Assembly: GCA_958295905.1 (NCBI GenBank)
Contig: OY282382.1
Coordinates: forward strand, 4,832,910 to 4,896,909
DNA from: an uncultured Vicinamibacterales bacterium
Lineage (GTDB): Bacteria > Acidobacteriota > Vicinamibacteria > Vicinamibacterales > UBA8438
Reading direction: 5' to 3'
DNA: 64,000 nucleotides
In this document: positions 1 through 64,000 of the stretch, in pieces
How positions within the stretch are numbered: the first letter of the stretch is position 1
Layout of the letters: every line of letters begins with the position of its first letter
Notes under the pieces: model-generated
Databases searched by the model: none
What the model was told of the DNA's origin: nothing
What the model saw: the letters and a program-made list of their open reading frames with translations, nothing else
Position numbers and translations under genes: made by a program

Positions 1-936
1 CCGGCCGGGCCGGACACCGCGTGGCGGGCATCAGGACCGGCGCGGTTCCTCTGCCCGGTGCCCGGCTATGACCGGCACTTCGCGATTCTCGAGGACCTCG
101 GCATCGAGATGATCAACGTGCCGATGCGGGACGACGGTCCGGATATGGATCAGGTCGAGGAGCATGTGCGCACCGACGCGTCGATCCGGGGCATCTGGTG
201 CGTGCCGAAGTACTCCAATCCCGGCGGGCAGGTCTATTCCGAGAACACCATCGACCGCCTTGCGCGGCTCGCCACCATCGCCGGCCCGCACTTTCGCATC
301 CTGTGCGACAACGCCTATGCGTTCCACGATCTGGACGACGAGCCGCCGCGTTTGGCCAACATCATGGACGCGTGCCGGCGCCACCACACCGAAGACAGCC
401 TGGTGCTGTTCGCATCGACGTCCAAGGTCACGCGGGCCGGCGCAGGCATCTGCTTCATGGGGGGCTCACCCGCCACCCTGGACTGGTTTCGGCGGCGGCT
501 GCAGGTCGTGACCATCGGACCGGACAAGGTGAACCAGTTGCGGCACGTCCGCTTCCTGCGCGACCTCGACCACGTCCGGGACCACATGCGAAAGCACGCC
601 GCGATCCTGCGTCCCAAGTTCGATCTGGTGTGCCGCCGCCTGTCGGAGGGGCTGGACGGAACCGCGACCGGCACCTGGACGACCCCGCGCGGGGGCTACT
701 TCGTTGCGTTCGACGCCCGCCCCGGTCTGGCCGGCGAGATTGTCCGCCTCGCCGCCCACGCAGGGGTGAAGCTCACACCGGCCGGGGCCACGTTTCCGTA
801 TCGCCGGGACCCCGACGACACGAACATCCGGCTGGCGCCGACGTTTCCCGAGCTCACCGATCTCGATCAGGCGATGCGGGTATTCGTGGTATGCGTCGAG
901 CTCGCCTCGATCAGACAGACGCTGGCGAACCGGTAG
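1..936 (+). CDS. PLP-dependent aminotransferase, aspartate aminotransferase type (5' truncated by window edge)
   Basis: The reading frame is open from base 1, so the N-terminal part lies outside the window and 311 residues are visible. The segment FLCPVPGYDRHF, the PKYSNPGG motif, the CDNAY strand and the SKVTRAG motif, with the presumed PLP-binding lysine at codon 424-426, match fold-type I aminotransferases of the aspartate aminotransferase subgroup found in actinobacteria (PF12897-like, from memory). The expected reaction is amino-group transfer between aspartate or a related acid and a 2-oxo acid in the cytoplasm. An internal GTG at 58 could be mistaken for the start but lies inside a conserved block. 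Substrate preference cannot be read from the fragment. Confidence 0.78.
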   Translation, partial: PAGPDTAWRASGPARFLCPVPGYDRHFAILEDLGIEMINVPMRDDGPDMDQVEEHVRTDASIRGIWCVPKYSNPGGQVYSENTIDRLARLATIAGPHFRILCDNAYAFHDLDDEPPRLANIMDACRRHHTEDSLVLFASTSKVTRAGAGICFMGGSPATLDWFRRRLQVVTIGPDKVNQLRHVRFLRDLDHVRDHMRKHAAILRPKFDLVCRRLSEGLDGTATGTWTTPRGGYFVAFDARPGLAGEIVRLAAHAGVKLTPAGATFPYRRDPDDTNIRLAPTFPELTDLDQAMRVFVVCVELASIRQTLANR

Positions 937-1138
937 CGTCCGCCGTCCAGTCGACGGCGAACGCTCTGTCCCGGGCGCCCGCCGCAGGGACCCGCGGCCT
1001 ACCGCCGGTGGCTCGCCCGCTGTAGATCCTCTTCTTTCGCAGGTCCCGGGCAACGCCGCAGAACCCGCGGTCTACCCGAGACCGGCCGGGGTCCTGCGGC
1101 CTTCGCCGACCATTCGACCGGTTACGGCCGGCGGCCGC

Positions 1139-1462
1139 CTACTTCGCGCCTTTCTTTCTCCGCGCCGCCCAATAGGCCGTCATCCGCTCGGATACCGCCT
1201 TTTTCTCTTCGGGCGACATCTGGCGGCGCTTGCGCGCCGGCTTGGCCTCGGACTTACCCTCCGCGGCCGCACCCGGCGCTGCGGCAGGCGCAGCCGCAGC
1301 CGCAGCCGTCTTCCTTGGTCGGGAGGATCGCCGCGGCGCCGGCTTGGCCTGCGGGGCGGAGCCCCCCAGGAGCGTCTCGACGTCGCTCAGCGCCTTGATC
1401 TCCGCCTGCAAGCGCTCGATTTCACTCTGCCGGTCGGCAATTGCCTGTGCTATGAGACTCAT
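1139..1462 (-). CDS. Small basic hypothetical protein with coiled-coil N-terminus
   Basis: A 107-residue protein of no family I recognise by name. Residues 1-30 form a probable amphipathic coiled coil (heptad-like run around IADRQSEIERLQAEIKAL). Residues 35-75 are a low-complexity Ala/Pro/Lys/Arg linker. The C-terminal 30 residues are strongly basic and contain the block MSPEEKKAVSERM followed by YWAARRKK. That ending is common in small nucleoid- or DNA-associated proteins, so DNA binding is a reasonable inference but is unproven. The ATG has no clear ribosome binding site. It is convergent with the aminotransferase upstream and is followed on the other strand by tRNA-Pro. Confidence 0.6.
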   Translation of the reverse strand: MSLIAQAIADRQSEIERLQAEIKALSDVETLLGGSAPQAKPAPRRSSRPRKTAAAAAAPAAAPGAAAEGKSEAKPARKRRQMSPEEKKAVSERMTAYWAARRKKGAK

Positions 1463-1657
1463 GGTGACAAAGAGTAGTAGCGTGCCCTAGGAAATGTCAA
1501 ACCCCCCCAAGGCTGGCGTCGCGCCGTGCGCCACGGGCGGAGCGACCTTCGGTCGGCCGGCGGCGCCCCCCGCGGCCTGCCGCCACCGGCGGCCGAGCCG
1601 CGGAACCGATGTGAACCGGGGTGGTTGTGATAACTTAGGCGGGACGGCCGCATCCGT

Positions 1658-1734
1658 CGGGGCGTGGCGCAGCCTGGTAGCGCGCCTGCTTTGGGAGCAG
1701 GAGGCCCCCGGTTCGAACCCGGGCGCCCCGACCA
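1658..1734 (+). tRNA. tRNA-Pro (anticodon UGG), CCA encoded
   Basis: Full cloverleaf of 77 bases. The acceptor stem CGGGGCG (1658-1664) pairs with CGCCCCG (1724-1730), followed by discriminator A and a genomically encoded CCA (1732-1734). The anticodon stem CCTGC/GCAGG (1685-1689/1697-1701) encloses the loop TTTGGGA with anticodon TGG at 1692-1694. The T arm contains GGTTCGAACCC. The unusual first pair C1-G72 is typical of bacterial tRNA-Pro and supports the identity. Confidence 0.97.
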
Positions 1735-1794
1735 CCCTTTTGCGGCTGGAGGCTCCGGCCTGCCGCCGGAGGCCCGTGGCGGGAACCCCGCGGT

Positions 1795-2286
1795 TCAGAA
1801 GAAAGCGGCTCCGTGCCACGACTCGCCGGCCGGCAGCTCCCAACGGCCGGTTCGAACCTGCTCGACCTTCGTCAACGTGTTGTCGAACACCACGGTCCGG
1901 GGGCCGACCGCCCCGCTCTCCACGAGGTCGGCGAACCGTTCACGGGAAACCCTCGCGATACCGGTCTCACCGCGATAGAGCACCGGCGCATGGTTCACGA
2001 GCTCGACCCCCAGCTCGACCTGCAGCCCCTTCATACGGCGCACGAGAGCATCCACGGAGCAACCGGACGCGCCGGCCGCCCGTTCGTCGACGGCCACGAA
2101 AACGAACTGGTCGTACCGCACGTCACGCGCCGCCCGCAGGGGAGTATCGTGCGCGGCCCACTGGTCGATGAACGCGTCCACCTCGCGGGTCACGCGCGCG
2201 CGTTCGTCGACGGCCAGCGGACGTTCGGCCGCGAAGATCCAGAGGCGGGCGTCCGGCGGCAGTTCTTCAAAGGTGACACGTGGCAT
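1795..2286 (-). CDS. Conserved 163-aa protein of unknown function (family often labelled 'ABC transporter ATPase')
   Basis: The start chosen is the ATG at 2286, which has a perfect AGGAGG eight bases upstream; a longer frame lacks this. The protein has no Walker A or other ATPase motif. Its landmarks are FEELPPDARLWIF near the N-terminus, a central RYDQFVFVAVDE strand and ASGCSVDALVRRM, and a C-terminal block with FDNTLTKVEQ and a final GESWHG. I recognise this pattern from a small, mostly Bacteroidota protein family whose 'ABC transporter ATPase' label looks unfounded. It begins only 20 bases after the ilvC stop and is therefore probably the last gene of the ilv transcript, which hints at a link to branched-chain amino-acid metabolism. 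Its activity is unknown. Confidence 0.75.
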   Translation of the reverse strand: MPRVTFEELPPDARLWIFAAERPLAVDERARVTREVDAFIDQWAAHDTPLRAARDVRYDQFVFVAVDERAAGASGCSVDALVRRMKGLQVELGVELVNHAPVLYRGETGIARVSRERFADLVESGAVGPRTVVFDNTLTKVEQVRTGRWELPAGESWHGAAFF

Positions 2287-2306
2287 GGCGCAAACCTCCT
2301 GTATCG

Positions 2307-3320
2307 CTACACGGGCTCCTTCACGGTGACGGCATCGAGGAACGGCATCATTCCCCGGAGATCGGCACCCACTTTCTCGATTTGATGTTCCTGCTCGGCG
2401 CGGCGCTGCGCCATGAACCAAGCCCGGCCGGCCTTGTCTTCCGCGATCCAGTTCTCGGCGTAGCGCCCGTCCTGAATGTCCTTGAGAATGCCCCGCATCG
2501 CCTCGCGGGTGGCGTCGGTCACGACCCGCGGACCGCCGGTGTAGTCGCCGTGCTCGGCGGTGTCACTGACCGAGTAGCGCATGTAATTGAGACCGCCGCG
2601 ATAGATGAGGTCGACGATGAGCTTCAGCTCGTGCATGCATTCGAAATACGCCACTTCCGGCTGGTAGCCGGCTTCCACCAGCGTTTCGAAACCCGCCTTG
2701 ATGAGGGCGCTGACGCCTCCGCACAGGACCGTCTGCTCGCCGAACAGGTCTGTTTCCGTTTCTTCCGCGAACGTCGTCTCGATGACGCCGGCCCGCGTGA
2801 CCCCAAGCCCCTTCGCATAGGACAGGGCCAGGGCCTTGGCGCTCCCCGTCGCATCCTGCTCGACGGCAACGAGGGCCGGGGTGCCGCCTCCCTCGATAAA
2901 CACCTCGCGCACGCGGTGACCCGGCGCCTTGGGCGCAATCAAGGTTACGTCGACGTCGGATGGCGGCGTGATGGTCTTGAACCGGATATTGAAGCCGTGG
3001 GCGAACATCAGCATGTTGCCCGGCGCGAGATTCGGTGCAATCGACTCATCGTAGATGGCCCGCTGCTTCGTATCGGGCGCGAGAATCATGACCACGTCGG
3101 CCCACGCCGCCGCCTCGGTCCCGCTCGTCACCGTGAGTCCGTCCGCCTGCGCCCGGGCGCGCGACCGGCTGCCGTCCGCCAGCGCCACCTGCACCGAGAC
3201 CCCGCTGTCCTTCAGATTCAGGGCGTGGGCATGCCCCTGGGAGCCGTAGCCGAAAATGGCGACCCTCCTGCCCTGGATGAGTGAGAGATCCGCCGAGTCG
3301 TCGTAGTGAATCGTTGCCAT
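2307..3320 (-). CDS. ilvC: Ketol-acid reductoisomerase (NADP+), class I
   Basis: A 337-residue enzyme, the usual class I length. It converts acetolactate or acetohydroxybutyrate to the dihydroxy acid in valine, leucine and isoleucine synthesis, using Mg2+ and NADPH. The Rossmann loop [13 protein letters not shown] is at residues 25-37. The conserved [11 protein letters not shown] (usually APKGPGH) and the metal-binding segment [13 protein letters not shown] followed by [12 protein letters not shown] are all present. The ATG at 3320 fits the family N-terminus; the upstream extension to 3380 does not. It lies 250 bases after ilvN on the same strand, with a strong hairpin between them. Confidence 0.97.
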
Positions 3321-3526
3321 TCTGGTTTTCGCCTCGCTGGTCGGGTTGATTCCGCGGTGGGGATTGGGCGCACGCGGCAAAGGCCACGCAGCATTCGACG
3401 GCGATGCCTCCGGCCTGACTGCGTTGTTCCGCGGCGCTGCGCCGCTCCGCGGTCACATCAATATGCTCCCTCGTCACGCCTTGTCGCACGAGCGCCTTCA
3501 AGCCCGCCGGCGCCCTTGCCGGTCTC

Positions 3527-3568
3527 GGCGCAACCCGGGTCCGCCCACGGGCTCCTCGGGGTTGCGCC
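3527..3568 (-). other. Intra-operon hairpin after ilvN
   Basis: A perfect 10-bp inverted repeat (GGCGCAACCC at 3527-3536, GGGTTGCGCC at 3559-3568) with a 22-base loop sits directly after the ilvN stop codon. There is no U tract on the leftward transcript, so it is not a classic intrinsic terminator. It could stabilise the upstream mRNA or reduce ilvC expression relative to ilvDBN. Confidence 0.5.
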
Positions 3569-3570
3569 AA

Positions 3571-4119
3571 TCACACGGAATAGGAAACGTCGCCGCCGGG
3601 CTCGGCGTCGGCCGGGGCGCCGGCAGGCTCGGTCGCCTCGCTCTGCTGCCCCCGGGACATGGCGACCCGACCGGTTCGCGCGATCTCGAGCAGACCGTAG
3701 GGCTGCAGGACTCCCAACAACCCGTCGATCTTCTCCTCGGTGCCGGTCGCCTCGACGATCAACGAATCGGGGGCCACGTCGACGACGCGGCCCCGAAACG
3801 TATCCACGATCTGCATCACCTGCGTGCGGGTCTCCTGGGTCGCGGCCACCCTGATGAGGGTCAGGTCCCGGACGACGGCGGCATCGCCGGTCAAATCGGT
3901 CACCCGCAGGACGTTCACGAGCTTGTACAGGTTCGCTTCGAGCCGCCTCGCGCCATTGTCGTCGGTATCGACGACAATCGTCATGCGGGAGACGCCGGCC
4001 ACCTCGGTACGGCCGACCGTCAACGACTCGATGTTGAACGCCCGGCGGCGAAACAGCGACGCCACCCGGTTCAGAACGCCCGGCTTGTCCTCGACGTGCA
4101 CGACAAAGGTACGCCGCAT
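3571..4119 (-). CDS. ilvN: Acetolactate synthase small (regulatory) subunit
   Basis: A 182-residue regulatory subunit of acetohydroxyacid synthase, which binds valine and activates the large subunit encoded just upstream. The N-terminal ACT domain shows VEDKPGVLNRVASLFRRR, then FNIESLTVGRTE. The second domain shows RDLTLIRVA and RGRVVDVAPDSLIVEATG. The C-terminal tail of about 25 residues (rich in E, A, P and G) is an extension. The ATG at 4119 is given as start. A TTG at 4134 adds five residues and has a better AGGGG ribosome site, but that site lies inside a dispersed repeat (family B). Confidence 0.95.
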   Translation of the reverse strand: MRRTFVVHVEDKPGVLNRVASLFRRRAFNIESLTVGRTEVAGVSRMTIVVDTDDNGARRLEANLYKLVNVLRVTDLTGDAAVVRDLTLIRVAATQETRTQVMQIVDTFRGRVVDVAPDSLIVEATGTEEKIDGLLGVLQPYGLLEIARTGRVAMSRGQQSEATEPAGAPADAEPGGDVSYSV

Positions 4120-4134
4120 GATATGGCCCGTCAA

Positions 4135-4200
4135 TCGCCGCCCCTGCGGCTCCGCCGACCGCCCGAACCAACCCTCCAGGCGTCCGCGCCCGCTCTACCA
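4135..4200 (-). repeat. Dispersed repeat family B, copy 1 (partial)
   Basis: Read on the minus strand it contains GACGCCTGGAGGGTTGGTT and GGAGCCGCAGG, matching the copies at 16803-16885, 31352-31460 and 52334-52432. It lies between ilvB and ilvN and supplies the sequence just before the alternative TTG start of ilvN. The rest of the 190-base spacer (4200-4320) is less GC-rich and shows no gene. Confidence 0.6.
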
Positions 4201-4324
4201 GTGCATCGCCACGACCAAAATAGGGTCGCCGGGGCACTCACCTCGAACCGCAAGAGTCCTATGCAGAAGAAATACGTCGTTCGACCCAAGTCCGTCTATC
4301 CAAAACTTATGACGTGACGGACCA

Positions 4325-6043
4325 CTAGTCGTCCGCCGTCTCGACGATGGGGCTGGGGCTCGGCCGCCGGATCATGGCGTGCAGGTCGGCGCCGGCCGGC
4401 ACCATCGGATAGACGGTATCTTCCTGCTCGACCCGGAAGTCGATGACCGCCGCACCGGGTTCGGCCCGCGCCATCGCCACCGTCGGCTCGACGTCCTGAC
4501 GCCGCGAGACCGTCGCGCTGCGCAGACCGAAGGCGTCGCCCAGTTTCGCGAAGTCGGGACTGAGCAGCGGCGTGGCCGCGTAGCGCCGCTCGTAGAAGAA
4601 CTCCTGCCACTGGCGCACCATGCCCAGATAGCCGTTGTTGATGATGGCCACGTTGACCTTCACCTTCTCTTGCGCGATGGTGGCCAGCTCGCACATCGTC
4701 ATCTGGAAACCGCCGTCCCCCACGATCGCCCACACCTCGGCCTCGGGCCGCGCGAGCTTGGCGCCGATCGCGGCCGGCAGGGCGAACCCCATCGTCCCCA
4801 GGCCCCCCGACGTGATGAGCGACCGGGGTTCCTGATGGTGGTAGTACTGCGCTTCCCACATCTGGTGCTGCCCGACGTCGGTCACCACGACCGCCTTCCC
4901 GCCGGTCATCCTCCAGATGTCGTTGATGACGTGCGCCGCGTACAGGTGCCCGCTGTCCGGCAGGTTCTGCACGTCGCGGACCGCCGAATCGCCCTTCATC
5001 CCGGCGATGGCGCCGAGCCACGCCCGGCGGTCGCCGGGTTCTATCCGCGGCAGCAGATCCCGCAGCACGTTGGACAGATCGCCGGCCAGAGCGACGTCCA
5101 CGATCACGTTCTTGTTGAACTCGGCCGGATCGATGTCGATATGGATCTTCCGCGCGTTGGGCGCGTACGTCCTGATGTTGCCGGTAACGCGGTCGTCGAA
5201 GCGCATGCCGAAGGCCAGCAGCAGGTCGGCCTCCTGAATGGCTTGGTTCACCCACGCTTCCCCGTGCATGCCCATCATGCCCAGATTCAACGGATGCAGG
5301 GCCGGAAACGACCCGATGCCGAGCAGGGTCATCGCCACGGGGATGTTGGCCCGCTCGGCGAGCCCGCGCACGAGAGCCATCGCGCCCGACAGCATCACCC
5401 CGTGCCCGGCGAAGATGACCGGACGCTTCGCGCTGTTGATCAGCTCGACGGCCTTCCGGCGCTCGGCCTCCGACGCCCGCAGATCCGGTCGATAGCCGGG
5501 CAGGCGGACCGGGCTGGGGTCCCACACGAACTCGGCCGACGCCTGCTGGGCGTCTTTCGTGATGTCCACGAGCACGGGCCCGGGACGACCGGAGCGCGCG
5601 ACGTAGAACGCCTCGTGGATGGTCGGCGCCACCTCGGAGACCTTGGACACCAGATAGTTGTGCTTCGTGATCGGCAGGGTGACGCCCGTGACGTCGGTTT
5701 CCTGAAAAGCGTCGGAGCCGATCAGCCGGCTGCCCACCTGCCCGGTGATGCACACGATGGGCGAAGAATCGAGCATCGCGGTGGCGATGCCGGTGACCAT
5801 GTTCGTGGCGCCGGGCCCGGACGTGGCCACCGCCACCCCGACCTCGCCGCTGGCCCGCGCATAGCCGTCGGCCATGTGGGTCGCGCCCTGCTCGTGCCGC
5901 ACCAGGACGTGCCGGACCGGGTACTCGAGCAGGGCGTCGTAGGCGGGCAGAATCGCGCCGCCCGGATACCCGAACACCGTGGTCACTCCCTCGCGAACGA
6001 GGGATTCCCACAGAATCTGCGCGCCGGTTCTCATGTTTCCCAT
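4325..6043 (-). CDS. ilvB: Acetolactate synthase large (catalytic) subunit
   Basis: A 572-residue thiamine-diphosphate enzyme that condenses pyruvate with pyruvate or 2-oxobutyrate, the first common step of branched-chain amino-acid synthesis. It has the three-domain layout: an N-terminal pyrimidine-binding domain with FGYPGGAILP and the catalytic glutamate in RHEQGATHMADGYARASG (about residues 47-64), a central FAD/Rossmann domain, and a C-terminal ThDP/Mg domain with GDGGFQMTMCEL and NNGYLGMVRQWQ. The length is normal. It follows ilvD by 40 bases and precedes ilvN, so catalytic and regulatory subunits are made from one transcript. The second ATG (6034) is an alternative start. Confidence 0.97.
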   Translation of the reverse strand: MGNMRTGAQILWESLVREGVTTVFGYPGGAILPAYDALLEYPVRHVLVRHEQGATHMADGYARASGEVGVAVATSGPGATNMVTGIATAMLDSSPIVCITGQVGSRLIGSDAFQETDVTGVTLPITKHNYLVSKVSEVAPTIHEAFYVARSGRPGPVLVDITKDAQQASAEFVWDPSPVRLPGYRPDLRASEAERRKAVELINSAKRPVIFAGHGVMLSGAMALVRGLAERANIPVAMTLLGIGSFPALHPLNLGMMGMHGEAWVNQAIQEADLLLAFGMRFDDRVTGNIRTYAPNARKIHIDIDPAEFNKNVIVDVALAGDLSNVLRDLLPRIEPGDRRAWLGAIAGMKGDSAVRDVQNLPDSGHLYAAHVINDIWRMTGGKAVVVTDVGQHQMWEAQYYHHQEPRSLITSGGLGTMGFALPAAIGAKLARPEAEVWAIVGDGGFQMTMCELATIAQEKVKVNVAIINNGYLGMVRQWQEFFYERRYAATPLLSPDFAKLGDAFGLRSATVSRRQDVEPTVAMARAEPGAAVIDFRVEQEDTVYPMVPAGADLHAMIRRPSPSPIVETADD

Positions 6044-6083
6044 GGCCCTTACCAGTTCGGGGGCGGCGGAGACCCGCGGCCCC

Positions 6084-7766
6084 TCACGCCGTCGTCACCG
6101 CGCCTTCGGCCGCCGAACCCACGAGACGGCAGTACTTCGCCATGACGCCGGTCGCGTACCGCGGCGCGGGGGCCTGCCAGCCGCGCATGCGTTCGGCGAT
6201 CTCCACCTCGTCCACTTCGACCCGCAGCTCGCGCCCCTGGAGGTCGAACACGATGGTATCGCCGTCGCGCACCGCCGCGATCGGCCCCCCCTGCGCCGCT
6301 TCCGGCGCAACATGGCCCGCCATGAGCCCGCGGGTGGCGCCGGAGAACCGGCCGTCGGTCAACAAGGCGACCGAATCACCGAGGCCGGCCCCGACGATGG
6401 CCGCGGTCACCGCCAGCATCTCGCGCATGCCGGGCCCCCCGCGGGGGCCTTCGTAACGAATCACGACGACGTCGCCGGGCTGCAGCGCACCCCGCTCCAC
6501 CGCCTCGAAGCAGGCTTCCTCGCCGTCGAACACCCGCGCCGGTCCGCGGTGCTTCCGGGCGCCATAGCCGCCGGCCACCTTGACGACGCATCCGTCGGGA
6601 GCCAGATTGCCCTTCAGGATGATGAGCCCGCCGGTCGGCGTTATCGGATCGGACGCCGGCCGCACCACCTCCTGGCCGGGCGCCTCGGTCGCCGCCTGCG
6701 CTTCTTCCCCGATCGTGCGGCCGGTGACGGTGACCTGATCGGACCGCAGGACGCCCACCTCGCGCAACCGGTGCGCCAGCAGGCGGCTCCCGCCGGCCCG
6801 GTACAGATCGGTGGCCACGAAACGGCCTCCCGGCTTGAGATCGGCCAGCAGCGGCGTCTCCCGACTGATGCGGTCGAAATCGTCGATGGTGACGCCGACC
6901 CCGGCTTCGCGCGCGATCGCCAGCAGATGCAGCACCGCGTTGGTCGAACCGCCGGTGGCGGCCACCGACGCGATGCCGTTCTCGAGCGCGGCCCGGGTCA
7001 TGATCTGCCGGGGCCGCCGATCCGCGAGAACCAGGTCCATGATGAGGCGCCCCGACTCGGAGGCCACGACGTCCTTCTCTTCATTCATCGCCGGCACCGC
7101 GTTGTGGCTCATCGGCGAGATGCCGATCAGCTCGCAGACGGTCGCCATGGTGTTGGCGGTGAACTGGCCGCCGCACGCGCCCGGACCGGGACACGCCGCG
7201 TCCTCGAGCGCCTTCAACCGCGCGTCGGTCATCTTGCCGGCCGCGTGCGCGCCCACCGCCTCGAACACGTCCTGGATGGTGACGTCCCGGTCCTCCCACC
7301 GCCCCGGTGCAATGGAGCCGCCGTAGAGCACGAGGCCCGGAATGTTGACCCGCGCCACCGCCATCACCCCGCCGGGGATGGTCTTGTCGCAGCCCACCAG
7401 CACGACGAGTCCGTCGAACAGGTTACCGCGGGCCACGAGCTCGATGGAATCGGCGATCACCTCGCGGCTGATCAGCGAGGCGCGCATCCCGTCGCTGCCC
7501 ATGGTGATGCCGTCCGAGATGGACACGGTGTTGAACTCCATCGGCGTGCCCCCGGCGGCGCGAATCCCTTCCTTGATCCGCTCCCCGAGCCGCCGCAGGT
7601 GGAAGTTGCACGGCCCGATCTCGATCCACGTGTTCGCGACCCCGATGATCGGCCGGCGCAGGGCGTCGTCGTCGAACCCGACCGCCTTCAACATCGATCG
7701 GGCCGGGGCCCGGGACGGACCATCGGTAATCGCGCCGCTGCGGGTCTTGCCTGGTATGCCGGTCAT
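6084..7766 (-). CDS. ilvD: Dihydroxy-acid dehydratase
   Basis: A 560-residue iron-sulfur dehydratase that removes water from 2,3-dihydroxy-isovalerate or -methylvalerate. Family landmarks are PIIGVANTW with [17 protein letters not shown] (cluster ligand cysteine), [14 protein letters not shown] (second cysteine), [20 protein letters not shown] and the C-terminal [13 protein letters not shown]. It is the first structural gene of the leftward ilvDBNC operon. Its ATG lies 20 bases after the U tract of an attenuator hairpin, so its expression should depend on read-through of that terminator. Confidence 0.97.
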
Positions 7767-7785
7767 GAGCAGGTACTTTCACACG

Positions 7786-7821
7786 AAAAAAGGGCCATCA
7801 CCCGACTGTGGATGATGGCCC
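7786..7821 (-). terminator. Attenuator terminator upstream of ilvD
   Basis: On the minus strand GGGCCATCA (7821-7813) pairs with TGATGGCCC (7800-7792), a perfect 9-bp stem with a 12-base loop, followed at once by six U residues (7791-7786). This is an intrinsic terminator inside the ilvD leader, 20 bases before the ilvD start codon. A competing antiterminator is possible: GTGGATGATG at 7856-7847 is perfectly complementary to CATCATCCAC at 7817-7808, which overlaps the 5' arm of the terminator. Confidence 0.88.
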
Positions 7822-7848
7822 GCGAATCTGCTGCGTTCGTCGAGCGCA

Positions 7849-7929
7849 TCATCCACCGGCCCCCGGCGCAATCATGACGCCGGCACCGTGAACACCGACC
7901 ACGACGGAGCGACGGGACCCGCAATCCAT
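7849..7929 (-). CDS. ilv operon leader peptide (Val/Ile-rich, 26 aa)
   Basis: ATG at 7929 with AAAGGTG seven bases upstream, and TGA at 7851-7849. The peptide reads MDCGSRRSVVVGVHGAGVMI followed by APGAGG. It has three consecutive valine codons, then two more valines and one isoleucine. The stop codon lies inside the left arm of the antiterminator. Ribosomes stalled at the Val/Ile codons would leave that arm free (read-through), whereas ribosomes reaching the stop would cover it (termination). This is the classical layout of amino-acid-controlled attenuation, as known for enterobacterial ilv and leu operons. Translation of the peptide is inferred. Confidence 0.8.
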   Translation of the reverse strand: MDCGSRRSVVVGVHGAGVMIAPGAGG

Positions 7930-7955
7930 GGAGCGCACCTTTCGAAAACGGCTTT

Positions 7956-7985
7956 ATTCTAACGCGGGCGTGGAACCGGTCTCAA
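7956..7985 (-). promoter_or_regulatory. Probable sigma-70-type promoter of the ilv operon
   Basis: On the minus strand TTGAGA (7985-7980) is followed after 18 bases by TAGAAT (7961-7956). Transcription should start near 7949, about 20 bases before the leader-peptide start. The site lies directly downstream of the msrB stop codon. Confidence 0.65.
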
Positions 7986-7996
7986 GACCCGGTTCG

Positions 7997-8419
7997 TCAG
8001 CGTTCCGGCAGGGACTCCCCCTCGGGCACGAAGCGCAGGGCGACGCCGTTGTTGCAGTACCGCTTCCCGGAGGGCTGCGGTCCGTCCGGAAAGACATGCC
8101 CCTGATGCCCGCCGCAACGGGCGCAGTGATACTCGGTCCGCGGCAGGATCATCTTGAAGTCGCGCTTCGTGCCGAGACTGCCCTCGATCGGCGCGAAGAA
8201 GCTCGGCCAGCCCGTCCCGCTCTCGTACTTGCCCGCCGACTCGAACAACGGCAGGTGGCAGGCGGCGCACACGAACGTCCCGGCCCGCTTCTCGTGATTC
8301 AGCGGGCTGGACCCGGGCGGCTCGGTCGCCTCCCGGAACAGGACCGCGAAAGACTCCGCCGGCAGCAGCGCGCGCCACTCCTCCGGCGATTTCCTCCCGG
8401 CTTGGGTCGCTTCGGTCAT
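7997..8419 (-). CDS. msrB: Peptide-methionine (R)-S-oxide reductase
   Basis: A 140-residue single-domain MsrB, which reduces the R epimer of methionine sulfoxide in proteins. Two zinc-binding CxxC pairs are present (CAAC near residue 51 and CARC near residue 98, within CARCGGHQGHVF). The conserved GTGWPSF and the active-site segment RYCNNGVALRF with the catalytic cysteine are also present. It is not fused to MsrA. It ends just before the ilv promoter and is probably transcribed as a single gene. Confidence 0.95.
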   Translation of the reverse strand: MTEATQAGRKSPEEWRALLPAESFAVLFREATEPPGSSPLNHEKRAGTFVCAACHLPLFESAGKYESGTGWPSFFAPIEGSLGTKRDFKMILPRTEYHCARCGGHQGHVFPDGPQPSGKRYCNNGVALRFVPEGESLPER

Positions 8420-8808
8420 GCGGGCCTCTCTCTTTAGAGGATACCACCGCTTCCGGCCCGGCGTCCCGGGGAGACCACGACCGGATTCGGCGCGGCATGT
8501 CCCGCCGAGGCCGGAGACCCCGACCTCGCCGGTGAACCCGGCGGATCCCGCGTCAACCGGGGTTTACGGCCGGTCGCAACCCTGATTCGGCGCGGCGTAC
8601 GCGGCTTCGTCCGCCGCCGGCGGGGCGCGCGGACCGTGCGCGCGGGGACCACCGGTTCCCCGCCAAACCGACCGCCCATCCGTCCGCCGCCGACGCAACG
8701 CCGTTTTCCCCGGGTTCCACCTGGGTTTATCGCATCCTCGCGCTTCGTGGCACGGCCCTTGTAGTCATTCGGGACACAGGTTCTCGGGCCGACTCGACAA
8801 CCTGATTC
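8420..8808. other. Intergenic spacer, no gene seen
   Basis: About 390 bases of GC-rich DNA between the divergent msrB and peptide genes. I found no credible reading frame or tRNA. The promoters of both units should be here, but no convincing -35/-10 pair can be picked by eye. Confidence 0.5.
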
Positions 8809-8827
8809 GCGCGACTTGGTGTCGCGC
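8809..8827 (+). promoter_or_regulatory. Hairpin/operator-like inverted repeat before the first peptide gene
   Basis: GCGCGAC (8809-8815) and GTCGCGC (8821-8827) form a perfect 7-bp inverted repeat with a 5-base spacer, ending 8 bases before the AAGGAGG of the first peptide gene. The sequence TGGTGTCGCG at 8817-8826 recurs at 9821-9830 before the fourth peptide gene. A shared regulator site or mRNA structure is possible. Confidence 0.45.
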
Positions 8828-8846
8828 AAGACCAAGGAGGTCAACC

Positions 8847-9092
8847 ATGACAACGCGAAAAATACTGGCGTCGGCCACGCTCGCCGCACTCCCGCTCGTC
8901 GTCGGAGCCATGCAGGCCGGCCCCCCCCGCGGCGCGGCGGACGCGGCACGCACGCGCCACGCCATCGAACGCCCGAGCGGCCCCCAATGGACCTACGCGA
9001 CATGGGGCGACCTGGAAATGACGGCCTTCGCGGCCGGCTTCACGGAAGTCGTGACGGGGTGCTGGCTGTCTGGAGTGGCCGCGGCACTGTAG
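8847..9092 (+). CDS. Secreted small peptide 1 of a four-member paralogous family
   Basis: 81 residues, with a strong AAGGAGG site six bases before the ATG. The N-terminus is a Sec-type signal peptide (basic MTTRK, hydrophobic LASATLAALPLVV, then GAMQAGP). A polar linker with ARTRHAIERPSGPQW is shared with peptide 3. The C-terminal part from residue 49 is variable, hydrophobic and glycine/alanine-rich with one cysteine (C72). A conserved leader with a divergent core is what one expects of a bacteriocin or other modified-peptide precursor. No named family is recognised. It is the first gene of the peptide-transporter cluster. Confidence 0.7.
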   Translation: MTTRKILASATLAALPLVVGAMQAGPPRGAADAARTRHAIERPSGPQWTYATWGDLEMTAFAAGFTEVVTGCWLSGVAAAL

Positions 9093-9135
9093 TCATCCCA
9101 CGGCCCGGCATTTCACACCGACACGGAGGTCACCC

Positions 9136-9396
9136 ATGAAAACACGAACCACGAGGACACGAAGGCTGCTCGCGGCGGCGACCCTGGCCGCCCTCCCGCT
9201 CTTCGCCGGGGCCGGACAGCCCGGCCCCCACCGGACCGCCGACGACGCCGACCGCACGCGGCACTTCACCGAACGACCGGGCGGCCCGAGGGCGCTCTAC
9301 TGGGCGGGGGTGGATGCAGAAACCGCGAGCTTCGTATACGCGGTGTCGGGGTCGGACGCGGGCGGCAGGGTATTCGGATTTCTCGTCTCGCTGTAG
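9136..9396 (+). CDS. Secreted small peptide 2 of the paralogous family
   Basis: 86 residues, with CGGAGGT before the ATG. The signal peptide (TRRLLAAATLAALPLFAGAG) is nearly identical to that of peptide 3, and the linker keeps DRTRHFTERPGGP. The core (residues 53-86) lacks cysteine, unlike the other members, but is again Gly/Ala/Val-rich and ends in GFLVSL. It lies 43 bases after peptide 1 and 45 before peptide 3, consistent with one transcript. Function is unknown. The loss of cysteine argues that a disulfide or thioether is not essential in every member. Confidence 0.65.
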   Translation: MKTRTTRTRRLLAAATLAALPLFAGAGQPGPHRTADDADRTRHFTERPGGPRALYWAGVDAETASFVYAVSGSDAGGRVFGFLVSL

Positions 9397-9441
9397 GTCC
9401 ATCGCGCGGCCCGAGGCCGCACAGACACCAGGAGATCACTC

Positions 9442-9684
9442 ATGAGAACACGAAGACTGCTCGCGGCGGCAACGTTGGCCGCACTCCCGCTCGTCGCCGG
9501 AGCGCTGCAAACCGGCCCCATCCGGGCGGCGGCCGAGGCCACCCGCACGCGGAACGCCCCCGAACATCCGAGCGGCCCGCAATGGAACTATATCGTGGGG
9601 GAATCGGGGCACCTGCCCTCCCTGTTCGATTGCAGCTTGCGGAGGGGGTGGGGCGCCGCCGGTTGCTCGCTCATGGCCCTCTAG
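9442..9684 (+). CDS. Secreted small peptide 3 of the paralogous family (CSxxxGxGxxxC core)
   Basis: 80 residues, with AGGAG before the ATG. The signal peptide is MRTRRLLAAATLAALPLVAG, then the linker TRTRNAPEHPSGPQW, matching peptide 1. The core contains CSLRRGWGAAGC (C64 to C75, ten residues between), which has the same spacing and pattern as peptide 4. A disulfide or another cross-link between the two cysteines is an inference. It is followed by a 187-base gap before peptide 4. Confidence 0.68.
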   Translation: MRTRRLLAAATLAALPLVAGALQTGPIRAAAEATRTRNAPEHPSGPQWNYIVGESGHLPSLFDCSLRRGWGAAGCSLMAL

Positions 9685-9814
9685 CCGGCGGCGACAACGC
9701 GGCGGGCGGCGTCGAGCGAACGGGCGCACGACAGGCGAACGTGACGGCCTGAGAGCGCCCACGCGCCGACCCCGAGCCTGCCGTCGAACGCGGGCAACCC
9801 CGAGGCTCGAATAC

Positions 9815-9867
9815 GCGGCATGGTGTCGCGTACGGCGCGGCATGGTGCCGCGTATAACATAGGAGGT
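9815..9867 (+). promoter_or_regulatory. Direct repeat and hairpin before the fourth peptide gene
   Basis: GCGGCATGGTGTCGCGTA (9815-9832) is repeated with one change at 9837-9854. The second copy forms a hairpin (CGCGGCA-TGG-TGCCGCG, 9836-9852). The first copy shares TGGTGTCGCG with the site before peptide 1. The repeats end just before a TATAAC and the AGGAGGT ribosome site of peptide 4, so a repressor or attenuator acting on the downstream genes is plausible. Confidence 0.45.
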
Positions 9868-9871
9868 AATC

Positions 9872-10159
9872 GTGCAGAGACGAAGACTACTGGCCACCGC
9901 AACGTTGACCGCGCTCCTGCTCTCGATCGGGACCCTGCCGACGGCCCCGGCGGGAACAGCGGCGGAACCCGCGTCCCACACGCAGCCGGCCGCGCCCCAC
10001 GCGCCGTGGACGGCGGACGGCCCGGCCGCTCCGCAATGGGGCGCCGCGTTCGGTTTCGACACCGAGGAATCGTTCTGGTGGAGTGTCGCCGGCGCGATCG
10101 TCTGCTCCTTTTTCACGGGACCGGGCGGCATCGCCTGCGGCGTCGCTGGAGCGGCCTAG
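9872..10159 (+). CDS. Secreted small peptide 4 of the paralogous family (CSxxxGxGxxxC core)
   Basis: 95 residues starting with GTG, with a perfect AGGAGGT just upstream. The signal peptide is MQRRRLLATATLTALLLSIG. A longer Ala/Pro linker ends in PAAPQW, the equivalent of the SGPQW junction of peptides 1 and 3. The core is strongly hydrophobic, with SFWWSVAGAIV followed by CSFFTGPGGIAC (C78-C89) and a Gly/Ala tail. Such a core could insert in membranes like a class II or circular bacteriocin. It directly precedes the SpoIIM-like gene, which suggests it is a substrate of the transporter. Confidence 0.7.
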   Translation: MQRRRLLATATLTALLLSIGTLPTAPAGTAAEPASHTQPAAPHAPWTADGPAAPQWGAAFGFDTEESFWWSVAGAIVCSFFTGPGGIACGVAGAA

Positions 10160-10199
10160 CCACAAACGCAGGGCAGTGAGCGCTTGAACGAAGAAACGG

Positions 10200-10781
10200 A
10201 TGTGCGACATGGGCAGACTCGACAAATGGTCCCGATCGTGGTCGGTGCTGCTCGCAGCCAACGTCCTGCTCTTCGGACTCACCGCCTGCGCCGGCTGGGT
10301 CAGCGCCGATCTCCGGGGAGAACAGCTTCGGGTGCATCCGCTCGCCGACGTGACCGGCGACCGCATCCACTCGGACGCCGCCTACATCCTGCGCGGCAAC
10401 CTGCGGGTCGCCGCCGGCATGCTGGCGGGGGCGTGCACGCTGGGGCTGTTCTCCCTCGTCGGGCTGCTCTACAACGGATTCGTGCTGGGGTACGGCCTGT
10501 CCGCGCTGAGCCGCGGCGCGGCCGAGATCCTGCCGTTTCTGGCCAGCTACGTGCCGCTCGAGTTCCTGGCGTTCATTCTCGTCGTCACCGCCTCCCAGCA
10601 TCTGTCGTTCGGGGTTGTCCGCTGTCTGGCGACCGGCGAGGCGGTGCGGCCCCGGGCCGGCGCAGCCAGCCTGATCGCGGCCGGGGCGCTGCTGGTCGTC
10701 GCGGCCGTCGTCGAAGCGAGCGTGATACCGGCGATTGCGGCGGTCGCCGGGCAGGCGCCGCCGATAGGAGGCACCCCTTGA
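10200..10781 (+). CDS. SpoIIM/DUF95-like integral membrane protein
   Basis: 193 residues with about five hydrophobic segments: residues 14-34, 76-100, 105-120, 125-145 and 155-180. The order of helices and the segment FLASYVPLEFLAFILVVTAS resemble the stage II sporulation M / DUF95 family. Members of that family occur in circular-bacteriocin clusters, where they take part in maturation, secretion or immunity together with an ABC ATPase. The organism is not expected to sporulate, so a transport or immunity role is more likely. The stop codon overlaps the TTG start of the ABC ATPase. The start ATG has only a weak ribosome site; ATG at 10209 is an alternative. Confidence 0.65.
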   Translation: MCDMGRLDKWSRSWSVLLAANVLLFGLTACAGWVSADLRGEQLRVHPLADVTGDRIHSDAAYILRGNLRVAAGMLAGACTLGLFSLVGLLYNGFVLGYGLSALSRGAAEILPFLASYVPLEFLAFILVVTASQHLSFGVVRCLATGEAVRPRAGAASLIAAGALLVVAAVVEASVIPAIAAVAGQAPPIGGTP

Positions 10782-11662
10782 GCAACGACATCGTCCTCGA
10801 ACTCGTCGACATCCGGCGCCGGTTCCCCGGCTTCGAGATGGGTCCCCTGTCACTGAAGCTGCGACCGGGCCGCATCTACGGCCTCCTCGGGCCGAACGGC
10901 GCCGGGAAGACCACGCTGCTCGACCTCGTCGCGCTGCAGCTCAAGCCCACCGCCGGCGCCCTAAGAGCGGGCGGGACGCCCCTGCGGTGGGGGTCGCGCG
11001 ACTGGAAGGCAAGGCTCACCTACGTCCGCGAGGTCGTCCCGTTCTACGACGAGCTGACGGTGGCCGAGACACTGAGGCTGGCGTCGCGGCTCTACGACCG
11101 CTGGGACCCGGCCCTGGCCGCGCGACTCGCCGACACCCTGGAGCTGCCCCCGGACCGCCGGGTCGGCAGGCTCTCCAAGGGCACGAAGGTCAAGCTCGGC
11201 ATTGCGAGCGCGCTGGCGCACCACGCCGACCTGCTGCTGCTCGACGAGCCGACCGCCGGTCTGGACCCCACCGTCCGGGCCGGCGTCCAGGCCGTCGTCC
11301 GTGATCTCGTCGTGGAGCACCCGCATCTGTGCGTCGTGCTCTCGTCGCACATCTTCGAGGACGTCGAAGAGACGGCCAGCGACATCCTGATACTGCGAAA
11401 CGGCCGCTTCGCATTCCAGGCGACGGCCGAAGTCCTGCGGGCATCGAAGCTGTACCGCACCGCCGCGGCGGACGCCGTGGGCCCGTCGCCGGACCTCCTG
11501 GCCCGCTGGACACGGAAGGAGACGGCGTGGCTGCTCGTGCTCGGAGACAGCGCCCTCGACGCTGACCTGCGGCAACGTTCCGATCATGTCGAGGACAACC
11601 CGGCGAGCCTGCTCGCAGCCGTGTATCACGGCGCCGGACACACACGTGGAGACAATCGATGA
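10778..11662 (+). CDS. ABC transporter ATP-binding protein
   Basis: 294 residues. The start is a TTG whose last two bases overlap the SpoIIM stop (TTGA), with AGGAG eight bases upstream at 10766-10770. Motifs are Walker A GPNGAGKTT (near residue 37), a Q-loop-like region before VPFYDELTVAETL, a signature LSKGTKVKLGIA in place of LSGGQ, Walker B LLLLDEPTAGLDP and the switch SSHIFEDVEE. The pattern is that of ABC-2 type exporters that move peptides or lipids, with a C-terminal extension of about 70 residues. Its partner permease follows with an ATGA overlap. Export of, or immunity to, the four peptides is inferred from position. Confidence 0.9.
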   Translation: MSNDIVLELVDIRRRFPGFEMGPLSLKLRPGRIYGLLGPNGAGKTTLLDLVALQLKPTAGALRAGGTPLRWGSRDWKARLTYVREVVPFYDELTVAETLRLASRLYDRWDPALAARLADTLELPPDRRVGRLSKGTKVKLGIASALAHHADLLLLDEPTAGLDPTVRAGVQAVVRDLVVEHPHLCVVLSSHIFEDVEETASDILILRNGRFAFQATAEVLRASKLYRTAAADAVGPSPDLLARWTRKETAWLLVLGDSALDADLRQRSDHVEDNPASLLAAVYHGAGHTRGDNR

Positions 11663-12315
11663 AACCAGGACCGCTCTGGGTGCTGATGGGCAAAGACCTC
11701 CGATTGCACGGCCTGCCGCTCATGCTGGTCGCGGCCGGCGTGCTCGCGAGCTGCGCCCTCGCGATGCGCTTCGCGCCCCATACCGGTGCAGTCACCGGGT
11801 TCGTGTTCAACGTGAACATGCTCATGGCGCTGCTCCTGACCGAGTGGTTGATCGCACGCGAACGGGCGGCGCGCTCCTTCGCCTGGCTGCGCACGCTGCC
11901 CTTGGACGATCGCGCCCTGGTCGTCGCCAAGTTCCTGCTGGCGGCCGTGTTCTGCGTGATGCTGTGGACGGTGTCCTCCGGACTGTTCGCCCCCACGCTG
12001 TGGTCGCCTTGGGGTACCGGACTGGTGCTCCAGTGCAGCCTGCTCGTGTTCGGCGCCCTCTGCCTCGGGGCCCGGTGGCGCATCAACTGGCATTACGCCC
12101 ACCTGGCGCCGCTGGCGGTCATGGCCGCGCCGGTGCTGCTGTTCACGGTGTTCGCGGGCGACGACACGGCGCGGCGGGCCGCGCTCACGGCGCTGTGGAA
12201 CGCGCCGTACGGCCGCCCGCTCGCGGCCGGCGGTCTGCTGCTGCTCTACCTCTCGGTAGTCTGGACCACCGTACGTTGGGTCGAGCGCGCCGACACGTAC
12301 GAGTTCGTCGACTGA
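11659..12315 (+). CDS. ABC-2 type permease-like membrane protein
   Basis: 218 residues with about six hydrophobic segments: residues 18-37, 48-66, 90-112, 122-138, 148-168 and 190-208. The arrangement, with a polar N-terminus and a cytoplasmic loop containing LIARERAARSFAWLRTLPL, resembles ABC-2 permeases (ABC-2 subunits commonly have EKExGTLE at this point). It overlaps the ATPase gene by 4 bases and should form the membrane part of that transporter. Confidence 0.75.
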   Translation: MKPGPLWVLMGKDLRLHGLPLMLVAAGVLASCALAMRFAPHTGAVTGFVFNVNMLMALLLTEWLIARERAARSFAWLRTLPLDDRALVVAKFLLAAVFCVMLWTVSSGLFAPTLWSPWGTGLVLQCSLLVFGALCLGARWRINWHYAHLAPLAVMAAPVLLFTVFAGDDTARRAALTALWNAPYGRPLAAGGLLLLYLSVVWTTVRWVERADTYEFVD

Positions 12316-12336
12316 CTTCGCGATCGGAGCCCGACC

Positions 12337-13005
12337 ATGCCCACGCTGTTCTGGAGTCCGGTTCGTTTCTTCGAGACCCGCCGCGCCAACGGCCTGCACT
12401 GGGTCACGGCCGCCGGCGCGCCGGCCCTGTGCGCCGCCCTGCAGGCCGCCGCCGGCTTGATCAACAGCGCCAAGATCCTCCCCGCGCTGGAGGAGGCGAT
12501 CGCGATCCTCGAAGTCCCGTTCCCCGATTTCCCGCTGCGAAGCATGGCATTCGCCGCGGGTCTGATGGGTTACCCGATGTTCTTCGGCATGCTGTTTCTC
12601 GCCATGCTGGCCCTCGACATTCTGGCCAGCGGGTCGGAACAGCCGCGTCTGCTGGCGAAGTTCACGGCGATCAGCTTCTACACCCAGGTGCCGTGGTGCA
12701 TCGTGATGCTCGCCATCGCGTGGTACTGGACGCCGGCGCCGCTGCGCCTGCCGGTGGGCGCCTCCGAGGCGGAGATCATGGATCAGGTGGGTCGCTACCA
12801 GATGACCGCCCGGTCGGGACCGCTGATGTCGACGGGACGGCTGCTGGAGTACTACTCCCTGCTCTGGCTCTCGGCGGTGCTCGCCGTCGCCCTCAAGGTG
12901 GTCGGATCGCTGTCCGTCCGCGCCACCGTCGTGGTCGGCATCGTCCTGGCCGCCGTCTGCCTGGCGGGGCCTATCGCCAACCTGATGCTGCAAGCGCTGC
13001 GATGA
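12337..13005 (+). CDS. Multi-pass membrane protein, Yip1-like
   Basis: 222 residues with about five membrane segments and a soluble loop around residues 40-60 and 145-165. The opening FWSPVRFFETRRANGLHW resembles proteins of the Yip1 superfamily found beside bacterial ABC exporters. It follows the permease by 21 bases and overlaps the next gene by four bases (ATGA). It may be a second transporter subunit or an immunity protein; the sequence does not decide this. Confidence 0.65.
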   Translation: MPTLFWSPVRFFETRRANGLHWVTAAGAPALCAALQAAAGLINSAKILPALEEAIAILEVPFPDFPLRSMAFAAGLMGYPMFFGMLFLAMLALDILASGSEQPRLLAKFTAISFYTQVPWCIVMLAIAWYWTPAPLRLPVGASEAEIMDQVGRYQMTARSGPLMSTGRLLEYYSLLWLSAVLAVALKVVGSLSVRATVVVGIVLAAVCLAGPIANLMLQALR

Positions 13006-14222
13006 CCGACCCGCTCCGGCGGCATGCCGAACGCGCCGGGTTCGCCGAGGCGCCGGCCGACCTGACCTTCGACGCCGAACGCGACCACCCTCGACTCGTG
13101 GGGGCCGTCGCGCACCGGTGCCCGCCCATTCGCGCGATCCTGGCCGGCCTGCGGCGGCGGCTGCCCGTCGCCCGAAACGCCGGCGAAGGGGTCACCGGGC
13201 AGTTCTACCGGCTGCCCGGCCACTACCGGAGCGTCTGCTGCGCCATCCCCGACCTCGGTGACCCGGAACGCCTGTGGGAGGGCGACGTCATCGTCATCGA
13301 GGGCGCCGAACCGTTGATGCCCGATTTCGACGGCTACCTGCGCTGGATGCTGTCCACGCCGTTCCCGGACAGCGATCTCCCGATCGGGCTGCACTTCCCG
13401 CTCGTCGCCGGCACTCCGCCCGGCGCGGCGCCGCTGGACGAATGCGAGCAAGCCCAACGGCTGGCGGCGGCGCTGCACGAACGGCATCTGACCCTTTATG
13501 GCGAGCTGGCCCGGGCGCCGGTGCCGCTGGCGGTGCACCGATGTTCGGCGGAAGACACGGCGCGCTACATCGAGACCCTGCGGTGGCGCCTGCCCCGACA
13601 GGCCTTCGAACGGGCCGAGGCGCGCGTGCGCAAGGGATGCGGAGTCTCGGTGTGGCACTACCCCGCGGCCCCGATCCGCGTCGACGACCTGCGGATCCTG
13701 GCCGCCGCCGCCCCGCACCTGCGGGCCGCTCCGGAAGCCGGCGAGGAGACCATCGCCGGCTGGTGCCGCCAGTTCTCCCGGCTGCTGCATCTGGGATTCA
13801 TGCCGTTCGCACCCTGGAACGCCGGCCGCGGATCCTGCGTGGATCCCGGCAGTGCGTGCATCGACGGCGGATTCGCGGACCTCTTCACGTTGGTGCCGTT
13901 CGATTCGATACCGGACGACCGGTGGTTTCGGCGCAGCCTGCTCGACAGCGTCCGGAGGCTGTCGCAGACGGTGTCGGTGTTCGCGGTCTCGCTCGGCGCC
14001 GAACCGGCCGGTCCGCCCGACCCGAGCCTCGATTCGTTGACCCGGGTCTTCCTGGGTCCCCGGCTGCTCGAACACCTCGAGACGGAGATGCCGGCGGGGG
14101 CCGCGCTCGATTCCCGAATCTCGTCCTGCTTCAGACTCGACCGTCTCGAAGACCTGGTCGCCGCGAGTGCGGAGGCCCCGCCGCCGTTCCTGCCCTACCG
14201 GCCGGCCCAAGCCGCCGAGTGA
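13002..14222 (+). CDS. Cys-rich 406-aa protein of unknown family in the peptide cluster
   Basis: 406 residues, soluble, with no signal peptide and no membrane segment. I do not recognise the family. It holds at least ten cysteines, several in motif-like positions: VCCAIPDLGD (near residue 72), HRCSAEDTARYIETLRWRLP, RKGCGVSVWHYP, and near residue 280 RGSCVDPGSACIDGGFADL. The last block, preceded by FMPFAPWNAG, vaguely recalls an Asn and Asp-Gly arrangement of kinase-like active sites, but this is weak. It ends the operon of peptides and transporter, so a peptide-modifying or regulatory enzyme is the main hypothesis. Coupling to the upstream gene by ATGA supports a common role. Confidence 0.6.
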   Translation: MTDPLRRHAERAGFAEAPADLTFDAERDHPRLVGAVAHRCPPIRAILAGLRRRLPVARNAGEGVTGQFYRLPGHYRSVCCAIPDLGDPERLWEGDVIVIEGAEPLMPDFDGYLRWMLSTPFPDSDLPIGLHFPLVAGTPPGAAPLDECEQAQRLAAALHERHLTLYGELARAPVPLAVHRCSAEDTARYIETLRWRLPRQAFERAEARVRKGCGVSVWHYPAAPIRVDDLRILAAAAPHLRAAPEAGEETIAGWCRQFSRLLHLGFMPFAPWNAGRGSCVDPGSACIDGGFADLFTLVPFDSIPDDRWFRRSLLDSVRRLSQTVSVFAVSLGAEPAGPPDPSLDSLTRVFLGPRLLEHLETEMPAGAALDSRISSCFRLDRLEDLVAASAEAPPPFLPYRPAQAAE

Positions 14223-14589
14223 CCGGAAGGCGCCCGCGCGGCGGAGGCGCGGCAAAAGGGCGGCGGTTGGGAAGAACGATGGGGCAACGGGTCCGTCAAG
14301 ATCGGCAGGTCACGGTATGGCGGCATCCGGTATGCGGGCTCCTTCAGCGCCTTCAGGCTCCTTCTCCACCCGTGTGATAGCATGGTCACGCTCCGGTGCG
14401 AATTATGGATTTCGTCACTGCCGCCGGTGCGGCAACAGCTCTCCCGGCAGCCGTTTCGGGGTACGTCAACGGAGGAGACCCGAGAGGGCAAGGGATGCGT
14501 CGACGAAGTCAGCCGCACATCGACCGAGCGTATCGGCACTCCCGGCGTTCATCGACAGGCTGATTCCCGCCACGGGCTCTGGACCCGCC
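14223..14589. other. Intergenic spacer, no gene seen
   Basis: 367 bases between the peptide cluster and the redoxin gene. Frames that cross it upstream of the redoxin lack any recognisable similarity. A short inverted repeat TGCCGCC/GGTGCGGCA near 14420 is the only structure noticed. Confidence 0.4.
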
Positions 14590-15309
14590 ATGGCTGCACG
14601 CGACGTCGACGCCGAACCCGCCTCCGGACTCGACGATCCCCCGGATTCCCGGACCGACGCGGCCACGGCGCGCCACCGGTCGATCGGCCTGTGGCTGGTC
14701 ATGGCCGCCCTCGGCCTGTGGCTGGGCGTGATGCTGTTCATGGTGGGCCCCTTCTCTCCGGGCAATCCGGCGGAGGAGCCGGGCACCGGCGCTTCCGCCC
14801 CCGGAACCGCCCCCGCCCCGGCCGATGCCGGGGCAGCGCGATCGTCTTCCCGCCGATCCGCCCGGCCGCGCCTGATTCCCGTCCCGCGACGCGACCCCGC
14901 GCCGGGCTTCGCCCTGCCCGACATGGACGGGGGCACTGCGACCCTCGCCGACTACTCGGGGCGGGTCCTGCTGCTCAACTTCTGGGCGACTTGGTGCCTG
15001 CCATGCCGGGCGGAGATGCCCTGGTTCGTCGAGTTTCAGACGGCGTTCGAGGGCGACGGCTTCGCCGTGCTCGGAGTCTCGGTGGACGAGCCGGGCCGTG
15101 ACGTCGTCGCGCCGTTCCTCGATCGGTCGCCCGTCAACTACCGAATCGCCCTGGCCGACACCGAGGCGCGGCTCGCCCCCTTCGGCCCCAAGAACGTGCT
15201 GCCCACGACTTGGCTGATCGACAGGCGGGGCCGGATTGCGGCCGAGCACGTCGGGCTGGTGAGCCGCGCGGCGATCGACGCCGAGATCCGCCTGCTGCTG
15301 GACGAATAG
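14590..15309 (+). CDS. Membrane-anchored TlpA/ResA-like thiol-disulfide redoxin
   Basis: 239 residues from the ATG at 14590. A cytoplasmic N-terminus of about 35 residues is followed by one membrane segment (LWLVMAALGLWLGVMLFMVG, about 37-56), then a Pro/Ala/Ser linker and a thioredoxin-fold domain from about residue 105. The active site is WATWCLPCRAEMPWF (CxxC), and the cis-proline loop is VLPTTWLIDRRG. It should act outside the cytoplasmic membrane as a thiol reductant, for example in cytochrome c maturation. No ccm genes are nearby. It is followed 30 bases later by pyrC. Confidence 0.88.
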   Translation: MAARDVDAEPASGLDDPPDSRTDAATARHRSIGLWLVMAALGLWLGVMLFMVGPFSPGNPAEEPGTGASAPGTAPAPADAGAARSSSRRSARPRLIPVPRRDPAPGFALPDMDGGTATLADYSGRVLLLNFWATWCLPCRAEMPWFVEFQTAFEGDGFAVLGVSVDEPGRDVVAPFLDRSPVNYRIALADTEARLAPFGPKNVLPTTWLIDRRGRIAAEHVGLVSRAAIDAEIRLLLDE

Positions 15310-15339
15310 CCGACCCCGCGCGCCGCGCCGGTCTGTACC

Positions 15340-16659
15340 GTGGACTACCGCATCGTCAACGCCCGCATCGTCAACGAAGGCGCGGTCGTCGAGGGGGACC
15401 TCTCGATCGCCGGGGGGCGCATCGCCGGGATCGGCGCGCGAGGCCCGGAGGGAGCCACCGTGATCGACGCCGCGGGCGCCTGGCTCCTGCCGGGCATGAT
15501 CGACGATCAGGTGCATTTTCGGGAGCCGGGGTTCGAGCACAAGGCGACGATCGCCACCGAGTCACGGGCGGCGGTCGCCGGCGGCGTCACCAGTTATCTG
15601 GAGATGCCGAACTGCAATCCGCAGACGGTGACCGCCGAGGCGCTGGAGGACAAGCACGCCCGCGCCGCCGCCGGCTCGATGGCGAACTACGGGTTCTACT
15701 TCGGCGCGACCAACGACAACCTCGACGCGGTGAAGGCGGTCGACCGGCGGCGTGCGTGCGGCATCAAGGTGTTCATGGGTTCGAGCACCGGGAACATGCT
15801 GGTGGACGACGAACGGACCCTCGAGGCCATCTTCGCCGGCGCCCCCCTGCTGGTGGCCACCCACTGCGAGCACACGCCGACCATTCTCGCGAACGAGGCC
15901 CGGGCGCGGGCCAGATACGGGGAGCGGATACCGTTCCGCGAGCATCCGCGCATTCGCTCGACCGAGGCTTGTTACCGCTCGTCGAGCCTCGCGGTCGAGC
16001 TGGCCCGGCGTCACGATACGCGCCTTCACGTCCTGCACATCACCACGGCCCGGGAACTCGGACTGTTCGAACCCGGAGACCTCGGCGGGAAGCGGATCAC
16101 GGCGGAAGCGTGCGTGCACCATCTGTTCTTCGACGACACCGCCTACCCGACCCACGGCGCCCGCGTCAAGTGCAACCCCGCCATCAAGTCGGCGGCCGAC
16201 CGGGACGCCCTGTGGGCGGCGGTCAACGACAGCCGGATCGACGTCATCGCCACCGACCACGCGCCCCATACCGCGGACGAGAAGTCGCGCCCCTACGCCG
16301 CCGCCCCGGCAGGGCTGCCGCTCGTGCAGCACGCCCTGCCCGCCTTGTTCGAGCAGGTCCGGGCGGGCCGCTGCACGGTCGCCACGGTGGTCGAAAAGAC
16401 CGCGCACGCTCCGGCGCGCCTGTTCGGCATCCGGGCACGCGGGTTCGTTCGAGACGGCTACTGGGCCGATCTGGTCCTGATGGACCCGTCGGCGGTGAGC
16501 CGCGACGAACCGATACTGTCGAAATGCGGGTGGAGCCCGTTCAGCGGGTTTGCGTTCAACACGCGGGTCCGGGCGACCTGGGTGAACGGCGAGCTGCGGT
16601 ACCGCGACGGCCGGTTTCTCCCCGGCGCCGGCGGACGCGCCGTGGAGTTCGACCGCTGA
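15340..16659 (+). CDS. pyrC: Dihydroorotase (amidohydrolase family)
   Basis: 439 residues from a GTG start. It is a class I type dihydroorotase, which closes carbamoyl-aspartate to dihydroorotate in pyrimidine synthesis. Zinc-binding and family motifs are DDQVHFREPGFEHK (residues 51-64), EMPNCNPQT, the probable carbamylated lysine in GIKVFMGSSTG, the histidines in ATHCEHTP and LHITTARE, and ATDHAPHTADEK. The close of the protein (SPFSGFAFNTRVRATWVNGE) is typical. It stands alone, away from other pyr genes. Confidence 0.93.
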   Translation: MDYRIVNARIVNEGAVVEGDLSIAGGRIAGIGARGPEGATVIDAAGAWLLPGMIDDQVHFREPGFEHKATIATESRAAVAGGVTSYLEMPNCNPQTVTAEALEDKHARAAAGSMANYGFYFGATNDNLDAVKAVDRRRACGIKVFMGSSTGNMLVDDERTLEAIFAGAPLLVATHCEHTPTILANEARARARYGERIPFREHPRIRSTEACYRSSSLAVELARRHDTRLHVLHITTARELGLFEPGDLGGKRITAEACVHHLFFDDTAYPTHGARVKCNPAIKSAADRDALWAAVNDSRIDVIATDHAPHTADEKSRPYAAAPAGLPLVQHALPALFEQVRAGRCTVATVVEKTAHAPARLFGIRARGFVRDGYWADLVLMDPSAVSRDEPILSKCGWSPFSGFAFNTRVRATWVNGELRYRDGRFLPGAGGRAVEFDR

Positions 16660-16802
16660 GGGCCGTGAGCAGAACCGGCGCCGCCACCCCGGAGGGTGAC
16701 GGCTTCATGCCGTGGAGCGCGGAAGGACATCTGGCCGCACAGACGCGCGACTTCTGCGGTCGCGTTGGAATTCGCCGGCGCGAACTTCCACGGCAAGCCC
16801 CT

Positions 16803-16890
16803 ACCCGAGCCAAGCGTCTGCGCCGTAGAACGGCGCGGACGCCTGGAGGGTTGGTTGGGCGGCAATCGGAGGCCGCAGCGCGACCTTGCG
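16803..16890 (+). repeat. Dispersed repeat family B, copy 2
   Basis: Contains GCGTCTGCGCCGTAGAACGG, a shortened centre, then GGAGGGTTGGTTGGGCGGCA and GGAGGCCGCAG. It aligns with copies near 4135-4200, 31352-31460 and 52334-52432. The surrounding gap 16660-17053 holds no gene. Confidence 0.65.
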
Positions 16891-16892
16891 GC

Positions 16893-16930
16893 CGCCGTAG
16901 GAGTTTCGCCGGCGCGAAACTCCTACGGCG
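16893..16930. repeat. 17-bp perfect inverted repeat (strong hairpin)
   Basis: CGCCGTAGGAGTTTCGC (16893-16909) and its exact reverse complement (16914-16930) are separated by four bases. No U tract follows on either strand. It lies between the convergent pyrC and DUF4399 genes and could act as a bidirectional mRNA end or be part of a repeat element. Further family B fragments follow at 16949-16965 and 17041-17055, on either side of an AT-richer stretch with the palindrome CTGTATACAG at 16986-16995. Confidence 0.6.
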
Positions 16931-17053
16931 ACGATTCCCGGGCCGGGAGTCTGCGCCGTGGAACGATTTTGGGCACGATTAGACCCTGTATACAGTCGTC
17001 GCAGACCTTCAACTCCACGATATGCGGGGGCTGATTTCCTGCGGCGCAGACTC

Positions 17054-17530
17054 CTAGATGCCGTCCTCCATGCGGACGGTGATGGTCTCGCACAGCCCTT
17101 CCAGGGTCCGGTGCTCGTCGTCCCCGATCTGCACCGTCATGCGATACTCGCCGCCCTCGAGCTGCATCTCCATGCCGTCGGAGCCATCGCCGAAATGCAC
17201 CCAGGGATCGGCGGCCGGGATGATCTCGCCAGCGGGCAGGCAGTCGGTGTCGACCCCGAGATGGTAGTGCCCCACCCCTTCCCGCACGCTGGTCACTTCA
17301 TCGGGCACCGCACCGATCTCGAAGTTCTCGACCCCGAACGTCAGCCCGAGCGGAATCTCGGTCGCGTGATCGGTCTCGTCCCGTGGGGCGACGAAGAACA
17401 CCCGCGGCTCCATCGATTCATCGGCCGCCGCCGCTTCCATCGGTTCCGCAGCGCTCTCCGGCGCGGCCTCCTCCATGCCCCCGCCGCAAGCCGCCGCGCC
17501 GACCGCGGCGCACACCGCGATGGCCCGCAT
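17054..17530 (-). CDS. DUF4399-type lipoprotein
   Basis: 158 residues from the ATG at 17530, which has GAGG nine bases upstream; ATG at 17551 would add seven residues. The N-terminus MRAIAVCAAVGAAAC is a lipoprotein signal with the lipobox cysteine at residue 15, followed by an acidic Ala/Glu linker. The mature domain has RVFFVAPRDE, FGVENFEIG, GVGHYHLGVDTDCLP and WVHFGDG, the signature of DUF4399 proteins, which are small beta-sandwich envelope proteins of unknown function. The stop codon TAG is directly joined to a family B repeat end (AGGAGTCTGCGCC on the coding strand). Confidence 0.85.
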   Translation of the reverse strand: MRAIAVCAAVGAAACGGGMEEAAPESAAEPMEAAAADESMEPRVFFVAPRDETDHATEIPLGLTFGVENFEIGAVPDEVTSVREGVGHYHLGVDTDCLPAGEIIPAADPWVHFGDGSDGMEMQLEGGEYRMTVQIGDDEHRTLEGLCETITVRMEDGI

Positions 17531-17648
17531 TGCCTTCAACCTCAGTGACATCTCCACGTGCACGCTCCCCCTTGAATGGACGATTGAAGCCTTCAACGTA
17601 ATTCTAACAGCCCGCGGCAAGAATGCCCCGCCGCTTCCCGGCCAAGGG

Positions 17649-17808
17649 CATCCCACGCTGACGGCGCGTGACGGCCCGCCCCCGATTCGAGGGGTCGCCA
17701 CCGTCTTGCCGACCGGCCGGCGCCGCGTGAGACCCACGATTCCGCACGTCCGGAGCCCGGGACCCGCCATGACTCCGCCTGCGCACGGCGGTGGCGGAGC
17801 GTGGGATG
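17649..17808 (-). repeat. Dispersed element family A, copy 1
   Basis: About 160 bp bounded by the 11-bp terminal inverted repeats CATCCCACGCT and AGCGTGGGATG. The interior is shared with 18665-18825, 29078-29312 and 31496-31656, and with a partial copy at 44788-44850. This copy is in the opposite orientation to the other full copies. It has no open frame of its own and is best described as MITE-like. The rest of the gap 17552-18096 shows no gene. Confidence 0.75.
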
Positions 17809-18096
17809 GTCTTGGCTCCCGGCCGGCGCCGAATCGGTACGACCTGCGCCGTTCCTCGGTCAGACGTGCCCCCTATCTCGAAAACGAGCCCGCGCCGGAG
17901 GGCCGCCGATACCGTCTCGACCCGCCTTGCCGCAGGGGCGCCCCGCCGTCTCGATCTCTTTGCCGTCCCACGATCCGAGCCCGTGTTGCCGGGAGCGCCT
18001 CCGCCGTCTCGATGCGACGCGGGTCTACCGCCGGCCGTCAACCGGCTTGGCCGAATCGGCCCCGTCGAGTGAACGCGTGAATCCGTCCGGCGGCCA

Positions 18097-18549
18097 TCAA
18101 CTGGGACGATAGGCCAGCACGAGCCCGGCGCCGACCGCGGCCATCACCAGACCCAGGAAGAAGACCGGTGACGGGAGATTCTCCGGCGGGTTGTACAGCA
18201 TGGCCACGAACACGCTGACCACCGGCGCCCCCGCGAAGACGAGGGGGGGGACCACGGTGGGGCGGCCGCCGTTGACGAGGGCGAACACGATGCCGAGCGC
18301 CCCCAAGGCGCCGAGCACCCCCGCCGCCAACGTGAAGGTGACCCCGCCCGAGGTGAACAGGTCCCAGCTCCCGGCCCGTGCAATCATCGTCCCCGGCACC
18401 AGAATGGCGACGAGCAGATACGCCACGCCCACCATCAGGAAGGCGTGCACGCCGCTCCCGCCCAACGCCAGCTGCCCCTTGTGCAACGTCGGAATATAGG
18501 TGCCCCAGCTCATGACAGTCAGCAGGACGAACGGCAACCAGCTACGCAT
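18097..18549 (-). CDS. Small DMT/EamA-like membrane protein
   Basis: 150 residues with about five membrane segments. The opening SWLPFVLLTVMSWGTYIPTLHKGQ and the central FALVNGGRPTVVPPLVFAGAPVVSVFVA resemble one half of a drug/metabolite transporter (EamA-type). At 150 residues it would have to work as a dimer. Substrate unknown. It is a single gene flanked by family A elements on both sides (17649-17808 and 18665-18825). Confidence 0.75.
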   Translation of the reverse strand: MRSWLPFVLLTVMSWGTYIPTLHKGQLALGGSGVHAFLMVGVAYLLVAILVPGTMIARAGSWDLFTSGGVTFTLAAGVLGALGALGIVFALVNGGRPTVVPPLVFAGAPVVSVFVAMLYNPPENLPSPVFFLGLVMAAVGAGLVLAYRPS

Positions 18550-18664
18550 TCCAGTCTCCTTCTGCGGCCGGGCGAGCCAGCCCCCGCGTCGGACAAACGT
18601 TTCATTCTATATTAGCCACGCGCGCCGCTCCCGCCGATTCGCGATTCTCCCGCGGCACCAGGAC

Positions 18665-18825
18665 CATCCCACGCTCCGCCACCGCCGTGCGCAGGCGGAA
18701 TCGCGGCGGGTCCCGGGGTTCCGGACGTGCGGAATCGTGGGTCTCACGCAGCGCCGGCCGGTTGGCAAGACGGCGGCGCCCCCCCGAATCGGGGGCGGGC
18801 CGTCACGCGCCGTCAGCGTGGGATG
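18665..18825 (+). repeat. Dispersed element family A, copy 2
   Basis: 161 bp with intact 11-bp terminal inverted repeats (CATCCCACGCT at 18665, AGCGTGGGATG ending at 18825). The interior includes GGAATCGTGGGTCTCACGC-like and CGGCCGGTTGGCAAGACGG-like blocks common to the family. The remainder of 18550-19042 is GC-rich and shows no gene. Confidence 0.78.
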
Positions 18826-19042
18826 CTCCTGCGCGGGACCCTGGGCGCGGATCCGCGGCTTCCGATCGGAACGGGCCGCGGCCGGGCGCGGCTCTCCCGC
18901 ATCTCACGCGCACCCCACGCCGGCACCCCGTCGCGGCAGATCCGGCGGGCCGCGGCCGCGCACCGCTCTCCCGCGTCTCACGCGCAGGCGCCGATAGAAT
19001 CCCGCGGGATGACCGGCGCAGGACCGATCCCGCGCCGAACCG

Positions 19043-21721
19043 TCAAGCGCCGGGCTCGGCATCCGGGGGGACGATGCGCGCGGCCCTGAACAGCAGATCG
19101 GCCGACTGCAGGACCTTCGCCCGCAGGCGGGACGGATAGCCGGCGTCGAGTCCACCGAGGAACCGGCGGACGACACCGGCGGCGGCGGCGGAGTTGTGCC
19201 CGCCGAGGGTGGCGTCGAGCCAGCCCGCCGGGAAGAAGATGTCGCCGGTGCGCTGGATCTCCACCAGCCGATCGAGGGCGGGGCGGATGAACCGGCGGGC
19301 ATGGGCGGCCCGGAGGGGATGGTGCAGATAGCCCAGCGCGGTCAGCACCCAGGGCTCCCGTTCCCGGTTGGCGGCCTCGCTCAACCCCGTGAAGAACCGT
19401 TCCCGTACCGCCGGATCCGCGGACAGCGCGGGCAGCAGGAAATCGTAACGGGCCCGCCGATCCGGGTTCTCGATGCGGGCGGCCTGCTGCGCGAGGATCT
19501 CCGCCGTTCCGGGTGCCCCGCGCACCGCCAGCGCGGCGCTGAGGGCGGTGAAGTCGCGCTCGGAGAGCGTCACCCCGGGCGCCGTTTCCTCCTCGGCCCA
19601 GATGCGCCGCAGCCGCGCCACCCCGTCGGGGGTCCGGACGAGGCCGTGCCAGGCGCGAAAATAGGCGGCCCGGCGCGTGGGCTCCGCGCTGTTCTCCACG
19701 CCCGCCCAGAGGACCGCCTCGACCCGCGGGGCCGCCGCCCGGCGCGCCGCGTCGTTCATGAGGGTCCAGCAGGTGGTCGAGAGGTAGCCGAGCAGCCGCT
19801 GGGCATTCTGCTCGACGGGTTCCGCCGCGAGACCGCGCAGCAGCAGCTCGAACCAGTCCCCGACGGCGATCTCCCCCTCCAGCACCGCCTCCCACAGCGT
19901 CCCCCAGGCGATGCCGCGGACCAGCGGGTCCGGAATGTCCGGGAGCGCCGTCATCAGGAACGCGGTGCTGACCGCATCGAGCCGGAATCGGCCGTACTCG
20001 ACCCCGGCCGCGTTGGGCAGCACGAAGCGGGGCGCCGGCCGATCGAGGCGGATCGACGCCGTGCCGCCGTCGAGCAGCAGCGGCATCCGCACGTCCGCGT
20101 CGTCGTAGGCCAGCAGCAGCTCGATCCGCTGCGGCCAGAGACGCGCCCGGCCGGCCGGATCCGACTGGTCCAGCGTGAGCCGTCCGCCCGCGGCGCCGTC
20201 CCCGGATCCGCGCCGGACGGTGACGGTCGGACGGCCGGGCTCTTCCACCCACACCGCGCTCCAGGACCGCAGGTCCGTCTCGGTGCGCCGATCGAGGATG
20301 TCGATGAGCTCCGGCCAGGTCGCGTTGCCGAACTCGAACGCCCGCAGGTATTCGCGCAGGCCGTCCCGGAACGACGCCTCCCCCACCAGCCGCTCCAGGT
20401 GCCGCATCAAGATCGGCGCCTTCTGGTAGATGATGGGGCCATAGAGCGCCCCCGCCTCTTTCAGGTTGTCCAGCGGCTGCCGGACGGGGTTGGCGCCCGC
20501 GGTCCGGTCCACGCCGTAGGCGGCGTGGTGATGCGCGAGATAGAACCGGAGGTCGTGGTCCACCTCGGGAAACGAGGGATGGACGATCTTGGCCGCGAGG
20601 AAGTTGGCGAACACCTCCTTGGTCCAGACGTCGTCGAACCAGTTCATCGTGACGAGGTCGCCGAACCACATGTGCGCGGTCTCGTGGGCGATGAGGCTGG
20701 CCCGCCCGAGGTACGCGGCCTGGGTCGCCGACTCGTCCAGCATGAGGCTGGACGCGCGGTAGAAGATCGAGCCGGGATGCTCCATCCCCCCGTACTGGAA
20801 GGGCGGCAGCAGCACGAAATCGAACTTGCCGAACGGATACGGAATCCCGGTGTAGTCCTCGAGCCAGTCGAGGGCGGCGGCGTGCAGATCGAAGATCGCC
20901 TCCCGGTTGCGCGCGACCTTGGCGGCATCGGTCTCGCGATGGAACATCCGCATCCTGCGGCCGGACCGCTCCGCCGTCTCGACCTGGAGGCTCCCGGCCG
21001 CGAACGCGAACAGATAGGTCGGAATCGGCCGGGTTTCGGCGAAGCGCCAAGAGGCCCGCGAACCCGTATCGGCCGGGCCCGGCGCCTCGACGGCGTCCCC
21101 GTTGGCCACCGCGGTCCAGCCGGCCGGCACCTCCAGGGTCAGCGCGAAGCGCGCCTTCAGATTGGGTTGGTCGAAGAGCGGCAGCGAGAAGTGCGCCCGG
21201 TCGGGCACGAAGAGCGTATACAGGAAGTCGTCGTTCCGGTTGAGGGCCTCGTCGCCCGCCTCGAAGTCCAGCTCGACCCGGTTCCGCCCATCCGGACGCA
21301 GGGCGCGGGCGGGAATGATGACATGATCGTGCCGGGGCGCCCAGTCGACGGCCGCGCCGTTGGCCCGCACCGCCGTCACCCGCCGGGCCGGATCGTTGAA
21401 GTCCAGCACCAGATCGCGGGCCCGGGGATCGGACCAGGCGAAGCGGATCTCGACCGTCCCCGCGACGGGCACGCTCCGCTCGCGCGGGATCCGGAGGCGG
21501 TAGCGGTATCGGAGGTCGGACAGCGTCGCGGCCCGGCGCTCGGCCAGGGTCCAGGACACCCCTTCCTCGATCTCGATCGCCGGCACCGCCTGCTCCCCGA
21601 ATGCGCCGCGCGCGGAGCACGGTCCGAGCGCCAGCACGATCGCGAAGAGCCCGCGGCAGAAACCCCGCGCGGCGTCGCCCCGAGCTCCCGGACACCAGAC
21701 CGCGCACATCGATGGCGTCAT
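19043..21721 (-). CDS. M1 family metallo-aminopeptidase, secreted
   Basis: About 892 residues from the ATG at 21721; upstream ATGs at 21754 and 21892 are possible. The N-terminus has a hydrophobic signal (GFCRGLFAIVLALGPCSARGAF). A beta-rich N-domain is followed by the exopeptidase motif YGGMEHPGSI, in place of the usual GAMEN, and the zinc site HETAHMWFGD with the third ligand glutamate 19 residues later (TKEVF). A long C-terminal helical domain of the ERAP1-C type follows. It should cleave N-terminal residues from peptides in the periplasm. A 71-bp tandem duplication overlaps the start region. Confidence 0.88.
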   Translation of the reverse strand: MTPSMCAVWCPGARGDAARGFCRGLFAIVLALGPCSARGAFGEQAVPAIEIEEGVSWTLAERRAATLSDLRYRYRLRIPRERSVPVAGTVEIRFAWSDPRARDLVLDFNDPARRVTAVRANGAAVDWAPRHDHVIIPARALRPDGRNRVELDFEAGDEALNRNDDFLYTLFVPDRAHFSLPLFDQPNLKARFALTLEVPAGWTAVANGDAVEAPGPADTGSRASWRFAETRPIPTYLFAFAAGSLQVETAERSGRRMRMFHRETDAAKVARNREAIFDLHAAALDWLEDYTGIPYPFGKFDFVLLPPFQYGGMEHPGSIFYRASSLMLDESATQAAYLGRASLIAHETAHMWFGDLVTMNWFDDVWTKEVFANFLAAKIVHPSFPEVDHDLRFYLAHHHAAYGVDRTAGANPVRQPLDNLKEAGALYGPIIYQKAPILMRHLERLVGEASFRDGLREYLRAFEFGNATWPELIDILDRRTETDLRSWSAVWVEEPGRPTVTVRRGSGDGAAGGRLTLDQSDPAGRARLWPQRIELLLAYDDADVRMPLLLDGGTASIRLDRPAPRFVLPNAAGVEYGRFRLDAVSTAFLMTALPDIPDPLVRGIAWGTLWEAVLEGEIAVGDWFELLLRGLAAEPVEQNAQRLLGYLSTTCWTLMNDAARRAAAPRVEAVLWAGVENSAEPTRRAAYFRAWHGLVRTPDGVARLRRIWAEEETAPGVTLSERDFTALSAALAVRGAPGTAEILAQQAARIENPDRRARYDFLLPALSADPAVRERFFTGLSEAANREREPWVLTALGYLHHPLRAAHARRFIRPALDRLVEIQRTGDIFFPAGWLDATLGGHNSAAAAGVVRRFLGGLDAGYPSRLRAKVLQSADLLFRAARIVPPDAEPGA

Positions 21722-21808
21722 CGCCTTCGGTCCTCCACCGGTTCGCCGGTTCATCCCCGCTCTTTTCTGCACGCGCACGTCGATGGCGTCATCGCCTTCG
21801 GTCCTCCG
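21711..21808. repeat. Tandem duplication at the aminopeptidase start (period 71 bp)
   Basis: GATGGCGTCATCGCCTTCGG plus six following bases occurs at 21711 and again at 21782. The first copy contains the ATG at 21721 on the minus strand; the second copy provides a matching ATG further upstream. Confidence 0.7.
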
Positions 21809-21842
21809 GCCCCGCCGCCCGCCGGCTTCCACCGGACCGGTT

Positions 21843-22072
21843 CGACCCGCACGACCTCGACGCGGTCTCGTTTCGTCCCCGATCAGGCGCAACCCGGGCG
21901 CGCGGGGTCCGCGACGCGGTGGGACGCGGGTTCACCGTTCGACCGCGCAGTCGACCCGCACGACCTCGACGCGGTCTCGTTTCATTCCGATCAGGCGCAA
22001 CCCGGGCGCGCGGGGTCCGCGACGCGGTGGGACGCGGGCCGGCCGCGGGTTCACCGTTCGACCGCGCAATCC
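21843..22072. repeat. Tandem duplication of about 111 bp at the 3' end of the secreted-protein gene
   Basis: The block starting CGACCCGCACGACCTCGACG occurs at 21845 and about 111 bases later, each copy running through CGCAACCCGGGCGCGCGGGG to TCACCGTTCGACCGCGCA. The second copy includes the last codons and stop of the gene that begins at 22515, so the first copy is a duplicated, non-coding 3' end. Confidence 0.7.
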
Positions 22073-22515
22073 CCGATGTACAGCTCCGGTCTCGACGTGA
22101 AGCCGACGAGCTGCGTGTCGGTGTACTCGTGCCGCGTATGCACCGCCATCCACCGCCCCGCCGCCGTCTCCCGATCGATCACCGTCGTCGTGTACAACGG
22201 CCCGACCGTGAACATCTGCACGAGATGGAGATAGTCCCCGGTCTGACGCACGATAATGTGCGAAGCGCCGTAGGGACCGACGATCTCGGCCGTCGCCCCG
22301 TCGGTGTCGATCTCCTCGAAGCGCAGCGACAGCGTGGAAGGATCGACGCGGACCTCGGCGTCGCCGGCGGTCCAGCCGGCGGTCGAGAGCACCGTGAACG
22401 AACAATCGAGGCCGGTGGCGTCGGCCAGCCGGCCTTGCGCGAACGCGCTCGGGCACGCGGCGATCACGGTAACGAACAGCACGGCCGCGGTCGTGCCGGG
22501 TCTGGTGCGCAGCAT
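22051..22515 (-). CDS. Secreted protein of unknown function
   Basis: 154 residues, with GGAGG five bases before the ATG. A signal peptide (MLRTRPGTTAAVLFVTVIAA up to AFAQG) is followed by about 125 residues with the look of a small beta-barrel: EVRVDPSTLSLRFEEID, SHIIVRQTGDYLHLVQM and two cysteines (LDCSF and GDCAVER). I recognise no family. It is divergent from the FMN-binding gene, with only 34 bases between the starts. Confidence 0.7.
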   Translation of the reverse strand: MLRTRPGTTAAVLFVTVIAACPSAFAQGRLADATGLDCSFTVLSTAGWTAGDAEVRVDPSTLSLRFEEIDTDGATAEIVGPYGASHIIVRQTGDYLHLVQMFTVGPLYTTTVIDRETAAGRWMAVHTRHEYTDTQLVGFTSRPELYIGDCAVER

Positions 22516-22549
22516 GGATCCTCCGTTGGGGTACACTTCCAGGCATTCT

Positions 22550-23059
22550 ATGAGAATTCCCATCCTCGCGCTGCTCTTGGCCGGCGTCGTGGTCCTGGAA
22601 GGCCAGTCGCCCTTCGATCCATTGATGCAGGAGCGTCTCGCCCGGCTGTTCCCGAAAGCCGCGTCCTTCTCCCCGAAAGAAGGGTCGCCGCCGCATTTCA
22701 AGGCACGTGCGGCCAACGGCGACATCGTCGGCTTCGCCTTCTGGACCACCGAGCTCGAACCGCTCGAACGCGGGTACGACGGCCCCATTCAGGTGCTCGT
22801 GGGCGTCGATCTCGACGCCGAGCTCACCGGCATCATCGTCGTCCGGCACTTCGAGCCCTACGGGTACTTCTCCGTGGACACCCCCGAGTACGCCGAGCAG
22901 TTCGTCCGGAAGAACGTGCGCGACCGGTTCCGGGTCGGCGCCGACGTCGATGCCGTGGCCACCGCGACCATCACGGTGCGGAGCGCGACCCGGGCGGTGC
23001 GCAACGGAGCCCGGCGCATCGCACGGCAGTTCCTGCGTCCGGAGGGAGGCCTGAAGTGA
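22550..23059 (+). CDS. FMN-binding domain protein, periplasmic (RnfG/NosR-N-like)
   Basis: 169 residues with an N-terminal signal or anchor (MRIPILALLLAGVVVLEGQ). The core has GFAFWTTELEPLERGYDGPI, VGVDLDAELTGIIVVRHFEP and, near the C-terminus, VDAVATATITVRSA. That last segment occupies the place of the flavinylation motif ([S/T]GAT), but here it reads ATAT, so covalent FMN attachment is uncertain. The gene overlaps the next start by GTGA, and a 152-bp duplication separates it from the complete 4Fe-4S partner. Together they should move electrons across or along the membrane. Confidence 0.8.
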   Translation: MRIPILALLLAGVVVLEGQSPFDPLMQERLARLFPKAASFSPKEGSPPHFKARAANGDIVGFAFWTTELEPLERGYDGPIQVLVGVDLDAELTGIIVVRHFEPYGYFSVDTPEYAEQFVRKNVRDRFRVGADVDAVATATITVRSATRAVRNGARRIARQFLRPEGGLK

Positions 23060-23304
23060 TCCGAATCCTGGGAGCCCCCGCAGCGCTGCTGCTGGCGGCG
23101 TTCGGGTTGGCCGCCCCCGCGGCCGCGCAGTTGGAGCCCGGGGGCCGCCGCCGCAACCGAGCCCGGCGCATCGCACGGCAGTTCCTGCGTCCGGAGGGAG
23201 GCCTGAAGTGATCCGAATCCTGGGAGCCCCCGCGGCGCTGCTGCTGGCGGCGTTCGGGTTGGCCGCCCCCGCGGCCGCGCAGTTGGAGCCCGGGGCCGCC
23301 CCCG
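23001..23304. repeat. 152-bp tandem duplication at the gene junction
   Basis: The segment covering the last 50 bases of the FMN-binding gene and the first 80 bases of the 4Fe-4S gene is present twice, with a period of 152 bases (for example AGCCCGGCGCATCG at 23008 and 23160; GTGATCCGAATCCTGGG at 23056 and 23208). Differences are confined to a few bases near each copy end. Confidence 0.9.
23056..23211 (+). pseudogene. Duplicated signal-peptide fragment of the 4Fe-4S gene
   Basis: This is the first copy of the duplicated 5' end. GTG at 23056 encodes the same signal peptide as the full gene (MIRILGAPAALLLAAFGLAA), then runs out of frame into the second copy of the FMN-binding gene tail and stops at 23209-23211. 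The 51-residue product would be a signal peptide joined to RRIARQFLRPEGGLK. It keeps the ribosome site, so it may still be translated and couple to the full gene. Confidence 0.65.
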
Positions 23305-24308
23305 CAACGCCGGGCTCCGCCGCCTCGGGCATCGACGGGCAGCCGGCCGACGACGCCTGGGACTTCGAGGAGGGCGACGACGCCTGGGACTTCGAGGACG
23401 ACGAGGAGGGCGACGACGCCTGGAGCTTCGGAGACGACGAGGAGGACGTCGAGACGTGGGGCGCGCTGCTCCGCGATCAGGCCGCCGATCTCGCGTTCTT
23501 CACCGGCTTCGCGGCCCTGGTCCTCGTCGGCTTCTTCAGAAAGAGCGTCTGGATGAAGTACGTGACCCTGGCCGCCGCGGTCGGCTACCTGGGGTTCACC
23601 AAGAGCCAGCTCATCTCCGTGGTCAACGTCTACGGGATGATGACCGGGAACATGCCGGTCTTCCGCTACAGTCTGGCCTGGTATCTGTTCGCGGGGTTCA
23701 CGGTCGTCACCACGGTCCTCTGGGGACGGCTCTACTGCGGGCGCGTCTGCGCTTTCGGGGCGCTCACCCAGTTGATGGACCGGGTGGTTCCGGCGCGGCT
23801 GCGGGTCGAGACGCCGCCGTGGCTCGAGCGGCGCGCGGCGTGGATCAAGTACGGCCTGCTGGCGGCGACGCTGCTGTACTTCCTCGGGACCGCGGACATC
23901 CCCGCGTACCGCTTCGTCGAACCGTTCTGGATGTTCACCCGGCGGGGCTCGACGGCGATGTGGATCGGGCTCGCCGCCCTGCTCGCGGCCACCGTGTTCG
24001 TGCGCAACCTCTACTGCCGGTTCCTGTGCCCGGTGGGCGCGTTCCTGGGGCTGCTGTCCAAACTGACGGTTTTCCGGATCAAGCGGTGGAAGGAGTGCGA
24101 CACCTGCAAGATCTGCGAGAAGGCGTGCGAATGGGGGGCGATCCGCGGACCGCAGATCGTCATGACCGAATGCGTCCGCTGCGACGACTGCGAGCGGCTC
24201 TATGCCGATGTCAAGAAATGCCCGCACTGGCTGCTGCTGTTGCGCGCCAAGCGGCGGCAGCGGCGGGCGGCCCCCGCCATCCCGGTCCGGCCGATTGCAT
24301 CAACCTGA
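23208..24308 (+). CDS. NosR/NapH-like 4Fe-4S polytopic membrane protein
   Basis: 366 residues from a GTG overlapping the upstream stop. A signal peptide (to AAAQ) is followed by an acidic three-fold repeat (DDAWDFEEG, DDAWDFEDDEEG, DDAWSFGDDEED; about residues 45-80). Then come five or six membrane segments carrying the paired motifs LYCGRVCAFGA and LYCRFLCPVGA typical of NapH/NosR/RdxA proteins. The C-terminal soluble part holds two ferredoxin clusters: CDTCKICEKAC and CVRCDDC with a later cysteine before PHW. It should pass electrons between quinol or ferredoxin and the FMN protein upstream. The physiological acceptor is unknown. The acidic repeat is unusual. Confidence 0.87.
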   Translation: MIRILGAPAALLLAAFGLAAPAAAQLEPGAAPATPGSAASGIDGQPADDAWDFEEGDDAWDFEDDEEGDDAWSFGDDEEDVETWGALLRDQAADLAFFTGFAALVLVGFFRKSVWMKYVTLAAAVGYLGFTKSQLISVVNVYGMMTGNMPVFRYSLAWYLFAGFTVVTTVLWGRLYCGRVCAFGALTQLMDRVVPARLRVETPPWLERRAAWIKYGLLAATLLYFLGTADIPAYRFVEPFWMFTRRGSTAMWIGLAALLAATVFVRNLYCRFLCPVGAFLGLLSKLTVFRIKRWKECDTCKICEKACEWGAIRGPQIVMTECVRCDDCERLYADVKKCPHWLLLLRAKRRQRRAAPAIPVRPIAST

Positions 24309-24326
24309 TCACCCCGTGAGGAGACG

Positions 24327-24572
24327 ATGCCGATCTACGAATACGAATGCCGAGGCTGCCGGAAACAGTTCGAGCTGCTCGTGCTGCCCGGCACCGACCC
24401 CGCGTGCCCCGCGTGTCGGGGCAGCGATCTGGAGAAGCTGCTGTCGATCTCGTCCGTGAGCTCCGACGGGACGCGGCAGCGCAACCTGGGTCTCGCCCGC
24501 CAAGCCGCGAAGAAGATCCAGCGCGACAAGGCGCACGCCGAACACGAGGCGTACCACCATCATCACCACTGA
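24327..24572 (+). CDS. FmdB-family zinc ribbon protein
   Basis: 81 residues starting MPIYEYECRGCRKQFELL, with CxxC pairs at CRGC and CPAC forming a zinc ribbon. The C-terminal half is a basic helix ending in a natural run of five histidines. FmdB-like proteins are regulators or accessory factors of unclear role. It follows the 4Fe-4S gene by 18 bases, with GAGGAG before the ATG, so it is probably cotranscribed. Confidence 0.88.
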   Translation: MPIYEYECRGCRKQFELLVLPGTDPACPACRGSDLEKLLSISSVSSDGTRQRNLGLARQAAKKIQRDKAHAEHEAYHHHHH

Positions 24573-24608
24573 GCCGGAGCAGGCGCGGGGCGGCGAGCCG
24601 CGGCGCGT

Positions 24609-24776
24609 GTGGAGGCGCTCGAGCCCGTCGCCCGCGGGCATGACGCCGCGATGGGGTTGGCGGGGCTGCCCGTGCTCCGCGCGACCGGTCGGACGGCTGG
24701 CTGGCGGTTGATCGTTCCGCTGGATGGCCGGCGCCTGCCGGTGCTCAAGTCGTTCTATCGCGCCGACCGGGAATGA
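24609..24776 (+). CDS. Possible 55-aa protein (low confidence)
   Basis: A GTG-initiated frame, in the same frame as and after fmdB, that reads VEALEPVARGHDAAMGLAGL, then a segment containing GWRLIVPLDGRRLPVLKSFYRADRE. The end looks protein-like (alternating hydrophobic strand, then a basic helix), and the frame is open back to the fmdB stop. No ribosome site is evident. It may be a gene remnant. Confidence 0.3.
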   Translation: MEALEPVARGHDAAMGLAGLPVLRATGRTAGWRLIVPLDGRRLPVLKSFYRADRE

Positions 24777-24785
24777 AGAAGGAGG

Positions 24786-24861
24786 GGCTTCCCGCGGGCG
24801 CACCTGACCCGATGGCGGCAAAGGGCTTATGGGCGCTCCAAATTCCTTTGCCCGGGAAGCC
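24786..24861. ncRNA. Possible structured RNA element (three-way junction)
   Basis: Three nested inverted repeats fit one fold: P1 GGCTTCCCG/CGGGAAGCC (24786-24794 with 24853-24861), P2 CGGG/CCCG (24795-24798 with 24808-24811), and P3 GGCAAAGG/CCTTTGCC (24817-24824 with 24845-24852). P1 and P3 are contiguous on the 3' side. I match it to no known class. It lies between convergent genes, so it could be a 3' end structure for either strand. The rest of 24777-24994 shows no gene. Confidence 0.4.
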
Positions 24862-24994
24862 GTGAGCAGTTTACCCACACCGGGCATGACTCCCCAAGGA
24901 TGTTGGCGGAAATCACCTTCCGGCGCGCTCCAAGCGCTCGAAACCGTGGAAACGGGCTGCGCTCGGCAACTTCACGTCACCGTCCCCCCGGCTT

Positions 24995-26353
24995 CTACAC
25001 GTCCGACAGGTGCTTCAGTTGGCCGGTGCTGTCGCCGAGACGCTCGGTCGGCACCCCGACCTTGTCGAGCAGGCTGAGCTGCAGGTTGGTCAGCGGGGTC
25101 TCTTCGGCCGCGCGCACGTGGCGGCCGCCCCGCATGCGCCCCGCCGCGCCACCGACGAGCAGGATCGGCAGATTCACGTGCAGGTGCTGGTTGCCGTCGC
25201 TGATGCCGCAGCCGTAGAGCATCATCATGTGGTCGAGCAGGGTGCCGTCTCCGTCCGGCGTCGCCTTCAGGCGCTCCACGAAGTAGGCGAACTGCTCGAT
25301 GTGGTGCAGGTTCAGCTTGGCCAGCTTCTCCATCTGCACCGGGCGGTTCTGGTGGTGCGACAGACCGTGGTGGGGGTCGGGAATGCCCAGCTCGGGATAG
25401 GTCCGCGGGCTGACCTCGCGCGACATCATGAACGTGACGACCCGGGTCATGTCGGTCTGCAACGCGAGCACCTGCAGGTCGAACATCAACCGCGCATGCT
25501 CGGCGAACGTATCCGGGATGCCGCCGGTGGGCCGGGCCAGCTCGGGCAGCTCGACGTGGCTCTGCGCCTCGGCGAGCTGAATGCGCCGCTCGATGTCACG
25601 GATCGCGTCGAGGTACTGGTTCACCTTGTCGCGGTCGGCCGGGGCCAGGGTGTGCCGGAAGCTGTCGACCTCGTGCACCAGCGAGTCGAGAATGCTGCGG
25701 TCCTCGCGGATGCGGGCCAACCGGGCCGCCTGACTCGTGTCGTCGGCATCGCCGAACAGCCGCTCGAACACCGCCCGCGGCTGGTTCTCCATCGGCAGCG
25801 GGGTGGTCGGGTTGCGCCAGGACAGGGTGTTGGCGTACGCGCAGCTCCAGCCCGCCTCGCACGCGCCGATCAGTTCGTTCGGGTCCAGACTGAGCTCCAG
25901 CGACGTGAGCTGGGTGTCCTGTCCGATCTTCGCGGCTGCGATCTGGTCCATCGACGTGCCGCCGCGGATGTCCGGTCCCTCGGTCTTCTTGGGATGCACC
26001 CCGGTCAGGAACGCCGAGGCGGCGCGCACATGGTCTCCGGTGCCTTCGCCGGGCAACGGGAACATCGGCTCGCTGGCCAGCCCGCTCACCACCGTGACCT
26101 GATCCTGGAACGGCTTCAGGGGGGCGAGGGTCTGCGGCAGCATGAAGTCCCGGCCTTCGGCGGCCGGAGTCCACTTGTCCATGATCACGCCGTTCGGCAC
26201 GTAGCCGACGTACAGCCGCGCCTGGGGCCGCGCCGCGGTGTTGCGCATGGCCGACAGGGCCGGCACCATCCCGTCGAGCAGCGGCAGGGCGAGCGTCGCG
26301 CCGACGCCGCGCAGGAAGGTGCGCCGGGGCAGGGCCATCTTCGTGATCATCAT
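24995..26353 (-). CDS. DUF1552 secreted protein (Tat-type signal)
   Basis: 452 residues. The start ATG at 26353 overlaps the DUF1592 stop (ATGA) and has AGGAGAGG upstream. The N-terminus carries PRRTFLRGVGATLALPLLDG, a twin-arginine-like signal common in this family. Family marks are YVPNGVIMDKWTP, the GDHVRAASAFLTGVHP block, and the C-terminal NLHHIEQFAYFVERLKAT and MLYGCGISDGNQHLHVNLPI. DUF1552 proteins are almost always encoded next to DUF1592-type cytochromes in Acidobacteriota, Planctomycetota and Verrucomicrobiota. The activity is unknown; a role in polymer oxidation is often supposed. Confidence 0.92.
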   Translation of the reverse strand: MMITKMALPRRTFLRGVGATLALPLLDGMVPALSAMRNTAARPQARLYVGYVPNGVIMDKWTPAAEGRDFMLPQTLAPLKPFQDQVTVVSGLASEPMFPLPGEGTGDHVRAASAFLTGVHPKKTEGPDIRGGTSMDQIAAAKIGQDTQLTSLELSLDPNELIGACEAGWSCAYANTLSWRNPTTPLPMENQPRAVFERLFGDADDTSQAARLARIREDRSILDSLVHEVDSFRHTLAPADRDKVNQYLDAIRDIERRIQLAEAQSHVELPELARPTGGIPDTFAEHARLMFDLQVLALQTDMTRVVTFMMSREVSPRTYPELGIPDPHHGLSHHQNRPVQMEKLAKLNLHHIEQFAYFVERLKATPDGDGTLLDHMMMLYGCGISDGNQHLHVNLPILLVGGAAGRMRGGRHVRAAEETPLTNLQLSLLDKVGVPTERLGDSTGQLKHLSDV

Positions 26354-28782
26354 GACGCGGGACCTCTCCTCATCTGGAACGGCACGCTGCGGGCGATGCC
26401 GGCAATGATCGCGGACCAGCGGTAGTCGTCGTCCGCCGCCTCGCGGACGATGCGACGCACCGCCGGGGCGTCGTAATACTCTACACCGCGCCCGAGCCCG
26501 TAGGTCAGCAACTTCTCGGTCACGGTGGTCACGAAGCTGTCGGGCCGCTTGAGCAGGGCCGCGGCCAGGGATTCGGGTCCGCCCACCGGGGTGCCGTCCA
26601 CGAGCTCGCCGGCCGCATCGACGGGCGTTCCCGCCTCCGTCACCGTCCGCCAGCGGCCGATGGCGTCGAAGTTCTCGAGCGCGAAGCCCAGGGGGTCCAT
26701 GACCCGGTGGCAACCCGCGCAGGCGGGGTTCGCGCGGTGCGCCTCGAGCCGCTCGCGCACCGAGCGGGGCGGCTCGCCGCGGTCGTCGTTCTCGGCCAAC
26801 GCCGGCACGTCGGGCGGGGGCGGCGGAGGCGGCGAGCCGAGGATGTTCTCGAGCAGCCACTTGCCGCGGACCACCGGGGACGTCCGGTGCGCGTACGAGG
26901 TCACCGTCAGCACGCTGCCCTTGCCCAGCAGGCCGCGCCGCGGCGACAGCCCCCCGTCGAGGGCGACGGGCCGGAAGTGGTTCCCGTAGACGTTCGGGAT
27001 GCCGTAGTGCTCGGCCAGCCGCTGATTGACGAACGTCTCGTCCGACGTCAGCAGCTCGAGGACGCTGTGGTCCCGCCGGATCTGGCGGTCGAGGAACAGC
27101 TCCAACTCGCGGGCCATGGCCGCCCGGAGGTTGGCGTCGAAATCGGCGAAGGCGTAGGGATCAGGCGCCACCAGGGCCATGTTGCGCAGATACAGCCACT
27201 GCCCGCCGAAGTTGTCGACCAGCGCCGCAGCCCGGGGATCGGCGAGCATCCGCGCCACCTGGGCTTCCAGAACGCCCGGGTCGCGCAACGCGCCCCGCGC
27301 CGCGAGGTCGAGCAGCTCGTCGTCGGGAATGCTGCTCCACAGGAAGAACGACAGCCGCGCCGCGAGCTCGTGCCCGCTGATGCGGTACGGGGCTCCCGGG
27401 ACCGCCCCGTCCGGATCCCGCTCGCGCCGGAAGAGGAAGTCGGGGCTCACGAGCACCCGGCGCAGGGCCATCTCGATGCCCGCGTCGAAGTCGCCGTTCC
27501 CGCGTCCCAGACGGAAGAAACCCAGCAGCATGTCGAGGTCGCGGCCGTCGAGCGGCCGCCGGAACGCCCGGCGGCCCAGCCCCCCGAGAATCCGCCGCGC
27601 GCATGCCGCTTCCTCAGGGCCCGACGGTACCGCGCCGTCCGGCGGGCGGCAGACGAAAATGGCCCGCCGACTGGGGGTGTCGCCGCGGCCGGTGACGTTG
27701 TGCGGCCCCCGCAGCTCGACGCGGCCGATGCCCGGATCGTGGGTCTGGTCGCCCGCGTACTCGTAGCTCGTCACCGCATAGTGCGGCCGGCGCATGCCTT
27801 CAAGCACCGCCGCCTGATCGACGAAGGTCACCGCGAGCAGGTGCGGGCCGGCGGGCACGGTGAAGCGCACCTCCTGCCCGTCGTCCGCCGAGTTCCGGTA
27901 GTCCCGCCGCTGCTCGACGCCCGCCGCGTCGAGCACGGGGCCGCCCACGGTCAGGGTCCGCACCAAGGCGCCGTCGAGCCGCACCTCGAGCTCGTGCCGG
28001 TCGGCGAGACCGCGCAACCGGCCGTCGTAGGTGCGCGCCAGATAGATCTTCACGACGTACTCGCCGTCCACGGGGAAGGTGTGCCGCACCGCGAGCCCGC
28101 CCCGCGACCCGAACGGCAGGTCGTCGCTGACCCGCGCATCCTGTTTCAGATACTTGTCGACCGCGAAGATCTCGGTCGCCGGGGCCAGATTCGGGTCCCC
28201 CACCGCCAGCCGACTGATCTTGCGGGCCGTCGACAGATACCGCTCGGTCAGCATCGGCGACACCGACAGCACGTCGGCGATGTTGTCGAAGCCGTAGCCC
28301 GAGTCGTCGGCCGGCAACAGCACCCGCGTGTCGACGTCGAGCGCGAGCAGGTCGCGGATGGCGTTGGCGTACTCGGCGCGGTTCAGGCGGTGGACGGCGG
28401 GGCGCCGGCCGGGGTTCGGCGCGACCGCCGCCGCGGCATCCAGCGCCGCCTCGAGGCGGGCGACGACCCCTTCGTACTGCGCCTCGCTCGGACGCGGCCG
28501 GCCGGCCGGGGGCATCGCGCGGACGCGCAACTTGCGCACCACCTTCTCCCACAGCTCGGCCTCGCCGGGATGCTCGCCGACCCCATCGACGTCGACACCC
28601 TGCAGGGAGACGCCCGCGGTCAGGGTCCGATCGTTGTGGCACCCCACGCAGTAGCGCGTGAGAAGGGCACGGTCGTCCGGCCCGGACTGCGCCGGCGCGG
28701 CGCCCGTCCCGCCCCAGAACGACAGCGCCGCCGCGGCCAGGACGGCCGGAAAACGCCGTGTGCGTATTTGACCGTATGCCAT
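26350..28782 (-). CDS. DUF1587/1592/1588/1585 c-type cytochrome-like secreted protein
   Basis: About 810 residues from the ATG at 28782; a TTG at 28788 is also possible. A signal peptide ends near GAAPAQSG. The first heme-type motif CVGCH (near residue 45) begins a cytochrome-like domain. It is followed by HRLNRAEYANAIRDLLALD (DUF1587), a carbohydrate-binding-like middle, RRAFRRPL with ALRRVLVSPDFLFRRE (DUF1595/1592), SYAHRTSPVVRGKWLLENILGSPPPPPPP (DUF1588), the second CAGCH and a DUF1585 end. It pairs with the DUF1552 gene downstream through an ATGA overlap. The partners probably act together in the periplasm. Confidence 0.92.
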   Translation of the reverse strand: MAYGQIRTRRFPAVLAAAALSFWGGTGAAPAQSGPDDRALLTRYCVGCHNDRTLTAGVSLQGVDVDGVGEHPGEAELWEKVVRKLRVRAMPPAGRPRPSEAQYEGVVARLEAALDAAAAVAPNPGRRPAVHRLNRAEYANAIRDLLALDVDTRVLLPADDSGYGFDNIADVLSVSPMLTERYLSTARKISRLAVGDPNLAPATEIFAVDKYLKQDARVSDDLPFGSRGGLAVRHTFPVDGEYVVKIYLARTYDGRLRGLADRHELEVRLDGALVRTLTVGGPVLDAAGVEQRRDYRNSADDGQEVRFTVPAGPHLLAVTFVDQAAVLEGMRRPHYAVTSYEYAGDQTHDPGIGRVELRGPHNVTGRGDTPSRRAIFVCRPPDGAVPSGPEEAACARRILGGLGRRAFRRPLDGRDLDMLLGFFRLGRGNGDFDAGIEMALRRVLVSPDFLFRRERDPDGAVPGAPYRISGHELAARLSFFLWSSIPDDELLDLAARGALRDPGVLEAQVARMLADPRAAALVDNFGGQWLYLRNMALVAPDPYAFADFDANLRAAMARELELFLDRQIRRDHSVLELLTSDETFVNQRLAEHYGIPNVYGNHFRPVALDGGLSPRRGLLGKGSVLTVTSYAHRTSPVVRGKWLLENILGSPPPPPPPDVPALAENDDRGEPPRSVRERLEAHRANPACAGCHRVMDPLGFALENFDAIGRWRTVTEAGTPVDAAGELVDGTPVGGPESLAAALLKRPDSFVTTVTEKLLTYGLGRGVEYYDAPAVRRIVREAADDDYRWSAIIAGIARSVPFQMRRGPAS

Positions 28783-29077
28783 GCTCAACCGCCCGTGGTG
28801 AAAGTCCCCGCCGCCTTCGAGCGGCGATGCGCTTCGCGTGGCTGCATCGTGCCGCCGGGCTGCGTGCCGCCCGCGGCGGCGGCCTGACCAAGACGCGCCC
28901 CCGCCGCGCCTGGTCAGACGGAGGTCGCGCAGCCCGCCGGCTCACCCGCCGCTCCGGGAGCGGCGCGGGGTTCCACCACGAGCTGTCTACCGTATCGATG
29001 GAGTTGTATCAGAGCCCCTCCGCTGCATTATCATGAAGGCGTCGGCGGCAGTCAAGCGGCGGCGCCGGTGCCAGAAC
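28783..29077. other. Intergenic spacer before family A copy 3, no gene seen
   Basis: About 295 bases between the divergent DUF1592 and ankyrin genes. No reading frame looks genuine. Promoters for both genes should lie here or around the repeat that follows. Confidence 0.4.
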
Positions 29078-29312
29078 CATGCCACGCTCCGCCAACGCCG
29101 TGCGCAGTCGGCATCGTGGCGGGTCCCGGGGCTCCGGACGGGCGGAATCGTGGGTCTCACGCGGCGCCGGCCGGTCGGCAAGACGGTGGCGACGCGCGTG
29201 GGCGGCGGCCCAGACGACCGGGCTCACGGCATACGCGGCGCCGGCCGGTCGGCAAGACGGTGGCGACCCCCGAATCGGGGGCGGGCCGGTCACGCGCAGT
29301 CAGCGTGGGATG
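29078..29312 (+). repeat. Dispersed element family A, copy 3, with internal 74-bp duplication
   Basis: 235 bp between the terminal repeats (CATGCCACGCT at 29078 with one change, AGCGTGGGATG ending at 29312). The family length is 161, and the extra 74 bases are a tandem duplication: GCGGCGCCGGCCGGTCGGCA is at 29161 and again at 29235. The element ends 55 bases before the ankyrin gene. Confidence 0.78.
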
Positions 29313-29367
29313 CCCCTGCGCGGACGCACCCGCCCCTCCACCCGGACGGCGAGAGAGACCGAGAACC

Positions 29368-30891
29368 ATGCAGGCACGCGAATCGACGGCAGCCGCTATC
29401 GCAACCGGAGTCTTGACGGCCGCGCTTGCCGTCGCGTCCCACGCCCAGCCCGCCTTCGGTCCGCCGGACTTGGTGGCGGCGGCCCGACGCAGCGATCACG
29501 AGGCGGTTCGGGCCCTGCTCGCGGCGGGAGCGGACCCCGGCGCGGCCTATGGAGACGGCGCCACCGCCCTCCACTGGGCGGCGCACCGCGATGCGCCCGC
29601 CATGGTGACCGACCTCCTGGCGGCGGGCGCAGCCGTCGACGCGGCGGACGATCACGGGGTCACCCCACTGGCGCTGGCCTGCCTGAACGGCAGCCTGCCC
29701 GTCGTCGACGCCCTGCTCGCGGCCGGCGCGGACCCGAACGCGGCGCGCGGCAACGGCGAGACGCCGCTGATGACGGCGGCCCGGGTCGGCAGCCTCGACG
29801 TGGCCCGGAGCCTGCTCGCGGCGGGAGCGGATCCAGACGCCGCGGAGGCCGCCCTCGGCCAGACCGCGCTGATGCTGGCGGTGGCCGAGAACCACACCCC
29901 GGTGGCGCGACTGCTGCTCGAGACCGGCGCCGCCGTCTCGGCCCGGTCGAAGAACCGGTTCACGCCGCTGCTCTTCGCGGCCCAGCAGGGCAATCTCGAG
30001 GCGGCCGAACTGCTGCTGTCGGCCGGGGCCGACGTGAACGAGTCGGCCCCCGACGGCATCGGCGGCAACACCAATGCGCGCTCGCGCTTCGTGCCCGACA
30101 CCGACGCCGCCGCCCTCCTCGTGGCCATCGACAGCGGCCATTCCGAGCTGGCCCGCTTCCTGCTGGCGCGGGGCGCCGACCCCGACCACGACGGGGCGGG
30201 GCGCACCGCCCTGCACGCCGCCGTGCAACGGAAGATGCCCGAGGTGGCCGCGGCGCTGCTCGAGCACGGGGCCGACCCCGACCCCCGGATGACGAAGCGG
30301 CTGCCGTTCGTCTCGCGGCGCATCACGCAGAACAACGGCATGACCCCGTCGAACGTCGGCGCCACCCCGTTCTTCCTCGCCGCCAGCTACAACGACCTCG
30401 AGAGCATGCGGATCCTCGTGGAGGGCGGGGCCGACCCGACGCTGCGGACCGACGACGAGACCACCGCGCTGATGGTGGCGGCGGGGGGCGACTACGTGGA
30501 GGGCGCCGACAAGTACGGCGTCCGGTGGTTCGGCGACAACCTGCCGCTGCAGCAGTCGGCCCTCGCGGCCGTGAAGTACCTGCTCGAGCTCGGTCTCGAC
30601 GTCAACGCCGCCAACGTCCACGACCAGACCACCCTGCACGGCGCAGTCTATCTCGGCGGAACCCTGCTGGTGCCCTATCTGGTCGAGCAGGGGGCCGAGA
30701 TCGACGTCGTCAACGTCCGCGGGCAGACGCCCTGGATGGTCGCGGCCGAGGGCGAGTACCGGTCCGGCTCGTTCTACACCCACAAGGAGACGGGCGAGAT
30801 TCTCGAGCGGCTCGGAGCCGACACCACCCTGGGCGAAGACCTGGGGCCGAACTTCAGGGACGTCCTCGCGGCGCGCGGGCAGCAGCAGTAG
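29368..30891 (+). CDS. Secreted ankyrin-repeat protein
   Basis: 507 residues from the ATG at 29368. A signal peptide (to ASHAQPA) is followed by about eleven ankyrin repeats with the usual G-TALHxAA and LLxxGADPxA patterns, for example ATALHWAAHRDAPAMVTDLL and ALLAAGADPNAARGNGETPL. An inserted stretch around residues 310-330 (MTKRLPFVSRRITQNNGM) separates two repeat blocks. It should be a periplasmic or exported protein-binding scaffold; the partner is unknown. It is convergent with the GlcG-type gene, one base apart. Confidence 0.9.
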   Translation: MQARESTAAAIATGVLTAALAVASHAQPAFGPPDLVAAARRSDHEAVRALLAAGADPGAAYGDGATALHWAAHRDAPAMVTDLLAAGAAVDAADDHGVTPLALACLNGSLPVVDALLAAGADPNAARGNGETPLMTAARVGSLDVARSLLAAGADPDAAEAALGQTALMLAVAENHTPVARLLLETGAAVSARSKNRFTPLLFAAQQGNLEAAELLLSAGADVNESAPDGIGGNTNARSRFVPDTDAAALLVAIDSGHSELARFLLARGADPDHDGAGRTALHAAVQRKMPEVAAALLEHGADPDPRMTKRLPFVSRRITQNNGMTPSNVGATPFFLAASYNDLESMRILVEGGADPTLRTDDETTALMVAAGGDYVEGADKYGVRWFGDNLPLQQSALAAVKYLLELGLDVNAANVHDQTTLHGAVYLGGTLLVPYLVEQGAEIDVVNVRGQTPWMVAAEGEYRSGSFYTHKETGEILERLGADTTLGEDLGPNFRDVLAARGQQQ

Positions 30892-30892
30892 G

Positions 30893-31318
30893 CTACGCCA
30901 GACTCGCCAGCAGCGCGTCCACGCCGGCCTGGGCCACGACCTCGTCCTGATCGGGGGTGCCGGAGCTGCAGCCGATGCCCGCGACGATCTCCTCGTTCAC
31001 GAAGACCGGCAGGCCGCCGGCCACGATCATGAAGCGGCCCTGGTTGCTGACGTGGATGCCGAACGCCGGGCCGCCCGGGCCGCTCACCTCGCCGTAGGCC
31101 CGTGTCGACCGCCGTGCCGCCGACGCGGTGAACGCCTTGCAAATGGCCACGTCTATGCTCGTGATGCGGCCGCCGTCCATGCGGTGGAACATGAGCAGGC
31201 TGCCGTTGTCGTCGGTGATCGCGATGTCCATGTCGACGCCGATCCCGCGCGCCTTGGCCTCGGCCGCGGCCATCATGATCCGTGCATCCTCGAGGGTCAG
31301 CTTCTGGGCTGTTCGCAT
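30893..31318 (-). CDS. GlcG/HbpS-family protein
   Basis: 141 residues covering the single GlcG/HbpS domain (formerly DUF336): LTLEDARIMMAAAEAKARGIGV, AITDDNGSLLMFHRMDG, CKAFTASAARRST, FGIHVSNQGRFMIVAGGLPV and EIVAGIGCSSGTPDQDEVVAQAG. Some family members bind heme or cobalamin, and others have no assigned ligand. No signal peptide is present, so it should be cytoplasmic. It is a single gene. Confidence 0.88.
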   Translation of the reverse strand: MRTAQKLTLEDARIMMAAAEAKARGIGVDMDIAITDDNGSLLMFHRMDGGRITSIDVAICKAFTASAARRSTRAYGEVSGPGGPAFGIHVSNQGRFMIVAGGLPVFVNEEIVAGIGCSSGTPDQDEVVAQAGVDALLASLA

Positions 31319-31351
31319 GAAATATCGTCCTCCCGCCGCGAATTATAGTCA

Positions 31352-31460
31352 GCCAGGAGTCTGCGCCGTGAACGGCGCGCCTCCCCCCGGAGGCGCCGAC
31401 TCCCTGTTAGGGTTGGTGGGCGGCAACCGGAGCCGCAGGCGACGATTTCCGGGCCGGCCG
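31352..31460 (+). repeat. Dispersed repeat family B, copy 3
   Basis: The best-preserved copy. It starts AGGAGTCTGCGCCGTGAACG, has the central palindromic CCTCCCCCCGGAGG, then AGGGTTGGTGGGCGGCAACC, GGAGCCGCAGGCG and a tail GATTTCCGGGCCGG. It aligns along its whole length with the reverse complement of 52334-52432. A family B tail alone also occurs near 59570-59598. Confidence 0.75.
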
Positions 31461-31495
31461 CCGGCGCGAATCCGGCGCGTCGGATCAGGCAGGAC

Positions 31496-31656
31496 CATCC
31501 CACGCTCCGCCACCGCCGTGCGCAGGCGGAATCGTCGTGGATCCTGGGGCTCCGGACGTGCGGAATCGTGGGTCTCATGCGGCACCGGCCGGTCGGCAGG
31601 ACGGTGGCGACCCCTCGAATCGGGGGCGGGCCGTCACGCGCAGTCAGCGTAGGATG
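31496..31656 (+). repeat. Dispersed element family A, copy 4
   Basis: 161 bp with terminal inverted repeats CATCCCACGCT (31496) and AGCGTAGGATG (one change, ending 31656). It lies 53 bases before the selenoprotein-candidate gene and must contain or displace its promoter. Confidence 0.78.
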
Positions 31657-31708
31657 CCCCTGCGGACCAGGACGGCGGCGCCTCGCTCCCGTGATAGGAT
31701 GCGGCGTC

Positions 31709-32851
31709 ATGAAACGAACACTGCGTCACATCGCTCTCGCGGGCGCCCTCTGCGCCCTGCCGCCCGCGGCGCCGGTCGAGGCCGCACAGGAGAGAACACC
31801 CGTGGACGTCGCATCGTTGGGACCGCAGATCGGCGAGATCGTCCCCGACTTCTCCCTGCCCGACCAGAACGGACGCGTCAGGACACGCGACTCGATACTG
31901 GGCCCCAACGGCGCGATCCTGCTGTTCCACCGGTCCGCCGACTGGTGACCGTACTGCAAAGCGCAGCTCGTGGAGCTGCAAGACCGTATCGAAGAGCTTC
32001 GGGCGAGAGGCCTCGGGGTCGCGGCCGTCAGCTACGATTCGCAGGCGGTGCTCGCCGACTTCAGCCGGCGGCGCGGCATCACCTTCCCGCTCCTCGCCGA
32101 TGACGACTCCGCCGTCATCACCGACTTCGGCATCCTGAACACGGTCGCCATCGAGGCCCAGGGCCCCCACGGCGACGACCCGGGGGTCGTGGCCGACGTG
32201 GCGAAGTACGTGTCGGTGTTCGGGGCGGGCTCGAACATCGTCGGCACGCCGTTTCCGGGCACCTTCATGCTCGACCGCGACGGACGCGTGACGGCGCGGT
32301 TCTTCGAGGAGTTCTATCGGGAGCGGAACACGGCCGCGAACGTGATGCTCCGGCTCGGCGAGGGGCTGTCGCCGATCGAGGCCGTCGAAGGCTCGACCGC
32401 GCACCTGAAGTTCACCGCGTACGCGAGCGATCCGGTCATCACCGTCGGGACCCGCTTCTCCGTCGCCCTGGAGATAGAGCCGAACCCGGGCATGCACCTC
32501 TACGCCCCCGGGGCCGAGCAGCTCGGCTACCGGGTGATGGGGCTGACGCTCGCGCCGGTGCCGCACATCAGGTTCGAGCCGGTGGCGTTCCCGGCGTCCG
32601 AGATCTACCACTTCGAGCCGCTCGACGAGCGGGTGCCCGTCTACCAGGCCCCGTTCACCCTGCTGCAGGAAGCGGTGGTGTCCGGCGCCCCGGGCACGGA
32701 AGAGGCCCTGGCCGAGGTCGACGCGGTGACGCTGTCGGGCTCGCTCGACTACCAGGCGTGCGACGACCGGCTCTGCTACGACCCGGTGTCGGTGCCGCTG
32801 ACCTTCACGTTCGACGTCGACCTGCTCGACCGGCAGCGGGCGAACCGCTGA
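31709..32851 (+). CDS. Probable selenoprotein: redoxin (UxxC) fused to a DsbD-alpha-like domain
   Basis: One frame of 380 codons with an in-frame TGA at 31946-31948 (residue 80). A signal peptide (to VEAAQ) is followed by an AhpC/TSA-type redoxin: IVPDFSLPDQNGRVRTRDSI, then LLFHRSADW-TGA-PYCKAQLVELQ. In relatives, as I remember them, this site reads DWCPYCK. The TGA thus replaces the first redox cysteine, while the second is kept. A hairpin GCAGCTC-GTG-GAGCTGC (31963-31979) lies where a bacterial SECIS is expected. After the TGA the frame continues intact through TFMLDRDGRV to a C-terminal domain (from about residue 232) with LDYQACDDRLCYDP, like the N-terminal domain of DsbD. If Sec is not inserted, the gene is broken. 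Confidence 0.82.
31963..31979 (+). promoter_or_regulatory. Candidate bacterial SECIS hairpin
   Basis: A perfect 7-bp stem GCAGCTC/GAGCTGC with a GTG loop at 31970-31972. The loop is 22-24 bases after the TGA, which is within the distance known for bacterial SECIS elements. It is part of the coding sequence (codons AQLVELQ). Confidence 0.6.
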
Positions 32852-33419
32852 CCGCCCGCGGCGAACCCCGCGTCGCACCGAGAGCGGCGCGGGCGCCCGC
32901 GGGCTGAAGCGCGCCCGTGCCTGACCAGGCGTGAAGAGGGTGCCTATCGCCGTGAAACAAGTCCCGACGTTTGTGGCGTCGGGGTGATCGGCGTCCCCGA
33001 TCACAACGGTTTGAGCATAGGCATCCGACGAACCACGCCGTCAGGTGGGATGCGCTCCCGCGCCGCCCGTTTCCGCGGTCTCGCGCGCTTGGCGCACGGC
33101 AAGGTAATTCCGTCACCGTCCGAACCGCCCGAATTCCCCCGGGCGTCCGCGCCAAGGAACGGCGGACGCCCGGAACCCCGGCGGTTCCCCGTCATCCCCC
33201 CGCCGGCAGCCGCCTCGAACGCGATTCAATCGCGCGTCCGGCGGGGGCCGCGCCGGACGCGCACCTGGAATCGGCGCCACCCAACACCGCCAGCTCCACG
33301 TTCGGTGACCGGCGTGGTTATCATGTAGTTGAGCCGTCGGCCGGCATTATTTGCTCGAGGGGCCGGCCCCATGATCGTCAAGGGGCGCGTCGTCGCCGGC
33401 ATGTCCGGCTGCCATCACC
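32852..33419. other. Intergenic region with tandem hairpins, no gene seen
   Basis: 568 bases. Two adjacent hairpins occur: CCCGACG/CGTCGGG (32963-32969, 32977-32983) and GTGATCGG/CCGATCAC (32984-32991, 32997-33004), without U tracts. A segment near 33052-33105 (CCCGTTTCCGCGGTCTCG) resembles the reverse complement of 24922-24967. The segment around 32930 (GGCGTGAAGAGGGTGCCT) recurs at 61217. No reading frame is credible. Confidence 0.5.
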
Positions 33420-34658
33420 GTGGAACTCCGACATTTCCGTCTCGAACGGTACAAGGGCTACGCCGAGCGCACCGACGTGGAACTCGCTCCGCTGACCATC
33501 CTCGTCGGGCCCAACAACTCGGGCAAGACCGCCCTCGCGCAGGCGGTCCCGTTGCTGGCGGGCGGTCTGGCCGGCTCGGACGGCGACGCGCGGGAACCGC
33601 TTCCCCTGGAATCGTGCGGGATCCGGCACGGGGAGACCTTCGAAGACTTGGTGACGGGGCGCGTCGCGCACGGTCGGCTGGGGCTGTCCGTCACGCTGGG
33701 GGACGGAAACGGCGAATCGTTGCTTTCCGCCACCGTCCAGAACGTCGTGGCGCCGGGACGAACGCCCGAACGGCAGATTGCCGACTGGCGGCTGCGGAGC
33801 AACGACCGGGAGATCGTTGCCGACAGGCAAGGATTCGGCGAACCCTCAGACTACCGGATTTCTGTCCCGGGAGCATCGCCGGACCTCCGACCCGTGGTCT
33901 GGCGAGGGTTGCTCCCCAAGCAACCCCACGCGCTTGCGGACTGGATCGGCCCGCAGGTCGACGCCCTCGCGACCTGGGCGGCCGGTGTTCGCCACCTGCG
34001 CTGCCCGCGGCGCCTCCTCCCGTCGCCTTTTCGGGCGCCGGAGCGCGCGCCCGCGGGTATCGGACCCGACGGACGCGACACGCCGCTGGCCCTCGCCGCG
34101 GATGATGTGTTGCGCGAATCGGTCCGAGGCTGGTACCGCAAGACCTTCGGCGTGCGCATCGACATCGTTGCGCAGGGAAGCTATCTCGATCTGGTGACCG
34201 GAACGCCGCTCCGGAACGACGACGTGCGCATCGAACAGGCGGGCCGCGGACTCTCCCACGTGCTGCCGGTCGCGGTCACGGCGCTGCTGGCCCGCCGGGC
34301 GGGTGCGGGCGTCGACATCATCGAGCATCCCGAGGCCGAGCTCCATCCCGCAGCCCACGCGGACGTCGCCGAGCTCCTACTCGAGAACCTCGCCGGGCCG
34401 GCACGGCCCCTGATCGTCGAGACCCATTCGGAGATGATTCTGCTCCGGGCGCGGCGCTGGGTCGCCGAGGGACGGCTGCCGGCCGGGCACGTGCTGGTCT
34501 ACTGGGTTCACACGGCGCCGGGACGCGGATCCCTGCTGGAGAAGATCAGAATACGGGAGAACGGTGAGATGGACACCTGGCCGGACGGCGTCTTCATCGA
34601 GAACTACGAGGAGGTCCTCGCCATCCGGCGCGCCGCCAGGGGCAAGGTCAAGGTATAG
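33420..34658 (+). CDS. AAA ATPase, DUF3696/OLD-like (putative defence ATPase)
   Basis: 412 residues from GTG. The N-terminus LRHFRLERYKGYAERTDVEL leads into Walker A GPNNSGKT (residues 30-37). The C-terminal half has the ABC-type signature-like QAGRGLSHVLPV, Walker B DIIEHPEAELHP (about 299-310) and IVETHSEMILLRARR, which is typical of SMC-like ATPases of the DUF3696/OLD group. No nuclease domain is fused; the next gene supplies a TOPRIM-like one. The combination suggests a sensor or motor of an anti-phage system, as in Gabija or RloAB-type pairs. That is an inference from domain company. Confidence 0.85.
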   Translation: MELRHFRLERYKGYAERTDVELAPLTILVGPNNSGKTALAQAVPLLAGGLAGSDGDAREPLPLESCGIRHGETFEDLVTGRVAHGRLGLSVTLGDGNGESLLSATVQNVVAPGRTPERQIADWRLRSNDREIVADRQGFGEPSDYRISVPGASPDLRPVVWRGLLPKQPHALADWIGPQVDALATWAAGVRHLRCPRRLLPSPFRAPERAPAGIGPDGRDTPLALAADDVLRESVRGWYRKTFGVRIDIVAQGSYLDLVTGTPLRNDDVRIEQAGRGLSHVLPVAVTALLARRAGAGVDIIEHPEAELHPAAHADVAELLLENLAGPARPLIVETHSEMILLRARRWVAEGRLPAGHVLVYWVHTAPGRGSLLEKIRIRENGEMDTWPDGVFIENYEEVLAIRRAARGKVKV

Positions 34659-34664
34659 ACCGGC

Positions 34665-35630
34665 GTGCGCATCACGATCGACGTCAGCGCGGCCAATGAT
34701 CCGGACGCGCACCGTTGGCTTGACCGCATGCTGGACAGGATCGAAGACGGCTGGCACGTCTGGGACCTGACCGAGACACCGGATGCCGACGCCATCGCGG
34801 CCACAACGTGGAACAGCGACCCCGGCAGGCAGGGCAATCGACTGCGCGAACTGATCGTCACATCGACTCGGCGCAGCGCCTGGACGCTGGCTCCGCACAC
34901 ACGGCGCGTGCGCGTGACTGCGCATCCGACCGCACCGGATGAACTCGAGCCCGAGCAGGCGTGCCGCCTGGCCGACGAGCCGCTCGTGATCCTCGTCGAG
35001 AACAGGGATAGCGACAGCGCGTTCGTCGGACGCGTCGTGACAGAACTCGACAAGTCCCTTCATGGCGTCTGGAGGCGCGAAGGCGGACCGATCCGATTCG
35101 ACAGCGTCGGCGGCACCGGCCAGATGCGGCAGGAAGTCGAGAAACGGGCAGGCGCAGTGCCGTATCGCCCGCGGCTCGTCGCCGTCATCGACAGCGACCG
35201 GAGGGGTCCGGGAAACTCGGAGAGCGAAGAAGCCCGGCGGCTCCGCGAGGTCTGCAATCAGCACGGTCTTCCCTGCTGGGTGCTCGCCAAGCGGGAAGCG
35301 GAGAACTACCTGCCCCGCATCCTCCTCGACGGGAGACCCAACGCCGGCGGCGAACACGAAAGGCGCGCAGAAGCGTGGGACAGACTCAGCGACGATCAGA
35401 AGGACTTCTTCGACATGAAGCGCGGCCTGCCGGAGAATCCTTCGGCGATCGAGGAGGATCTGTTTGGGGGCCTGCCGGACGCCGACCGGGAGATTCTGGC
35501 CGCGGGATTCGGACCGAACGTGTATGAATGCTGGACCGTGTGGGACGTGCGAGAGGTCCGGAACGAATTGCGGACTCGCGGACGGGGCGACCTCGAGCAC
35601 GGCATCGGGCTGATCCTCCGGGAAGTGTAG
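34665..35630 (+). CDS. TOPRIM/DUF4435-like putative nuclease
   Basis: 321 residues from GTG, six bases after the ATPase stop. Acidic landmarks in TOPRIM order are PLVILVENRDSDSAFV (E112, D116, D118), RLVAVIDSDRRGP (D176, D178) and LAKREAENYLPRIL (E211, E213). They correspond to the Glu, DxD and late acidic positions of OLD-type TOPRIM domains and to the RExENYL motif of DUF4435/RloB-like proteins. The first 90 residues are unassigned. It should work with the ATPase upstream, probably as the metal-dependent nuclease. The catalytic assignment rests on motif reading only. Confidence 0.7.
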   Translation: MRITIDVSAANDPDAHRWLDRMLDRIEDGWHVWDLTETPDADAIAATTWNSDPGRQGNRLRELIVTSTRRSAWTLAPHTRRVRVTAHPTAPDELEPEQACRLADEPLVILVENRDSDSAFVGRVVTELDKSLHGVWRREGGPIRFDSVGGTGQMRQEVEKRAGAVPYRPRLVAVIDSDRRGPGNSESEEARRLREVCNQHGLPCWVLAKREAENYLPRILLDGRPNAGGEHERRAEAWDRLSDDQKDFFDMKRGLPENPSAIEEDLFGGLPDADREILAAGFGPNVYECWTVWDVREVRNELRTRGRGDLEHGIGLILREV

Positions 35631-35635
35631 ACAAC

Positions 35636-37369
35636 ATGTCCAACGGCACGCGAAAGCGCACCGAAGTTCGACCGGAAGTGGTTTTTCTGGGCAGTCTCGT
35701 GGAACGCGTGGCCGCCGGCAAGATCCGCGTCCCGCGGTTCCAGCGTCCCTTCGTGTGGAAACAGCCCGACCTGAGCGCACTGCTCGACAGCGTGCTGCGC
35801 GGTTTTCCGATCGGTTCGATCCTCGTCTGGGAGACGAGCAAGGATATCGAGTCGGCCCCGCGCATCGGCTCCGTCGAAATCAGTTCCCGCCCGGACGGCA
35901 TAGTCGGGTACATACTCGACGGCCAGCAGCGCGTCTCGACCCTCGCAGGCACGCTGCGGCTGACCGACGGCCCGGATTCCATCGTGGACCAGATTGAGTG
36001 GCGCGTGTACTACGACCTTGACGAGCAGGCATTCATCGACCACGGCAAGGCTGTGAAAGATTCAGCCATACGCCGGCGGCGCGCAGGGGCAGCGGAGCCG
36101 TCCATCGACCACCACCAGCCGGCGCAGGATCCGGACCCCAAGTACTTTCCCGTGCGTAGCCTGCTCAACACGGCGGGGTTCTTCGAAGCCTGCCGTCGCA
36201 TCCAGGAGCAAGCCGACGGCGAGCGTCGCCAGCACCGGCTCGACGAGGCGGACCGGCTCGCGAACGCCTTTCGCGACTACCAGCTCCCTCTCATCAGTAT
36301 CCGCGAGGCGGACCTCGAGAGCGCCGTCACCGTCTTCGCCCGCCTGAACCGCCGGGGACGCAAGATGGCCGAGGACGAGCTGGTGTCCGCGCTGACCTAT
36401 CAGGAAGGAGAGTTCCATCTGGCCGGCATGCTCGACGAGTTCAAGGCCGAGCTGAAGCAGAAGGGCTTCGGAGGTCTCGACCGCATCTTCCTCCTCAGGT
36501 CGGTGCTCGCGGCCCTCGATCTGGACATCTACGCCAAGGACTGGGCGGACCTCATGGTCAAGCCGGAAGTCCGCGCGAGACTCCCGGAAGGGTTCGACGC
36601 CGCCAGGCGGGGCATCAGACTCGCGCTGGAGATGCTCCAGGATTTCGGCGTCACTTCCGACCGACTGCTGCCCTACGGACTGCAACTGGTGCTGCTCGGC
36701 GAGTTCCACCGCATCTGCCCGCAGCCGGCGGCGCGAACGGTCGAGCTGCTGAAACGCTGGTTCTGGGTGACGTCGTTCACGGGCTGGTTCGGCGGCGTCA
36801 ATACCGCGCAGGCCAAACGCGCTCTCGAGGAAATCCGGCGCCTTGCAGAGGGGAAGAGCGAGACGCTCAACGTGGTCGATCCGGACATGGCGGCGCAGCC
36901 GTTTCCCGACCGTTTCGACGGGCGAAGCGCCCGGGTACGCGCATTCCTCCTGTACTTGGCGTCCCTTCGTCCTCGATCGCTCCACGGCGTCGACGACCTG
37001 TCTCCGGGTCCGCTTCTGTCGCGGCGGGGCACCGACGCGATCGGTTACGTGTGGTCCAACCCCGACCCGCCTGAACTAGTCGCCAGTCCAGCGAACCGGT
37101 TGTTCGTGGACGAAAGTCATGTCGGACAGGCGCTAGGCGCCCTGTCCGCGCTGGACGACGACGCGCTGAGGGCGCTGCTGCCGACGCACGGCTTCCCGGC
37201 CGACGGCCTTGATCGGCTTCGAAACGATGACCGGGCCGGTCTGATCGACGCGCGGCTTGCTACCCTTATCGAAGGCGAGCGGGCCTTCATGGTGCAACGG
37301 CGCGTGAGTCTGCCCGCGGAACGGACGGCGCCGGCAATTGCGGACAGCGAGGCCTCGGACGACGAATAG
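35636..37369 (+). CDS. DUF262 (GmrS-type/ParB-like nuclease fold) protein
   Basis: 577 residues from the ATG at 35636, five bases after the TOPRIM-like gene. The DUF262 domain occupies the N-terminal third: FLGSLVERVAAGKIRVPRFQ, RPFVWKQPDLSALLDSVLRG, FPIGSILVWET and the hallmark YILDGQQRVSTLAG (residues about 92-104). The rest (helical, LPLISIREADLESAVTVFAR and LNRRGRKMAEDELVSAL) follows the family. There is no DUF1524 HNH domain, so it is not a full GmrSD enzyme. It is the third gene of the cassette and probably a nucleotide-hydrolysing or sensing part of the defence module. Confidence 0.85.
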   Translation: MSNGTRKRTEVRPEVVFLGSLVERVAAGKIRVPRFQRPFVWKQPDLSALLDSVLRGFPIGSILVWETSKDIESAPRIGSVEISSRPDGIVGYILDGQQRVSTLAGTLRLTDGPDSIVDQIEWRVYYDLDEQAFIDHGKAVKDSAIRRRRAGAAEPSIDHHQPAQDPDPKYFPVRSLLNTAGFFEACRRIQEQADGERRQHRLDEADRLANAFRDYQLPLISIREADLESAVTVFARLNRRGRKMAEDELVSALTYQEGEFHLAGMLDEFKAELKQKGFGGLDRIFLLRSVLAALDLDIYAKDWADLMVKPEVRARLPEGFDAARRGIRLALEMLQDFGVTSDRLLPYGLQLVLLGEFHRICPQPAARTVELLKRWFWVTSFTGWFGGVNTAQAKRALEEIRRLAEGKSETLNVVDPDMAAQPFPDRFDGRSARVRAFLLYLASLRPRSLHGVDDLSPGPLLSRRGTDAIGYVWSNPDPPELVASPANRLFVDESHVGQALGALSALDDDALRALLPTHGFPADGLDRLRNDDRAGLIDARLATLIEGERAFMVQRRVSLPAERTAPAIADSEASDDE

Positions 37370-37509
37370 CCCCATATCCCCGACCGGCGGCGCCGATCAT
37401 CGGGCGCTCGAAGATCGATCCGCTGATGTCGGCCAAGCCGGATTCCCCGGCCGGCGACACCGATCATCGGGCCGGACGTCTACGCCGCAGAACTGCGCGG
37501 GCTCCCGGC

Positions 37510-38826
37510 CTACCGAGCCTCCGCGTTCTCACCTCGGGCTCCGAGATCGAGGGCCACGATCCGGGCGCGGTCGCGGGCGTAGAGGGTCGTGCCGACGAGG
37601 GTCGGCACCGTCCACGACCGCGTGTCGAACAACTGGGTCGTGGCCAGCCGCTCGAGGCCGTTCGGGCTCAGTCTGACGAGCGAGAGGTCGCCGTCCTCCT
37701 CCAGGATGATCGCCTTCCCGTCGCCGTAGACCAGGGTCGCGCGGCTGAACCCGCGCTCGCGCCACGCCGTCTCCCCCGTTTCCATGTGGGTGGCGGTCAG
37801 CACCGCGGCCGCGCCTTGTCCGCTCGTGCCGTAGATGAAGCCGCCGATCTTCAGCACGTTCAGAAACGTGAAGCGCAGGCGGCGGTCCTCCCACAGCGCC
37901 TCGGTGCGCACGACGTCGCCGTCGGGCACGAGCCGGATGGCCTGGCTGCCCCCGATGTAGCCGGACGAGAAGAACAGCACCCGGCTCTCGGGGTCGTAGT
38001 GGGGAATCTGGAAGTTGAAGTCGTTGCCGGCGTCGTGGGGGTGGGCCCACAGCACCTGCCCGGTGTCGGGATCCATGCCGACCACCGCCTGCCCGGCGAA
38101 AACCACCGCGTGGCGCCGGCCGGCGACCGTAATCAGCCCCACCGCCGCATGCGACACCAGGAAGCTGCCGCTCTTCCAGACGACCTCGCCGTCACGCTGC
38201 CGCAACGCCATCACCGCCTGGCCGGGTCCGCCGACCTGCAGGAGGATGGTGTCCTTGTAGGGGGTCGGACTCGTCCCGGACCCCGGCTTGATCATCGATC
38301 GGATCAGCAACGGCGGCGCGCCGAAGTCGGCGATGAGGTTCCTCGACCACAACAGCTCGCCGGTCTCGGGATCGAAGACGTGCAACTCCTTGTTGCTGCC
38401 GACGGTGAACAGGCGGCCGCCCGCCAGCAGCGGCGTCGCGTGCGGCCCCGCCCCTTGGTCGAAGTCCTGATTCTTCGACGCGTACTCGTACTCCCACAGC
38501 GTCGCACCGGTCGCGGCATCGAGGGCGATGACCGCCTCGCGCGGCGTCCAGGGGGCGCCGCCGCCCTCGCGGTGCGAGACGCGGTACAGGGTGAACAGCC
38601 GCCCGCCGGAGACCAGGACGGCGGAATGCCCGGCACCCAGGGGCCGGCTCCAGATCTCGGGCGGACCCGCCGCCGGCCAGCGCTCGGCGAGACCCGTCGA
38701 CTCGGCCGTGAAGTCGCGGTTCCGCCCCGCCCACTGGCGCCACTCGCCTTCCTGCGCTGCGGCAGGCGCGGCCAAGAAGAAGACCGCGGCCAGGACCATC
38801 CGGATCGCCGTCTCGTGTCTCGTCAT
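37510..38826 (-). CDS. PQQ-like beta-propeller secreted protein
   Basis: 438 residues. The ATG at 38826 overlaps the upstream stop (ATGA). A signal peptide ends at PAAAQEGEW. It is followed by about seven propeller blades with motifs of the type ALDAATGATLWEYEY, VFDPETGELLWSRNL and GMDPDTGQVLWAHPH. Quinone ligand residues are not evident, so it is better called a BamB/PQQ-like repeat protein than a dehydrogenase. It is cotranscribed with the 197-aa secreted protein upstream. Confidence 0.85.
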   Translation of the reverse strand: MTRHETAIRMVLAAVFFLAAPAAAQEGEWRQWAGRNRDFTAESTGLAERWPAAGPPEIWSRPLGAGHSAVLVSGGRLFTLYRVSHREGGGAPWTPREAVIALDAATGATLWEYEYASKNQDFDQGAGPHATPLLAGGRLFTVGSNKELHVFDPETGELLWSRNLIADFGAPPLLIRSMIKPGSGTSPTPYKDTILLQVGGPGQAVMALRQRDGEVVWKSGSFLVSHAAVGLITVAGRRHAVVFAGQAVVGMDPDTGQVLWAHPHDAGNDFNFQIPHYDPESRVLFFSSGYIGGSQAIRLVPDGDVVRTEALWEDRRLRFTFLNVLKIGGFIYGTSGQGAAAVLTATHMETGETAWRERGFSRATLVYGDGKAIILEEDGDLSLVRLSPNGLERLATTQLFDTRSWTVPTLVGTTLYARDRARIVALDLGARGENAEAR

Positions 38827-39416
38827 CGCGGCGCCCCCCCGCGCGCAGCGTCCGCGCCACCGGCCGGAGGCACGTCCTGCGGGAACTCCTTGCACGGCAT
38901 CGCCCAGGTCTCGCACGCGCCGACGGGCCGATCCGCCCGATAGACGAGCCGGTTGCGGGTCTCCCCCGCCGGCGTGCCCGTGGTCACCTCGATCGTCAGG
39001 GTCCCGCCGTCCGGGCTCAGCGACATCACCTCGCGCATGGTCATGCCGCCCTGCGTCCCTTCCGCCACCAGCCGCCCGCCAACCCACCGCGACGCGGCCC
39101 GCATGGTGGTGTCGCGGCCGACGGGAATCGTGAGCTCGCGCCCCGGCGTATAGGACCAAGCCTTGAGACCGTTGGTCTCCGCGCCGACGATCACCGTGCC
39201 GTTGGCGGCATGGGTGATGAACAGCCGTCCGATATCGTCCCCGCCCCGGCCGCCGCTGAACGCCGGCGCCGTGAAGTCGCTCGCCCCGCGATCGAGCGTC
39301 CACATCCCGGAGAAATCGGGACGTTGCGCAGACGCGAGCCCGGCCACCAGAAGCACCCCCGCTACCGACCACACGTATCTGCCGCCCTGCACACGCGTCC
39401 TCCTCCCGCCAATCAT
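38823..39416 (-). CDS. Secreted hypothetical protein
   Basis: 197 residues with a signal peptide (VWSVAGVLLVAGLASAQ) and the mature start RPDFSGMWTLDRGASDF. The 'FSGxWxLDxxxSDF' opening followed by strands TIVGAETNGLKAWSYTPGRE, RWVGGRLVAEGTQGGMTMRE and GTLTIEVTTGTPAGETRNRLVY is common in acidobacterial secreted proteins of lipocalin-like shape. The function is unknown. It sits in an operon with the propeller protein. Confidence 0.78.
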   Translation of the reverse strand: MIGGRRTRVQGGRYVWSVAGVLLVAGLASAQRPDFSGMWTLDRGASDFTAPAFSGGRGGDDIGRLFITHAANGTVIVGAETNGLKAWSYTPGRELTIPVGRDTTMRAASRWVGGRLVAEGTQGGMTMREVMSLSPDGGTLTIEVTTGTPAGETRNRLVYRADRPVGACETWAMPCKEFPQDVPPAGGADAARGGAPR

Positions 39417-39761
39417 CCGTTCAGTCTGATCCCTTCGGCACCGTTCCGCAAGCGCACTATAATCGGTGCGCGGCGACTTGGCGAGGTTTCGTCCGACGAA
39501 CGGCCGTCGACCGGGGGCGGCGGCACCGGAAATGGGCCGATCCGCGGCCCGCCCCGCCGCCCGTCCCACGGGGATGAAGGACCGTTCGATGCCCGCGCCG
39601 CGCGCCTGCGACCTCCGGTCGAACGTGAGGAGCTCGCACGCAGCGGACCCCCCGGGTCGGATCGCGGCGCCGCGGGGCCGCGCCCGGACCGGCGCCGTCG
39701 CCCCGGCCCGCTCCTTGCGCCTCTTTCACGCGTGCCGACCCCGCCTGAGACACCCCGTCCG
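39417..39761. other. Divergent spacer, no gene seen
   Basis: 345 bases between the secreted protein and recQ. Long frames cross it on both strands, but none shows recognisable motifs. An AT-richer stretch at 39455-39467 (ACTATAATCGG) contains TATAAT, a possible -10 element for the rightward transcript. Confidence 0.4.
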
Positions 39762-41609
39762 GTGACTGAGATCGAGGAATCGGTCCTGCTCGACACCCTC
39801 GCGAACTACTGGGGCTACCGCGGGTTCCGCCCCCTGCAACGGGAGGCGATCGCCGCCAACCTGCAGGGCCGCGACAGCGTCGTCGTGCTGCCGACGGGAG
39901 GCGGCAAGTCGCTGTGCTTTCAGTTGCCGGCCCTCGTCGGACCCGGCGGCGGGGTCGGACTCGTCGTGTCACCGCTCATCTCGCTGATGAAGGACCAGGT
40001 GGACGGCCTGGTGGAGAACGGAGTGTCGGCCGCCGCCCTCAACGCCACCATCACCCCGACCGAACGGCGCCGGATCTACGCGGACCTCGACGAGGGGCGC
40101 TGCCGGCTGCTGTACGTCACGCCGGAGCGCCTCGTCGGGGAGGGCGGAGAGGCGTTCCGGGCTCGGCTTCGGACGCGGGGCGTCCGCTTCGCCGCGGTCG
40201 ACGAGGCCCACTGCATCAGCCAGTGGGGGCACGAGTTCCGCCCCGAGTATCGACAGCTCGCGCGGCTCAGAGACGACTTCCCGGACGCGGCCCTGCACGC
40301 GTTCACCGCCACCGCCACCCGCCGGGTGCGCGAGGACATCATCGCGCAGCTCGCCCTGCGCGACCCGGAGGTGCTCGTCGGGTCGTTCGACCGGCCCAAC
40401 CTCGTCTACCGCGTGCGGACCCGCACCGGCCTCAAGGACCAGATTCGCCGGGTGCTGGACCGTCACGCCGGCGAGGCGGGCATCGTTTACTGCCTCTCGC
40501 GGCGCGAGGTCGAGTCGATCGCCGAATGGCTGGAAAGCCGGAGTCACCGCGCCCTCCCCTACCACGCCGGCCTGCCGGACGAGACGCGGCGGCGGCACCA
40601 GGACGCGTTTCTCGAGGAACGCGCAGACATCATGGTGGCGACGGTGGCGTTCGGCATGGGGATCGACCGCTCGAACATCCGCTACGTGATCCACGCGGGC
40701 GCGCCCCGGTCGATCGAGCACTACCAGCAGGAATCGGGCCGCGCGGGACGGGACGGCCTCGAGGCGGAATGCATCCTCCTCTATTCGGTCGCCGACTTCG
40801 CCCGATGGCGCCAGATGCTCGAGAAGAGCGGAGAGCTGTCGAAAACGGCACGGCAACTGCTGACCGGCATGGAGCGGTACGCGGGCGGCGCCCGCTGCCG
40901 GCACCGGACGCTCGTCGAGTACTTCGACCAGCCCTATACCCGGGACACCTGCGACGCCTGCGACTGGTGCCTGAAGGAGCTGGAGCGGATCGACGACGCC
41001 TTGGTCCTGTGCCAGAAGATCCTGTCGACGGTGGCCCGGCTGGGGCAGCGGCGGGGGGTCGGCCATGTCGTCGACGTGCTGCGCGGCCGCACCACCGACG
41101 CGGTCTCCAAGGGGGGCCATCAGGCGCTCAGCACGTTCGGGCTGCTCTCCGACGTGCCCATCGCCGAGTTGCGCGGCTATCTCGACCAGCTCACCGAGCA
41201 GCATCTGCTGCTGCGCACGGCGGGTGAGTACCCCGTTCTGCAGCTCACGGAGCGCGGGGTGGCGGCGCTGAAGGGCCAGGCCGCCGTCGAGCTCTACCGC
41301 CAGCCGCGGCCGGTCCCCGGCCAGCGCGCGCGCCGGCCCGCCCCGGACCCCGCCACGTGGGAGGGGGTCGACCGCGGGCTCTTCGACGCCCTGCGGCAGT
41401 GCCGGCTCGAAGTCGCGCGGGCTCGGGGCGTGCCCCCCTACGTCGTATTCCACGACAACACGTTGCGCGACCTCGCCCGGCGCCGGCCGACGACGGCGGC
41501 CGAGTTGCTGCACGTGTACGGCATCGGCGCCCGGAAGGCCGAGGATCTCGGACCCATCGTGCTCAACGTGATCCGGGACCATCGCGGGGAGCCTCCCGAT
41601 CCCGGATAG
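39762..41609 (+). CDS. recQ: ATP-dependent DNA helicase RecQ
   Basis: 615 residues from the GTG at 39762; a GTG at 39732 in the same frame is an alternative, and neither has a good ribosome site. Helicase motifs are YRGFRPLQREAI (motif 0), LPTGGGKSLCFQ (Walker A, about residue 43), VDEAHCISQWGHEFRPEY (DExH plus the aromatic-rich loop), FTATATRRV, ATVAFGMGIDRSNIRYVIH and QESGRAGRDG. The RQC zinc site is formed by CRHRTLVEYF with CDACDWC (about 378-401). An HRDC domain closes the protein (LFDALRQCRLEVARARG to YGIGARKAEDLG). Role: 3'-5' unwinding in recombination and repair. Confidence 0.95.
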   Translation: MTEIEESVLLDTLANYWGYRGFRPLQREAIAANLQGRDSVVVLPTGGGKSLCFQLPALVGPGGGVGLVVSPLISLMKDQVDGLVENGVSAAALNATITPTERRRIYADLDEGRCRLLYVTPERLVGEGGEAFRARLRTRGVRFAAVDEAHCISQWGHEFRPEYRQLARLRDDFPDAALHAFTATATRRVREDIIAQLALRDPEVLVGSFDRPNLVYRVRTRTGLKDQIRRVLDRHAGEAGIVYCLSRREVESIAEWLESRSHRALPYHAGLPDETRRRHQDAFLEERADIMVATVAFGMGIDRSNIRYVIHAGAPRSIEHYQQESGRAGRDGLEAECILLYSVADFARWRQMLEKSGELSKTARQLLTGMERYAGGARCRHRTLVEYFDQPYTRDTCDACDWCLKELERIDDALVLCQKILSTVARLGQRRGVGHVVDVLRGRTTDAVSKGGHQALSTFGLLSDVPIAELRGYLDQLTEQHLLLRTAGEYPVLQLTERGVAALKGQAAVELYRQPRPVPGQRARRPAPDPATWEGVDRGLFDALRQCRLEVARARGVPPYVVFHDNTLRDLARRRPTTAAELLHVYGIGARKAEDLGPIVLNVIRDHRGEPPDPG

Positions 41610-41678
41610 TTCTCCACCCGGCGACGCCGGACCCGCGCAGGCCGGAGAATCGGCGCGGCGTGGGGACCGCCGTCGGCA

Positions 41679-41835
41679 GGGGCGGCGCCGGGCGCGCGGG
41701 AGGCGGCCCGGTTCCTGAACACGGGGGTCGAGGCCTATCAGTTCATCTCGGGCGGCGCCGGGCGCGCGGGAGGCTGCCCATGACGTCGCCCACCGCGGCC
41801 GACTTGCGGGGCGGCGCCGGGCGCGCGGGAGGCTG
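41679..41835. repeat. Three copies of a 25-bp GC-rich repeat
   Basis: GGCGGCGCCGGGCGCGCGGG with the following AGGC occurs at 41681, 41751 and 41810 (periods 70 and 59). The intervening sequences are unrelated. The gap 41610-42015 contains no gene that I can support. Confidence 0.6.
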
Positions 41836-42015
41836 CCGATTCCCGCGTGAGTTTCTCTGCCGGGGGACGGCGACCGGGATCGGCGACTCGATCACGAGCT
41901 GCAGGACCTGGAACGATTCCGCCCTTTCCGGCCCCACCGAGGCACGGCGCCCGGCGCGGGCGAATGCGCGGGGACGCGGGTCGAATGCCGTCGGCCCCGT
42001 CCCCGCGCGGCGCGG

Positions 42016-42684
42016 TCACGTCCGTACCCGGATGACCACGCGGCGATTCTGCGACCGGCCCTGCGCCGTGTTGTTCGGCGCCGCGGGACGGTCCTCGCCG
42101 TAGCTGAACGTGTTCATCTTGTGCAGCGGCACGTTGTGCTGCTCGTACAGATAACGCTTCACCGCCTCGGCGCGCTGCATGCCCAACGCCATGTTGCGGT
42201 TCGCGCCGCCGGTGGAATCGGTATGCCCCTCGATCTCGATGAACTCGTTCCGGGCGTCGGCCCGAAGCTGGCCGATCAACTGGTCGATCCGGGCCCGCGC
42301 CGCGTCCGGCAGATCAGCCCGGCCGGACTGGAAGTTCCCCTGGTCCTCGCTGAGGGTGACCTCGAAGATCAACCGGCCGGCCATCGCCTCGATGGCGTCG
42401 ACACGCCCCTCGACCGCCTCCGCCGCCATGGCCGCCCCATCCGCCGCCGCCTGCGACATCTGAGCCGCCTGTCCGGCCGCCATGGCGCGCTGGTCGACCT
42501 CGCCGATCCGCTCTCCGTTCTGGAGCGTGCGCTCCTGGGTCTCCTCGACCGTCCCCGCCAACGAATCGACCTTCGCGTCGACCACGGCGGTCTCGGTCCG
42601 CACGAATCCCCGGGTCGCGCAGGCCGGCGCGACCACTGCAATCACGGCTGTCAAAGCCAACACTTTCAACATCGTCACTCGCAT
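42016..42684 (-). CDS. OmpA-family peptidoglycan-binding lipoprotein
   Basis: 222 residues. The signal sequence LKVLALTAVIAVVAPACATRG carries a lipobox cysteine. Residues 30-105 are helical with an Ala-rich coiled region (QERTLQNGERIGEVDQRAM). The C-terminal OmpA domain shows NEFIEIEGHTDSTGGANRNMALGMQRAEAVKRYL and GRSQNRRVVI. It should anchor the outer membrane to peptidoglycan. The start overlaps the end of the VWFA gene by 10 bases, with GGGAGAG as ribosome site inside that gene, so the two are coupled. Confidence 0.92.
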   Translation of the reverse strand: MRVTMLKVLALTAVIAVVAPACATRGFVRTETAVVDAKVDSLAGTVEETQERTLQNGERIGEVDQRAMAAGQAAQMSQAAADGAAMAAEAVEGRVDAIEAMAGRLIFEVTLSEDQGNFQSGRADLPDAARARIDQLIGQLRADARNEFIEIEGHTDSTGGANRNMALGMQRAEAVKRYLYEQHNVPLHKMNTFSYGEDRPAAPNNTAQGRSQNRRVVIRVRT

Positions 42685-43661
42685 GGTCTCTCCCTCGCTA
42701 CAGGTCTTTGATCCAGTTTCGCCCGTCCCGCCACGTAGCCGCGGCGGGCATGAACCGCCAGTCGATCATCCGCCGTCGTGATCTCGATGGGGTGCCACCC
42801 CCGCCGGAAGCCGGGTCTGAACATCAGCACGTACTGATGCCGCAGCCCCGGCAGCAAGTCCCCCAAGGCCTCAAGCATATCCTCTTCCGTGCCCGTGGCG
42901 CGCGCGCTGCCGCCGGTCCACCGTGCGAGATCCGCAAGCGTTGCCGACAGGGCGCCGCCGTCGGGCCCGCCCGCCCCCCCGGGCCCGCCGCGCCGATCCA
43001 GCCGCCCGCCGACCGTAAGCAGATGCACCGGCACCGAGATGGCGCTCGCCACGCCGGACACCTCTTCCACCGTGCGGCGGCTGCCGGTATCCACGCCATC
43101 GGTCACCACAAGCAGCGCGTGGTGGCGATTGCCGCCCCTGCCCACGAGGGTCGCGGTGTCGGCCACCGCGTCATAGAGCGAGGTCTGGCCGTACGGTCGC
43201 CCCGTCAGGTCCACCGCCCCGAACCGATCCAGATCTTCGGTGAACGGCACGAGCTCCCGCAACGAGGAGTCGAACGCGAAAAGCGCGGCCTCGTCACGGC
43301 CGCGCCGCAACGAGCCGACGATCGCCCTCACAGCGCGCCGGGCGCGCGCGATGTTGCCGTCGATCGCCATGCTTCCGCTCACGTCGAGCAGCACCGCGAC
43401 GCGGAGCGGCGCATCGCTCTCGACGACGGTGCGGATGGGCCGTCCGAACCCGCTGTCCACGAGCCGAAAGTCCGGGCAGGCGAGACCGCGCACGATGCGC
43501 CCCCGGGGGTCGCGAACGGAGACTTGGACCGTCACCATGTCGACCCCGGCGCTGAATACCGGCGCGGCATCCCGCGTGACCGCGGACGTCGTGGGCTGCC
43601 CCGCCCACGCCGGGGCGGACAGCAGCAACAGGCCGAGCATCGACAGCTTCACGCCGGACAT
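42675..43661 (-). CDS. Acidobacterial-type VWFA-related secreted protein
   Basis: 328 residues with a signal peptide (to PAWAGQP). The opening VSVRDPRGRIVRGLACPDFRLVDSG and the MIDAS-type motif LDVSGSMAIDGNIARARRAV match the VWFA-related proteins first defined in Acidobacteria (TIGR03436, from memory). The rest includes VVTDGVDTGSRRTVEEV and the closing HPIEITTADDRLAVHARRGY. These proteins probably bind metal-dependent protein partners in the envelope. A Gly-rich loop (GGPGGAGGPDGG) is inserted near residue 228. Cotranscribed with the OmpA gene. Confidence 0.88.
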   Translation of the reverse strand: MSGVKLSMLGLLLLSAPAWAGQPTTSAVTRDAAPVFSAGVDMVTVQVSVRDPRGRIVRGLACPDFRLVDSGFGRPIRTVVESDAPLRVAVLLDVSGSMAIDGNIARARRAVRAIVGSLRRGRDEAALFAFDSSLRELVPFTEDLDRFGAVDLTGRPYGQTSLYDAVADTATLVGRGGNRHHALLVVTDGVDTGSRRTVEEVSGVASAISVPVHLLTVGGRLDRRGGPGGAGGPDGGALSATLADLARWTGGSARATGTEEDMLEALGDLLPGLRHQYVLMFRPGFRRGWHPIEITTADDRLAVHARRGYVAGRAKLDQRPVARERPCE

Positions 43662-43884
43662 GTGCGCAATCGGTTCCGTGGACCTCCGCCAACGCCTTCA
43701 CACTGATTCTAAGGGTTTCCCGCCGGTTGCGCACAAGCTATTGCCGCCTTGGCCGTGATACGGAGGGGAACCCGCAGCAGCGGGAGAAAGCCCCGCCGCA
43801 GGCGACGCGGCCCGAACCGCGTCGCTCCGCGGCCCCCCATGCCCGGCCGGCCCGCTCGTTCACGCCTTGCCGCACGGGCGCCCC

Positions 43885-43968
43885 CCTTCTCATGAGGCTC
43901 CGGCCGTCGATGATGTCCCCGTTCAGGATCAACCGCTCGCACTGGAGGTGCCTGAGGAAGTGGTTGAC
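43885..43968 (-). pseudogene. Remnant of a metallophosphoesterase (LpxH2-like)
   Basis: A 28-codon stretch reads VNHFLRHLQCERLILNGDIIDGRSLMRR, matching the FLRHxxCExLxLxGDIIDGxxLRRR segment of UDP-2,3-diacylglucosamine-type phosphoesterases. Neither the upstream metal-binding DxH nor any downstream part is present, so only a fragment survives. The rest of 43662-44099 shows no gene. Confidence 0.55.
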
Positions 43969-43983
43969 CCCGCCGGCGCGGCA

Positions 43984-44091
43984 CTCGGGGGTGCTTTTGT
44001 GGCGGCTGGCAACGCCACGTGGCGGTCGAGCGCCGACTCGGCGGGCTGGTTGCAGCTCGGGGGTGCTTCCGTGGCGGCTGGCAACACCACG
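43984..44091. repeat. 36-bp direct repeat, period 72
   Basis: CTCGGGGGTGCTT, two variable bases, then GTGGCGGCTGGCAAC and CCACG occur at 43984-44019 and 44056-44091. The second copy ends nine bases before the 3' end of the DUF218 gene. Confidence 0.7.
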
Positions 44092-44099
44092 GACCGGAA

Positions 44100-44753
44100 T
44101 CAGGAGAGGGCGGCCGGGTCCAGGAGCCGGGCCACCTCGCACGACGCCGCGCGCGCGGCGGGGGGGACCGCGCACGGCTCGATGTCCCCGGCCGCGCCGT
44201 ACGCGTCCAACCGGCGAAGCTCCGCCACGAGCCGCGCGGCGAAGGCGGCCCGGCTCCGATCCAGGTGCTCCATCAGCGAGCCGGCCGGAGGACATCCCCG
44301 CACCTCGACGCCGGGGCGCTGCCGGGCAAAGGTCGCGAGACACCGGCGCATCGCGAAGGCCTTGGCGACCAGCAACGCAGACCGCGGCGTCCAGCCCGCG
44401 GCGTCGAGGCTCTTCATCCCGAACCGTACGTTCTCCAGCGTGTTGCGCGCCTCGACCTCGGTCGTGATTGCGGAGTCCGGCACCCCCCGGCGCACCAGCT
44501 CATCCTTGAAGACGAGGGCTTCCGGCTTGTCGAACACGTGCTCGGTCATCGGACCGGCCCGGCCCGACACGAGCACGCGCGGCGCCCATCCCGCCGCGTA
44601 GAGCTGCGCCGCCCGCCGGGGAACCTCCAGTCCGCGGCTGCCGAATACGAAGATGACGTCGCTGGGCACCGGCGCCCGGGTCAGGCACAGGTAGTTCCAG
44701 ATCGGCTGCAGCAGCCGCGTGTACGCCTCGGCCTCGAGGCTGTCGATTCGCAC
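44100..44753 (-). CDS. YdcF/SanA-like DUF218 protein
   Basis: 217 residues with no signal peptide. DUF218 marks are DVIFVFGSRGLEVPRRAAQL, PRVLVSGRAGP, ITTEVEARNTLENVRFGMK and SALLVAKAFAMRRCLATFA. The family includes ElyC/SanA/YdcF proteins with roles in envelope polymer metabolism, but soluble forms like this one have no assigned reaction. An acidic residue is expected after the first strand, and here the segment reads FVFGS. Confidence 0.85.
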   Translation of the reverse strand: MRIDSLEAEAYTRLLQPIWNYLCLTRAPVPSDVIFVFGSRGLEVPRRAAQLYAAGWAPRVLVSGRAGPMTEHVFDKPEALVFKDELVRRGVPDSAITTEVEARNTLENVRFGMKSLDAAGWTPRSALLVAKAFAMRRCLATFARQRPGVEVRGCPPAGSLMEHLDRSRAAFAARLVAELRRLDAYGAAGDIEPCAVPPAARAASCEVARLLDPAALS

Positions 44754-44787
44754 GCGGATCTTTCTACCACGAGGGACGGGACAGGAG

Positions 44788-44850
44788 CATCCCGCGCTGA
44801 CTGCGCGTGACCTCCCGCCCCCGATTCGAGGGGCGCCACCGACCCCGGTC
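44788..44850 (-). repeat. Dispersed element family A, partial copy 5
   Basis: Begins CATCCCGCGCTGACTGCGCG (terminal repeat with one change) and keeps about 60 bases of the family end, including CGCCCCCGATTCGAGGGG, before similarity is lost. The opposite terminal repeat is missing. Confidence 0.6.
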
Positions 44851-44930
44851 GAACCGACACGGTCCGTACGCTATGATGCATGCAGGATCGTCGACGGCTT
44901 CCGCCCGTTGATCCACACCCGCCGATCATC

Positions 44931-46640
44931 ATGACCGCGTGGTCACATCCCCTCCGTCCCGTCGACAGTGGCGTCGGGCGCACCGAGAGCCCGTGGCGGG
45001 ACACCGCCCCGCCCGCTCCCGGGGCGGCGGCGCCCGCGGCCCGCGCAGGACGGGCGCGGTGGATCGGATGGGCGCTCTGCATCCTGCTCGCCACCGCCGC
45101 CCCGGGCGGCGGTCAGCCCGATCCGGAACGGTTGACGGTCATCTCGCGGGACGGCCGGCGCTTCCTCCCCACGGTCACCATCGGCGGGCGCACGATGGTC
45201 GCCGTGGCCGATCTCATGGCACCGTTCGGCCTCCGCCCGGGCGACGACCGGCGACCCGGGCGGCTGACGCTCCTGCGGGGGACGGCGGTGATGGTGCTGA
45301 CGGCGAACGACGGGATCGTCTCCGCCGCGGGGCGCCTCGAGTCGCTCAGCACCCCCCCGGTCGAGCGCAGGGGCATCTGGTACGTCCCGATCGACTTCAT
45401 CGGACGCGCGCTTCCCCTGGTATCCGATCGACCGGTCGAGTTGAGATCCCGCTCGGGGCTGGTGCTCCTCGGCGACGTCCGGGTCCCCCAGGTGGCCGCC
45501 CGCTATCGGCGCACGGGACCGGGGTCTCGGCTGCGCCTCATGGTCACCCCGGCCTTCGAACCCCGCATCGAGCGGGCGGCCGACCGGCTGTTCGTCACCT
45601 TCGAGGCCGACGCCGTGGACCTTGTGCTGCGCGATTTTTTCGCCGACGATCTGCTCCGGCGGGTGCTCGTGGACGACCGCCGCGCCCGACTGGAGCTCGA
45701 GCTCGGCGACGCGTTCGGGAGCTATACGGCGACCCGCGCGCCGGCCCTCGCCGGCAGTCTGGACGTGGAGATCGATCTGACGCCGGCCGCGGCCCGCGCC
45801 GCCCCCCCGGCCGCGCCCGATCCGCGCCCCGCCGGCGGGGCGGAAGAAGAAGGCGCCGAGCTGCCGACCCTGGCGGATCTCACGCTGCCGTCGACGATTC
45901 GGGCCATCGCCATCGATCCGGGACACGGCGGCACCGATGCCGGGACGCGCGGGCCCGAAGGCACGCTGGAAAAGGACGTCACCCTCGGTATCGCCCGCCG
46001 GCTGCAAGCCGCCGTTCAACGCCGGCTCGGGCTGCGGGTCGTGTTGACCCGCTCCGGCGACACGACCGTGTCGCTGGACGAACGCGCGGCCATCGCCAAC
46101 AACAATCGTGCGGACCTGTTCATCAGCCTCCACGCGAACGCGTCGATGCGGGAGACCGCCTCGGGGGCCGAGGTCTTCTATCTCAGCCCGACCGAGTACG
46201 ACCAGGAACCGGGCGATGTGCGGACCGGCGGCGGCGAACGGATTCCGGTGGTCGGCGGGGGCACGCGGATACTCGATATCGTGCGCTGGGAACGGGCGCA
46301 GCTCCGCTTCGTGGATCGGTCGGCCCGATGGGCGCAGACGGTCGCCGAGGAGCTGCGGGATCGACTGCCGATGAGCCCGCGGGGCGTGCAGCAGGCGCCG
46401 CTCCGGGTGCTCGTCGGCGCCAACATGCCGGCCGCCCTGGTCGAAATAGGGTTCATCTCGAATCCCGATCAGGAGGTCCAGCTCGTCTCTCCGGCCTTTC
46501 AGGACGCCGTCGTGGAGGGACTGCTGCGCAGCATCGTCCGATTCCGCGAGCTGGTGGAACAGGGCTTTCCCGCCGACGATCCGTTCGGCGAGGATGACGC
46601 GCCGGACGATCCGGAGGAGATCCGGAGGCCGGTCCCGTGA
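44931..46640 (+). CDS. N-acetylmuramoyl-L-alanine amidase (AmiC-like) with N-terminal beta domains
   Basis: 569 residues from the ATG at 44931. A long N-terminus with a hydrophobic signal ([19 protein letters not shown]) is followed by a copper-amine-oxidase-N-like/AMIN-like beta region (about 70-290) and a Pro/Ala/Glu linker. The Zn-amidase_3 domain has [20 protein letters not shown] with E at [15 protein letters not shown] and [14 protein letters not shown]. It hydrolyses the amide between MurNAc and the stem peptide during cell separation. It is the first gene of an operon whose genes all overlap by four bases. Confidence 0.9.
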
Positions 46641-47269
46641 GCCGCCGAACCTGGACGGGGAAAATCGCGTTCGGCGCCGCCGCGCTGGCCGCCGCCTGGG
46701 TGCTGTTCGTCGGGCTGCCTCGATGGTACCCGGCCGAAGAGTCCGCGGCCCCGATCGGGGCGGCGGCGGATCCGTCGACAGGCGGTACGCTGACCGTCGC
46801 GACGCTGTTCTACGTGTCCGACGACGGCATGCGGCTCGTCGGATCTCCGCTCCGATTGGCGCGCCGGGCGAACCCGACGGCGCAGGCCCGGGTCATCCTC
46901 GAAGCCCAGCTCGCGGACCCGCCGGACCCGCTCCTCTCGCCGATCCCCCCCGGCACCGCCCTGCGCGCGGTCTATCTCGCCGAAGACGGCGAGGCGTTCG
47001 TCGATCTCTCCGAGGAGATCGTGCTCGGGCATTCCGGCGGGTCCCGGGAAGAGTTGTTCACGGTATACTCCATCGTGAACGCCCTGACCATGAATATCGC
47101 CTCCGTCGACGCCGTGCAGATCCTGGTCGACGGCGTCGAGGTCGACACGTTGGTCGGACACGTGGATCTGCAGCGCCCCCTGAAACAGAACATCGATCTG
47201 CTCGAAGCCCCGGACACCGACTGGATGCCGGCCGAAGACGCGTCACCCGACCCGGATCGTTCGTCATGA
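46637..47269 (+). CDS. GerMN-domain membrane-anchored protein
   Basis: 210 residues from a GTG overlapping the amidase stop (GTGA). One N-terminal membrane segment (residues 10-27) is followed by the GerMN domain: [56 protein letters not shown] and [23 protein letters not shown]. GerMN proteins occur beside cell-wall amidases in many non-sporulating bacteria and probably assist wall turnover. Confidence 0.88.
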
Positions 47270-48000
47270 CCTCTACCGCCCGCGACGATGCACGGCCCTC
47301 CGATCAGCTCCGGCCGACCCGCTTGACCCCGCACTATCTCGATCACCCCGAAGGATCGGTCCTCATCGAGGCCGGCCGCACCCGGGTCATCTGCACCGCG
47401 AGCATCGAAGACAAGGTGCCTCCGTTCCTCCGCGGCGCCGGCAAGGGCTGGGTGACGGCCGAGTACGGAATGCTGCCGCGGGCCACGGCGACGCGCACCG
47501 CCCGCGAGGCGACCCGCGGCAAGCCAAGCGGACGCACCCAGGAGATCCAACGCCTCATCGGCCGCTCGCTGCGCGCGGTCACGACCCTCGAAGCACTCGG
47601 TGAACGGACCATCTGGATCGACTGCGACGTCATCCAGGCCGACGGCGGAACCCGCACCGCGTCGATCACCGGCGCATTCGTCGCGCTCGTCTTCGCGTTG
47701 CGGCGGCTTCGGGAACGCGGCGCGATCAAACGCATGCCGCTGACGGACCACGTCGCCGCGATCAGCGTCGGGATCGTCGGCGGCCGCCCTTTGCTCGACC
47801 TCGCCTACGAGGAAGACTCGAACGCGGAAGTCGACATGAACGTGGTCATGACCGGGGACGGCCGCTTCATCGAGGTGCAGGGAACGGCCGAAGGCGCGCC
47901 CTTTTCCCGTGCGTCGCACGATGCGCTGCTCGGGCTGGCCGAGAACGGCATACGCCGCCTCGTGGCGATGCAGCGCGAACTGGTCGGGGTTCTGACCTGA
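47266..48000 (+). CDS. rph: Ribonuclease PH
   Basis: 244 residues from an ATG overlapping the GerMN stop (ATGA). This phosphorolytic 3'-5' exonuclease trims tRNA precursors. Motifs are [69 protein letters not shown] and [20 protein letters not shown]. The length is normal. Confidence 0.96.
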
Positions 48001-48614
48001 CCGGGGCCCGTCCGCCGCGGCTGCTCGTCGCCACCACCAATCGCGGCAAGCTCGCGGAGATTCGGAACATCCTCGGGGGGACGCCGGTGACCCTGGGGGC
48101 CCTCGACGACCATCCCGGACTCTCCGAACCGGAGGAGACCGGCACGACCTTCGCGGCCAACGCCCGCCTGAAAGCGCTCCACTACGCCGGGGCGACCGGA
48201 GAGCTCACGGTCGCCGAGGACTCCGGACTCGAAATCGATGCGCTGAACGGCGAGCCGGGGGTGCGCTCGGCGCGGTTCAACGGCGAGTCGTACGCGGACA
48301 AGTTCGCGGCGATCCGGCGGATGCTCGCCGAACGGGGGACGGACACCAGCACGGCGCGTTTCGTCTGCGCGCTCGCCCTCGCGCGCGCCGGCGGCATCCT
48401 GTGGGAGACCGCCGGCATCGTCGAGGGACGCCTGCAACTGCCCCCCAGCGGCGGCGCGGGGTTCGGCTACGACCCCATCTTCCACTACCCCCCCTACGGC
48501 CGCACGCTGGCCGAGGTGACGCCGGAAGAAAAGGCGGCCGTCAGCCATCGCGGGCAGGCGTTCCGGCGGCTTCGCCGATACCTGGCGACCCCGCCTGCGG
48601 CAGCGCTATGGTGA
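47997..48614 (+). CDS. rdgB: dITP/XTP pyrophosphatase (HAM1/RdgB)
   Basis: 205 residues if translation begins at the CTG at 47997, which overlaps the rph stop (CTGA) and has GGGG seven bases upstream. No ATG, GTG or TTG exists in frame before the conserved start [18 protein letters not shown]; the GTG at 48087 would remove it. Other motifs are [37 protein letters not shown] and [11 protein letters not shown]. It hydrolyses non-canonical purine triphosphates. The last 74 bases overlap the convergent phoR gene. Confidence 0.92.
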
Positions 48615-49968
48615 ACATCGTCCCGCCGCCGTCCCGGTTGCCCGCCCGCACCGACCCCTCGTGCAGGCCGACGAGGTGCTTGACGATGGCCAGCCCGAGC
48701 CCGGTTCCCCCCGGGTTGCGGGACCGCGCGTCGTCCACGCGGTAGAACCGCTCGAAGATCCGGGTCAGGTCCGTATCGGGAATCCCCGGGCCGCGGTCGG
48801 CGACGGTGATGCGGACGGCGCCGTCCTGCGCGGTGGCCCCGAGCTCGATGGCGCTGTCGTCCGGGGCGTAGTTGACGGCGTTCTCGACGAGGTTGCGGAT
48901 GACGTGGTGGAGCTTGACGGGATCGGCGAGGACCGTCCCCGCGTCCGGGGCGACGGAAGTCCTGACCTCCAGGCGCTTGCTCTCGACCACCGGCGCGAGC
49001 TCGCCGGCCGCCGAGCCGAACGCCGCCTCCAGGACGCAGGGGGTCAGCGCCAGCTCTTCCTGGCCCGCATCGAGACGGGCGAGCCGCAGCAGATCGCTGA
49101 CCAGACGCTCCATCCGCGCGCTGTTTCTGGCGATTATCGCCACGAAGCGCTGCTCCTCGGGCCCCGCCTCTTCGAGGAGGGCTTCGACCCCGCCCCGGAT
49201 CGCGGTGAGGGGCGTCCGCAGCTCGTGCGACACGTTGGCGACGAAGTCCTGCCGCACCTGATCCGCCCGCCGAAACTCCGTGACGTCGTGGAGAACGAGC
49301 GCCACACCCCGCTCGCCGTTGGCCAGGAAGGGCCGCGCATTGGCCAGGAGCACCTTGGGGGGGTCGGTATTCAACGTCACCTCGCGCCCCGGCTCGGCGT
49401 CGCCCGCCACCGCCGCGGCAATGACCCGGGTCACTTCCGGATGCCGGATCAACTCCACGTGGAGGCGCCCGGCCGGATCGCGGTCGATACCGAGCATGCG
49501 CTTGACGGACTCGTTGGCGATCTGCACCCGGCCCTGCTCGTCGATCACCAGGACCCCTTCGACCATCCCCCCCAGAATGGCGTCGGTCCGCGTCTGCTGG
49601 CCGGACAGGTGCTCCACTTGGCGGGCCAGCTCACGCGCCGCCTGATCGAGCGCCCGCGCCATGACCCCCAGCTCGTCGTCCCCATGCTCGCGCCCGACCG
49701 GAAACGGCGTCCCGGCCGTATAGCGCCGGGCCGTTTCGGTGAGGGCCCGGACCCGCCGCTGGAGCCGGGTGGAGGCGGACCGGGCTACCGCCAGGGCCGC
49801 CCCCACCGCCACCAGGAACCCGGCCGCGAGCCCGCGGACCAAGGGTTCGAACCCGTCCTCGACACCGGTCGACGGCGGGCGCGCCGACGGGGCGACGAGC
49901 GCCGCGGCGACCAGGGCCGCGACGGCGACGGCCATCGACGTCAGGAACAACCGGGTCGGGAGCCTCAC
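48541..49968 (-). CDS. phoR: Phosphate-regulon type sensor histidine kinase
   Basis: 475 residues. Two N-terminal membrane segments (about 8-26 and 42-62) lead into a HAMP-like region, a PAS domain ([20 protein letters not shown]), the dimerisation box [16 protein letters not shown] with the phosphorylated H248, and the ATPase domain with [26 protein letters not shown] and [13 protein letters not shown]. Placed after phoU and phoB, it should sense phosphate status through the Pst transporter and phosphorylate PhoB. Its 3' end lies inside rdgB on the other strand. Confidence 0.92.
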
Positions 49969-50014
49969 GAGACCTTGACCGGGTGGGCGGAGGGAGGCGG
50001 CGGTCCGGAGACCG

Positions 50015-50695
<681 letters not shown>

Positions 50696-50725
50696 CGGCA
50701 ATGGGTCTCGGAACCGCCGGCTCGC

Positions 50726-51424
50726 TCACTCCTCCCGGCGCGGCGCGGGATCGGCCCCGCGGGGTCCGCCGTCGCGCCCGTGATGGCGGACGTCGCGTCC
50801 GGACGCGATGAAGATGGCCTCTTCGGCGATGTTCGTGGCGTGATCGCCGATCCGCTCGAGATGTCTGGAAATGAGGAGGAGCTCGAGCGCGGACTGGGTT
50901 ACCTGGGCATCGGAGCACATGATCCCGATCAGCTCGCGGAACACCCGCTCCTTGAGCCGGTCCACGGAATCATCGCGATCGAGGACCTCCCGGGCCAGCC
51001 GGCTGTCCTGCCGCACGAAGGCGTTCAGGGAGTCGCGCAGCATGCCCTGGGCGATGTCCGCCATTCGGGGAACGTCGATCAGGGGCTTGACCGCGGGATG
51101 CTCCAGGTACCGGAGGGTCGCTTCGGCGACGTTGATCGCGAAGTCGCCGATGCGTTCCAGATCGCTGTTTATCTTGACGCCGGACACCACCACCCGCAGA
51201 TCCGTCGCCACCGGCTGGTGCAGCGCAAGCAACCGGAAGCACCGCTCGTCGATCTCGATGTGCAGCCGGTTGATCGGATCGTCTCCGGCCAGCACCTGCT
51301 CGACCAGCTCGTGGTCGCGGTCCACCAGCGACTGCACCGAGGCGCGCACCTGCTCCTCGACGGCACCGGCCATCACCAGCAACCGCTCCTTGAGGTGGTC
51401 GAGATCGTCCTGGAAGTGCGGCAT
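50726..51424 (-). CDS. phoU: Phosphate transport system regulator PhoU
   Basis: 232 residues with two PhoU three-helix repeats: MPHFQDDLDHLKERLLVMAG at the start, ATDLRVVVSGVKINSDLERI with GDFAINVAEA, and in the second repeat LLLISRHLERIGDHATNIAE. The metal-binding E/DxxxD positions are kept. It negatively controls the PhoR/PhoB pair through PstB. The C-terminal tail (RHHGRDGGPRGADPAPRREE) is an extension. It lies 20 bases after pstB. Confidence 0.95.
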   Translation of the reverse strand: MPHFQDDLDHLKERLLVMAGAVEEQVRASVQSLVDRDHELVEQVLAGDDPINRLHIEIDERCFRLLALHQPVATDLRVVVSGVKINSDLERIGDFAINVAEATLRYLEHPAVKPLIDVPRMADIAQGMLRDSLNAFVRQDSRLAREVLDRDDSVDRLKERVFRELIGIMCSDAQVTQSALELLLISRHLERIGDHATNIAEEAIFIASGRDVRHHGRDGGPRGADPAPRREE

Positions 51425-51444
51425 CGAGCCCTCGACGATCCGTT

Positions 51445-52272
51445 TTACCCCAGCCGGCCGGTCACGTAGTCTTCGGTCAGCTTCCGGGCCGGAGCCGTGA
51501 AGATCCGGCTCGTCAGGTCGTGCTCCACCAGCTTGCCCAGCCAGAAGAACGCGGTGCCGTCCGAGACGCGGGCGGCCTGCTGCATGTTGTGCGTCACGAT
51601 GACGATGGTATAACGGCGCCTGAGTTGATAGACCAGCTCCTCGATGCGCTGCGTCGCGATGGGATCGAGCGTCGACGCCGGTTCGTCCATCAGCAGGATG
51701 TCCGGCTCGACGGCCAGCGCCCGCGCGATGCACAACCGCTGCTGCTGGCCGCCGGACAGGGTGAGAGCCGACTCCCGCAGCCGGTCGCGCACCTCGTCCC
51801 ACAGGGCGGCCGCCCGCAGGCTGGCTTCGACCCGATCCTCCAGCTCGGCCCGCGACTCGGTCAGGCGATTGATGCGCAATCCGTAGGCGACGTTCTCGAA
51901 AACCGATTTGGGAAACGGATTCGATTTCTGGAACACCATGCCGACGCGGCGCCGCACCTCCACCGGATCGGTATCCGGGGCATAGATGTCCCGCCCGTCG
52001 ATGGCGACGGTTCCGGTCACCCGGGTCGCCGGAATGATCTCGTTCATCCGGTTCAACGCCCGCAAGAACGTGCTCTTGCCGCATCCCGAGGGCCCGATGC
52101 ATGCCGTGACCTGGTGGGCGGGGATGCGCATCGACACGTTGTCGAGGGCCCGCGTCCCGCCGTAGAAGCAACTCAGGTTGTTGACCTCGACTTTCGTCCC
52201 GGTATCGACGACCCCGCCGCCGCGCGCCGCGACGTCGGCCAGGGAGGGTATCGCCATGCTGCGTGAGGCCAT
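51445..52272 (-). CDS. pstB: Phosphate ABC transporter ATP-binding protein
   Basis: 275 residues. Motifs are Walker [10 protein letters not shown], the PstB-specific [13 protein letters not shown] and [24 protein letters not shown], signature [15 protein letters not shown], Walker [14 protein letters not shown] and the histidine switch VTHNM. The ATG at 52257 is an alternative start. It energises phosphate import with PstC and PstA. It is separated from pstA by 156 bases holding a family B repeat. Confidence 0.96.
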
Positions 52273-52333
52273 TGTCCAGGAGCCCGCGCCGCAAGCCCCG
52301 CTGCGTTCGACCGGCGCCGCGGCCGCCAGCCCG

Positions 52334-52432
52334 GAGAGCGCCGCCTGCGGCTCCGCTCACCGCCCAACCAACCCTCCAGGGGGTCGGCGCCTCCGGGGGG
52401 AGGCGGCGCCGTTCTACGGCGCAGACTCCTAG
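52334..52432 (-). repeat. Dispersed repeat family B, copy 4, inserted in the pst operon
   Basis: On the minus strand it starts TAGGAGTCTGCGCCGTAGAA, continues with CCTCCCCCCGGAGG, GAGGGTTGGTTGGGCGG and GGAGCCGCAGGCGG. It begins at the pstA stop codon itself (TAG at 52431-52429), so the element abuts or supplies that stop. Confidence 0.78.
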
Positions 52433-53274
52433 CGCCGATATCGGTCCCGCAACCAGGCGGCGAAGCCGTTCATCGCGACCAGCAGGACCAGCAGCACGAT
52501 CATACCGGCAGCCGCGTTCTCCAGAAACGCTTCCTGCGGCCGGGACACCCAGTTGAACACCTGAATCGGCAGCGCCGTGAACGGCGACCAGATGCCGTCC
52601 GGCGCGAACGGCACGTAGGTCAGGGCGCCTATCGTGATCAGGGGCGCCGTCTCCCCGATCGCCCGCGACAGCGCCAGTATCATCCCCGTGAGCATGCCGG
52701 GAAGGGCGACCGGCAGCACCAGATGCCGGACGGTCTGCCACCGCGTCGCCCCCAGGGCATACGACGCCTCCCGCAGCGACGGCGACACCGCCCGCAACGC
52801 TTCCCGCGACGACAGAATCACCACCGGCAGCACCAGCAGGGCCAGGGTGGCGGCGCCGGCCAGGACGCTCCGGCCGAACCCCAGGGTGCGCACGAAGAGC
52901 CCCAACCCCAGGAGCCCGTAGATCACCGACGGCACCCCCGCGAGGTTCGCGATATTGATCTCGATCAGGCGGGCCCACCATCCCCGATCGCCGTATTCCT
53001 CCAGGTAGACGGCCGCCCCCACCCCGATCGGCACCGCCAGCACGATGGTCAGGGCAATCACCCACACCGTGCCGGCGAGCGCCGCGAAGATGCCGGCGTT
53101 CTCGGCGCGGCGCGAGGGAAAGCCCGTCAGGAAGTCCCACGACAACCGCCCCAGCCCGTCACGGAAGATGTCCGCCAGCAGGATCGCGAGCACCAGCAAC
53201 CCGAGCAGGGTGGCCCCCAACCCCAGGCCGTGCAGCGCGAGGTCGGACAGCCGATCCCGCCGCCGACGGGTCAC
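52429..53274 (-). CDS. pstA: Phosphate ABC transporter permease PstA
   Basis: 281 residues from a GTG overlapping the pstC stop (GTGA). About six membrane helices, with the PstA opening [20 protein letters not shown], the EAA-type cytoplasmic loop [22 protein letters not shown] and the end [20 protein letters not shown]. The stop codon coincides with the border of a family B repeat, so the native C-terminus may have been altered; the tail [11 protein letters not shown] looks complete. Confidence 0.94.
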
Positions 53275-54164
53275 GGGCAGGCCTCCCGATACCGCCCGCG
53301 CAGCCAGTTGCTGACGAGATTGAGAAAGAGCGTGCCGATGAAGAGGAGCATTCCGACCGCGAAAATCGTCCGGTAGGCGAGGGTCCCGGCCGGGGTGTCG
53401 CCGAGACTGATCTGCACGATGTAGGCGGTCATCGTCTCGATCGCCACCAGCGGATTGAGCGTCAGCCGCGGCTGCTGTCCGGCCGCGATGGCCACGATCA
53501 TCGTCTCGCCGACGGCCCGCGAGACGGCCAGGACGGCGGCGGCCGAGATGCCCGACCACGCGGCCGGGAGGACCACACCGACGGTGGTCTGCAGGCGCGT
53601 CGCCCCCAGCGCCCGCGACGCGTCCCTGAGGCCGCGCGGAACCCCCTGCAGCGCATCTTCCGACAGGGAGGACACCAGCGGGAGGATCATGACGCCCATC
53701 ACCAAGCCGGGACTGAGCGCGTTGAACCCGGACAGACCCGGGATCCACTGCTGCAGGAACGGGGTGACGACGAACAGCGCGAAGTAGCCGTACACCACGG
53801 TGGGCAGGCCCGCGAGGACCTCCAGCACCGGCTTGACGCCCCGGCGCACGTTCGACGGCGCGTACTCGCTGAGATAGACGGCGGTCAGCAGCCCCGCCGG
53901 AAGCGCCACCGCCATCGCGATGGCCGCGACCAGCAGGGTGCCCGCCACGAGCGGCAGCACGCCGAAGGACTCTTGGAAGAAGAGCGGCGTCCACACCGTC
54001 CCGAACAGGAACTCGAACGGCGGCACCTCACGGAAGAACTGAATCGTCTCGATGGACAGGATCGACACGATGCCGACAGGGACGAGAACCGACACCCCCG
54101 CGCAGGCGCGCAGCACCCATTCGATGACGCTCTCGATGCGGTTCTGTCGTGTCGTCCGCGCCAT
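53271..54164 (-). CDS. pstC: Phosphate ABC transporter permease PstC
   Basis: 297 residues with about six membrane helices. Family marks are [59 protein letters not shown] and [15 protein letters not shown]. It is the first gene of the leftward pst-pho operon. No pstS lies upstream, so the phosphate-binding protein must be encoded elsewhere. Confidence 0.94.
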
Positions 54165-54406
54165 GTCCGCAGTTCCGAACGTCCCCCGGGCGCGACCCGC
54201 CGGGCGAGCGGGAGAAGACGCCTCGGCCCCCAGTCATTCGGGTCGGCTCAGCAACGCCTCCAGCGATGCGCGGCCAGCACCCCGGCGACGGCGATCGGCG
54301 GGGCCGACGGCCGCCGGAACGTGGCCGATACGCGACCGCCACCCCTGCCGACCATGACCGTACACTCGTCCGGGCCCGCCACCGTGAAGAAGATGCGGAT
54401 TCCAGG

Positions 54407-54517
54407 TCACAGATTCTCGGCGAACCGGCAGCCGAGACCGAACACCGTCTCAATCCGGCCGCCGGCCGGTCCCGGCTTGGCCCGCAGCCGGCCGAGGTGC
54501 GCGTCGACGGGCCGAAC
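54407..54517 (-). pseudogene. Remnant of an OmpR/PhoB-type response regulator C-terminus
   Basis: A 36-codon fragment reads VRPVDAHLGRLRAKPGPAGG, then RIETVFGLGCRFAENL and a stop. It matches the last winged-helix segment (VDxHIxRLRxKL ... IxTVxGxGYRF) of response regulators. An in-frame stop precedes it, and no receiver domain is found. It lies in the gap 54165-54586, upstream of pstC. The rest of that gap shows no gene. Confidence 0.6.
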
Positions 54518-54570
54518 GCCCGAAGTTAACGCCAACGTTACGATCCCGACACATCCCCGTCACAGCCACT

Positions 54571-54586
54571 CTATATCGTTGCACGC
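54571..54586 (+). promoter_or_regulatory. Possible -10 element giving a leaderless TonB-receptor mRNA
   Basis: CTATAT/TATATC at 54571-54577 ends about ten bases before the ATG at 54587, and no ribosome binding site is visible before that ATG. Transcription starting 6-8 bases after the box would give a leader of almost zero length. No clear -35 is seen. Confidence 0.35.
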
Positions 54587-57430
54587 ATGACAATCATGAC
54601 AATCCGTGAAAACAACCTCCCCGCGGCCCGTATGCCACGCGCCGGGCGGAACAGGGTACGCCGAGGCGACAACCGGCGAACACGGTTCCGGACCTGGGCG
54701 GGGGCGGCTCTGCTCGGGCTCAGCGCCGCCCCCGCCGCGGCGCAGGAGATGGGACGGGCGGCGGGGGTGGTCATCGACCAGACGAATGCGATCACCCTCC
54801 CCGGCGTGCCCGTCGAATCGGTCGGCACCCCCTACGTCGCCTATACCGACCTCGACGGCCGCTACAACCTCGAGCTGCCGGTCGGCGGGCACCGGTTGCG
54901 CATCTCGCTCGGCGGGTATGCCGACCAGCTCGTCGACGTCAAGATCGTCCCGGGGGCGGTCACCGAGGTCCAGGTCTCGCTGACCACCAACGTCTTCGCG
55001 GAAGAGGTGGCGGTCGTCGCCGCCACCCTCGATGCGCAGAGCTCCACCGCGTCGGCGCAGATGATGCTGCGGATGCGGGCCCCGTCGGTGCAGGACAACA
55101 TCGGCGCGGCCGAGATGCGGTCGAACAACGACTCGGACGTGGCCGACGCCATGAGCCGGGTGACCGGGATCTCGGTCGTCGACAGCCAGTCGGTCTTCGT
55201 GCGGGGGCTGGGCGAACGCTACAGCAACACGACCCTGAACGGCGCGACCCTGCCCACCACCGAGCCCGACCGCCGGGTGGTGCCGCTCGACCTGTTTCCG
55301 GCCGGCCTCATCGACAGCGTGCAGGTCAGCAAGACCTACACCCCCGACAAGCCGTCCCAGTTCGCGGGCGGGCTCGTCGAGATCATTCCGTTGAAGCTGC
55401 CGAACGAGACCGCCTACGAGTTCTCGCTGGGCGGCGCCTACAACACCCTCACGACCGGCCGGAGCGGTCTCGCCTACGACGGGGGCGGCGCGTGGAGCGG
55501 GTTCGACTACGGCGCCCGCCGGCTTCCCGCCGACTTCCCCGATCGCAAGGTCATCCGCGGCGGCCGGTTCACGAGCGACGAGCTCGGCTTCCTGCGGACC
55601 GACCTGGAACGGCTGGGTGAATCGTTCAGCAACGTCTGGGATCCGGTGGCCAGGGACCAGCCCATGAACCAGTCCTACAGCGGACTGCTCGGCGGCCGCT
55701 TCGGCAAGCTGGGCGTGGTCGCCACGCTGCGGCATTCGCAGAACTCGCAGATCACCAACGAGCGGCAGACGTTCTACAAGGTCGGTTCGGGCGGAGGCAT
55801 CGAGCGGTTCAACGGCCCCTACGATTTCAACCAGACCGAGTTCGTCTCGACCCTGGGCGGCGTGGGCAACCTCGCCTACCAGATCAATCCGAACCATCGG
55901 CTGTCGGTCGACAACTTCTACACGCACGTGGGCACCGACGAAACCCGCATCTTCGAAGGGTTCAACAGCGACGCGGACAACGACATCCGCAACCAGCGGC
56001 TCTTCTTCGTCGAAGAGCAGATTCGAGCGCATCACGTGGGCGGCGACCATCTGTTCCCGAACGCCTCGAACAGCCGCCTCGACTGGAAGGCCGCGTTCTC
56101 GCGGGCGGACCGGGCCGAGCCGGACCTGCGCGAGGTGCTGTACGAATTCGACCCCGCGCGCGAGGCCTTCGTCCTCGCCGACGAGTCCCAGAGCGGACTG
56201 CGCCAGTTCAACGACCTCGCGGACGACAGCCTGGAGTTCAACCTGAACTGGTCCACGCTGGTGGAGAACTGGGCGGGACTCCCGACCCAGTTCAAGTTCG
56301 GCGCCGGCTATATCGACCGCGCCCGCGACTTCCTCTCCCGGCGGCTGCGGTTCGTCCCGACGAGCACGAGCGGGCTCGACCTCTCGCGGCCGGCCGAGGA
56401 GCTGTTCACGGCGGCCAACATCGGCCCGAACTTCCAGCTCAAGGAGGAGACGCGGCCGACGGACCAGTACGACGCCTCCCAGGAGACCCTGTCCGCCTAC
56501 GGCATGGTCGACGTCCCCCTGGCCGTCCGGCTCCGCCTCGTGGCGGGGGCCCGGGTCGAGAACTTCCGGCAGCAGGTCGACACCTTCGACCCGTTCGCGC
56601 GCGCCGTCTTCGGCGACGCGGACGTCATCCGCGCCGAACTCGACGAGACCGACGTCTTCCCGGCCGTGAACCTGGTGTACTCGGTCCGGAACAACCAGAA
56701 CCTCCGGATCGGGTTCAGCCAGACCGTCAACCGCCCCGAGTTCCGCGAACTCGCGCCGTTCGAGTTCACCGACGTCGTCGGCGGGCGGGCCACCGTCGGC
56801 AACCCCGACCTGCAGCAGTCGCTGATTCAGAACCTCGACTTGCGCTGGGAGCTGTTCCCCGGCACGGGAGAGGAAGTGGTCGCGGCCAGCTTCTTCTACA
56901 AGAACTTCGACAACCCCATCGAACGGATCGTCGAGCCGACGGCCCAGCTCCGGACCTCGTTCACCAACGCCGACTCGGCCCGCAACGCCGGCTTCGAGAT
57001 CGAGGGGCGCAAGGCGGTCAACGAGTACGTGTTCGTCGGCGCGAACTACACCTACGTCGACTCCGAGGTCACCCTCGACGCGGCTTCCCGCCAGGTGCAG
57101 ACGTCGCTGGTGCGTCCGCTCGCCGGCACCTCGAAGAACCTCTTCAACACCATGCTGGAAGTGCGCAACGCGGGCTACTCGGGCCGCCTGCTGTTCAACT
57201 TCTTCGACGACCGCATCAGCGACGTCGGCTCGCTCGGCCTGCCCGACATCATCCAGGACGGGCGGAACTCGGTCGACTTCGTCTTCTCCAAACGCTTCCG
57301 TCAGGTCAGCTTCCGATTCGCGGCCACGAATCTGACCGACGAACCCTACATCTTCCAGCAGGGTGGACAGGACCAGCGGGTATACAAGCTCGGCCGCACC
57401 ATGGCGTTCGGCTTGTCGGTGCATCCGTGA
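54587..57430 (+). CDS. TonB-dependent outer-membrane receptor
   Basis: 947 residues. A basic N-terminus and signal peptide (to AAPAAAQEM) are followed by a carboxypeptidase-like regulatory fold (ITLPGVPVESVGTPYVAYTD, LDGRYNLELPVGG). The plug domain has DVADAMSRVTGISVVDSQSV and FVRGLGERYSNTTLNGATLP. A 22-strand barrel follows, ending in the outer-membrane signature FRFAATNLTDEPYIFQ ... GLSVHP. The plug matches receptors of the ISVVDSQSVFVRGLGERY type, whose substrate is unknown. Alternative ATG at 54596. The next gene starts at the stop codon and probably encodes its surface partner. Confidence 0.92.
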   Translation: MTIMTIRENNLPAARMPRAGRNRVRRGDNRRTRFRTWAGAALLGLSAAPAAAQEMGRAAGVVIDQTNAITLPGVPVESVGTPYVAYTDLDGRYNLELPVGGHRLRISLGGYADQLVDVKIVPGAVTEVQVSLTTNVFAEEVAVVAATLDAQSSTASAQMMLRMRAPSVQDNIGAAEMRSNNDSDVADAMSRVTGISVVDSQSVFVRGLGERYSNTTLNGATLPTTEPDRRVVPLDLFPAGLIDSVQVSKTYTPDKPSQFAGGLVEIIPLKLPNETAYEFSLGGAYNTLTTGRSGLAYDGGGAWSGFDYGARRLPADFPDRKVIRGGRFTSDELGFLRTDLERLGESFSNVWDPVARDQPMNQSYSGLLGGRFGKLGVVATLRHSQNSQITNERQTFYKVGSGGGIERFNGPYDFNQTEFVSTLGGVGNLAYQINPNHRLSVDNFYTHVGTDETRIFEGFNSDADNDIRNQRLFFVEEQIRAHHVGGDHLFPNASNSRLDWKAAFSRADRAEPDLREVLYEFDPAREAFVLADESQSGLRQFNDLADDSLEFNLNWSTLVENWAGLPTQFKFGAGYIDRARDFLSRRLRFVPTSTSGLDLSRPAEELFTAANIGPNFQLKEETRPTDQYDASQETLSAYGMVDVPLAVRLRLVAGARVENFRQQVDTFDPFARAVFGDADVIRAELDETDVFPAVNLVYSVRNNQNLRIGFSQTVNRPEFRELAPFEFTDVVGGRATVGNPDLQQSLIQNLDLRWELFPGTGEEVVAASFFYKNFDNPIERIVEPTAQLRTSFTNADSARNAGFEIEGRKAVNEYVFVGANYTYVDSEVTLDAASRQVQTSLVRPLAGTSKNLFNTMLEVRNAGYSGRLLFNFFDDRISDVGSLGLPDIIQDGRNSVDFVFSKRFRQVSFRFAATNLTDEPYIFQQGGQDQRVYKLGRTMAFGLSVHP

Positions 57431-57474
57431 GCCGCGTCCAGGGCGCGCCGGAGGCCGGAGACCCGGAATCATCC

Positions 57475-57570
57475 GAACCAGGACAGACCAGCATGTGGCC
57501 CCATACGCACTTCCAGAGTAAAGCACTGAAAGACACCGTCGACGTAGAACCAGGACAGACCAGCATGTGG
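57475..57570. repeat. 72-bp-period duplication of a start region
   Basis: GAACCAGGACAGACCAGCAT followed by GTGG occurs at 57475 and 57547, each copy holding a ribosome-site-like AGGACAG and an ATG (57493 and 57565) in the same frame. Confidence 0.75.
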
Positions 57571-58944
57571 ACCCATACGAACAGCACGACCATGGGCGGC
57601 GCCGCGGCGGCGCTGCTGCTCGCGGGCGCCGGAATCCTGCTCACCGGAGAGGCTGCCCTCACCCGGTCGACGACCTTGTGCGGGACCCTCGACGACATCG
57701 ACAAGCCGATCTGCGTCGTCAGCGGGCGCATCTCCAGCGATACGACCTGGGACAGCAACCGCTACTGGGTGCTGCGGGGCGCGGTCTTCATCGAGGCGCC
57801 GGCCCGGCTCACCATCGACGCCGGCACCGAGATCTTCGGTGAGTTCGCCACCAACGGCACGCTCATCATCACCCGGGGCGCCCAGATCCACGCCAACGGC
57901 ACGGCCGGCGCGCCGATCGTCTTCAGCAGCGACCAGCCCATCGGCGAGCGGGCGCGCGCCGACTGGGGCGGGCTGATCATCAACGGCAGGGCGCCCATCA
58001 ACGTCCCCGGCGGCGAATCGGTGGGCGAGGGCGACACCGGCGTCTACGGCGGAAGCAACCCCGCCGACGACAGCGGACACCTGAGGTACGTCCGCGTGGA
58101 GTTCGCGGGCACCGAGTTCAGCCCCGACAACGAGCTGAACGGCATCGCCTTCCAGGGCGTCGGCAGCGGGACCGAGGTCGACCACGTCATGGTCAAGTAC
58201 AACAAGGACGACGGCCTGGAGTTCTTCGGCGGCACCGTCGCGGTCAAGCACGTGGTGCTGCAGGGCATCGCCGACGACAGCGTCGACTGGACGGACGGCT
58301 GGACCGGCAAGGGGCAGTTCATCATCGTCATGCAGAGCGGGGACGACGCCGACCAGGGCATCGAAGCGGACAACAACGGCGACAACAACAACCTGACGCC
58401 GCGCTCCAATCCGACCCTGTACAACCTGACCCTGATCGGCGATCCCGACACGGACCAGGGCAGCGAGAGCGACGTCGGGATACTGCTGCGCGAGGGCACC
58501 TCCGCCACCCTCCGGAACTTCATCGTCACCGGATTCAAGGAGGCCTCGGTGGACATCGACCACCCGGTGACGTTCGAGCAGATCGAAAACGGCAGCCTGA
58601 CGGTGGGGAGCGGCATCCTCTACGGCAACTGCGTGGTGAGCCGGTGCGTCGACCAGTTCCGGCCCGACCGCGACGACGCGGCGGCGTCGATCACGACGCA
58701 GGCGTTCGTCGCCGGCAGCGCCAACATCTCGTTCGACGACCCGATGCTCGCCGACCCCTTCAACCTGACGGACCCGGACTACCGGCCGGCCGCCACGTCG
58801 CCGGCGCTCACCGGGGCGGTGGCGCCGGCCGTGCCTCCCAACGACGGCTTCTTCGACGTCGCCAACTTCATCGGGGCGGTCGGACCGGCCGGCGGCGGAC
58901 AGGACACCTGGTGGCAAGGGTGGACCGACTTCGCAGCCAACTGA
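57565..58944 (+). CDS. Secreted beta-helix-like protein paired with the TonB receptor
   Basis: 459 residues from the ATG at 57565, chosen because it gives a normal signal peptide (MWTHTNSTTMGGAAAALLLA to TGEAAL). Starts at 57493 (ATG) or 57427 (GTG, overlapping the receptor stop) would add an odd N-terminus made by a 72-bp duplication. The mature part has a long run of short strands (VFIEAPARLTIDAGTEIFGE, RADWGGLIINGRAPINVPGG, GHLRYVRVEFAGTEFSPDNE, DHVMVKYNKDDGLEFFGG), the pattern of parallel beta-helix surface proteins in TonB/SusD-like loci. A cysteine pair CVVSRC is near the C-terminus. No catalytic site is recognised. Confidence 0.8.
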   Translation: MWTHTNSTTMGGAAAALLLAGAGILLTGEAALTRSTTLCGTLDDIDKPICVVSGRISSDTTWDSNRYWVLRGAVFIEAPARLTIDAGTEIFGEFATNGTLIITRGAQIHANGTAGAPIVFSSDQPIGERARADWGGLIINGRAPINVPGGESVGEGDTGVYGGSNPADDSGHLRYVRVEFAGTEFSPDNELNGIAFQGVGSGTEVDHVMVKYNKDDGLEFFGGTVAVKHVVLQGIADDSVDWTDGWTGKGQFIIVMQSGDDADQGIEADNNGDNNNLTPRSNPTLYNLTLIGDPDTDQGSESDVGILLREGTSATLRNFIVTGFKEASVDIDHPVTFEQIENGSLTVGSGILYGNCVVSRCVDQFRPDRDDAAASITTQAFVAGSANISFDDPMLADPFNLTDPDYRPAATSPALTGAVAPAVPPNDGFFDVANFIGAVGPAGGGQDTWWQGWTDFAAN

Positions 58945-59480
58945 CGGCGTTCCCGCCTACCCGGCGCAACGACACCCCCCGCCGCCCGACGGGGGGTGTC
59001 GCGTGCGCCCTCCTCCTCGCCCTGGCGCTCGCCGGATGCGGCGCGCCGCCGCCCCTCGCCGACACCCGGTCGTCCCCGGAAGCGCTGGCGACCGCCGTCC
59101 TCGACGCCCTCGCCGACGGCGATGCGGACCGCCTCGCCGCGCTGGCCCTCAACGGCCGGGAGTTCCGCGACGTCGTCTGGCCGGCGCTGCCGGCGAGCCG
59201 GCCGGAGCGCGGCGTGCCGGTGTCGTACGCCTGGGGCGACCTGAACCAGAAGAGCGCCAACGCCCTGCGCCGGCTCGTCGCCCGCTGGGGCGGACACCGC
59301 TTCACGCTGCTCGACGTCGCCTACGACGGCGGGACCACCGACTACGGCGCCTTTCGCGTGCATCGGGAAACCCGCCTGCGGGTGCGGGACGAGAACGGCC
59401 GGGAAATCGAGATGCGCTTCTACGGGTCGACCCTGGTGCGCGGCGGCGAGCACAAGGTCTTCAGCTTCGTGGTCGACTGA
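58920..59480 (+). CDS. Small lipoprotein of unknown function
   Basis: 186 residues if GTG at 58920 is used; it overlaps the preceding gene by 25 bases. The hydrophobic stretch ACALLLALALAGC is a lipoprotein signal with lipobox LAGC, followed by GAPPPLADTRSSPEALATAV and a mature domain with the strand-rich end RVHRETRLRVRDENGREIEM, RFYGSTLVRGGEHKVFSFVV. It resembles small envelope proteins with an NTF2-like fold, but I cannot name a family. It is probably cotranscribed with the receptor and surface protein. Confidence 0.7.
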   Translation: MDRLRSQLTAFPPTRRNDTPRRPTGGVACALLLALALAGCGAPPPLADTRSSPEALATAVLDALADGDADRLAALALNGREFRDVVWPALPASRPERGVPVSYAWGDLNQKSANALRRLVARWGGHRFTLLDVAYDGGTTDYGAFRVHRETRLRVRDENGREIEMRFYGSTLVRGGEHKVFSFVVD

Positions 59481-59766
59481 CGTAGAGGTGTTGCGGGGCG
59501 GGGAGCGGAGCCGCACACGGCCCAAGAGGCGGTGCCGCAGCGGATCTCGGGTCGGCGGGGCGGGAAGCGGAGCCGCAGGCGGCGATTTCCGGGCTATAGT
59601 GTCCGGACGGACCCCGCGGCGGCGCCTCCCGCCGCCCCCGGCAACGCCGTCTCGGGCTCGACCACGCCGTCCCGAAGCGGCTGGCGCGGAGGATCGGGCG
59701 CGCCGGCCCGGCAACGCCGTCTCGGGCTCGACCACGCCGTCACCGCAGGAAAGGACAGGTCGCACC
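59481..59766. repeat. Intergenic region with 32-bp direct repeat (period 70) and family B tail
   Basis: GGCAACGCCGTCTCGGGCTC with the following GACCACGCCGTC occurs at 59640 and 59710. A family B tail (GCGGAGCCGCAGGCGGCGAT) lies at 59570-59590, just before CTATAGTGTCC, a possible -10 region for pyk. No gene is seen. Confidence 0.65.
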
Positions 59767-61188
59767 ATGGCACCGCAACGGGACTTTCGGCAGACCAAGA
59801 TCGTGTGCACGCTGGGTCCGTCCAGCTCATCGCCGGAGCAGATCGAACGGCTCGCCCGGGCCGGCATGAACATCGCGCGCCTCAACATGTCGCACGGCAG
59901 CCACGCCAGCCACCGGGAGGTGATCCGGATCGTCCAGGACCTGAACCAGCGCCTGAACCACCCGATCGCCCTGCTGCTCGACCTCCAGGGACCGGCCATC
60001 CGCACCGGCGACCGCCTCGGACACCTGGCCCTGGAGGTCGGTCAGGAGTTCCACGTCACCGTCGGCCCCACCGGAAACCCCGAGGAAAGGAGCATCCACG
60101 TCGACTACCAGGACATGGTGCACCAGTTGAAGGCAGGCGACCGGATCACGGTCGACAACGGGCTGATCAACTTGGAGGTGCTGGAGACGCGCGAGCACGA
60201 CCTGCGCTGCCGGGTGCTGGACGGCGGGGTCCTGGGATCGCGGAAGCACATCAACCTGCCCGGCGTGCGCATCAACCTGCCCTCGATCACCGAGCAGGAC
60301 GTCGCCGACATCCGTTTCGCGAAGGAGAACGACGTCGATTTTCTCGCCGTGTCGTTCGTGCGCAGCGCCGAGGCGGTGCGCGATGCGCGGCAGATCATCG
60401 CCGAGGCGGGCGGGCACCCCATGCGGATAATCGCCAAGATCGAGAATCAGGAGGGCCTGGACAATCTCGACGAGATCATCGACGCGGCCGACGGCATCAT
60501 GGTGGCCCGCGGCGATCTCGGCGTCGAAGTGGAGTTCGAGCAGCTCCCGGCGGCCCAGCGCGACATGGTGCGGCGCTGCGTGACCGCGGGCAAGGCGGTG
60601 ATCGTGGCGACCCATCTGCTGGAGTCGATGATCGACAACCCGATGCCGACCCGGGCCGAGGTCACCGACGTCGCCAACGCGGTGTACGAACAGGTCGACG
60701 CGGTGATGCTCAGCGGGGAAACCGCGACCGGGAAGTACGCGGTGCGCTGCGTGTCGGTGCTCGACCGCATTGCCCGGCGCACCGAGAAGGAACGCGGGCT
60801 CGAGCTGCACCGCGACCGGGAGGCGCAGTCGATCCGCGAGCACCTGGCCCGGAGCGCGTGCCGACTGGCCGACTCGCTCGGGTCGCGGGCCATCGTCGTC
60901 ATCACGATGCGGGGCCTGCTGGGTCATCTGGTCAGCAGCTTCCGCCCGCGCGCGATCATCTACGCGTTCACGACCACCGACGTCGTCCGCCGGCGGCTCT
61001 GGCTCTCGCGATCCGTCGTGCCGTTCACCCTCGACCTGACGGAGGAGCCGGAGCAATCGGTGGTGCTTGCCCTCGAACGCCTCAGAGCGCACGATCGACT
61101 GGTGAGGGGCGAACCGGTGGTGATCGTCGCGAACGTCGCCACCAGCCACGGCCACGTGAACGCCATCCAGGTGCGCACGATGGAGTGA
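59767..61188 (+). CDS. pyk: Pyruvate kinase
   Basis: 473 residues from the ATG at 59767. It transfers phosphate from phosphoenolpyruvate to ADP. Motifs are TKIVCTLGPSS, GMNIARLNMSHGSHASH, LLLDLQGPAIRTG (catalytic Arg and Asp/Asn/Glu set), FAKENDVDFLAVSFVRSAEA, the K-x-E metal site in IIAKIENQEGLDNLDEII, MVARGDLGVEVEFEQLP and the helix VANAVYEQVDAVMLSGETATGKYAV. The C-terminal allosteric domain is complete. Single gene. Confidence 0.96.
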   Translation: MAPQRDFRQTKIVCTLGPSSSSPEQIERLARAGMNIARLNMSHGSHASHREVIRIVQDLNQRLNHPIALLLDLQGPAIRTGDRLGHLALEVGQEFHVTVGPTGNPEERSIHVDYQDMVHQLKAGDRITVDNGLINLEVLETREHDLRCRVLDGGVLGSRKHINLPGVRINLPSITEQDVADIRFAKENDVDFLAVSFVRSAEAVRDARQIIAEAGGHPMRIIAKIENQEGLDNLDEIIDAADGIMVARGDLGVEVEFEQLPAAQRDMVRRCVTAGKAVIVATHLLESMIDNPMPTRAEVTDVANAVYEQVDAVMLSGETATGKYAVRCVSVLDRIARRTEKERGLELHRDREAQSIREHLARSACRLADSLGSRAIVVITMRGLLGHLVSSFRPRAIIYAFTTTDVVRRRLWLSRSVVPFTLDLTEEPEQSVVLALERLRAHDRLVRGEPVVIVANVATSHGHVNAIQVRTME

Positions 61189-61285
61189 GGCGGCGACGGC
61201 GCGGGCGCCTGACAAAGGCGTGAAGAGGGTGCCTGTCGGGCACCGGCCACCGACGGACAACGCAGTCAGGCGGGCGGCATCGCCG

Positions 61286-61553
61286 CTCGAAGGCAGCCGG
61301 GACTTTCGCCGCGGGCCGGCAGGAATTCCGCGCCGGCGAACTCCCAACCCGGCCGCAAGACCGCGTTGCGGCTCCGCCCCCCCGGCCGGCCGTCCAAGGG
61401 GATCCGCCCGGCGCTACAGCTCGAAGGCAGCCGGGATTTTCGCCGCGGGCCGGCAGGAATTCCGCGCCGGCGAACTCCCAACCCGGCCGCAAGACCGCGT
61501 TGCGGCTCCGCTCCCCCGGCCGGCCGGCCGGGGGGTCCGCCCGGCGCGACGGC
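61286..61553. repeat. Tandem duplication of about 134 bp
   Basis: CTCGAAGGCAGCCGGGA is at 61286 and 61420. Each copy continues with TTTCGCCGCGGGCCGGCAGG, AATTCCGCGCCGGCGAACTC and CGCAAGACCGCGTTGCGGCT, with a few changes. No gene is present in 61189-61595. The stretch 61210-61230 matches one at 32930. Confidence 0.88.
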
Positions 61554-61595
61554 CGCAGGCTCCCGACCGCGGGCGAAGCGAATCGGACGGTGGGC

Positions 61596-62765
61596 TCAGA
61601 AGAGACGCAGCGTCACGACGGTGAGGATGGCGGGCACCGCGAAGAACACCGCGAGGACGTAGGCGAACGCGAGTCCCCTGCGCTCCGCCCCGAGGTCGGC
61701 GATCCAGTCGGCGCCCCGGAGCGGCACCCGACGGAGCCACGGCACCCCGTAGACGACGGCCACCGCGAACACGTTGAAGAGAAAGTGGGCCAGGGCGATC
61801 TGGAGCGCCGGCTCGCGGTTGCCGCCCGACACCGCGGTCGCCGCCATCAACGCGGTGATCGTCGTGCCGATGTTGGCGCCGAGCGTGAACGGATACACCT
61901 CCCGCAGGGCGAACACGCCGCCCGCGGCCAGCGGCACCATCAGGCTGGTGGTGGTCGACGACGACTGCACGAGGACCGTCACCACCGTCCCCGACAGGAT
62001 GCCGGCCGCCGGACCCCGGCCGATCGCCGCATGCAGGAGCCGGCGGGCCCTGCCCACCATGACCGTCTTCAGCGCCCGGCCCAGGTACGTGATCGACACC
62101 AGGATGAGCACGACGCCCAACCCGATCAGCACGATGCCGCCCCAACGCTCCGGCGACGGACCGGCCAGCATCCCGACGATCGACCGGCCCGGCCGCACCG
62201 CCCGGCCCAGCACGTCCCATCCCCCGGTCGAGTAGGACCCCAGGGACCCGAACGTCGTCAGCAGCGCCGCGCTCGCCCGTTCGATGAGGCCGAAGAGTAT
62301 CTCGACCGGCAGGAAGACGACGATGCCGAGCAGATTGAACCAGTCGTGCACGGTCGCCGCCGCGAACGCCCGCCTGAACTCGTCGGGACGGCCCAGGTGG
62401 CCGAGGCTGACCAGGGTGTTGGTGACGGTCGTGCCCATGTTGGCGCCCATGACCATCGGAATCGCGACCCCGACCGGCAGCCCGCCGGCCACCAGGCCGA
62501 CGATGATGGACGTCACCGTGCTCGACGATTGCACGAGGGCGGTGGTGAGCGTGCCCAGGAGCACCCCGACGAACGGGTTGGTCGCGAAGGCGAAGAGCCG
62601 CTCGGCCCCGGCCCGCCCGCCGACCGCCAGGCCGAAGCCGTCGCCCACGACCCCGACCGCGACGAGGAGCAGATAGACCATGCCGGCGACGATGCCCCAC
62701 GCCGCCCACGGGCGCGGGGCGAACCGATCCGCCGTCCCGGCGTCCGGACCCGGGTTCTGAACCAT
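61596..62765 (-). CDS. Na+/phosphate cotransporter family protein
   Basis: 389 residues with about ten membrane segments. The two inverted repeats carry the transport motifs ALVQSSSTVTSIIVGL and VLVQSSSTTTSLMVPL and the following GANMGTTVTNT and GANIGTTITAL, which define NptA/NaPi-IIb-type carriers. It lacks the C-terminal PhoU-like domain of longer bacterial members. It gives a second, sodium-driven route for phosphate near the pst-pho operon. Confidence 0.92.
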   Translation of the reverse strand: MVQNPGPDAGTADRFAPRPWAAWGIVAGMVYLLLVAVGVVGDGFGLAVGGRAGAERLFAFATNPFVGVLLGTLTTALVQSSSTVTSIIVGLVAGGLPVGVAIPMVMGANMGTTVTNTLVSLGHLGRPDEFRRAFAAATVHDWFNLLGIVVFLPVEILFGLIERASAALLTTFGSLGSYSTGGWDVLGRAVRPGRSIVGMLAGPSPERWGGIVLIGLGVVLILVSITYLGRALKTVMVGRARRLLHAAIGRGPAAGILSGTVVTVLVQSSSTTTSLMVPLAAGGVFALREVYPFTLGANIGTTITALMAATAVSGGNREPALQIALAHFLFNVFAVAVVYGVPWLRRVPLRGADWIADLGAERRGLAFAYVLAVFFAVPAILTVVTLRLF

Positions 62766-62985
62766 GCACCACCCTTCGTGACGGCAGGCGCGCCTGCCGC
62801 CGACATGGTACCCGCCTTTGATACCGCCGACACGCCCCGCGGTCCCCGCGGGAACCCGCCGTCACCGGGGAACGACGGTTTTACCGGTGCGTTACGCGTT
62901 CGACACATTCGGGAAATACGCTCTGCGGCCGTGAGCGGCGATCAGCGCGGGGAAGGCTCGGCGGCGTTCGACCGCGGGCGGGAAG

Positions 62986-63179
62986 GGGATCACCGCCGGC
63001 ATCGCCGTCGGCCTGGCGCGCGGGTCGGCGGTCCGATCTCCGGGGCCTCGATGAATCCCGCGCGACCCCTGGGACCGGCGCTGGTCGACGCGGCCCTCCA
63101 TCACCGGTGGGTCTACCTCACCGCGCCCCTCCTCGACGCCGTCCCGGCCGCCGGCGCCGCGAAATATCTGCGGGGGTGA
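62986..63179 (+). pseudogene. Aquaporin/MIP channel remnant (C-terminal part)
   Basis: The last frame reads VGGPISGASMNPARPLGPAL, then VDAALHHRWVYLTAPLLDAV and a stop at 63177-63179. This is the second NPA half-helix and last helix of a MIP channel. The preceding helix (GITAGIAVGLA) is readable from 62986 in a different frame, so at least one frameshift and loss of the N-terminal half have occurred. The flanks 62766-62985 and 63180-63433 show no gene. Confidence 0.65.
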
Positions 63180-63433
63180 TCGGCTCGATTGGACCCGCCC
63201 GCGGGGTCCGGGGATAATGGCGCAGGAGCTCCGGCGCACCGCGCGCCGCGGTTGCCGCAGGCACCCGAGCCGGCCAGAGGATGCCCCTGAGGCCGATCAG
63301 CCGGGGCGCACCGCGCGCCGCGGTTGCCGCAGGCGCCCGAAGCCGTTCGGCGCGGCCTCCGGCCGAACGTCGGGCCGGCCGCCGCGAAGGGCTCCCGCCG
63401 CCTGGGGACGGCGATCCCGCGAGGACAACCGGC

Positions 63434-64000
63434 ATGCCGCAATCACAACCGTTGAAGAAGCGCCTGCGCAACCTGGAGAAGCACCTGTCCCAGGAGAACC
63501 CGATCCTGCTGCAGACCGTCGCGAGCTTCCGCAAGCTCGACCGGGTGTGCTACCGCCTGGGCCTCCTGGCGCCGGAGGACTCGTTCGCGACCCGCATCTC
63601 CTGGTGGCCGATGATCTCGGTGCTGGGAACCTACTCGTCCGGCAAGTCCACCTTCATCAACCACTACGTCGGAGAGGCCCTGCAACTCACCGGAAACCAG
63701 GCCGTCGACGACCGCTTCACGGTGATCTGCTACACGCATGGAGACGAGGCGCGGGTGCTGCCGGGCCTCGCCCTCGACGCCGATCCGCGCTTCTCTTTCT
63801 ACCGGTTGAGCCGCTCCATCGAGGAGCTGGCGGCCGGCGAAGGCCGGCGCATCGACGCCTATCTGCAACTGAAGACCTGCGGCGGCGCGAAGGTGCGGGG
63901 CAAGATCATCGTCGATTCGCCCGGCTTCGACGCGGATGCGCAACGCACGTCCACCCTCCGCATCACGGATCACATCATCGACCTCTCCGACTTGGTGCTG
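63434..64000 (+). CDS. Dynamin-family GTPase (3' truncated by window edge)
   Basis: 189 residues visible and the frame is open to the last base. It begins MPQSQPLKKRLRNLEKHLSQ. The G1 loop is VLGTYSSGKSTFINHYVG (about residues 68-85), the G2 threonine is probably in DDRFTVICYTHGDE, and the G3 motif is IIVDSPGFDAD (about 158-168). The layout of a helix before G1 and a GxYSSGKSTFIN loop is that of bacterial dynamin-like or EHD-like GTPases, which remodel membranes. The remaining domains lie outside the window. Confidence 0.85.
   Translation, partial: MPQSQPLKKRLRNLEKHLSQENPILLQTVASFRKLDRVCYRLGLLAPEDSFATRISWWPMISVLGTYSSGKSTFINHYVGEALQLTGNQAVDDRFTVICYTHGDEARVLPGLALDADPRFSFYRLSRSIEELAAGEGRRIDAYLQLKTCGGAKVRGKIIVDSPGFDADAQRTSTLRITDHIIDLSDLVL

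Follow-up and report, generated by a model that had tools for sequence, protein, structure and literature searches.

The window analyzed here is a stretch of 64,000 nucleotides from a Vicinamibacterales (Acidobacteriota) genome, and its minus strand carries an ilvD-ilvB-ilvN-ilvC operon behind a leader region and msrB (Table 1). The true start of ilvC probably lies downstream of position 3380. In an initial annotation of this DNA, the region ahead of ilvD had been described as a complete ilv attenuator, and all elements of that description were recovered. The promoter boxes placed upstream of the leader correspond to TTGAGA-N18-TAGAAT (7985-7956), a promoter-like sequence with 10/12 matches that was found once vs. 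0.1 expected in shuffles; relatives have TTGA(C/G)-N17/18-TAGAAT ahead of the ilvD leader. The 26-residue Val/Ile leader is present with its run VVVGV...VMI ahead of ilvDBNC, its stop codon does fall within arm 2, and the 10-base arm is indeed fully complementary to a segment that overlaps the 5' arm of the terminator, giving a 10-bp antiterminator. The terminator had been described correctly as a hairpin followed by six U, but its stem comprises 12 bp instead of nine, with nine perfect pairs followed by a G-U pair and then by C-G pairs. This intrinsic terminator (one found vs. 0.3 expected) stands between the leader and the first gene, and 26 nt separate its 3' arm from the ilvD start codon.

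Table 1. Features of the ilv locus, in window coordinates.
Feature	Position	Strand	Remarks
msrB	7997-8419	minus	directly upstream of the ilv leader region
-35-like box TTGAGA	7985-7980	minus	TTGA(C/G) form also precedes the ilvD leader in relatives
-10-like box TAGAAT	7961-7956	minus	also precedes the ilvD leader in relatives
Leader ORF MDCGSRRSVVVGVHGAGVMIAPGAGG, 26 aa	ATG 7929 to TGA 7851-7849	minus	stop codon inside arm 2
Hairpin P1, within the leader ORF, immediately 5' of arm 2	7888-7857	minus	from folding; position kept in relatives and other operons
Arm 2 GTGGATGATG, 5' half of the antiterminator	7856-7847	minus	holds the leader stop codon; covaries with arm 3
Arm 3 CATCATCCAC, 3' half of the antiterminator	7817-7808	minus	exact complement of arm 2; overlaps the terminator 5' arm
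Intrinsic terminator GGGCCATCATCC-ACAGTC-GGGTGATGGCCC	7821-7792	minus	12 bp; 5' arm 7821-7810, 3' arm 7803-7792
T6 tract of the terminator	7791-7786	minus	TTTTTT directly after the hairpin
ilvD, dihydroxy-acid dehydratase, first structural gene	6084-7766	minus	TIGR00110, 679.5 bits, above cut-off
ilvB, acetolactate synthase large subunit	4325-6043	minus	TIGR00118, 736.3 bits, above cut-off
ilvN, acetolactate synthase small subunit	3571-4134	minus	TIGR00119, 184.6 bits, above cut-off
ilvC, ketol-acid reductoisomerase	2307-3380	minus	TIGR00465, 425.0 bits, above cut-off

Apart from these features, a palindromic stretch (GAACCGGGTCTTGAGACCGGTTC, 7961-7994) overlaps the -35 box of the ilv promoter and lies directly behind the msrB stop codon. 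An operator and a remnant of an msrB terminator are both candidates for its identity.

Conservation and Covariation of the Leader

As its own test, the initial annotation had named conservation in relatives. When relatives including genomes of the same genus and family were compared, the leader frame, the position of the stop codon and both competing helices were found to recur. The closest named relatives are MAGs (metagenome-assembled genomes) designated Vicinamibacteria or Vicinamibacterales. In the family, in the order and in Acidobacteriota beyond it, the elements appeared in the same succession upstream of ilvD; the Val/Ile run of the leader was conserved and the stop codon stood inside or adjoining arm 2. 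Leaders of the nearest relatives include MSFRPVVVVVSRVGVVITPTASG, MDSLQLRSVVVVASVGVITPTSSG, and MHTTREFLDIAIVIVIVAGAIAPAANG, and MAGs named gp2 and Candidatus Acidiferrum have ilvD leaders like ...IVVRIIPVPVRGTTGG, ending in GGATGATGG. The N-terminal half of the leader is unconserved, which left counts of synonymous and non-synonymous changes in the leader equivocal, and they carry no weight here. In several relatives the hairpin lies 80-260 nt away from the gene, and in some the T tract is interrupted. The ilvD element was absent from one genus of the family (L098-L101).

Both of the mutually exclusive helices covary. Covarying stems had been proposed as a check among ilvD leaders, and the terminator does covary already among these leaders alone, whereas the 8-bp antiterminator core hardly varies there and its covariation, weak within this set, comes mainly from other operons. 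Since the core was too constant among ilvD leaders to be judged, we made a multi-operon alignment of the switch (A2), which was fitted to neither helix. In A2, two-sided changes numbered 27 in the terminator (vs. 7.1 in shuffles) and 32 in the antiterminator (vs. 15.9), and the covariation score of the antiterminator was 0.162, as compared to 0.096 when shuffled and at most 0.062 with slid partners.

Two minor observations were made among the ilvD loci. At six loci (L086, L087, L088, L094, L095, and L102), the -35 box of the ilvD leader is touched or closely preceded by a conserved motif, TTATGAAAnnGTAAnnATTATAAnnTTGA, which is absent from the window and may be the operator of a regulator. Also, MAGs titled Woeseiaceae and Betaproteobacteria (L014 and L048) bear a leader and ilvD of the acidobacterial type, and for this reason their taxon names are probably wrong.

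A Switch Family in Acidobacteriota

A covariance model of the ilvD leaders, Val codons included (R1), detected one more strong copy in the window genome (G000:C1:3749862-3749978), directly preceding the genes for homoserine dehydrogenase and threonine synthase (hom-thrC). This hom copy was not part of the R1 training set. Because R1 matches are biased toward Val-rich leaders, a model of the switch alone (R2) was built, with the window and hom sequences in its training set. In the 6.3-Mb genome, R2 returned exactly two strong copies, ahead of ilvD (64.2 bits, E = 7.3e-12) and hom (60.1 bits). Across the phylum sample, matches at E <= 1e-4 occurred in 56 of 396 genomes and 33 of 211 genera, where 56 is an upper figure since some matches near the cut-off are probably ordinary terminators; L230, L234, L236, L237, and L239, which lie near the cut-off and are without a leader or without a fitting gene, are probably of this kind. 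Approximately 37 genomes have a best R2 match at E <= 1e-7. In 27 genomes whose records assign them to other phyla, the best E-value was 1e-3, and no match reached E <= 1e-4. The independent weight for the family is carried by this outgroup control and by the discovery of the untrained hom copy with R1. Two other R1 matches (L178 and L182) were rejected as chance.

The initial annotation can thus be refined in that the window element, which matches R2 and has its leader stop at +3, is one copy of a phylum-wide, multi-operon family. Many genomes in the sample hold two or more copies. The switch is near-constant (GGATGATG / GGCCATCATCC / GGATGATGGCC-Tn), and in nearly all members the stop codon occurs in arm 2 at an offset of +3 or +8 and T runs follow the hairpin. 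Genes behind the copies include ilvB, ilvN, ilvA, pheA (in a pheA-ilv operon) and those for citramalate synthase, homoserine dehydrogenase, aspartokinase-homoserine dehydrogenase, cysteine synthase, and siroheme synthase. Members without a clear leader are L126, where the stop codon is further downstream, L157, and L139. In a scan of the window and twelve other loci against Rfam 15, only tRNAs were detected and no T-box or other cis-regulatory family, and a permissive scan added only a chance match of 12.4 bits. Chance is a poor explanation for the window element, given that its order recurs in relatives, that both helices covary and that the switch model assigns it an E-value of 7e-12.

The residues of the leaders fit the genes behind them: Val, Ile, and Leu for ilvD, ilvB, ilvN, and ilvA, Ile for cimA, Thr for thrA and hom, and Cys for cysteine synthase and siroheme synthase. 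Leaders were chosen blind to composition, as the ATG ORF ending at arm 2, and the two other frames of the same DNA served as controls. V, I, and L together make up 43% of ilv leaders vs. 13% of the other frames; the corresponding values are 24.5 vs. 2.8% for T in thr leaders, 22.5 vs. 3.0% for I in cimA leaders, and 24.6 vs. 3.0% for C in cys leaders. None of 20,000 shuffles of the gene labels (55 loci) reached the observed fit, a result to be read as a guide and not as a probability because related genomes are not independent. Aspartokinase-homoserine dehydrogenase, for example, is preceded by MTTTTTTIGVDGRCG and MQTHPSAATTIVITTTTCGVPRG, citramalate synthase by MFAQIGIIIIAISSPPPGG and ...LAIIIRSIILPGSGSG, and siroheme synthase by ...AAAICPICSCCCTTMMPGTSG. 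Cysteine synthase follows the leader MLVRACACPCCCPACCRRQDVVYG, and another two genomes of that genus have MRILTCTCPRRCVACCCRQDFVCG and ...RTCPLCCLACCCRTDFVCG. For the genus of G030, G042, and G052, the cysteine synthase leader reads ...TCTCPRRCVACCCRQDFVCG. The Cys leaders (L172, L180, L181, and L153) sit on the same intrinsic terminator/antiterminator switch as the ilv and thr leaders. The hom leader of the window genome has only a modest content of Thr and Ile (T2, I4, I11, and T13).

Folding with a Modeled Ribosome

The ribosome was modeled as a mask that reached 14 nt beyond the beginning of the A-site codon. With the ribosome stalled at Val9, Val10, Val11, Val13, Val18, or Ile20, the window transcript folded into the 2:3 antiterminator (8-10 bp), and with the ribosome at the stop codon only the terminator formed. 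These are the alternative folds predicted for the ribosome-position switch of the initial annotation, which is supported in this respect. Among the 55 loci, stalling produced the antiterminator at 406 of 420 positions in transcripts ending at arm 3, and the terminator was obtained at 55/55 with the ribosome at the stop codon. Covariation and masked folding together indicate that antiterminator and terminator exclude each other, and that a ribosome leaves the antiterminator free when it stalls but prevents it when it sits at the stop codon. At equilibrium, full-length folds kept the antiterminator at only 145/420 stall positions, and many relatives favor the terminator even when arm 2 is free. 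The decision would therefore have to be kinetic for most members, as is usual in known attenuators.

No protector of arm 2 is evident in the window, since the transcript up to arm 3, when left untranslated, folds into the 2:3 antiterminator and not into a 1:2 pairing. Untranslated folds gave the 2:3 pairing at 37 of the 55 loci. A four-segment attenuator of the E. coli trp type was rejected for the window, where arm 1 was not found to protect arm 2. The initial annotation is refined accordingly, with only an independent hairpin (P1) found just 5' of arm 2. A hairpin adjoining arm 2 is kept across operons (mean z of -1.05 vs. +0.31 for the stretch further upstream), and P1 may act as a pause hairpin that lets the ribosome catch up.

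Discussion

Since the leaders fit their genes, both helices covary and a modeled ribosome yields the alternative folds, the ilvD-ilvB-ilvN-ilvC leader is very probably a ribosome-mediated transcription attenuator, belonging to an acidobacterial switch family with operon-specific leader peptides. In the cell, transcription would start near position 7949 and a ribosome would translate the 26-codon leader. When charged Val-tRNA or Ile-tRNA is scarce, the ribosome would stall at Val9-Val13, Val18, or Ile20, leaving arm 2 free to pair with arm 3 the moment the latter is transcribed; this pairing would block the terminator, and RNA polymerase would read into ilvD. When amino acids are ample, the ribosome would reach the stop codon in arm 2 and cover this arm, so that arm 3 would pair with arm 4 and transcription would end at the T6 tract.

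The switch sequence varies much less across operons than its base pairing would allow, as might be expected if an RNA-binding protein or a ligand operated the attenuator, with the near-constant GGATGATG/CATCATCC as its binding site and the ORF incidental. However, the leader residues vary with the downstream pathway while the switch remains unchanged, almost every member keeps the stop codon at +3 or +8 of arm 2, and Rfam gave no matching family, all of which makes such an arrangement improbable. Slightly more improbable still is that the hairpin mainly controls translation of ilvD, by translational attenuation or coupling, and not the termination of transcription. The mere 26 nt between its 3' arm and the ilvD start codon and the interrupted T tracts of some relatives would suit this explanation, but the window hairpin is followed by a clean T6, nearly all members have T runs, and a hairpin 80-260 nt from the gene, as in several relatives, is too far away to hide the ribosome site. 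The position of msrB directly upstream on the same strand raises the further option that the terminator merely ends msrB transcription and that the leader is a chance ORF. We give it almost no credence: a promoter lies between msrB and the leader, and whereas the sequence upstream of this promoter varies among relatives, the element remains tied to ilvD or, at other loci, to hom, thrA, cimA, and others. Conservation of the element with its downstream gene refutes this option in practice.

As for the family, we think it likely that one homologous acidobacterial attenuator platform was duplicated within genomes and re-aimed by swapping leader peptides, with the Cys members as intrinsic-terminator attenuators. 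Its targets would be Val/Ile/Leu (ilvD, ilvB/N, and ilvA), Ile (cimA), Thr (thrA and hom-thrC), and Cys (cysteine synthase and siroheme synthase). The switch could function with any triple of complementary segments, so the recurrence of identical letters points to a likely origin of the switch copies from one ancestor.

The mechanism itself is of a textbook kind. The ilvGMEDA, ilvBN, and leuABCD leaders of E. coli are the classical branched-chain amino acid (BCAA) attenuators of the gamma-Proteobacteria. Like them, the window has a short Val/Ile/Leu leader, an antiterminator and intrinsic terminator that are mutually exclusive, an ilv operon downstream, and a stop codon that lets the ribosome cover arm 2. 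Unlike them, it has an independent hairpin upstream of arm 2 instead of an evident arm-1/arm-2 protector, and no sequence relation to the acidobacterial switch was found (no match to Rfam Leu_leader or any other family). Moreover, the switch sequences of E. coli attenuators are unrelated to one another, whereas one near-identical switch is common to the ilv, thr, cim, and cys genes of Acidobacteriota. The thrL attenuator of E. coli places a Thr/Ile leader before aspartokinase-homoserine dehydrogenase and thr genes. The acidobacterial thr attenuator resembles it in its Thr/Ile codons and in the kind of genes downstream, but has its switch sequence in common with the ilv attenuator found in that genome.

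In Actinobacteria, BCAA-rich leader ORFs with a candidate terminator have been described for ilvB and, as the uORF/ilvB-II motif, for Corynebacterium ilvBNC (PMC1262725, PMC10272879, PMC11857589). These share with the window a BCAA-rich leader ORF upstream of an ilv operon but differ in phylum, gene order and sequence. The mode of action of the actinobacterial ilvB leaders was described as unclear (PMC1262725), whereas both competing helices are backed by covariation in Acidobacteriota. Similarly, the Cys-rich leader ORFs described for Mycobacterium, Propionibacterium, and Bifidobacterium are reported to lack a conserved terminator hairpin (PMC1262725); acidobacterial Cys leaders resemble them in having a Cys-codon run close to the stop codon, ahead of cysteine genes, but are located on an intrinsic terminator/antiterminator switch. 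In the large survey of Naville and Gautheret, the attenuators predicted for Acidobacteria were almost without associated function (PMC2965389). Our literature search, which did not cover Lopatovskaya (2010; doi 10.1134/S0026893310010164), found no acidobacterial leader-peptide attenuator. Allowing for a possible earlier prediction, the new aspects are the phylum, the reuse of a near-identical switch whose sensor peptide is exchanged, and the pairing of Cys leaders with an intrinsic terminator.

For a lineage that has been sequenced, these results offer a concrete mode of control, open to testing, for the synthesis of branched-chain amino acids, threonine, citramalate, and cysteine, and the covariance model can be used to identify leader peptides that lack annotation in an abundant but poorly cultured phylum. 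Reuse of one switch with exchangeable sensor peptides also bears on the question of how attenuators arise and spread, which the lack of resemblance between attenuators of different operons usually hides. If the reading of a homologous platform is true, the family would be a naturally modular set of sensors.

Several further copies of the switch lie before other genes. At L128, L136, L148, and L162, a Leu/Ile-rich leader precedes a protein of ~90 aa that is convergent with ilvC and has no NCBIfam match; it is possibly a player in branched-chain metabolism. Genes for LysR-type regulators (L134, L137, and L154) bear the switch with Val/Leu/Ile leaders, by which the regulator itself appears to be under attenuation. 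Glutamate synthase genes (L139 and L232) also bear it, with leaders that fit neither glutamate nor glutamine. Finally, switch-like elements with Leu-rich leaders (L173 and L175) occur before a cupin-like ORF, which is followed by a gene resembling MqnD of the menaquinone pathway.

Follow-up and report, generated by a model that had tools for sequence, protein, structure and literature searches.

A probable gene cluster for two-cysteine secreted peptides with a circular-bacteriocin-type membrane kit in an uncultured Vicinamibacterales bacterium

What is made by four small genes that share a leader and stand ahead of genes for SpoIIM and an ABC transporter? In the window (the whole 64,000-nucleotide stretch of DNA analysed), such a locus had been read in an initial annotation as a candidate new export system for bacteriocin-like or signalling peptides. 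The analysis described here indicates that the product of the cluster is probably a two-cysteine peptide of a new kind, and leans slightly towards a bacteriocin-type system whose secreted products are disulfide-linked.

Gene layout

The nine cluster genes lie on the + strand in the order first described, namely four small genes, SpoIIM, an ABC ATPase with a TTG start, two membrane proteins and a 406-aa gene (c406). They are listed here with a downstream neighbour.

8847..9092, + strand: pep1 precursor; leader MTTRKILASATLAALPLVVGA; core from GPQW; one Cys; genus-specific pep4 paralogue
9136..9396, + strand: pep2 precursor; leader as in pep1; core after GGPR; no Cys
9442..9684, + strand: pep3 precursor; leader as in pep1; core from GPQW; two Cys; 5 residues after the last Cys
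9872..10159, + strand: pep4 precursor, the conserved one, GTG start; core WGAAFGFDTEESFWWSVAGAIVCSFFTGPGGIACGVAGAA; two Cys with 10 residues between and 6 after the last
10200..10781, + strand: SpoIIM (DUF95) membrane protein; PF01944 E 9.9e-14, 52 bits against a cut-off of 26.9
10778..11662, + strand: ABC ATPase, TTG start overlapping the SpoIIM stop; PF00005 E 4.7e-26; PmtA/DrrA/GldA-like
11659..12315, + strand: ABC-2-type permease; PF13346 E 2.1e-5, 24.6 bits, slightly below the cut-off of 25
12337..13005, + strand: Yip1-like membrane protein; PF04893 E 2.8e-4, 21.2 bits, under the cut-off of 28.6; kept across clusters
13002..14222, + strand: 406-aa protein (c406); accessory; SelO/kinase fold predicted from the model of homologue L022; no Pfam/NCBIfam family
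14590..15309, + strand: TlpA-like thioredoxin; resident neighbour, judged outside the system

The four-base overlaps of the initial annotation are present at SpoIIM/ABC, ABC/permease and Yip1/c406, but permease and Yip1 are separated by a gap of 21 bases. The layout is repeated in two sister species, a purine-rich Shine-Dalgarno-like stretch precedes each of pep1-4, third-position GC is 0.81-0.83, and dN is below dS in most comparisons; for these reasons the genes look real. Sigma-70 promoter and terminator signals did not rise above chance, and a PADLOC defence search with five of the cluster proteins gave no match. TlpA was considered as a disulfide partner of the cluster and rejected, because copies 55-66% identical are present in related genomes that lack the cluster or keep it in decayed form.

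Precursor peptides

A profile of pep4 orthologues run against the whole 6.3-Mb genome recovered pep1-3 (E 8e-10 to 3e-13) and nothing further at E <= 1, so that the near-identical leader originally reported for the four peptides is not a chance similarity. Judged by eye, the leaders have a basic n-region, a hydrophobic stretch and A-x-A-like sites, hydrophobicity having served as a search filter only. Two other described features apply to part of the set: GPQW closes the linker of pep1 and pep3 and APQW that of pep4, but the pep2 linker ends in GGPRALYW, and the supposedly Cys-rich cores contain two cysteines in pep3 and pep4, but one in pep1 and none in pep2. Counted from the conserved Trp, precursor cores are about 33-52 aa long; counted from the end of the leader, the figure is often about 60-70 aa, and the mature size would depend on where cleavage falls. 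Hydrophobic and rich in glycine, the cores mostly carry a neutral or anionic charge, and in most cases they have hydrophobic residues at both ends.

The most regular feature concerns the cysteines of the precursors that adjoin SpoIIM or Yip1, that is, pep4 and its counterparts: all 16 have a Cys pair, and every one (16/16) has a tail of exactly six residues beyond the last Cys. Among the paralogues of the window genus (g1) the leader is held while cores diverge, and the first 24 codons of pep2 compared with one sister species give pN 0.10 and pS 0.71. Positive selection on the cores was sought by dN/dS and not found; for the pep4 core the ratio is about 0.3-0.5 and thus carries no sign of an arms race. 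The precursors matched no Pfam or NCBIfam family, and bacteriocin models of both collections gave no match at E <= 1.

Distribution of the cluster

Genera g1, g5 and g8, all of one family, keep the five-gene block SpoIIM-ABC-permease-Yip1-c406; where their contigs extend far enough, a pep4 orthologue lies immediately upstream. Clusters of peptide, SpoIIM, ABC, permease and Yip1 that lack c406 were found in G033, which belongs to a different family of the order, and in G026 of genus g9, again with the pep4 orthologue directly upstream of SpoIIM. When the Yip1 family was the only query, clusters came to light in g6, g9 and f4/g86, and the small precursor adjoining SpoIIM or Yip1 differed from one to the next. 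In g6, peptide-SpoIIM-Yip1 lies between a pilin-like gene and VKOR-like genes, with no ABC pair directly adjoining; one of these loci (L103) also has a prepilin-peptidase-like gene, and a VKOR-DsbA-like fusion gene is downstream in two g6 clusters. The pilin-like neighbours are compatible with a non-toxin role as well. Downstream in g5/g8 there is an ECF sigma gene; none was recognised in g1, and the gene was left uncounted.

Co-occurrence of precursor and transporter-side genes, proposed earlier as a check, was borne out across 162 genomes of the order (precursor with Yip1 cluster, Fisher p = 4e-12, a value that overstates independence as the genomes are related). The distribution is patchy, with a strong Yip1 match in 14 of the 162 genomes and gene decay in G015. 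Wide occurrence of the peptides apart from the transporters, named earlier as a finding that would count against the idea, is touched only lightly: two sister species, both with the cluster, each have two orphan peptide genes distant from transporters. Among 396 genomes of the phylum, the peptide profile gave only weak matches outside the order, most with internal stops; the single uninterrupted one (L074) is not accompanied by cluster genes. Two Yip1 matches were not taken to mark clusters, namely those in L106, adjoining cytochrome c maturation-like genes, and in L108 (E 2e-4). In a plasmid collection Yip1 had no match and the ABC ATPase generic matches only.

The 406-aa protein

The initial annotation knew of no family for the last gene, and at the sequence level this stands: c406 matched no Pfam or NCBIfam family, the SelO profile (PF02696) gave no match to 10 c406 members at E <= 10, and hhalign of the family against six SelO proteins returned a probability of 0.2%. 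A Pfam match to VMAP-M18 (E 0.03-0.04, 2/10 members) was rejected as chance. Being "Cys-rich" is not a conserved trait of the protein: only Cys79 and Cys286 (numbering of window c406) are invariant in close relatives, and none once a Burkholderia homologue is added. A fold can be predicted, however. Proteins of the SelO/YdiU family (PF02696) have a kinase fold and are AMPylases/UMPylases. The model of homologue L022, which is 34% identical to c406 (pLDDT 71.5, 11-row alignment), matched YdiU/SelO best (Z 12.7/12.1; YdiU over 236 residues, rmsd 4.1), and its top seven structural matches (Z 10.7-12.7) were SelO/YdiU entries and one titled "uncharacterized protein". The AF2 model of window c406 itself was poor (pLDDT 45), with a kinase-rich but non-significant Foldseek list.

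By eye, the family carries a DYG-like IDGG motif with an invariant Asp. The KGTEP Lys conserved elsewhere is Glu in g1, the TDN-type loop is missing from window c406, and a GFMPFAPWN-type sequence replaces SelO HGVMNTDN; the complete SelO residue set (beta-3 Lys, alpha-C Glu, TDN-loop Asn, DYG Asp) is accordingly absent, and location in a peptide cluster is a further difference from SelO/YdiU. The protein, which has a predicted SelO/protein-kinase fold, is accessory: it is absent from some clusters (G033, G026) and present elsewhere without peptides, in two relatives and at the Burkholderia locus. No c406 was found outside the order in the 396 genomes of the phylum, and viral contigs gave no relative. 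The distant Burkholderia homologue is flanked by asparagine-synthase-like and NRPS-like genes of a biosynthetic locus, which hints at tailoring, as does the longer linker (Trp at about 50-56 versus 34-37) that, within the alignable precursor family and its few genera, occurs only in c406-bearing genera. It is decidedly unlikely, on the whole, that c406 founds a new peptide-modifying class, a SelO-fold transferase whose substrates would be two-cysteine precursors with Sec leaders, in a new RiPP class with a circular-bacteriocin export kit.

Comparison with known systems and interpretation

Clusters for head-to-tail cyclized bacteriocins combine precursor, SpoIIM and transporter, with Yip1 recurrent (PMC8659200), and the same genes occur together in the window. 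The noted resemblance to circular-bacteriocin clusters is therefore stronger than first thought, and the system is not wholly new as an export system, the membrane kit being already published. Clusters such as those for AS-48, leucocyclicin Q and pumilarin also hold small precursor genes, sometimes several, with SpoIIM/DUF95, ABC and often Yip1; for leucocyclicin Q, loss of the DUF95 protein leaves the mature bacteriocin inside the cells (PMC7132975). In the window this kit accompanies Cys-pair precursors with Sec-like leaders, in an uncultured diderm order.

A new subgroup of true cyclized bacteriocins, in which a SpoIIM-containing complex would join Trp to the C-terminal Ala/Leu around a disulfide staple, would account for the shared gene kit, Yip1 included, the hydrophobic residues at both ends of most cores and the fixed post-Cys length, expected if the C-terminus joins a reaction. 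Known members, however, are 58-70 aa long without cysteine pairs (PMC7132975) and come in surveys from Firmicutes, Actinobacteria and Thermotogae (PMC8534725, PMC8659200), whereas the window cluster is from diderm Acidobacteriota, with a Sec-like leader, short and mostly neutral or anionic cores, a conserved Cys pair, no precursor-family match and an extra predicted SelO-fold protein. Circular bacteriocins in the defined sense thus fail on the Cys pair and the family models, 40 aa would be unusually few for a ring, and cyclization is judged unlikely. Secreted signalling or surface-active peptides resembling phenol-soluble modulins (PSMs), ABC-exported and without killing function, are brought to mind by several related anionic peptides and an ATPase whose best NCBIfam match is PmtA of the PSM exporter (131.8 bits, under the equivalog cut-off of 350). 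PSMs are leaderless and Cys-free, unlike the window precursors; ATPases of this broad PmtA/DrrA/GldA-like class match many families, and the cluster has no receptor or sensor gene, so this role is improbable. ATPase class and a separate ABC-2 permease are likewise shared with PmtABCD and lantibiotic-protection (LanFEG type) transporters, but window scores are far under family cut-offs, and SpoIIM, Yip1 and leader-bearing precursors set the cluster apart. An envelope or pilus function, with the peptides as small structural or regulatory envelope proteins inserted with the aid of SpoIIM/Yip1, would suit the g6 neighbourhoods, but fits poorly with the patchy distribution, the decay in G015, the diverging g1 paralogues and the lack of pilus genes near the window cluster, and is quite improbable.

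A bacteriocin-type cluster for disulfide-linked secreted peptides, putatively antimicrobial, remains the explanation held with slightly more confidence than doubt, and the initial suggestion of bacteriocin-like or secreted peptides is supported to that extent. Each precursor would consist of a Sec-type leader, as judged by eye, a usually variable linker and a core of about 33-52 residues; the leader is probably cleaved off during export, a periplasmic disulfide between the two cysteines is probable, and the core would be freed by a second cleavage close to the conserved (G/A)PQW. SpoIIM, ABC ATPase, ABC-2 permease and Yip1 would provide maturation, export and self-protection, as the kit is believed to do in cyclized bacteriocin clusters. 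For c406, modification or recognition of the precursor and regulation of the system are candidate roles. SDP of Bacillus subtilis, a Sec-exported disulfide toxin with partner genes SdpA/SdpB/SdpI, is similar in its Sec-type leader and hydrophobic, disulfide-containing product of about 40 residues; its partner genes differ from those of the window cluster, and no homology is claimed. Counting against a bacteriocin are the neutral or anionic cores, unlike most antimicrobial peptides, the missing family match, the lack of a dedicated protease or recognisable immunity gene within the window cluster, the orphan peptide genes and the pep4 dN/dS below 1.

In summary, the SpoIIM-ABC-Yip1 kit extends to the diderm order Vicinamibacterales, beyond the Gram-positive phyla and Thermotogae in which surveys place circular bacteriocins (PMC8534725, PMC8659200). 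The six residues after the last Cys offer a handle for mining further clusters, and the acidobacterial cluster one for testing the roles of SpoIIM and Yip1 in maturation. If c406 does have a SelO fold, its presence among peptide genes would put that fold to an unexpected use.

Organization and conservation of the peptide cluster

The genome that carries the cluster (6.3 Mb in 3 contigs; its named relatives are Vicinamibacterales) encodes four small precursors of putatively secreted peptides, each with a leader, usually a linker, and a core, together with a putative export machinery:

8847-14222, plus strand: four precursor genes (pep1 to pep4) and five larger genes, namely SpoIIM (DUF95), ABC ATPase, ABC-2-type permease, Yip1-like protein and c406
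13002-14222, plus strand: c406, the last gene

Four-base overlaps join SpoIIM to the ATPase, the ATPase to the permease, and Yip1 to c406. Pfam matches exceeded the cut-off for SpoIIM (E 9.9e-14) and the ATPase (ABC_tran, E 4.7e-26), those of the permease (24.6 bits) and Yip1 (21.2 bits) fell short of cut-offs of 25 and 28.6, and the peptides and the 406-aa protein had no credible Pfam match. NCBIfam added only ATPase families, PmtA ranking first, every score far under cut-off.

In genera g1 (that of the window), g5 and g8 the SpoIIM-ABC-permease-Yip1-c406 block recurs. Every contig of sufficient reach has a pep4 orthologue of 89 aa immediately upstream of the block, its core following the pattern GPQWAYAFGMEGEEALAFG....AIxCxFFGxxGGIACGxTGAL; pep1 to pep3 were found in g1 only. 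Peptide(s), SpoIIM, ABC, permease and Yip1 also occur without c406 in G026, of genus g9, and in G033, which belongs to another family. The cluster of G015 (genus g7) is decayed: an in-frame TGA interrupts the precursor core (L067, 1-1700), SpoIIM is kept, ABC-permease-Yip1-c406 is missing, and an ECF sigma-like sequence stands next. The downstream TlpA gene is a neighbour and not part of the cluster, since it also occurs in relatives where the cluster is absent or decayed; an ECF sigma gene separates the two in g5 and g8.

A whole-genome search with the pep4-orthologue profile recovered pep1 to pep3 (E 8e-10 to 3e-13) and nothing besides, and two sister species show a similar layout with diverged cores. 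Purifying selection acts on the pep2 leader (pN 0.10 and pS 0.71 in comparison with one sister species), dN is below dS in the pep4 core (0.26 vs 0.82) and slightly above it in the pep4 leader and linker, all of these values being rough because codons are few and some pairs highly diverged. Each sister species has two further peptide genes, both orphans, that share the leader (L069 1699-2251 in G002; L070 8201-8801 in G001), near which no SpoIIM or ABC gene was recognised.

Divergent clusters and co-occurrence

A Yip1 profile search of the order revealed additional clusters in g6, g9 and f4/g86. In each of them SpoIIM or Yip1 adjoins a small precursor that resembles pep4 little or not at all in sequence and that has both a signal-like leader and a Shine-Dalgarno-like sequence. 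The genes of f4/g86 (G161) run peptide-Yip1-SpoIIM-ABC-permease; the g6 and G022 clusters have no ABC pair immediately next to them. The tail beyond the last cysteine is exactly six residues long in all 16 precursors that adjoin SpoIIM or Yip1, namely pep4 and its counterparts. The hydrophobic cores have net charges from -3 to +1; those of L014 and L068 are 40 residues long from the aligned Trp, the computed length of 51 being overstated because the start was set at an upstream Trp. In g6, a pilin-like gene stands on one side of peptide-SpoIIM-Yip1 and a VKOR-DsbA-like fusion on the other (L103 5453-10001; L104, minus strand), with a prepilin-peptidase-like gene next at L103.

Across the order, 162 genomes were scored, with thresholds of E < 1e-5 for the peptide and E < 1e-30 for the Yip1 cluster: the two occurred together in 10, the peptide alone in one (the decayed G015) and Yip1 alone in four, two of them cut by contig ends (G024, G025) and two carrying divergent precursors (G007, G020). 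The Fisher p of 4e-12 overstates the strength of this association because phylogeny is ignored.

Predicted structure and relatives of c406

At the sequence level c406 matched no family, Pfam and NCBIfam included. Its own structure model was unreliable (pLDDT 45); that of a 34% identical homologue from G036 (L022), built from an 11-row alignment, reached pLDDT 71.5 and pTM 0.78. Foldseek placed kinase-fold proteins and YdiU at the top for the L022 model, none at E <= 0.001. Re-examination of that list by VIA-align ranked SelO/YdiU chains first (YdiU 9jym, Z 12.7; Pseudomonas SelO 6eac, Z 12.1), followed by SbnC (9.8) and protein kinases (9.2 and lower), and profile comparison of c406 with six true SelO proteins of relatives found no similarity. 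SelO is reported to keep Lys, Glu, Asn and D(Y/F)G and to be without the HRD aspartate (PMC3281104). In c406 the IDGG Asp is invariant, a TDN-type loop is absent, and the KGTEP Lys, present in g5, g8, g19 and Burkholderia, is Glu in 3 of 3 g1 species (window 13002-14222). From this ranking and these motifs, c406 is a predicted SelO-fold protein that may or may not have an activity. Glu occupies the Lys position in g1 even though selection on the gene is purifying (dN/dS 0.26-0.33), and the g1 form may be altered or inactive.

Relatives of c406 outside the peptide cluster were found in two g19 genomes and in Burkholderia stagnalis. The g19 homologues (L022 5683-11269; L071 5484-10844) adjoin FemAB/GNAT-like and zinc-ribbon protein-kinase-like genes, with no peptides nearby. 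The B. stagnalis homologue (26% identity, E 2e-13) lies in an unannotated biosynthetic locus on plasmid NZ_CP156686.1 (L125 5153-18637); it follows a citramalate-synthase-like gene and has an asparagine-synthase-like gene on one side and a 2831-aa NRPS-like gene on the other.

Comparison with cyclized bacteriocins and a proposed mechanism

Clusters for cyclized bacteriocins comprise a precursor, at times in several copies, SpoIIM, a transporter and often Yip1 (PMC8659200), a gene set that the window cluster closely fits. Known circular bacteriocins, from Firmicutes, Actinobacteria and Thermotogae (PMC8534725), have 58-70 residues and no cysteine pairs (PMC7132975), whereas pep4 and its counterparts carry a Cys pair; the cluster is therefore not classed as a circular bacteriocin. 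Bacteriocin clusters of antiSMASH classes were noted in Acidobacteriota, in general terms, by one metagenome study (PMC8692599), and a search of the available literature found no description of the present family.

The window cluster may nonetheless work like a circular-bacteriocin system. Gene anatomy and conservation are the directly supported part of the mechanism proposed here, in which the leader would engage Sec, leader peptidase would cleave near an A-x-A-like site, the cysteines would oxidise and the linker would be cleaved near PQW. The SpoIIM/ABC/permease/Yip1 set would serve maturation, export and self-protection, the ABC-2 transporter either exporting the peptide or clearing it from the producer's membrane.

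Follow-up and report, generated by a model that had tools for sequence, protein, structure and literature searches.

Prx-like selenoproteins with a thioredoxin-like UxxC motif were reported in 2005 (PMC1088965) and appear again in a 2026 inventory (PMC13188914). These thiol:disulfide oxidoreductases (PF00578) have a Prx-like domain in which UxxC replaces TxxU, have Cys homologues, and are found in marine bacteria. A Prx-like U/CxxC protein that is fused to PF11412 and has an extra conserved Cys has been described from the GOS ocean metagenomes (PMC9402790, Fig. 2D); there, PF11412 is labelled a DsbC domain, while Pfam now names it DsbD_N, and our structure comparison concurs. The DsbD-alpha domain of E. 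coli (nDsbD) and the N-terminal domain of Proteus ScsB have a pair of Cys close to their C-terminal ends, and ResA, TlpA and CcmG are exported Trx-fold proteins with a WCxxC motif.

Here, we describe a redoxin gene in a 64,000-nucleotide stretch of DNA from an uncultured Vicinamibacterales bacterium (the whole analysed stretch is called the window below). With its PF00578 domain and UxxC in place of TxxU, its product belongs to the Prx-like UxxC selenoproteins, but it differs from those described in that it would be exported and in that it carries a second, C-terminal redox domain. With the GOS fusion it shares both Pfam domains within one protein, the U/CxxC motif and the extra conserved Cys, and judged by the published description the two are very likely members of the same family. 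Its second domain resembles DsbD-alpha and ScsB in fold and in the position of the Cys pair, but is joined to a redoxin rather than to the DsbD transmembrane core, and its pair is spaced as CxxxxC. ResA, TlpA and CcmG have their WCxxC at the same place, but contain Cys rather than Sec and lack the DsbD-alpha domain. The novelty is thus modest, as the family has been published before (PMC1088965, PMC9402790, PMC13188914), although our literature search returned no primary report that places it in Acidobacteria or names a redoxin-DsbD fusion.

Results

The redoxin gene and its in-frame TGA

The features of the locus are as follows:

31696–31708, plus strand: leader, with AGGA at 31697–31700 as a possible Shine-Dalgarno sequence
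31709–32851, plus strand: complete redoxin gene, 380 codons with a single internal UGA (Sec); homologues align full-length across the TGA
31709–31786, plus strand: predicted N-terminal signal peptide, with KR in the n-region, then a hydrophobic core and, around residues 23–26, an AxA-like end
31829–32296, plus strand: Prx-like/thioredoxin-fold redoxin domain, approximately residues 41–196 (PF00578, E 7.7e-26)
31946–31948, plus strand: predicted UGA selenocysteine codon (Sec80), position 1 of UPYC
31963–31979, plus strand: predicted bSECIS stem-loop (stem of 7 bp, GUG loop, apical loop 21 nt from the UGA)
32390–32848, plus strand: DsbD N-terminal (alpha)-like domain, residues 228–380 (PF11412)

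The gene starts with ATG at 31709 and terminates with TGA at 32849–32851. Upstream of this terminator the only in-frame stop is the TGA of codon 80, and the ORFs broken there are fragments of one gene whose homologues align over the full length of the protein with up to 91% identity. The initial annotation had proposed selenocysteine at the redox site of a redoxin, in the position of the first Cys of a CPYC motif and followed by an intact frame of 300 codons. Indeed, we read a thioredoxin-like SADW-U-PYC at this codon, with the partner Cys83 encoded at 31955–31957, the 300 codons up to the terminator are open, and the PF00578 match agrees with a redoxin. When all six frames of the window were scanned for TGAs with coding-like flanks, four sites were found, and only at codon 80 do the flanking peptides form a recognisable split domain. 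A search for a sigma-70-like promoter for the redoxin gene gave none.

An intergenic repeat has two copies in the window (29072–29193 and 31490–31611, 122 nt, 89%; a further part at 29235–29320 and 31579–31664, 86 nt, 85%), the second of which lies directly upstream of the redoxin gene. The upstream region also contains an HbpS-like haem-related gene (30893–31318, minus strand), and a similar protein is encoded upstream in the homologous loci L034 and L041. No neighbouring gene names a substrate, and across the loci no gene neighbour is conserved except selA in three relatives.

Codon 80 and the stem-loop in homologues

We scanned for homologues with one genome per species, which gave 80 loci. 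The closest (90–91%) are from Vicinamibacteria MAGs, the others from Gemmatimonadota and Gammaproteobacteria. As the search patterns were written for the motif with Cys as well, they were not biased towards TGA. Nevertheless, codon 80 is TGA in 80 of the 82 homologues that cover the site and TGC (Cys) in the other two (L099 and L108); two aligned rows that are not members of the family, a Prx-type paralogue with Thr (L026) and a TlpA/ResA-type paralogue with Cys (L027), are excluded from this count. Exchange between Cys and TGA, which the initial annotation had suggested looking for, is therefore the only exchange at this codon, and TAA or TAG, named there as evidence against its reading, were sought among the 82 homologues and are absent. 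The codon for Cys83 is always TGC or TGT. On the tree, at least three changes between Sec and Cys, in either direction, are needed, but well-supported branches force only one.

The source genome encodes at least three selenoproteins of the family, as two full-length paralogues, both on the minus strand, share the UGA, the UPYC motif and the hairpin: L022 (TGA 2326–2328; genome C1 at ~2.231 Mb; 45% identical) and L023 (TGA 2314–2316; genome C1 at ~0.789 Mb; 34% identical). These were not part of the initial annotation. Upstream of L023 there is a peptide-level trace similar to the repeat described above. A fourth TGA redoxin of this genome (L028:1486–2028, TGA 1612–1614), with HLF-U-LPC-R and of the AhpC-TSA/AhpC-TSA_2 family, is likely a different Prx-like selenoprotein. 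In the gammaproteobacterial loci L071 (3163, 5041) and L072 (1887, 3244), two family TGA redoxins lie ~2 kb or less apart.

The perfect 7-bp hairpin with a small loop that had been noted 15–31 bases past the TGA is found at exactly these coordinates, with arms at 31963–31969 (GCAGCTC) and 31973–31979 (GAGCTGC) that pair without exception around a GTG loop (31970–31972). Its folding energy (MFE -11.6 kcal/mol; z -1.0 against shuffles, 34 of 200 of which fold equally well) is, taken by itself, ordinary for such GC-rich sequence. As single-sequence folding is uninformative here, we turned to covariation and to constraint on codon choice, and the case for the hairpin beyond chance is a comparative one. 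Among 75 TGA homologues, there is hardly any codon variation within the hairpin (Leu CTC in 72, Val GTG in 72, Glu GAG in all 75), whereas the Leu and Glu codons immediately outside it vary freely. The pair formed by base 3 of codon 86 and base 1 of codon 90 is G-C in 38 cases, A-U in 31, G-U in 4 and A-C in none, and every change at this pair is synonymous, the exchange being compensatory. Over 40 sequences, 97.9% of the cells in the hairpin pair, compared with 94.1% in shuffles (0 of 500 as high) and 14–53% in slid controls. The hairpin agrees with all four published rules for bSECIS elements (PMC13188914). These give a loop of 3–9 nt, a stem of 4–16 bp, a G in loop position 1 or 2 and a spacing of 16–37 nt, with an energy cut-off of MFE <= -7.5; the redoxin hairpin has a loop of 3 nt, 7 bp, G first and 21 nt, and its energy also lies within the cut-off. 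It is the only match in the window at one mismatch or fewer. These data bear out the SECIS-like character proposed for the hairpin, and the comparison shows that the stem-loop is under selection.

Selenocysteine machinery

The genome from which the window derives (6.3 Mb in 3 contigs, 98% complete) contains the complete set of genes whose presence the initial annotation had put forward as a check: selA (542 bits), selB (332 bits, both parts), selD (290 bits) and selC, a tRNA-Sec with anticodon TCA. The selD product has an N-terminal oxidoreductase-like part fused to it; in the corresponding locus (L010), selD stands behind an NADH-dehydrogenase-like oxidoreductase and its MRCGGCGSK motif holds Cys, not Sec.

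We also asked how selA is distributed. Among the 26 genomes behind the loci it was detected in 22 of 24 with the TGA form and in neither of the two with the Cys form (Fisher p 0.018), and in a sample of the class in 48 of 53 TGA-form genomes versus 2 of 6 Cys-only genomes (p 0.0036); the two samples overlap (L099 and L126, for instance, look like one genome), so that the tests are not independent, and the p values ignore the relatedness of the genomes. The TGA genomes in which selA was not detected (five in the class sample, two of the 24 behind the loci) most likely reflect gaps in draft genomes, and the two Cys-only genomes that have selA count against the selenoprotein reading. The redoxin gene is followed directly by a co-oriented selA in three relatives (G092, G032 and G065). 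A cysteine-desulfurase-like gene (L120:3543–4076) is divergent from this redoxin-selA pair in G092, and, to judge from the start of the protein, it is a possible selenium supplier. One genome without selA (G078) has a TGC form of the redoxin that retains the full 7-bp hairpin (L123), which suggests that Sec gave way to Cys only recently and left a fossil SECIS behind.

Domain structure

The model of the whole protein has a pLDDT of 89, with low values across residues 1–20. Its N-terminal domain matches the structures of BcpB, AhpE and ResA, and the matches listed by Foldseek for the whole model were all to this domain. PF00578 and PF11412 are both matched in 38 of 38 aligned members, in which U80, P81, C83, Q349, C351 and C356 are invariant; the conservation program displays Sec as C, so Cys forms are pooled with Sec at U80.

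The C-terminal redox domain was absent from the initial annotation. Its invariant C351-x4-C356 pair is encoded at 32759–32761 (Cys351) and 32774–32776 (Cys356). Modelled by itself it reaches a pLDDT of 92, and while a sequence search with it against solved structures gave no match, fold comparison did: VIA-align scored ScsB at Z 11.9 and E. coli DsbD-alpha at Z 10.9, and in a comparison with the E. coli and Neisseria DsbD-alpha structures Z was 9.9–11.0, against about 8 for unrelated rows. At a Z of about 10–12, the modelled residues 228–380 have the fold of the DsbD N-terminal domain. Some of the hits are complexes in which DsbD-alpha is bound to DsbC or to the C-terminal domain of DsbD. These two are both thioredoxin-fold partners of DsbD-alpha, and such complexes would fit a relay between the two domains of the redoxin. 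The protein is not itself a DsbD, having the alpha-like domain only, with no transmembrane core and no C-terminal Trx domain; the one complete DsbD of the source genome is located elsewhere. A match to the NCBIfam SelL-related redox protein model NF040769 (48.8 bits) falls under the curated cut-off of 120 bits.

Discussion

A standard stop codon does stand in frame, and could mean that a nonsense mutation or a sequencing error has split a pseudogene at codon 80. Yet 80 homologues, found in Acidobacteriota, Gemmatimonadota and Pseudomonadota, share this TGA and conserve the protein on either side of it; this refutes the pseudogene and agrees with the earlier argument that a lone nonsense mutation is unlikely. 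We consider it just as far-fetched that the locus holds two genes, a short N-terminal product and a downstream gene from GTG 31970. The ORF listing does contain a 293-aa ORF beginning at this GTG, but this codon specifies a conserved Val that belongs to the SECIS loop and, in the redoxin fold, to a helix; a protein begun there would be without UPYC and half of the domain, and the Cys forms read continuously through the site. Nor do we give any appreciable credence to a general reassignment of UGA (e.g., to Trp) or to non-specific readthrough in place of Sec: the gene itself terminates at UGA, where the frame closes, codon 80 exchanges with Cys and not with Trp, Cys forms accompany the absence of selA, and a tRNA-Sec is present in the genome.

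Given a conserved UGA that is replaced by nothing but Cys, a stem-loop under selection and the presence of the Sec machinery, the gene is almost certainly intact and would encode a selenoprotein with Sec at UGA80. SelB and tRNA-Sec would decode this codon, directed by the stem-loop 15–31 nt 3' of it. What the selenoprotein does is a separate matter. Its nearest solved folds (BcpB, AhpE) are Prx and its Pfam family is AhpC/TSA, so it might chiefly be a peroxidase working by peroxiredoxin chemistry, with the C-terminal domain as resolving or recycling partner. This seems rather unlikely to us, as the PxxxTxxC/U motif of Prx is absent, with S76 in place of the Pro and U80 in place of the Thr; compared with L026, the Prx paralogue in the same genome, Sec80 sits at the Prx Thr and Cys83 at the peroxidatic Cys, and the motif is instead a Trx-like UxxC.

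In the preferred reading, that of a thiol:disulfide oxidoreductase, the Sec80-Cys83 centre would act rapidly in the periplasm through a selenol/selenylsulfide cycle, and may possibly reduce peroxides as well. The DsbD-alpha-like domain, through Cys351 and Cys356, would carry electrons between the membrane DsbD and this centre, making enzyme and electron shuttle one molecule. From the fold and the conserved cysteines, we give such a DsbD-fed relay roughly even chances. As a tentative picture, the protein may be a single-chain periplasmic selenoenzyme with a built-in DsbD-alpha recycling domain, from a lineage that mostly uses Sec and only exceptionally Cys, and in which some members went back to Cys once the Sec machinery was lost but still carry a fossil SECIS.

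To the published family, this locus adds a near-complete genome, of Acidobacteriota type to judge by the nearest loci, that has the machinery. It also adds covariation in the SECIS, the link to selA, a second domain identified as having the DsbD-alpha fold, and candidate Cys revertants that retain a remnant hairpin, as in L123. A standard ORF caller cuts the redoxin gene in two, and the active site is lost; as the family is common in genomes of Acidobacteriota and marine Gammaproteobacteria, and Sec-dominant, automatic annotation may often misread it. With the fusion, the route by which an exported selenoenzyme regains its electrons becomes open to a simple test. Sec-to-Cys reversion has been called rare in bacteria (PMC13188914), and candidate cases are provided by the genomes that lack selA and carry a Cys form.
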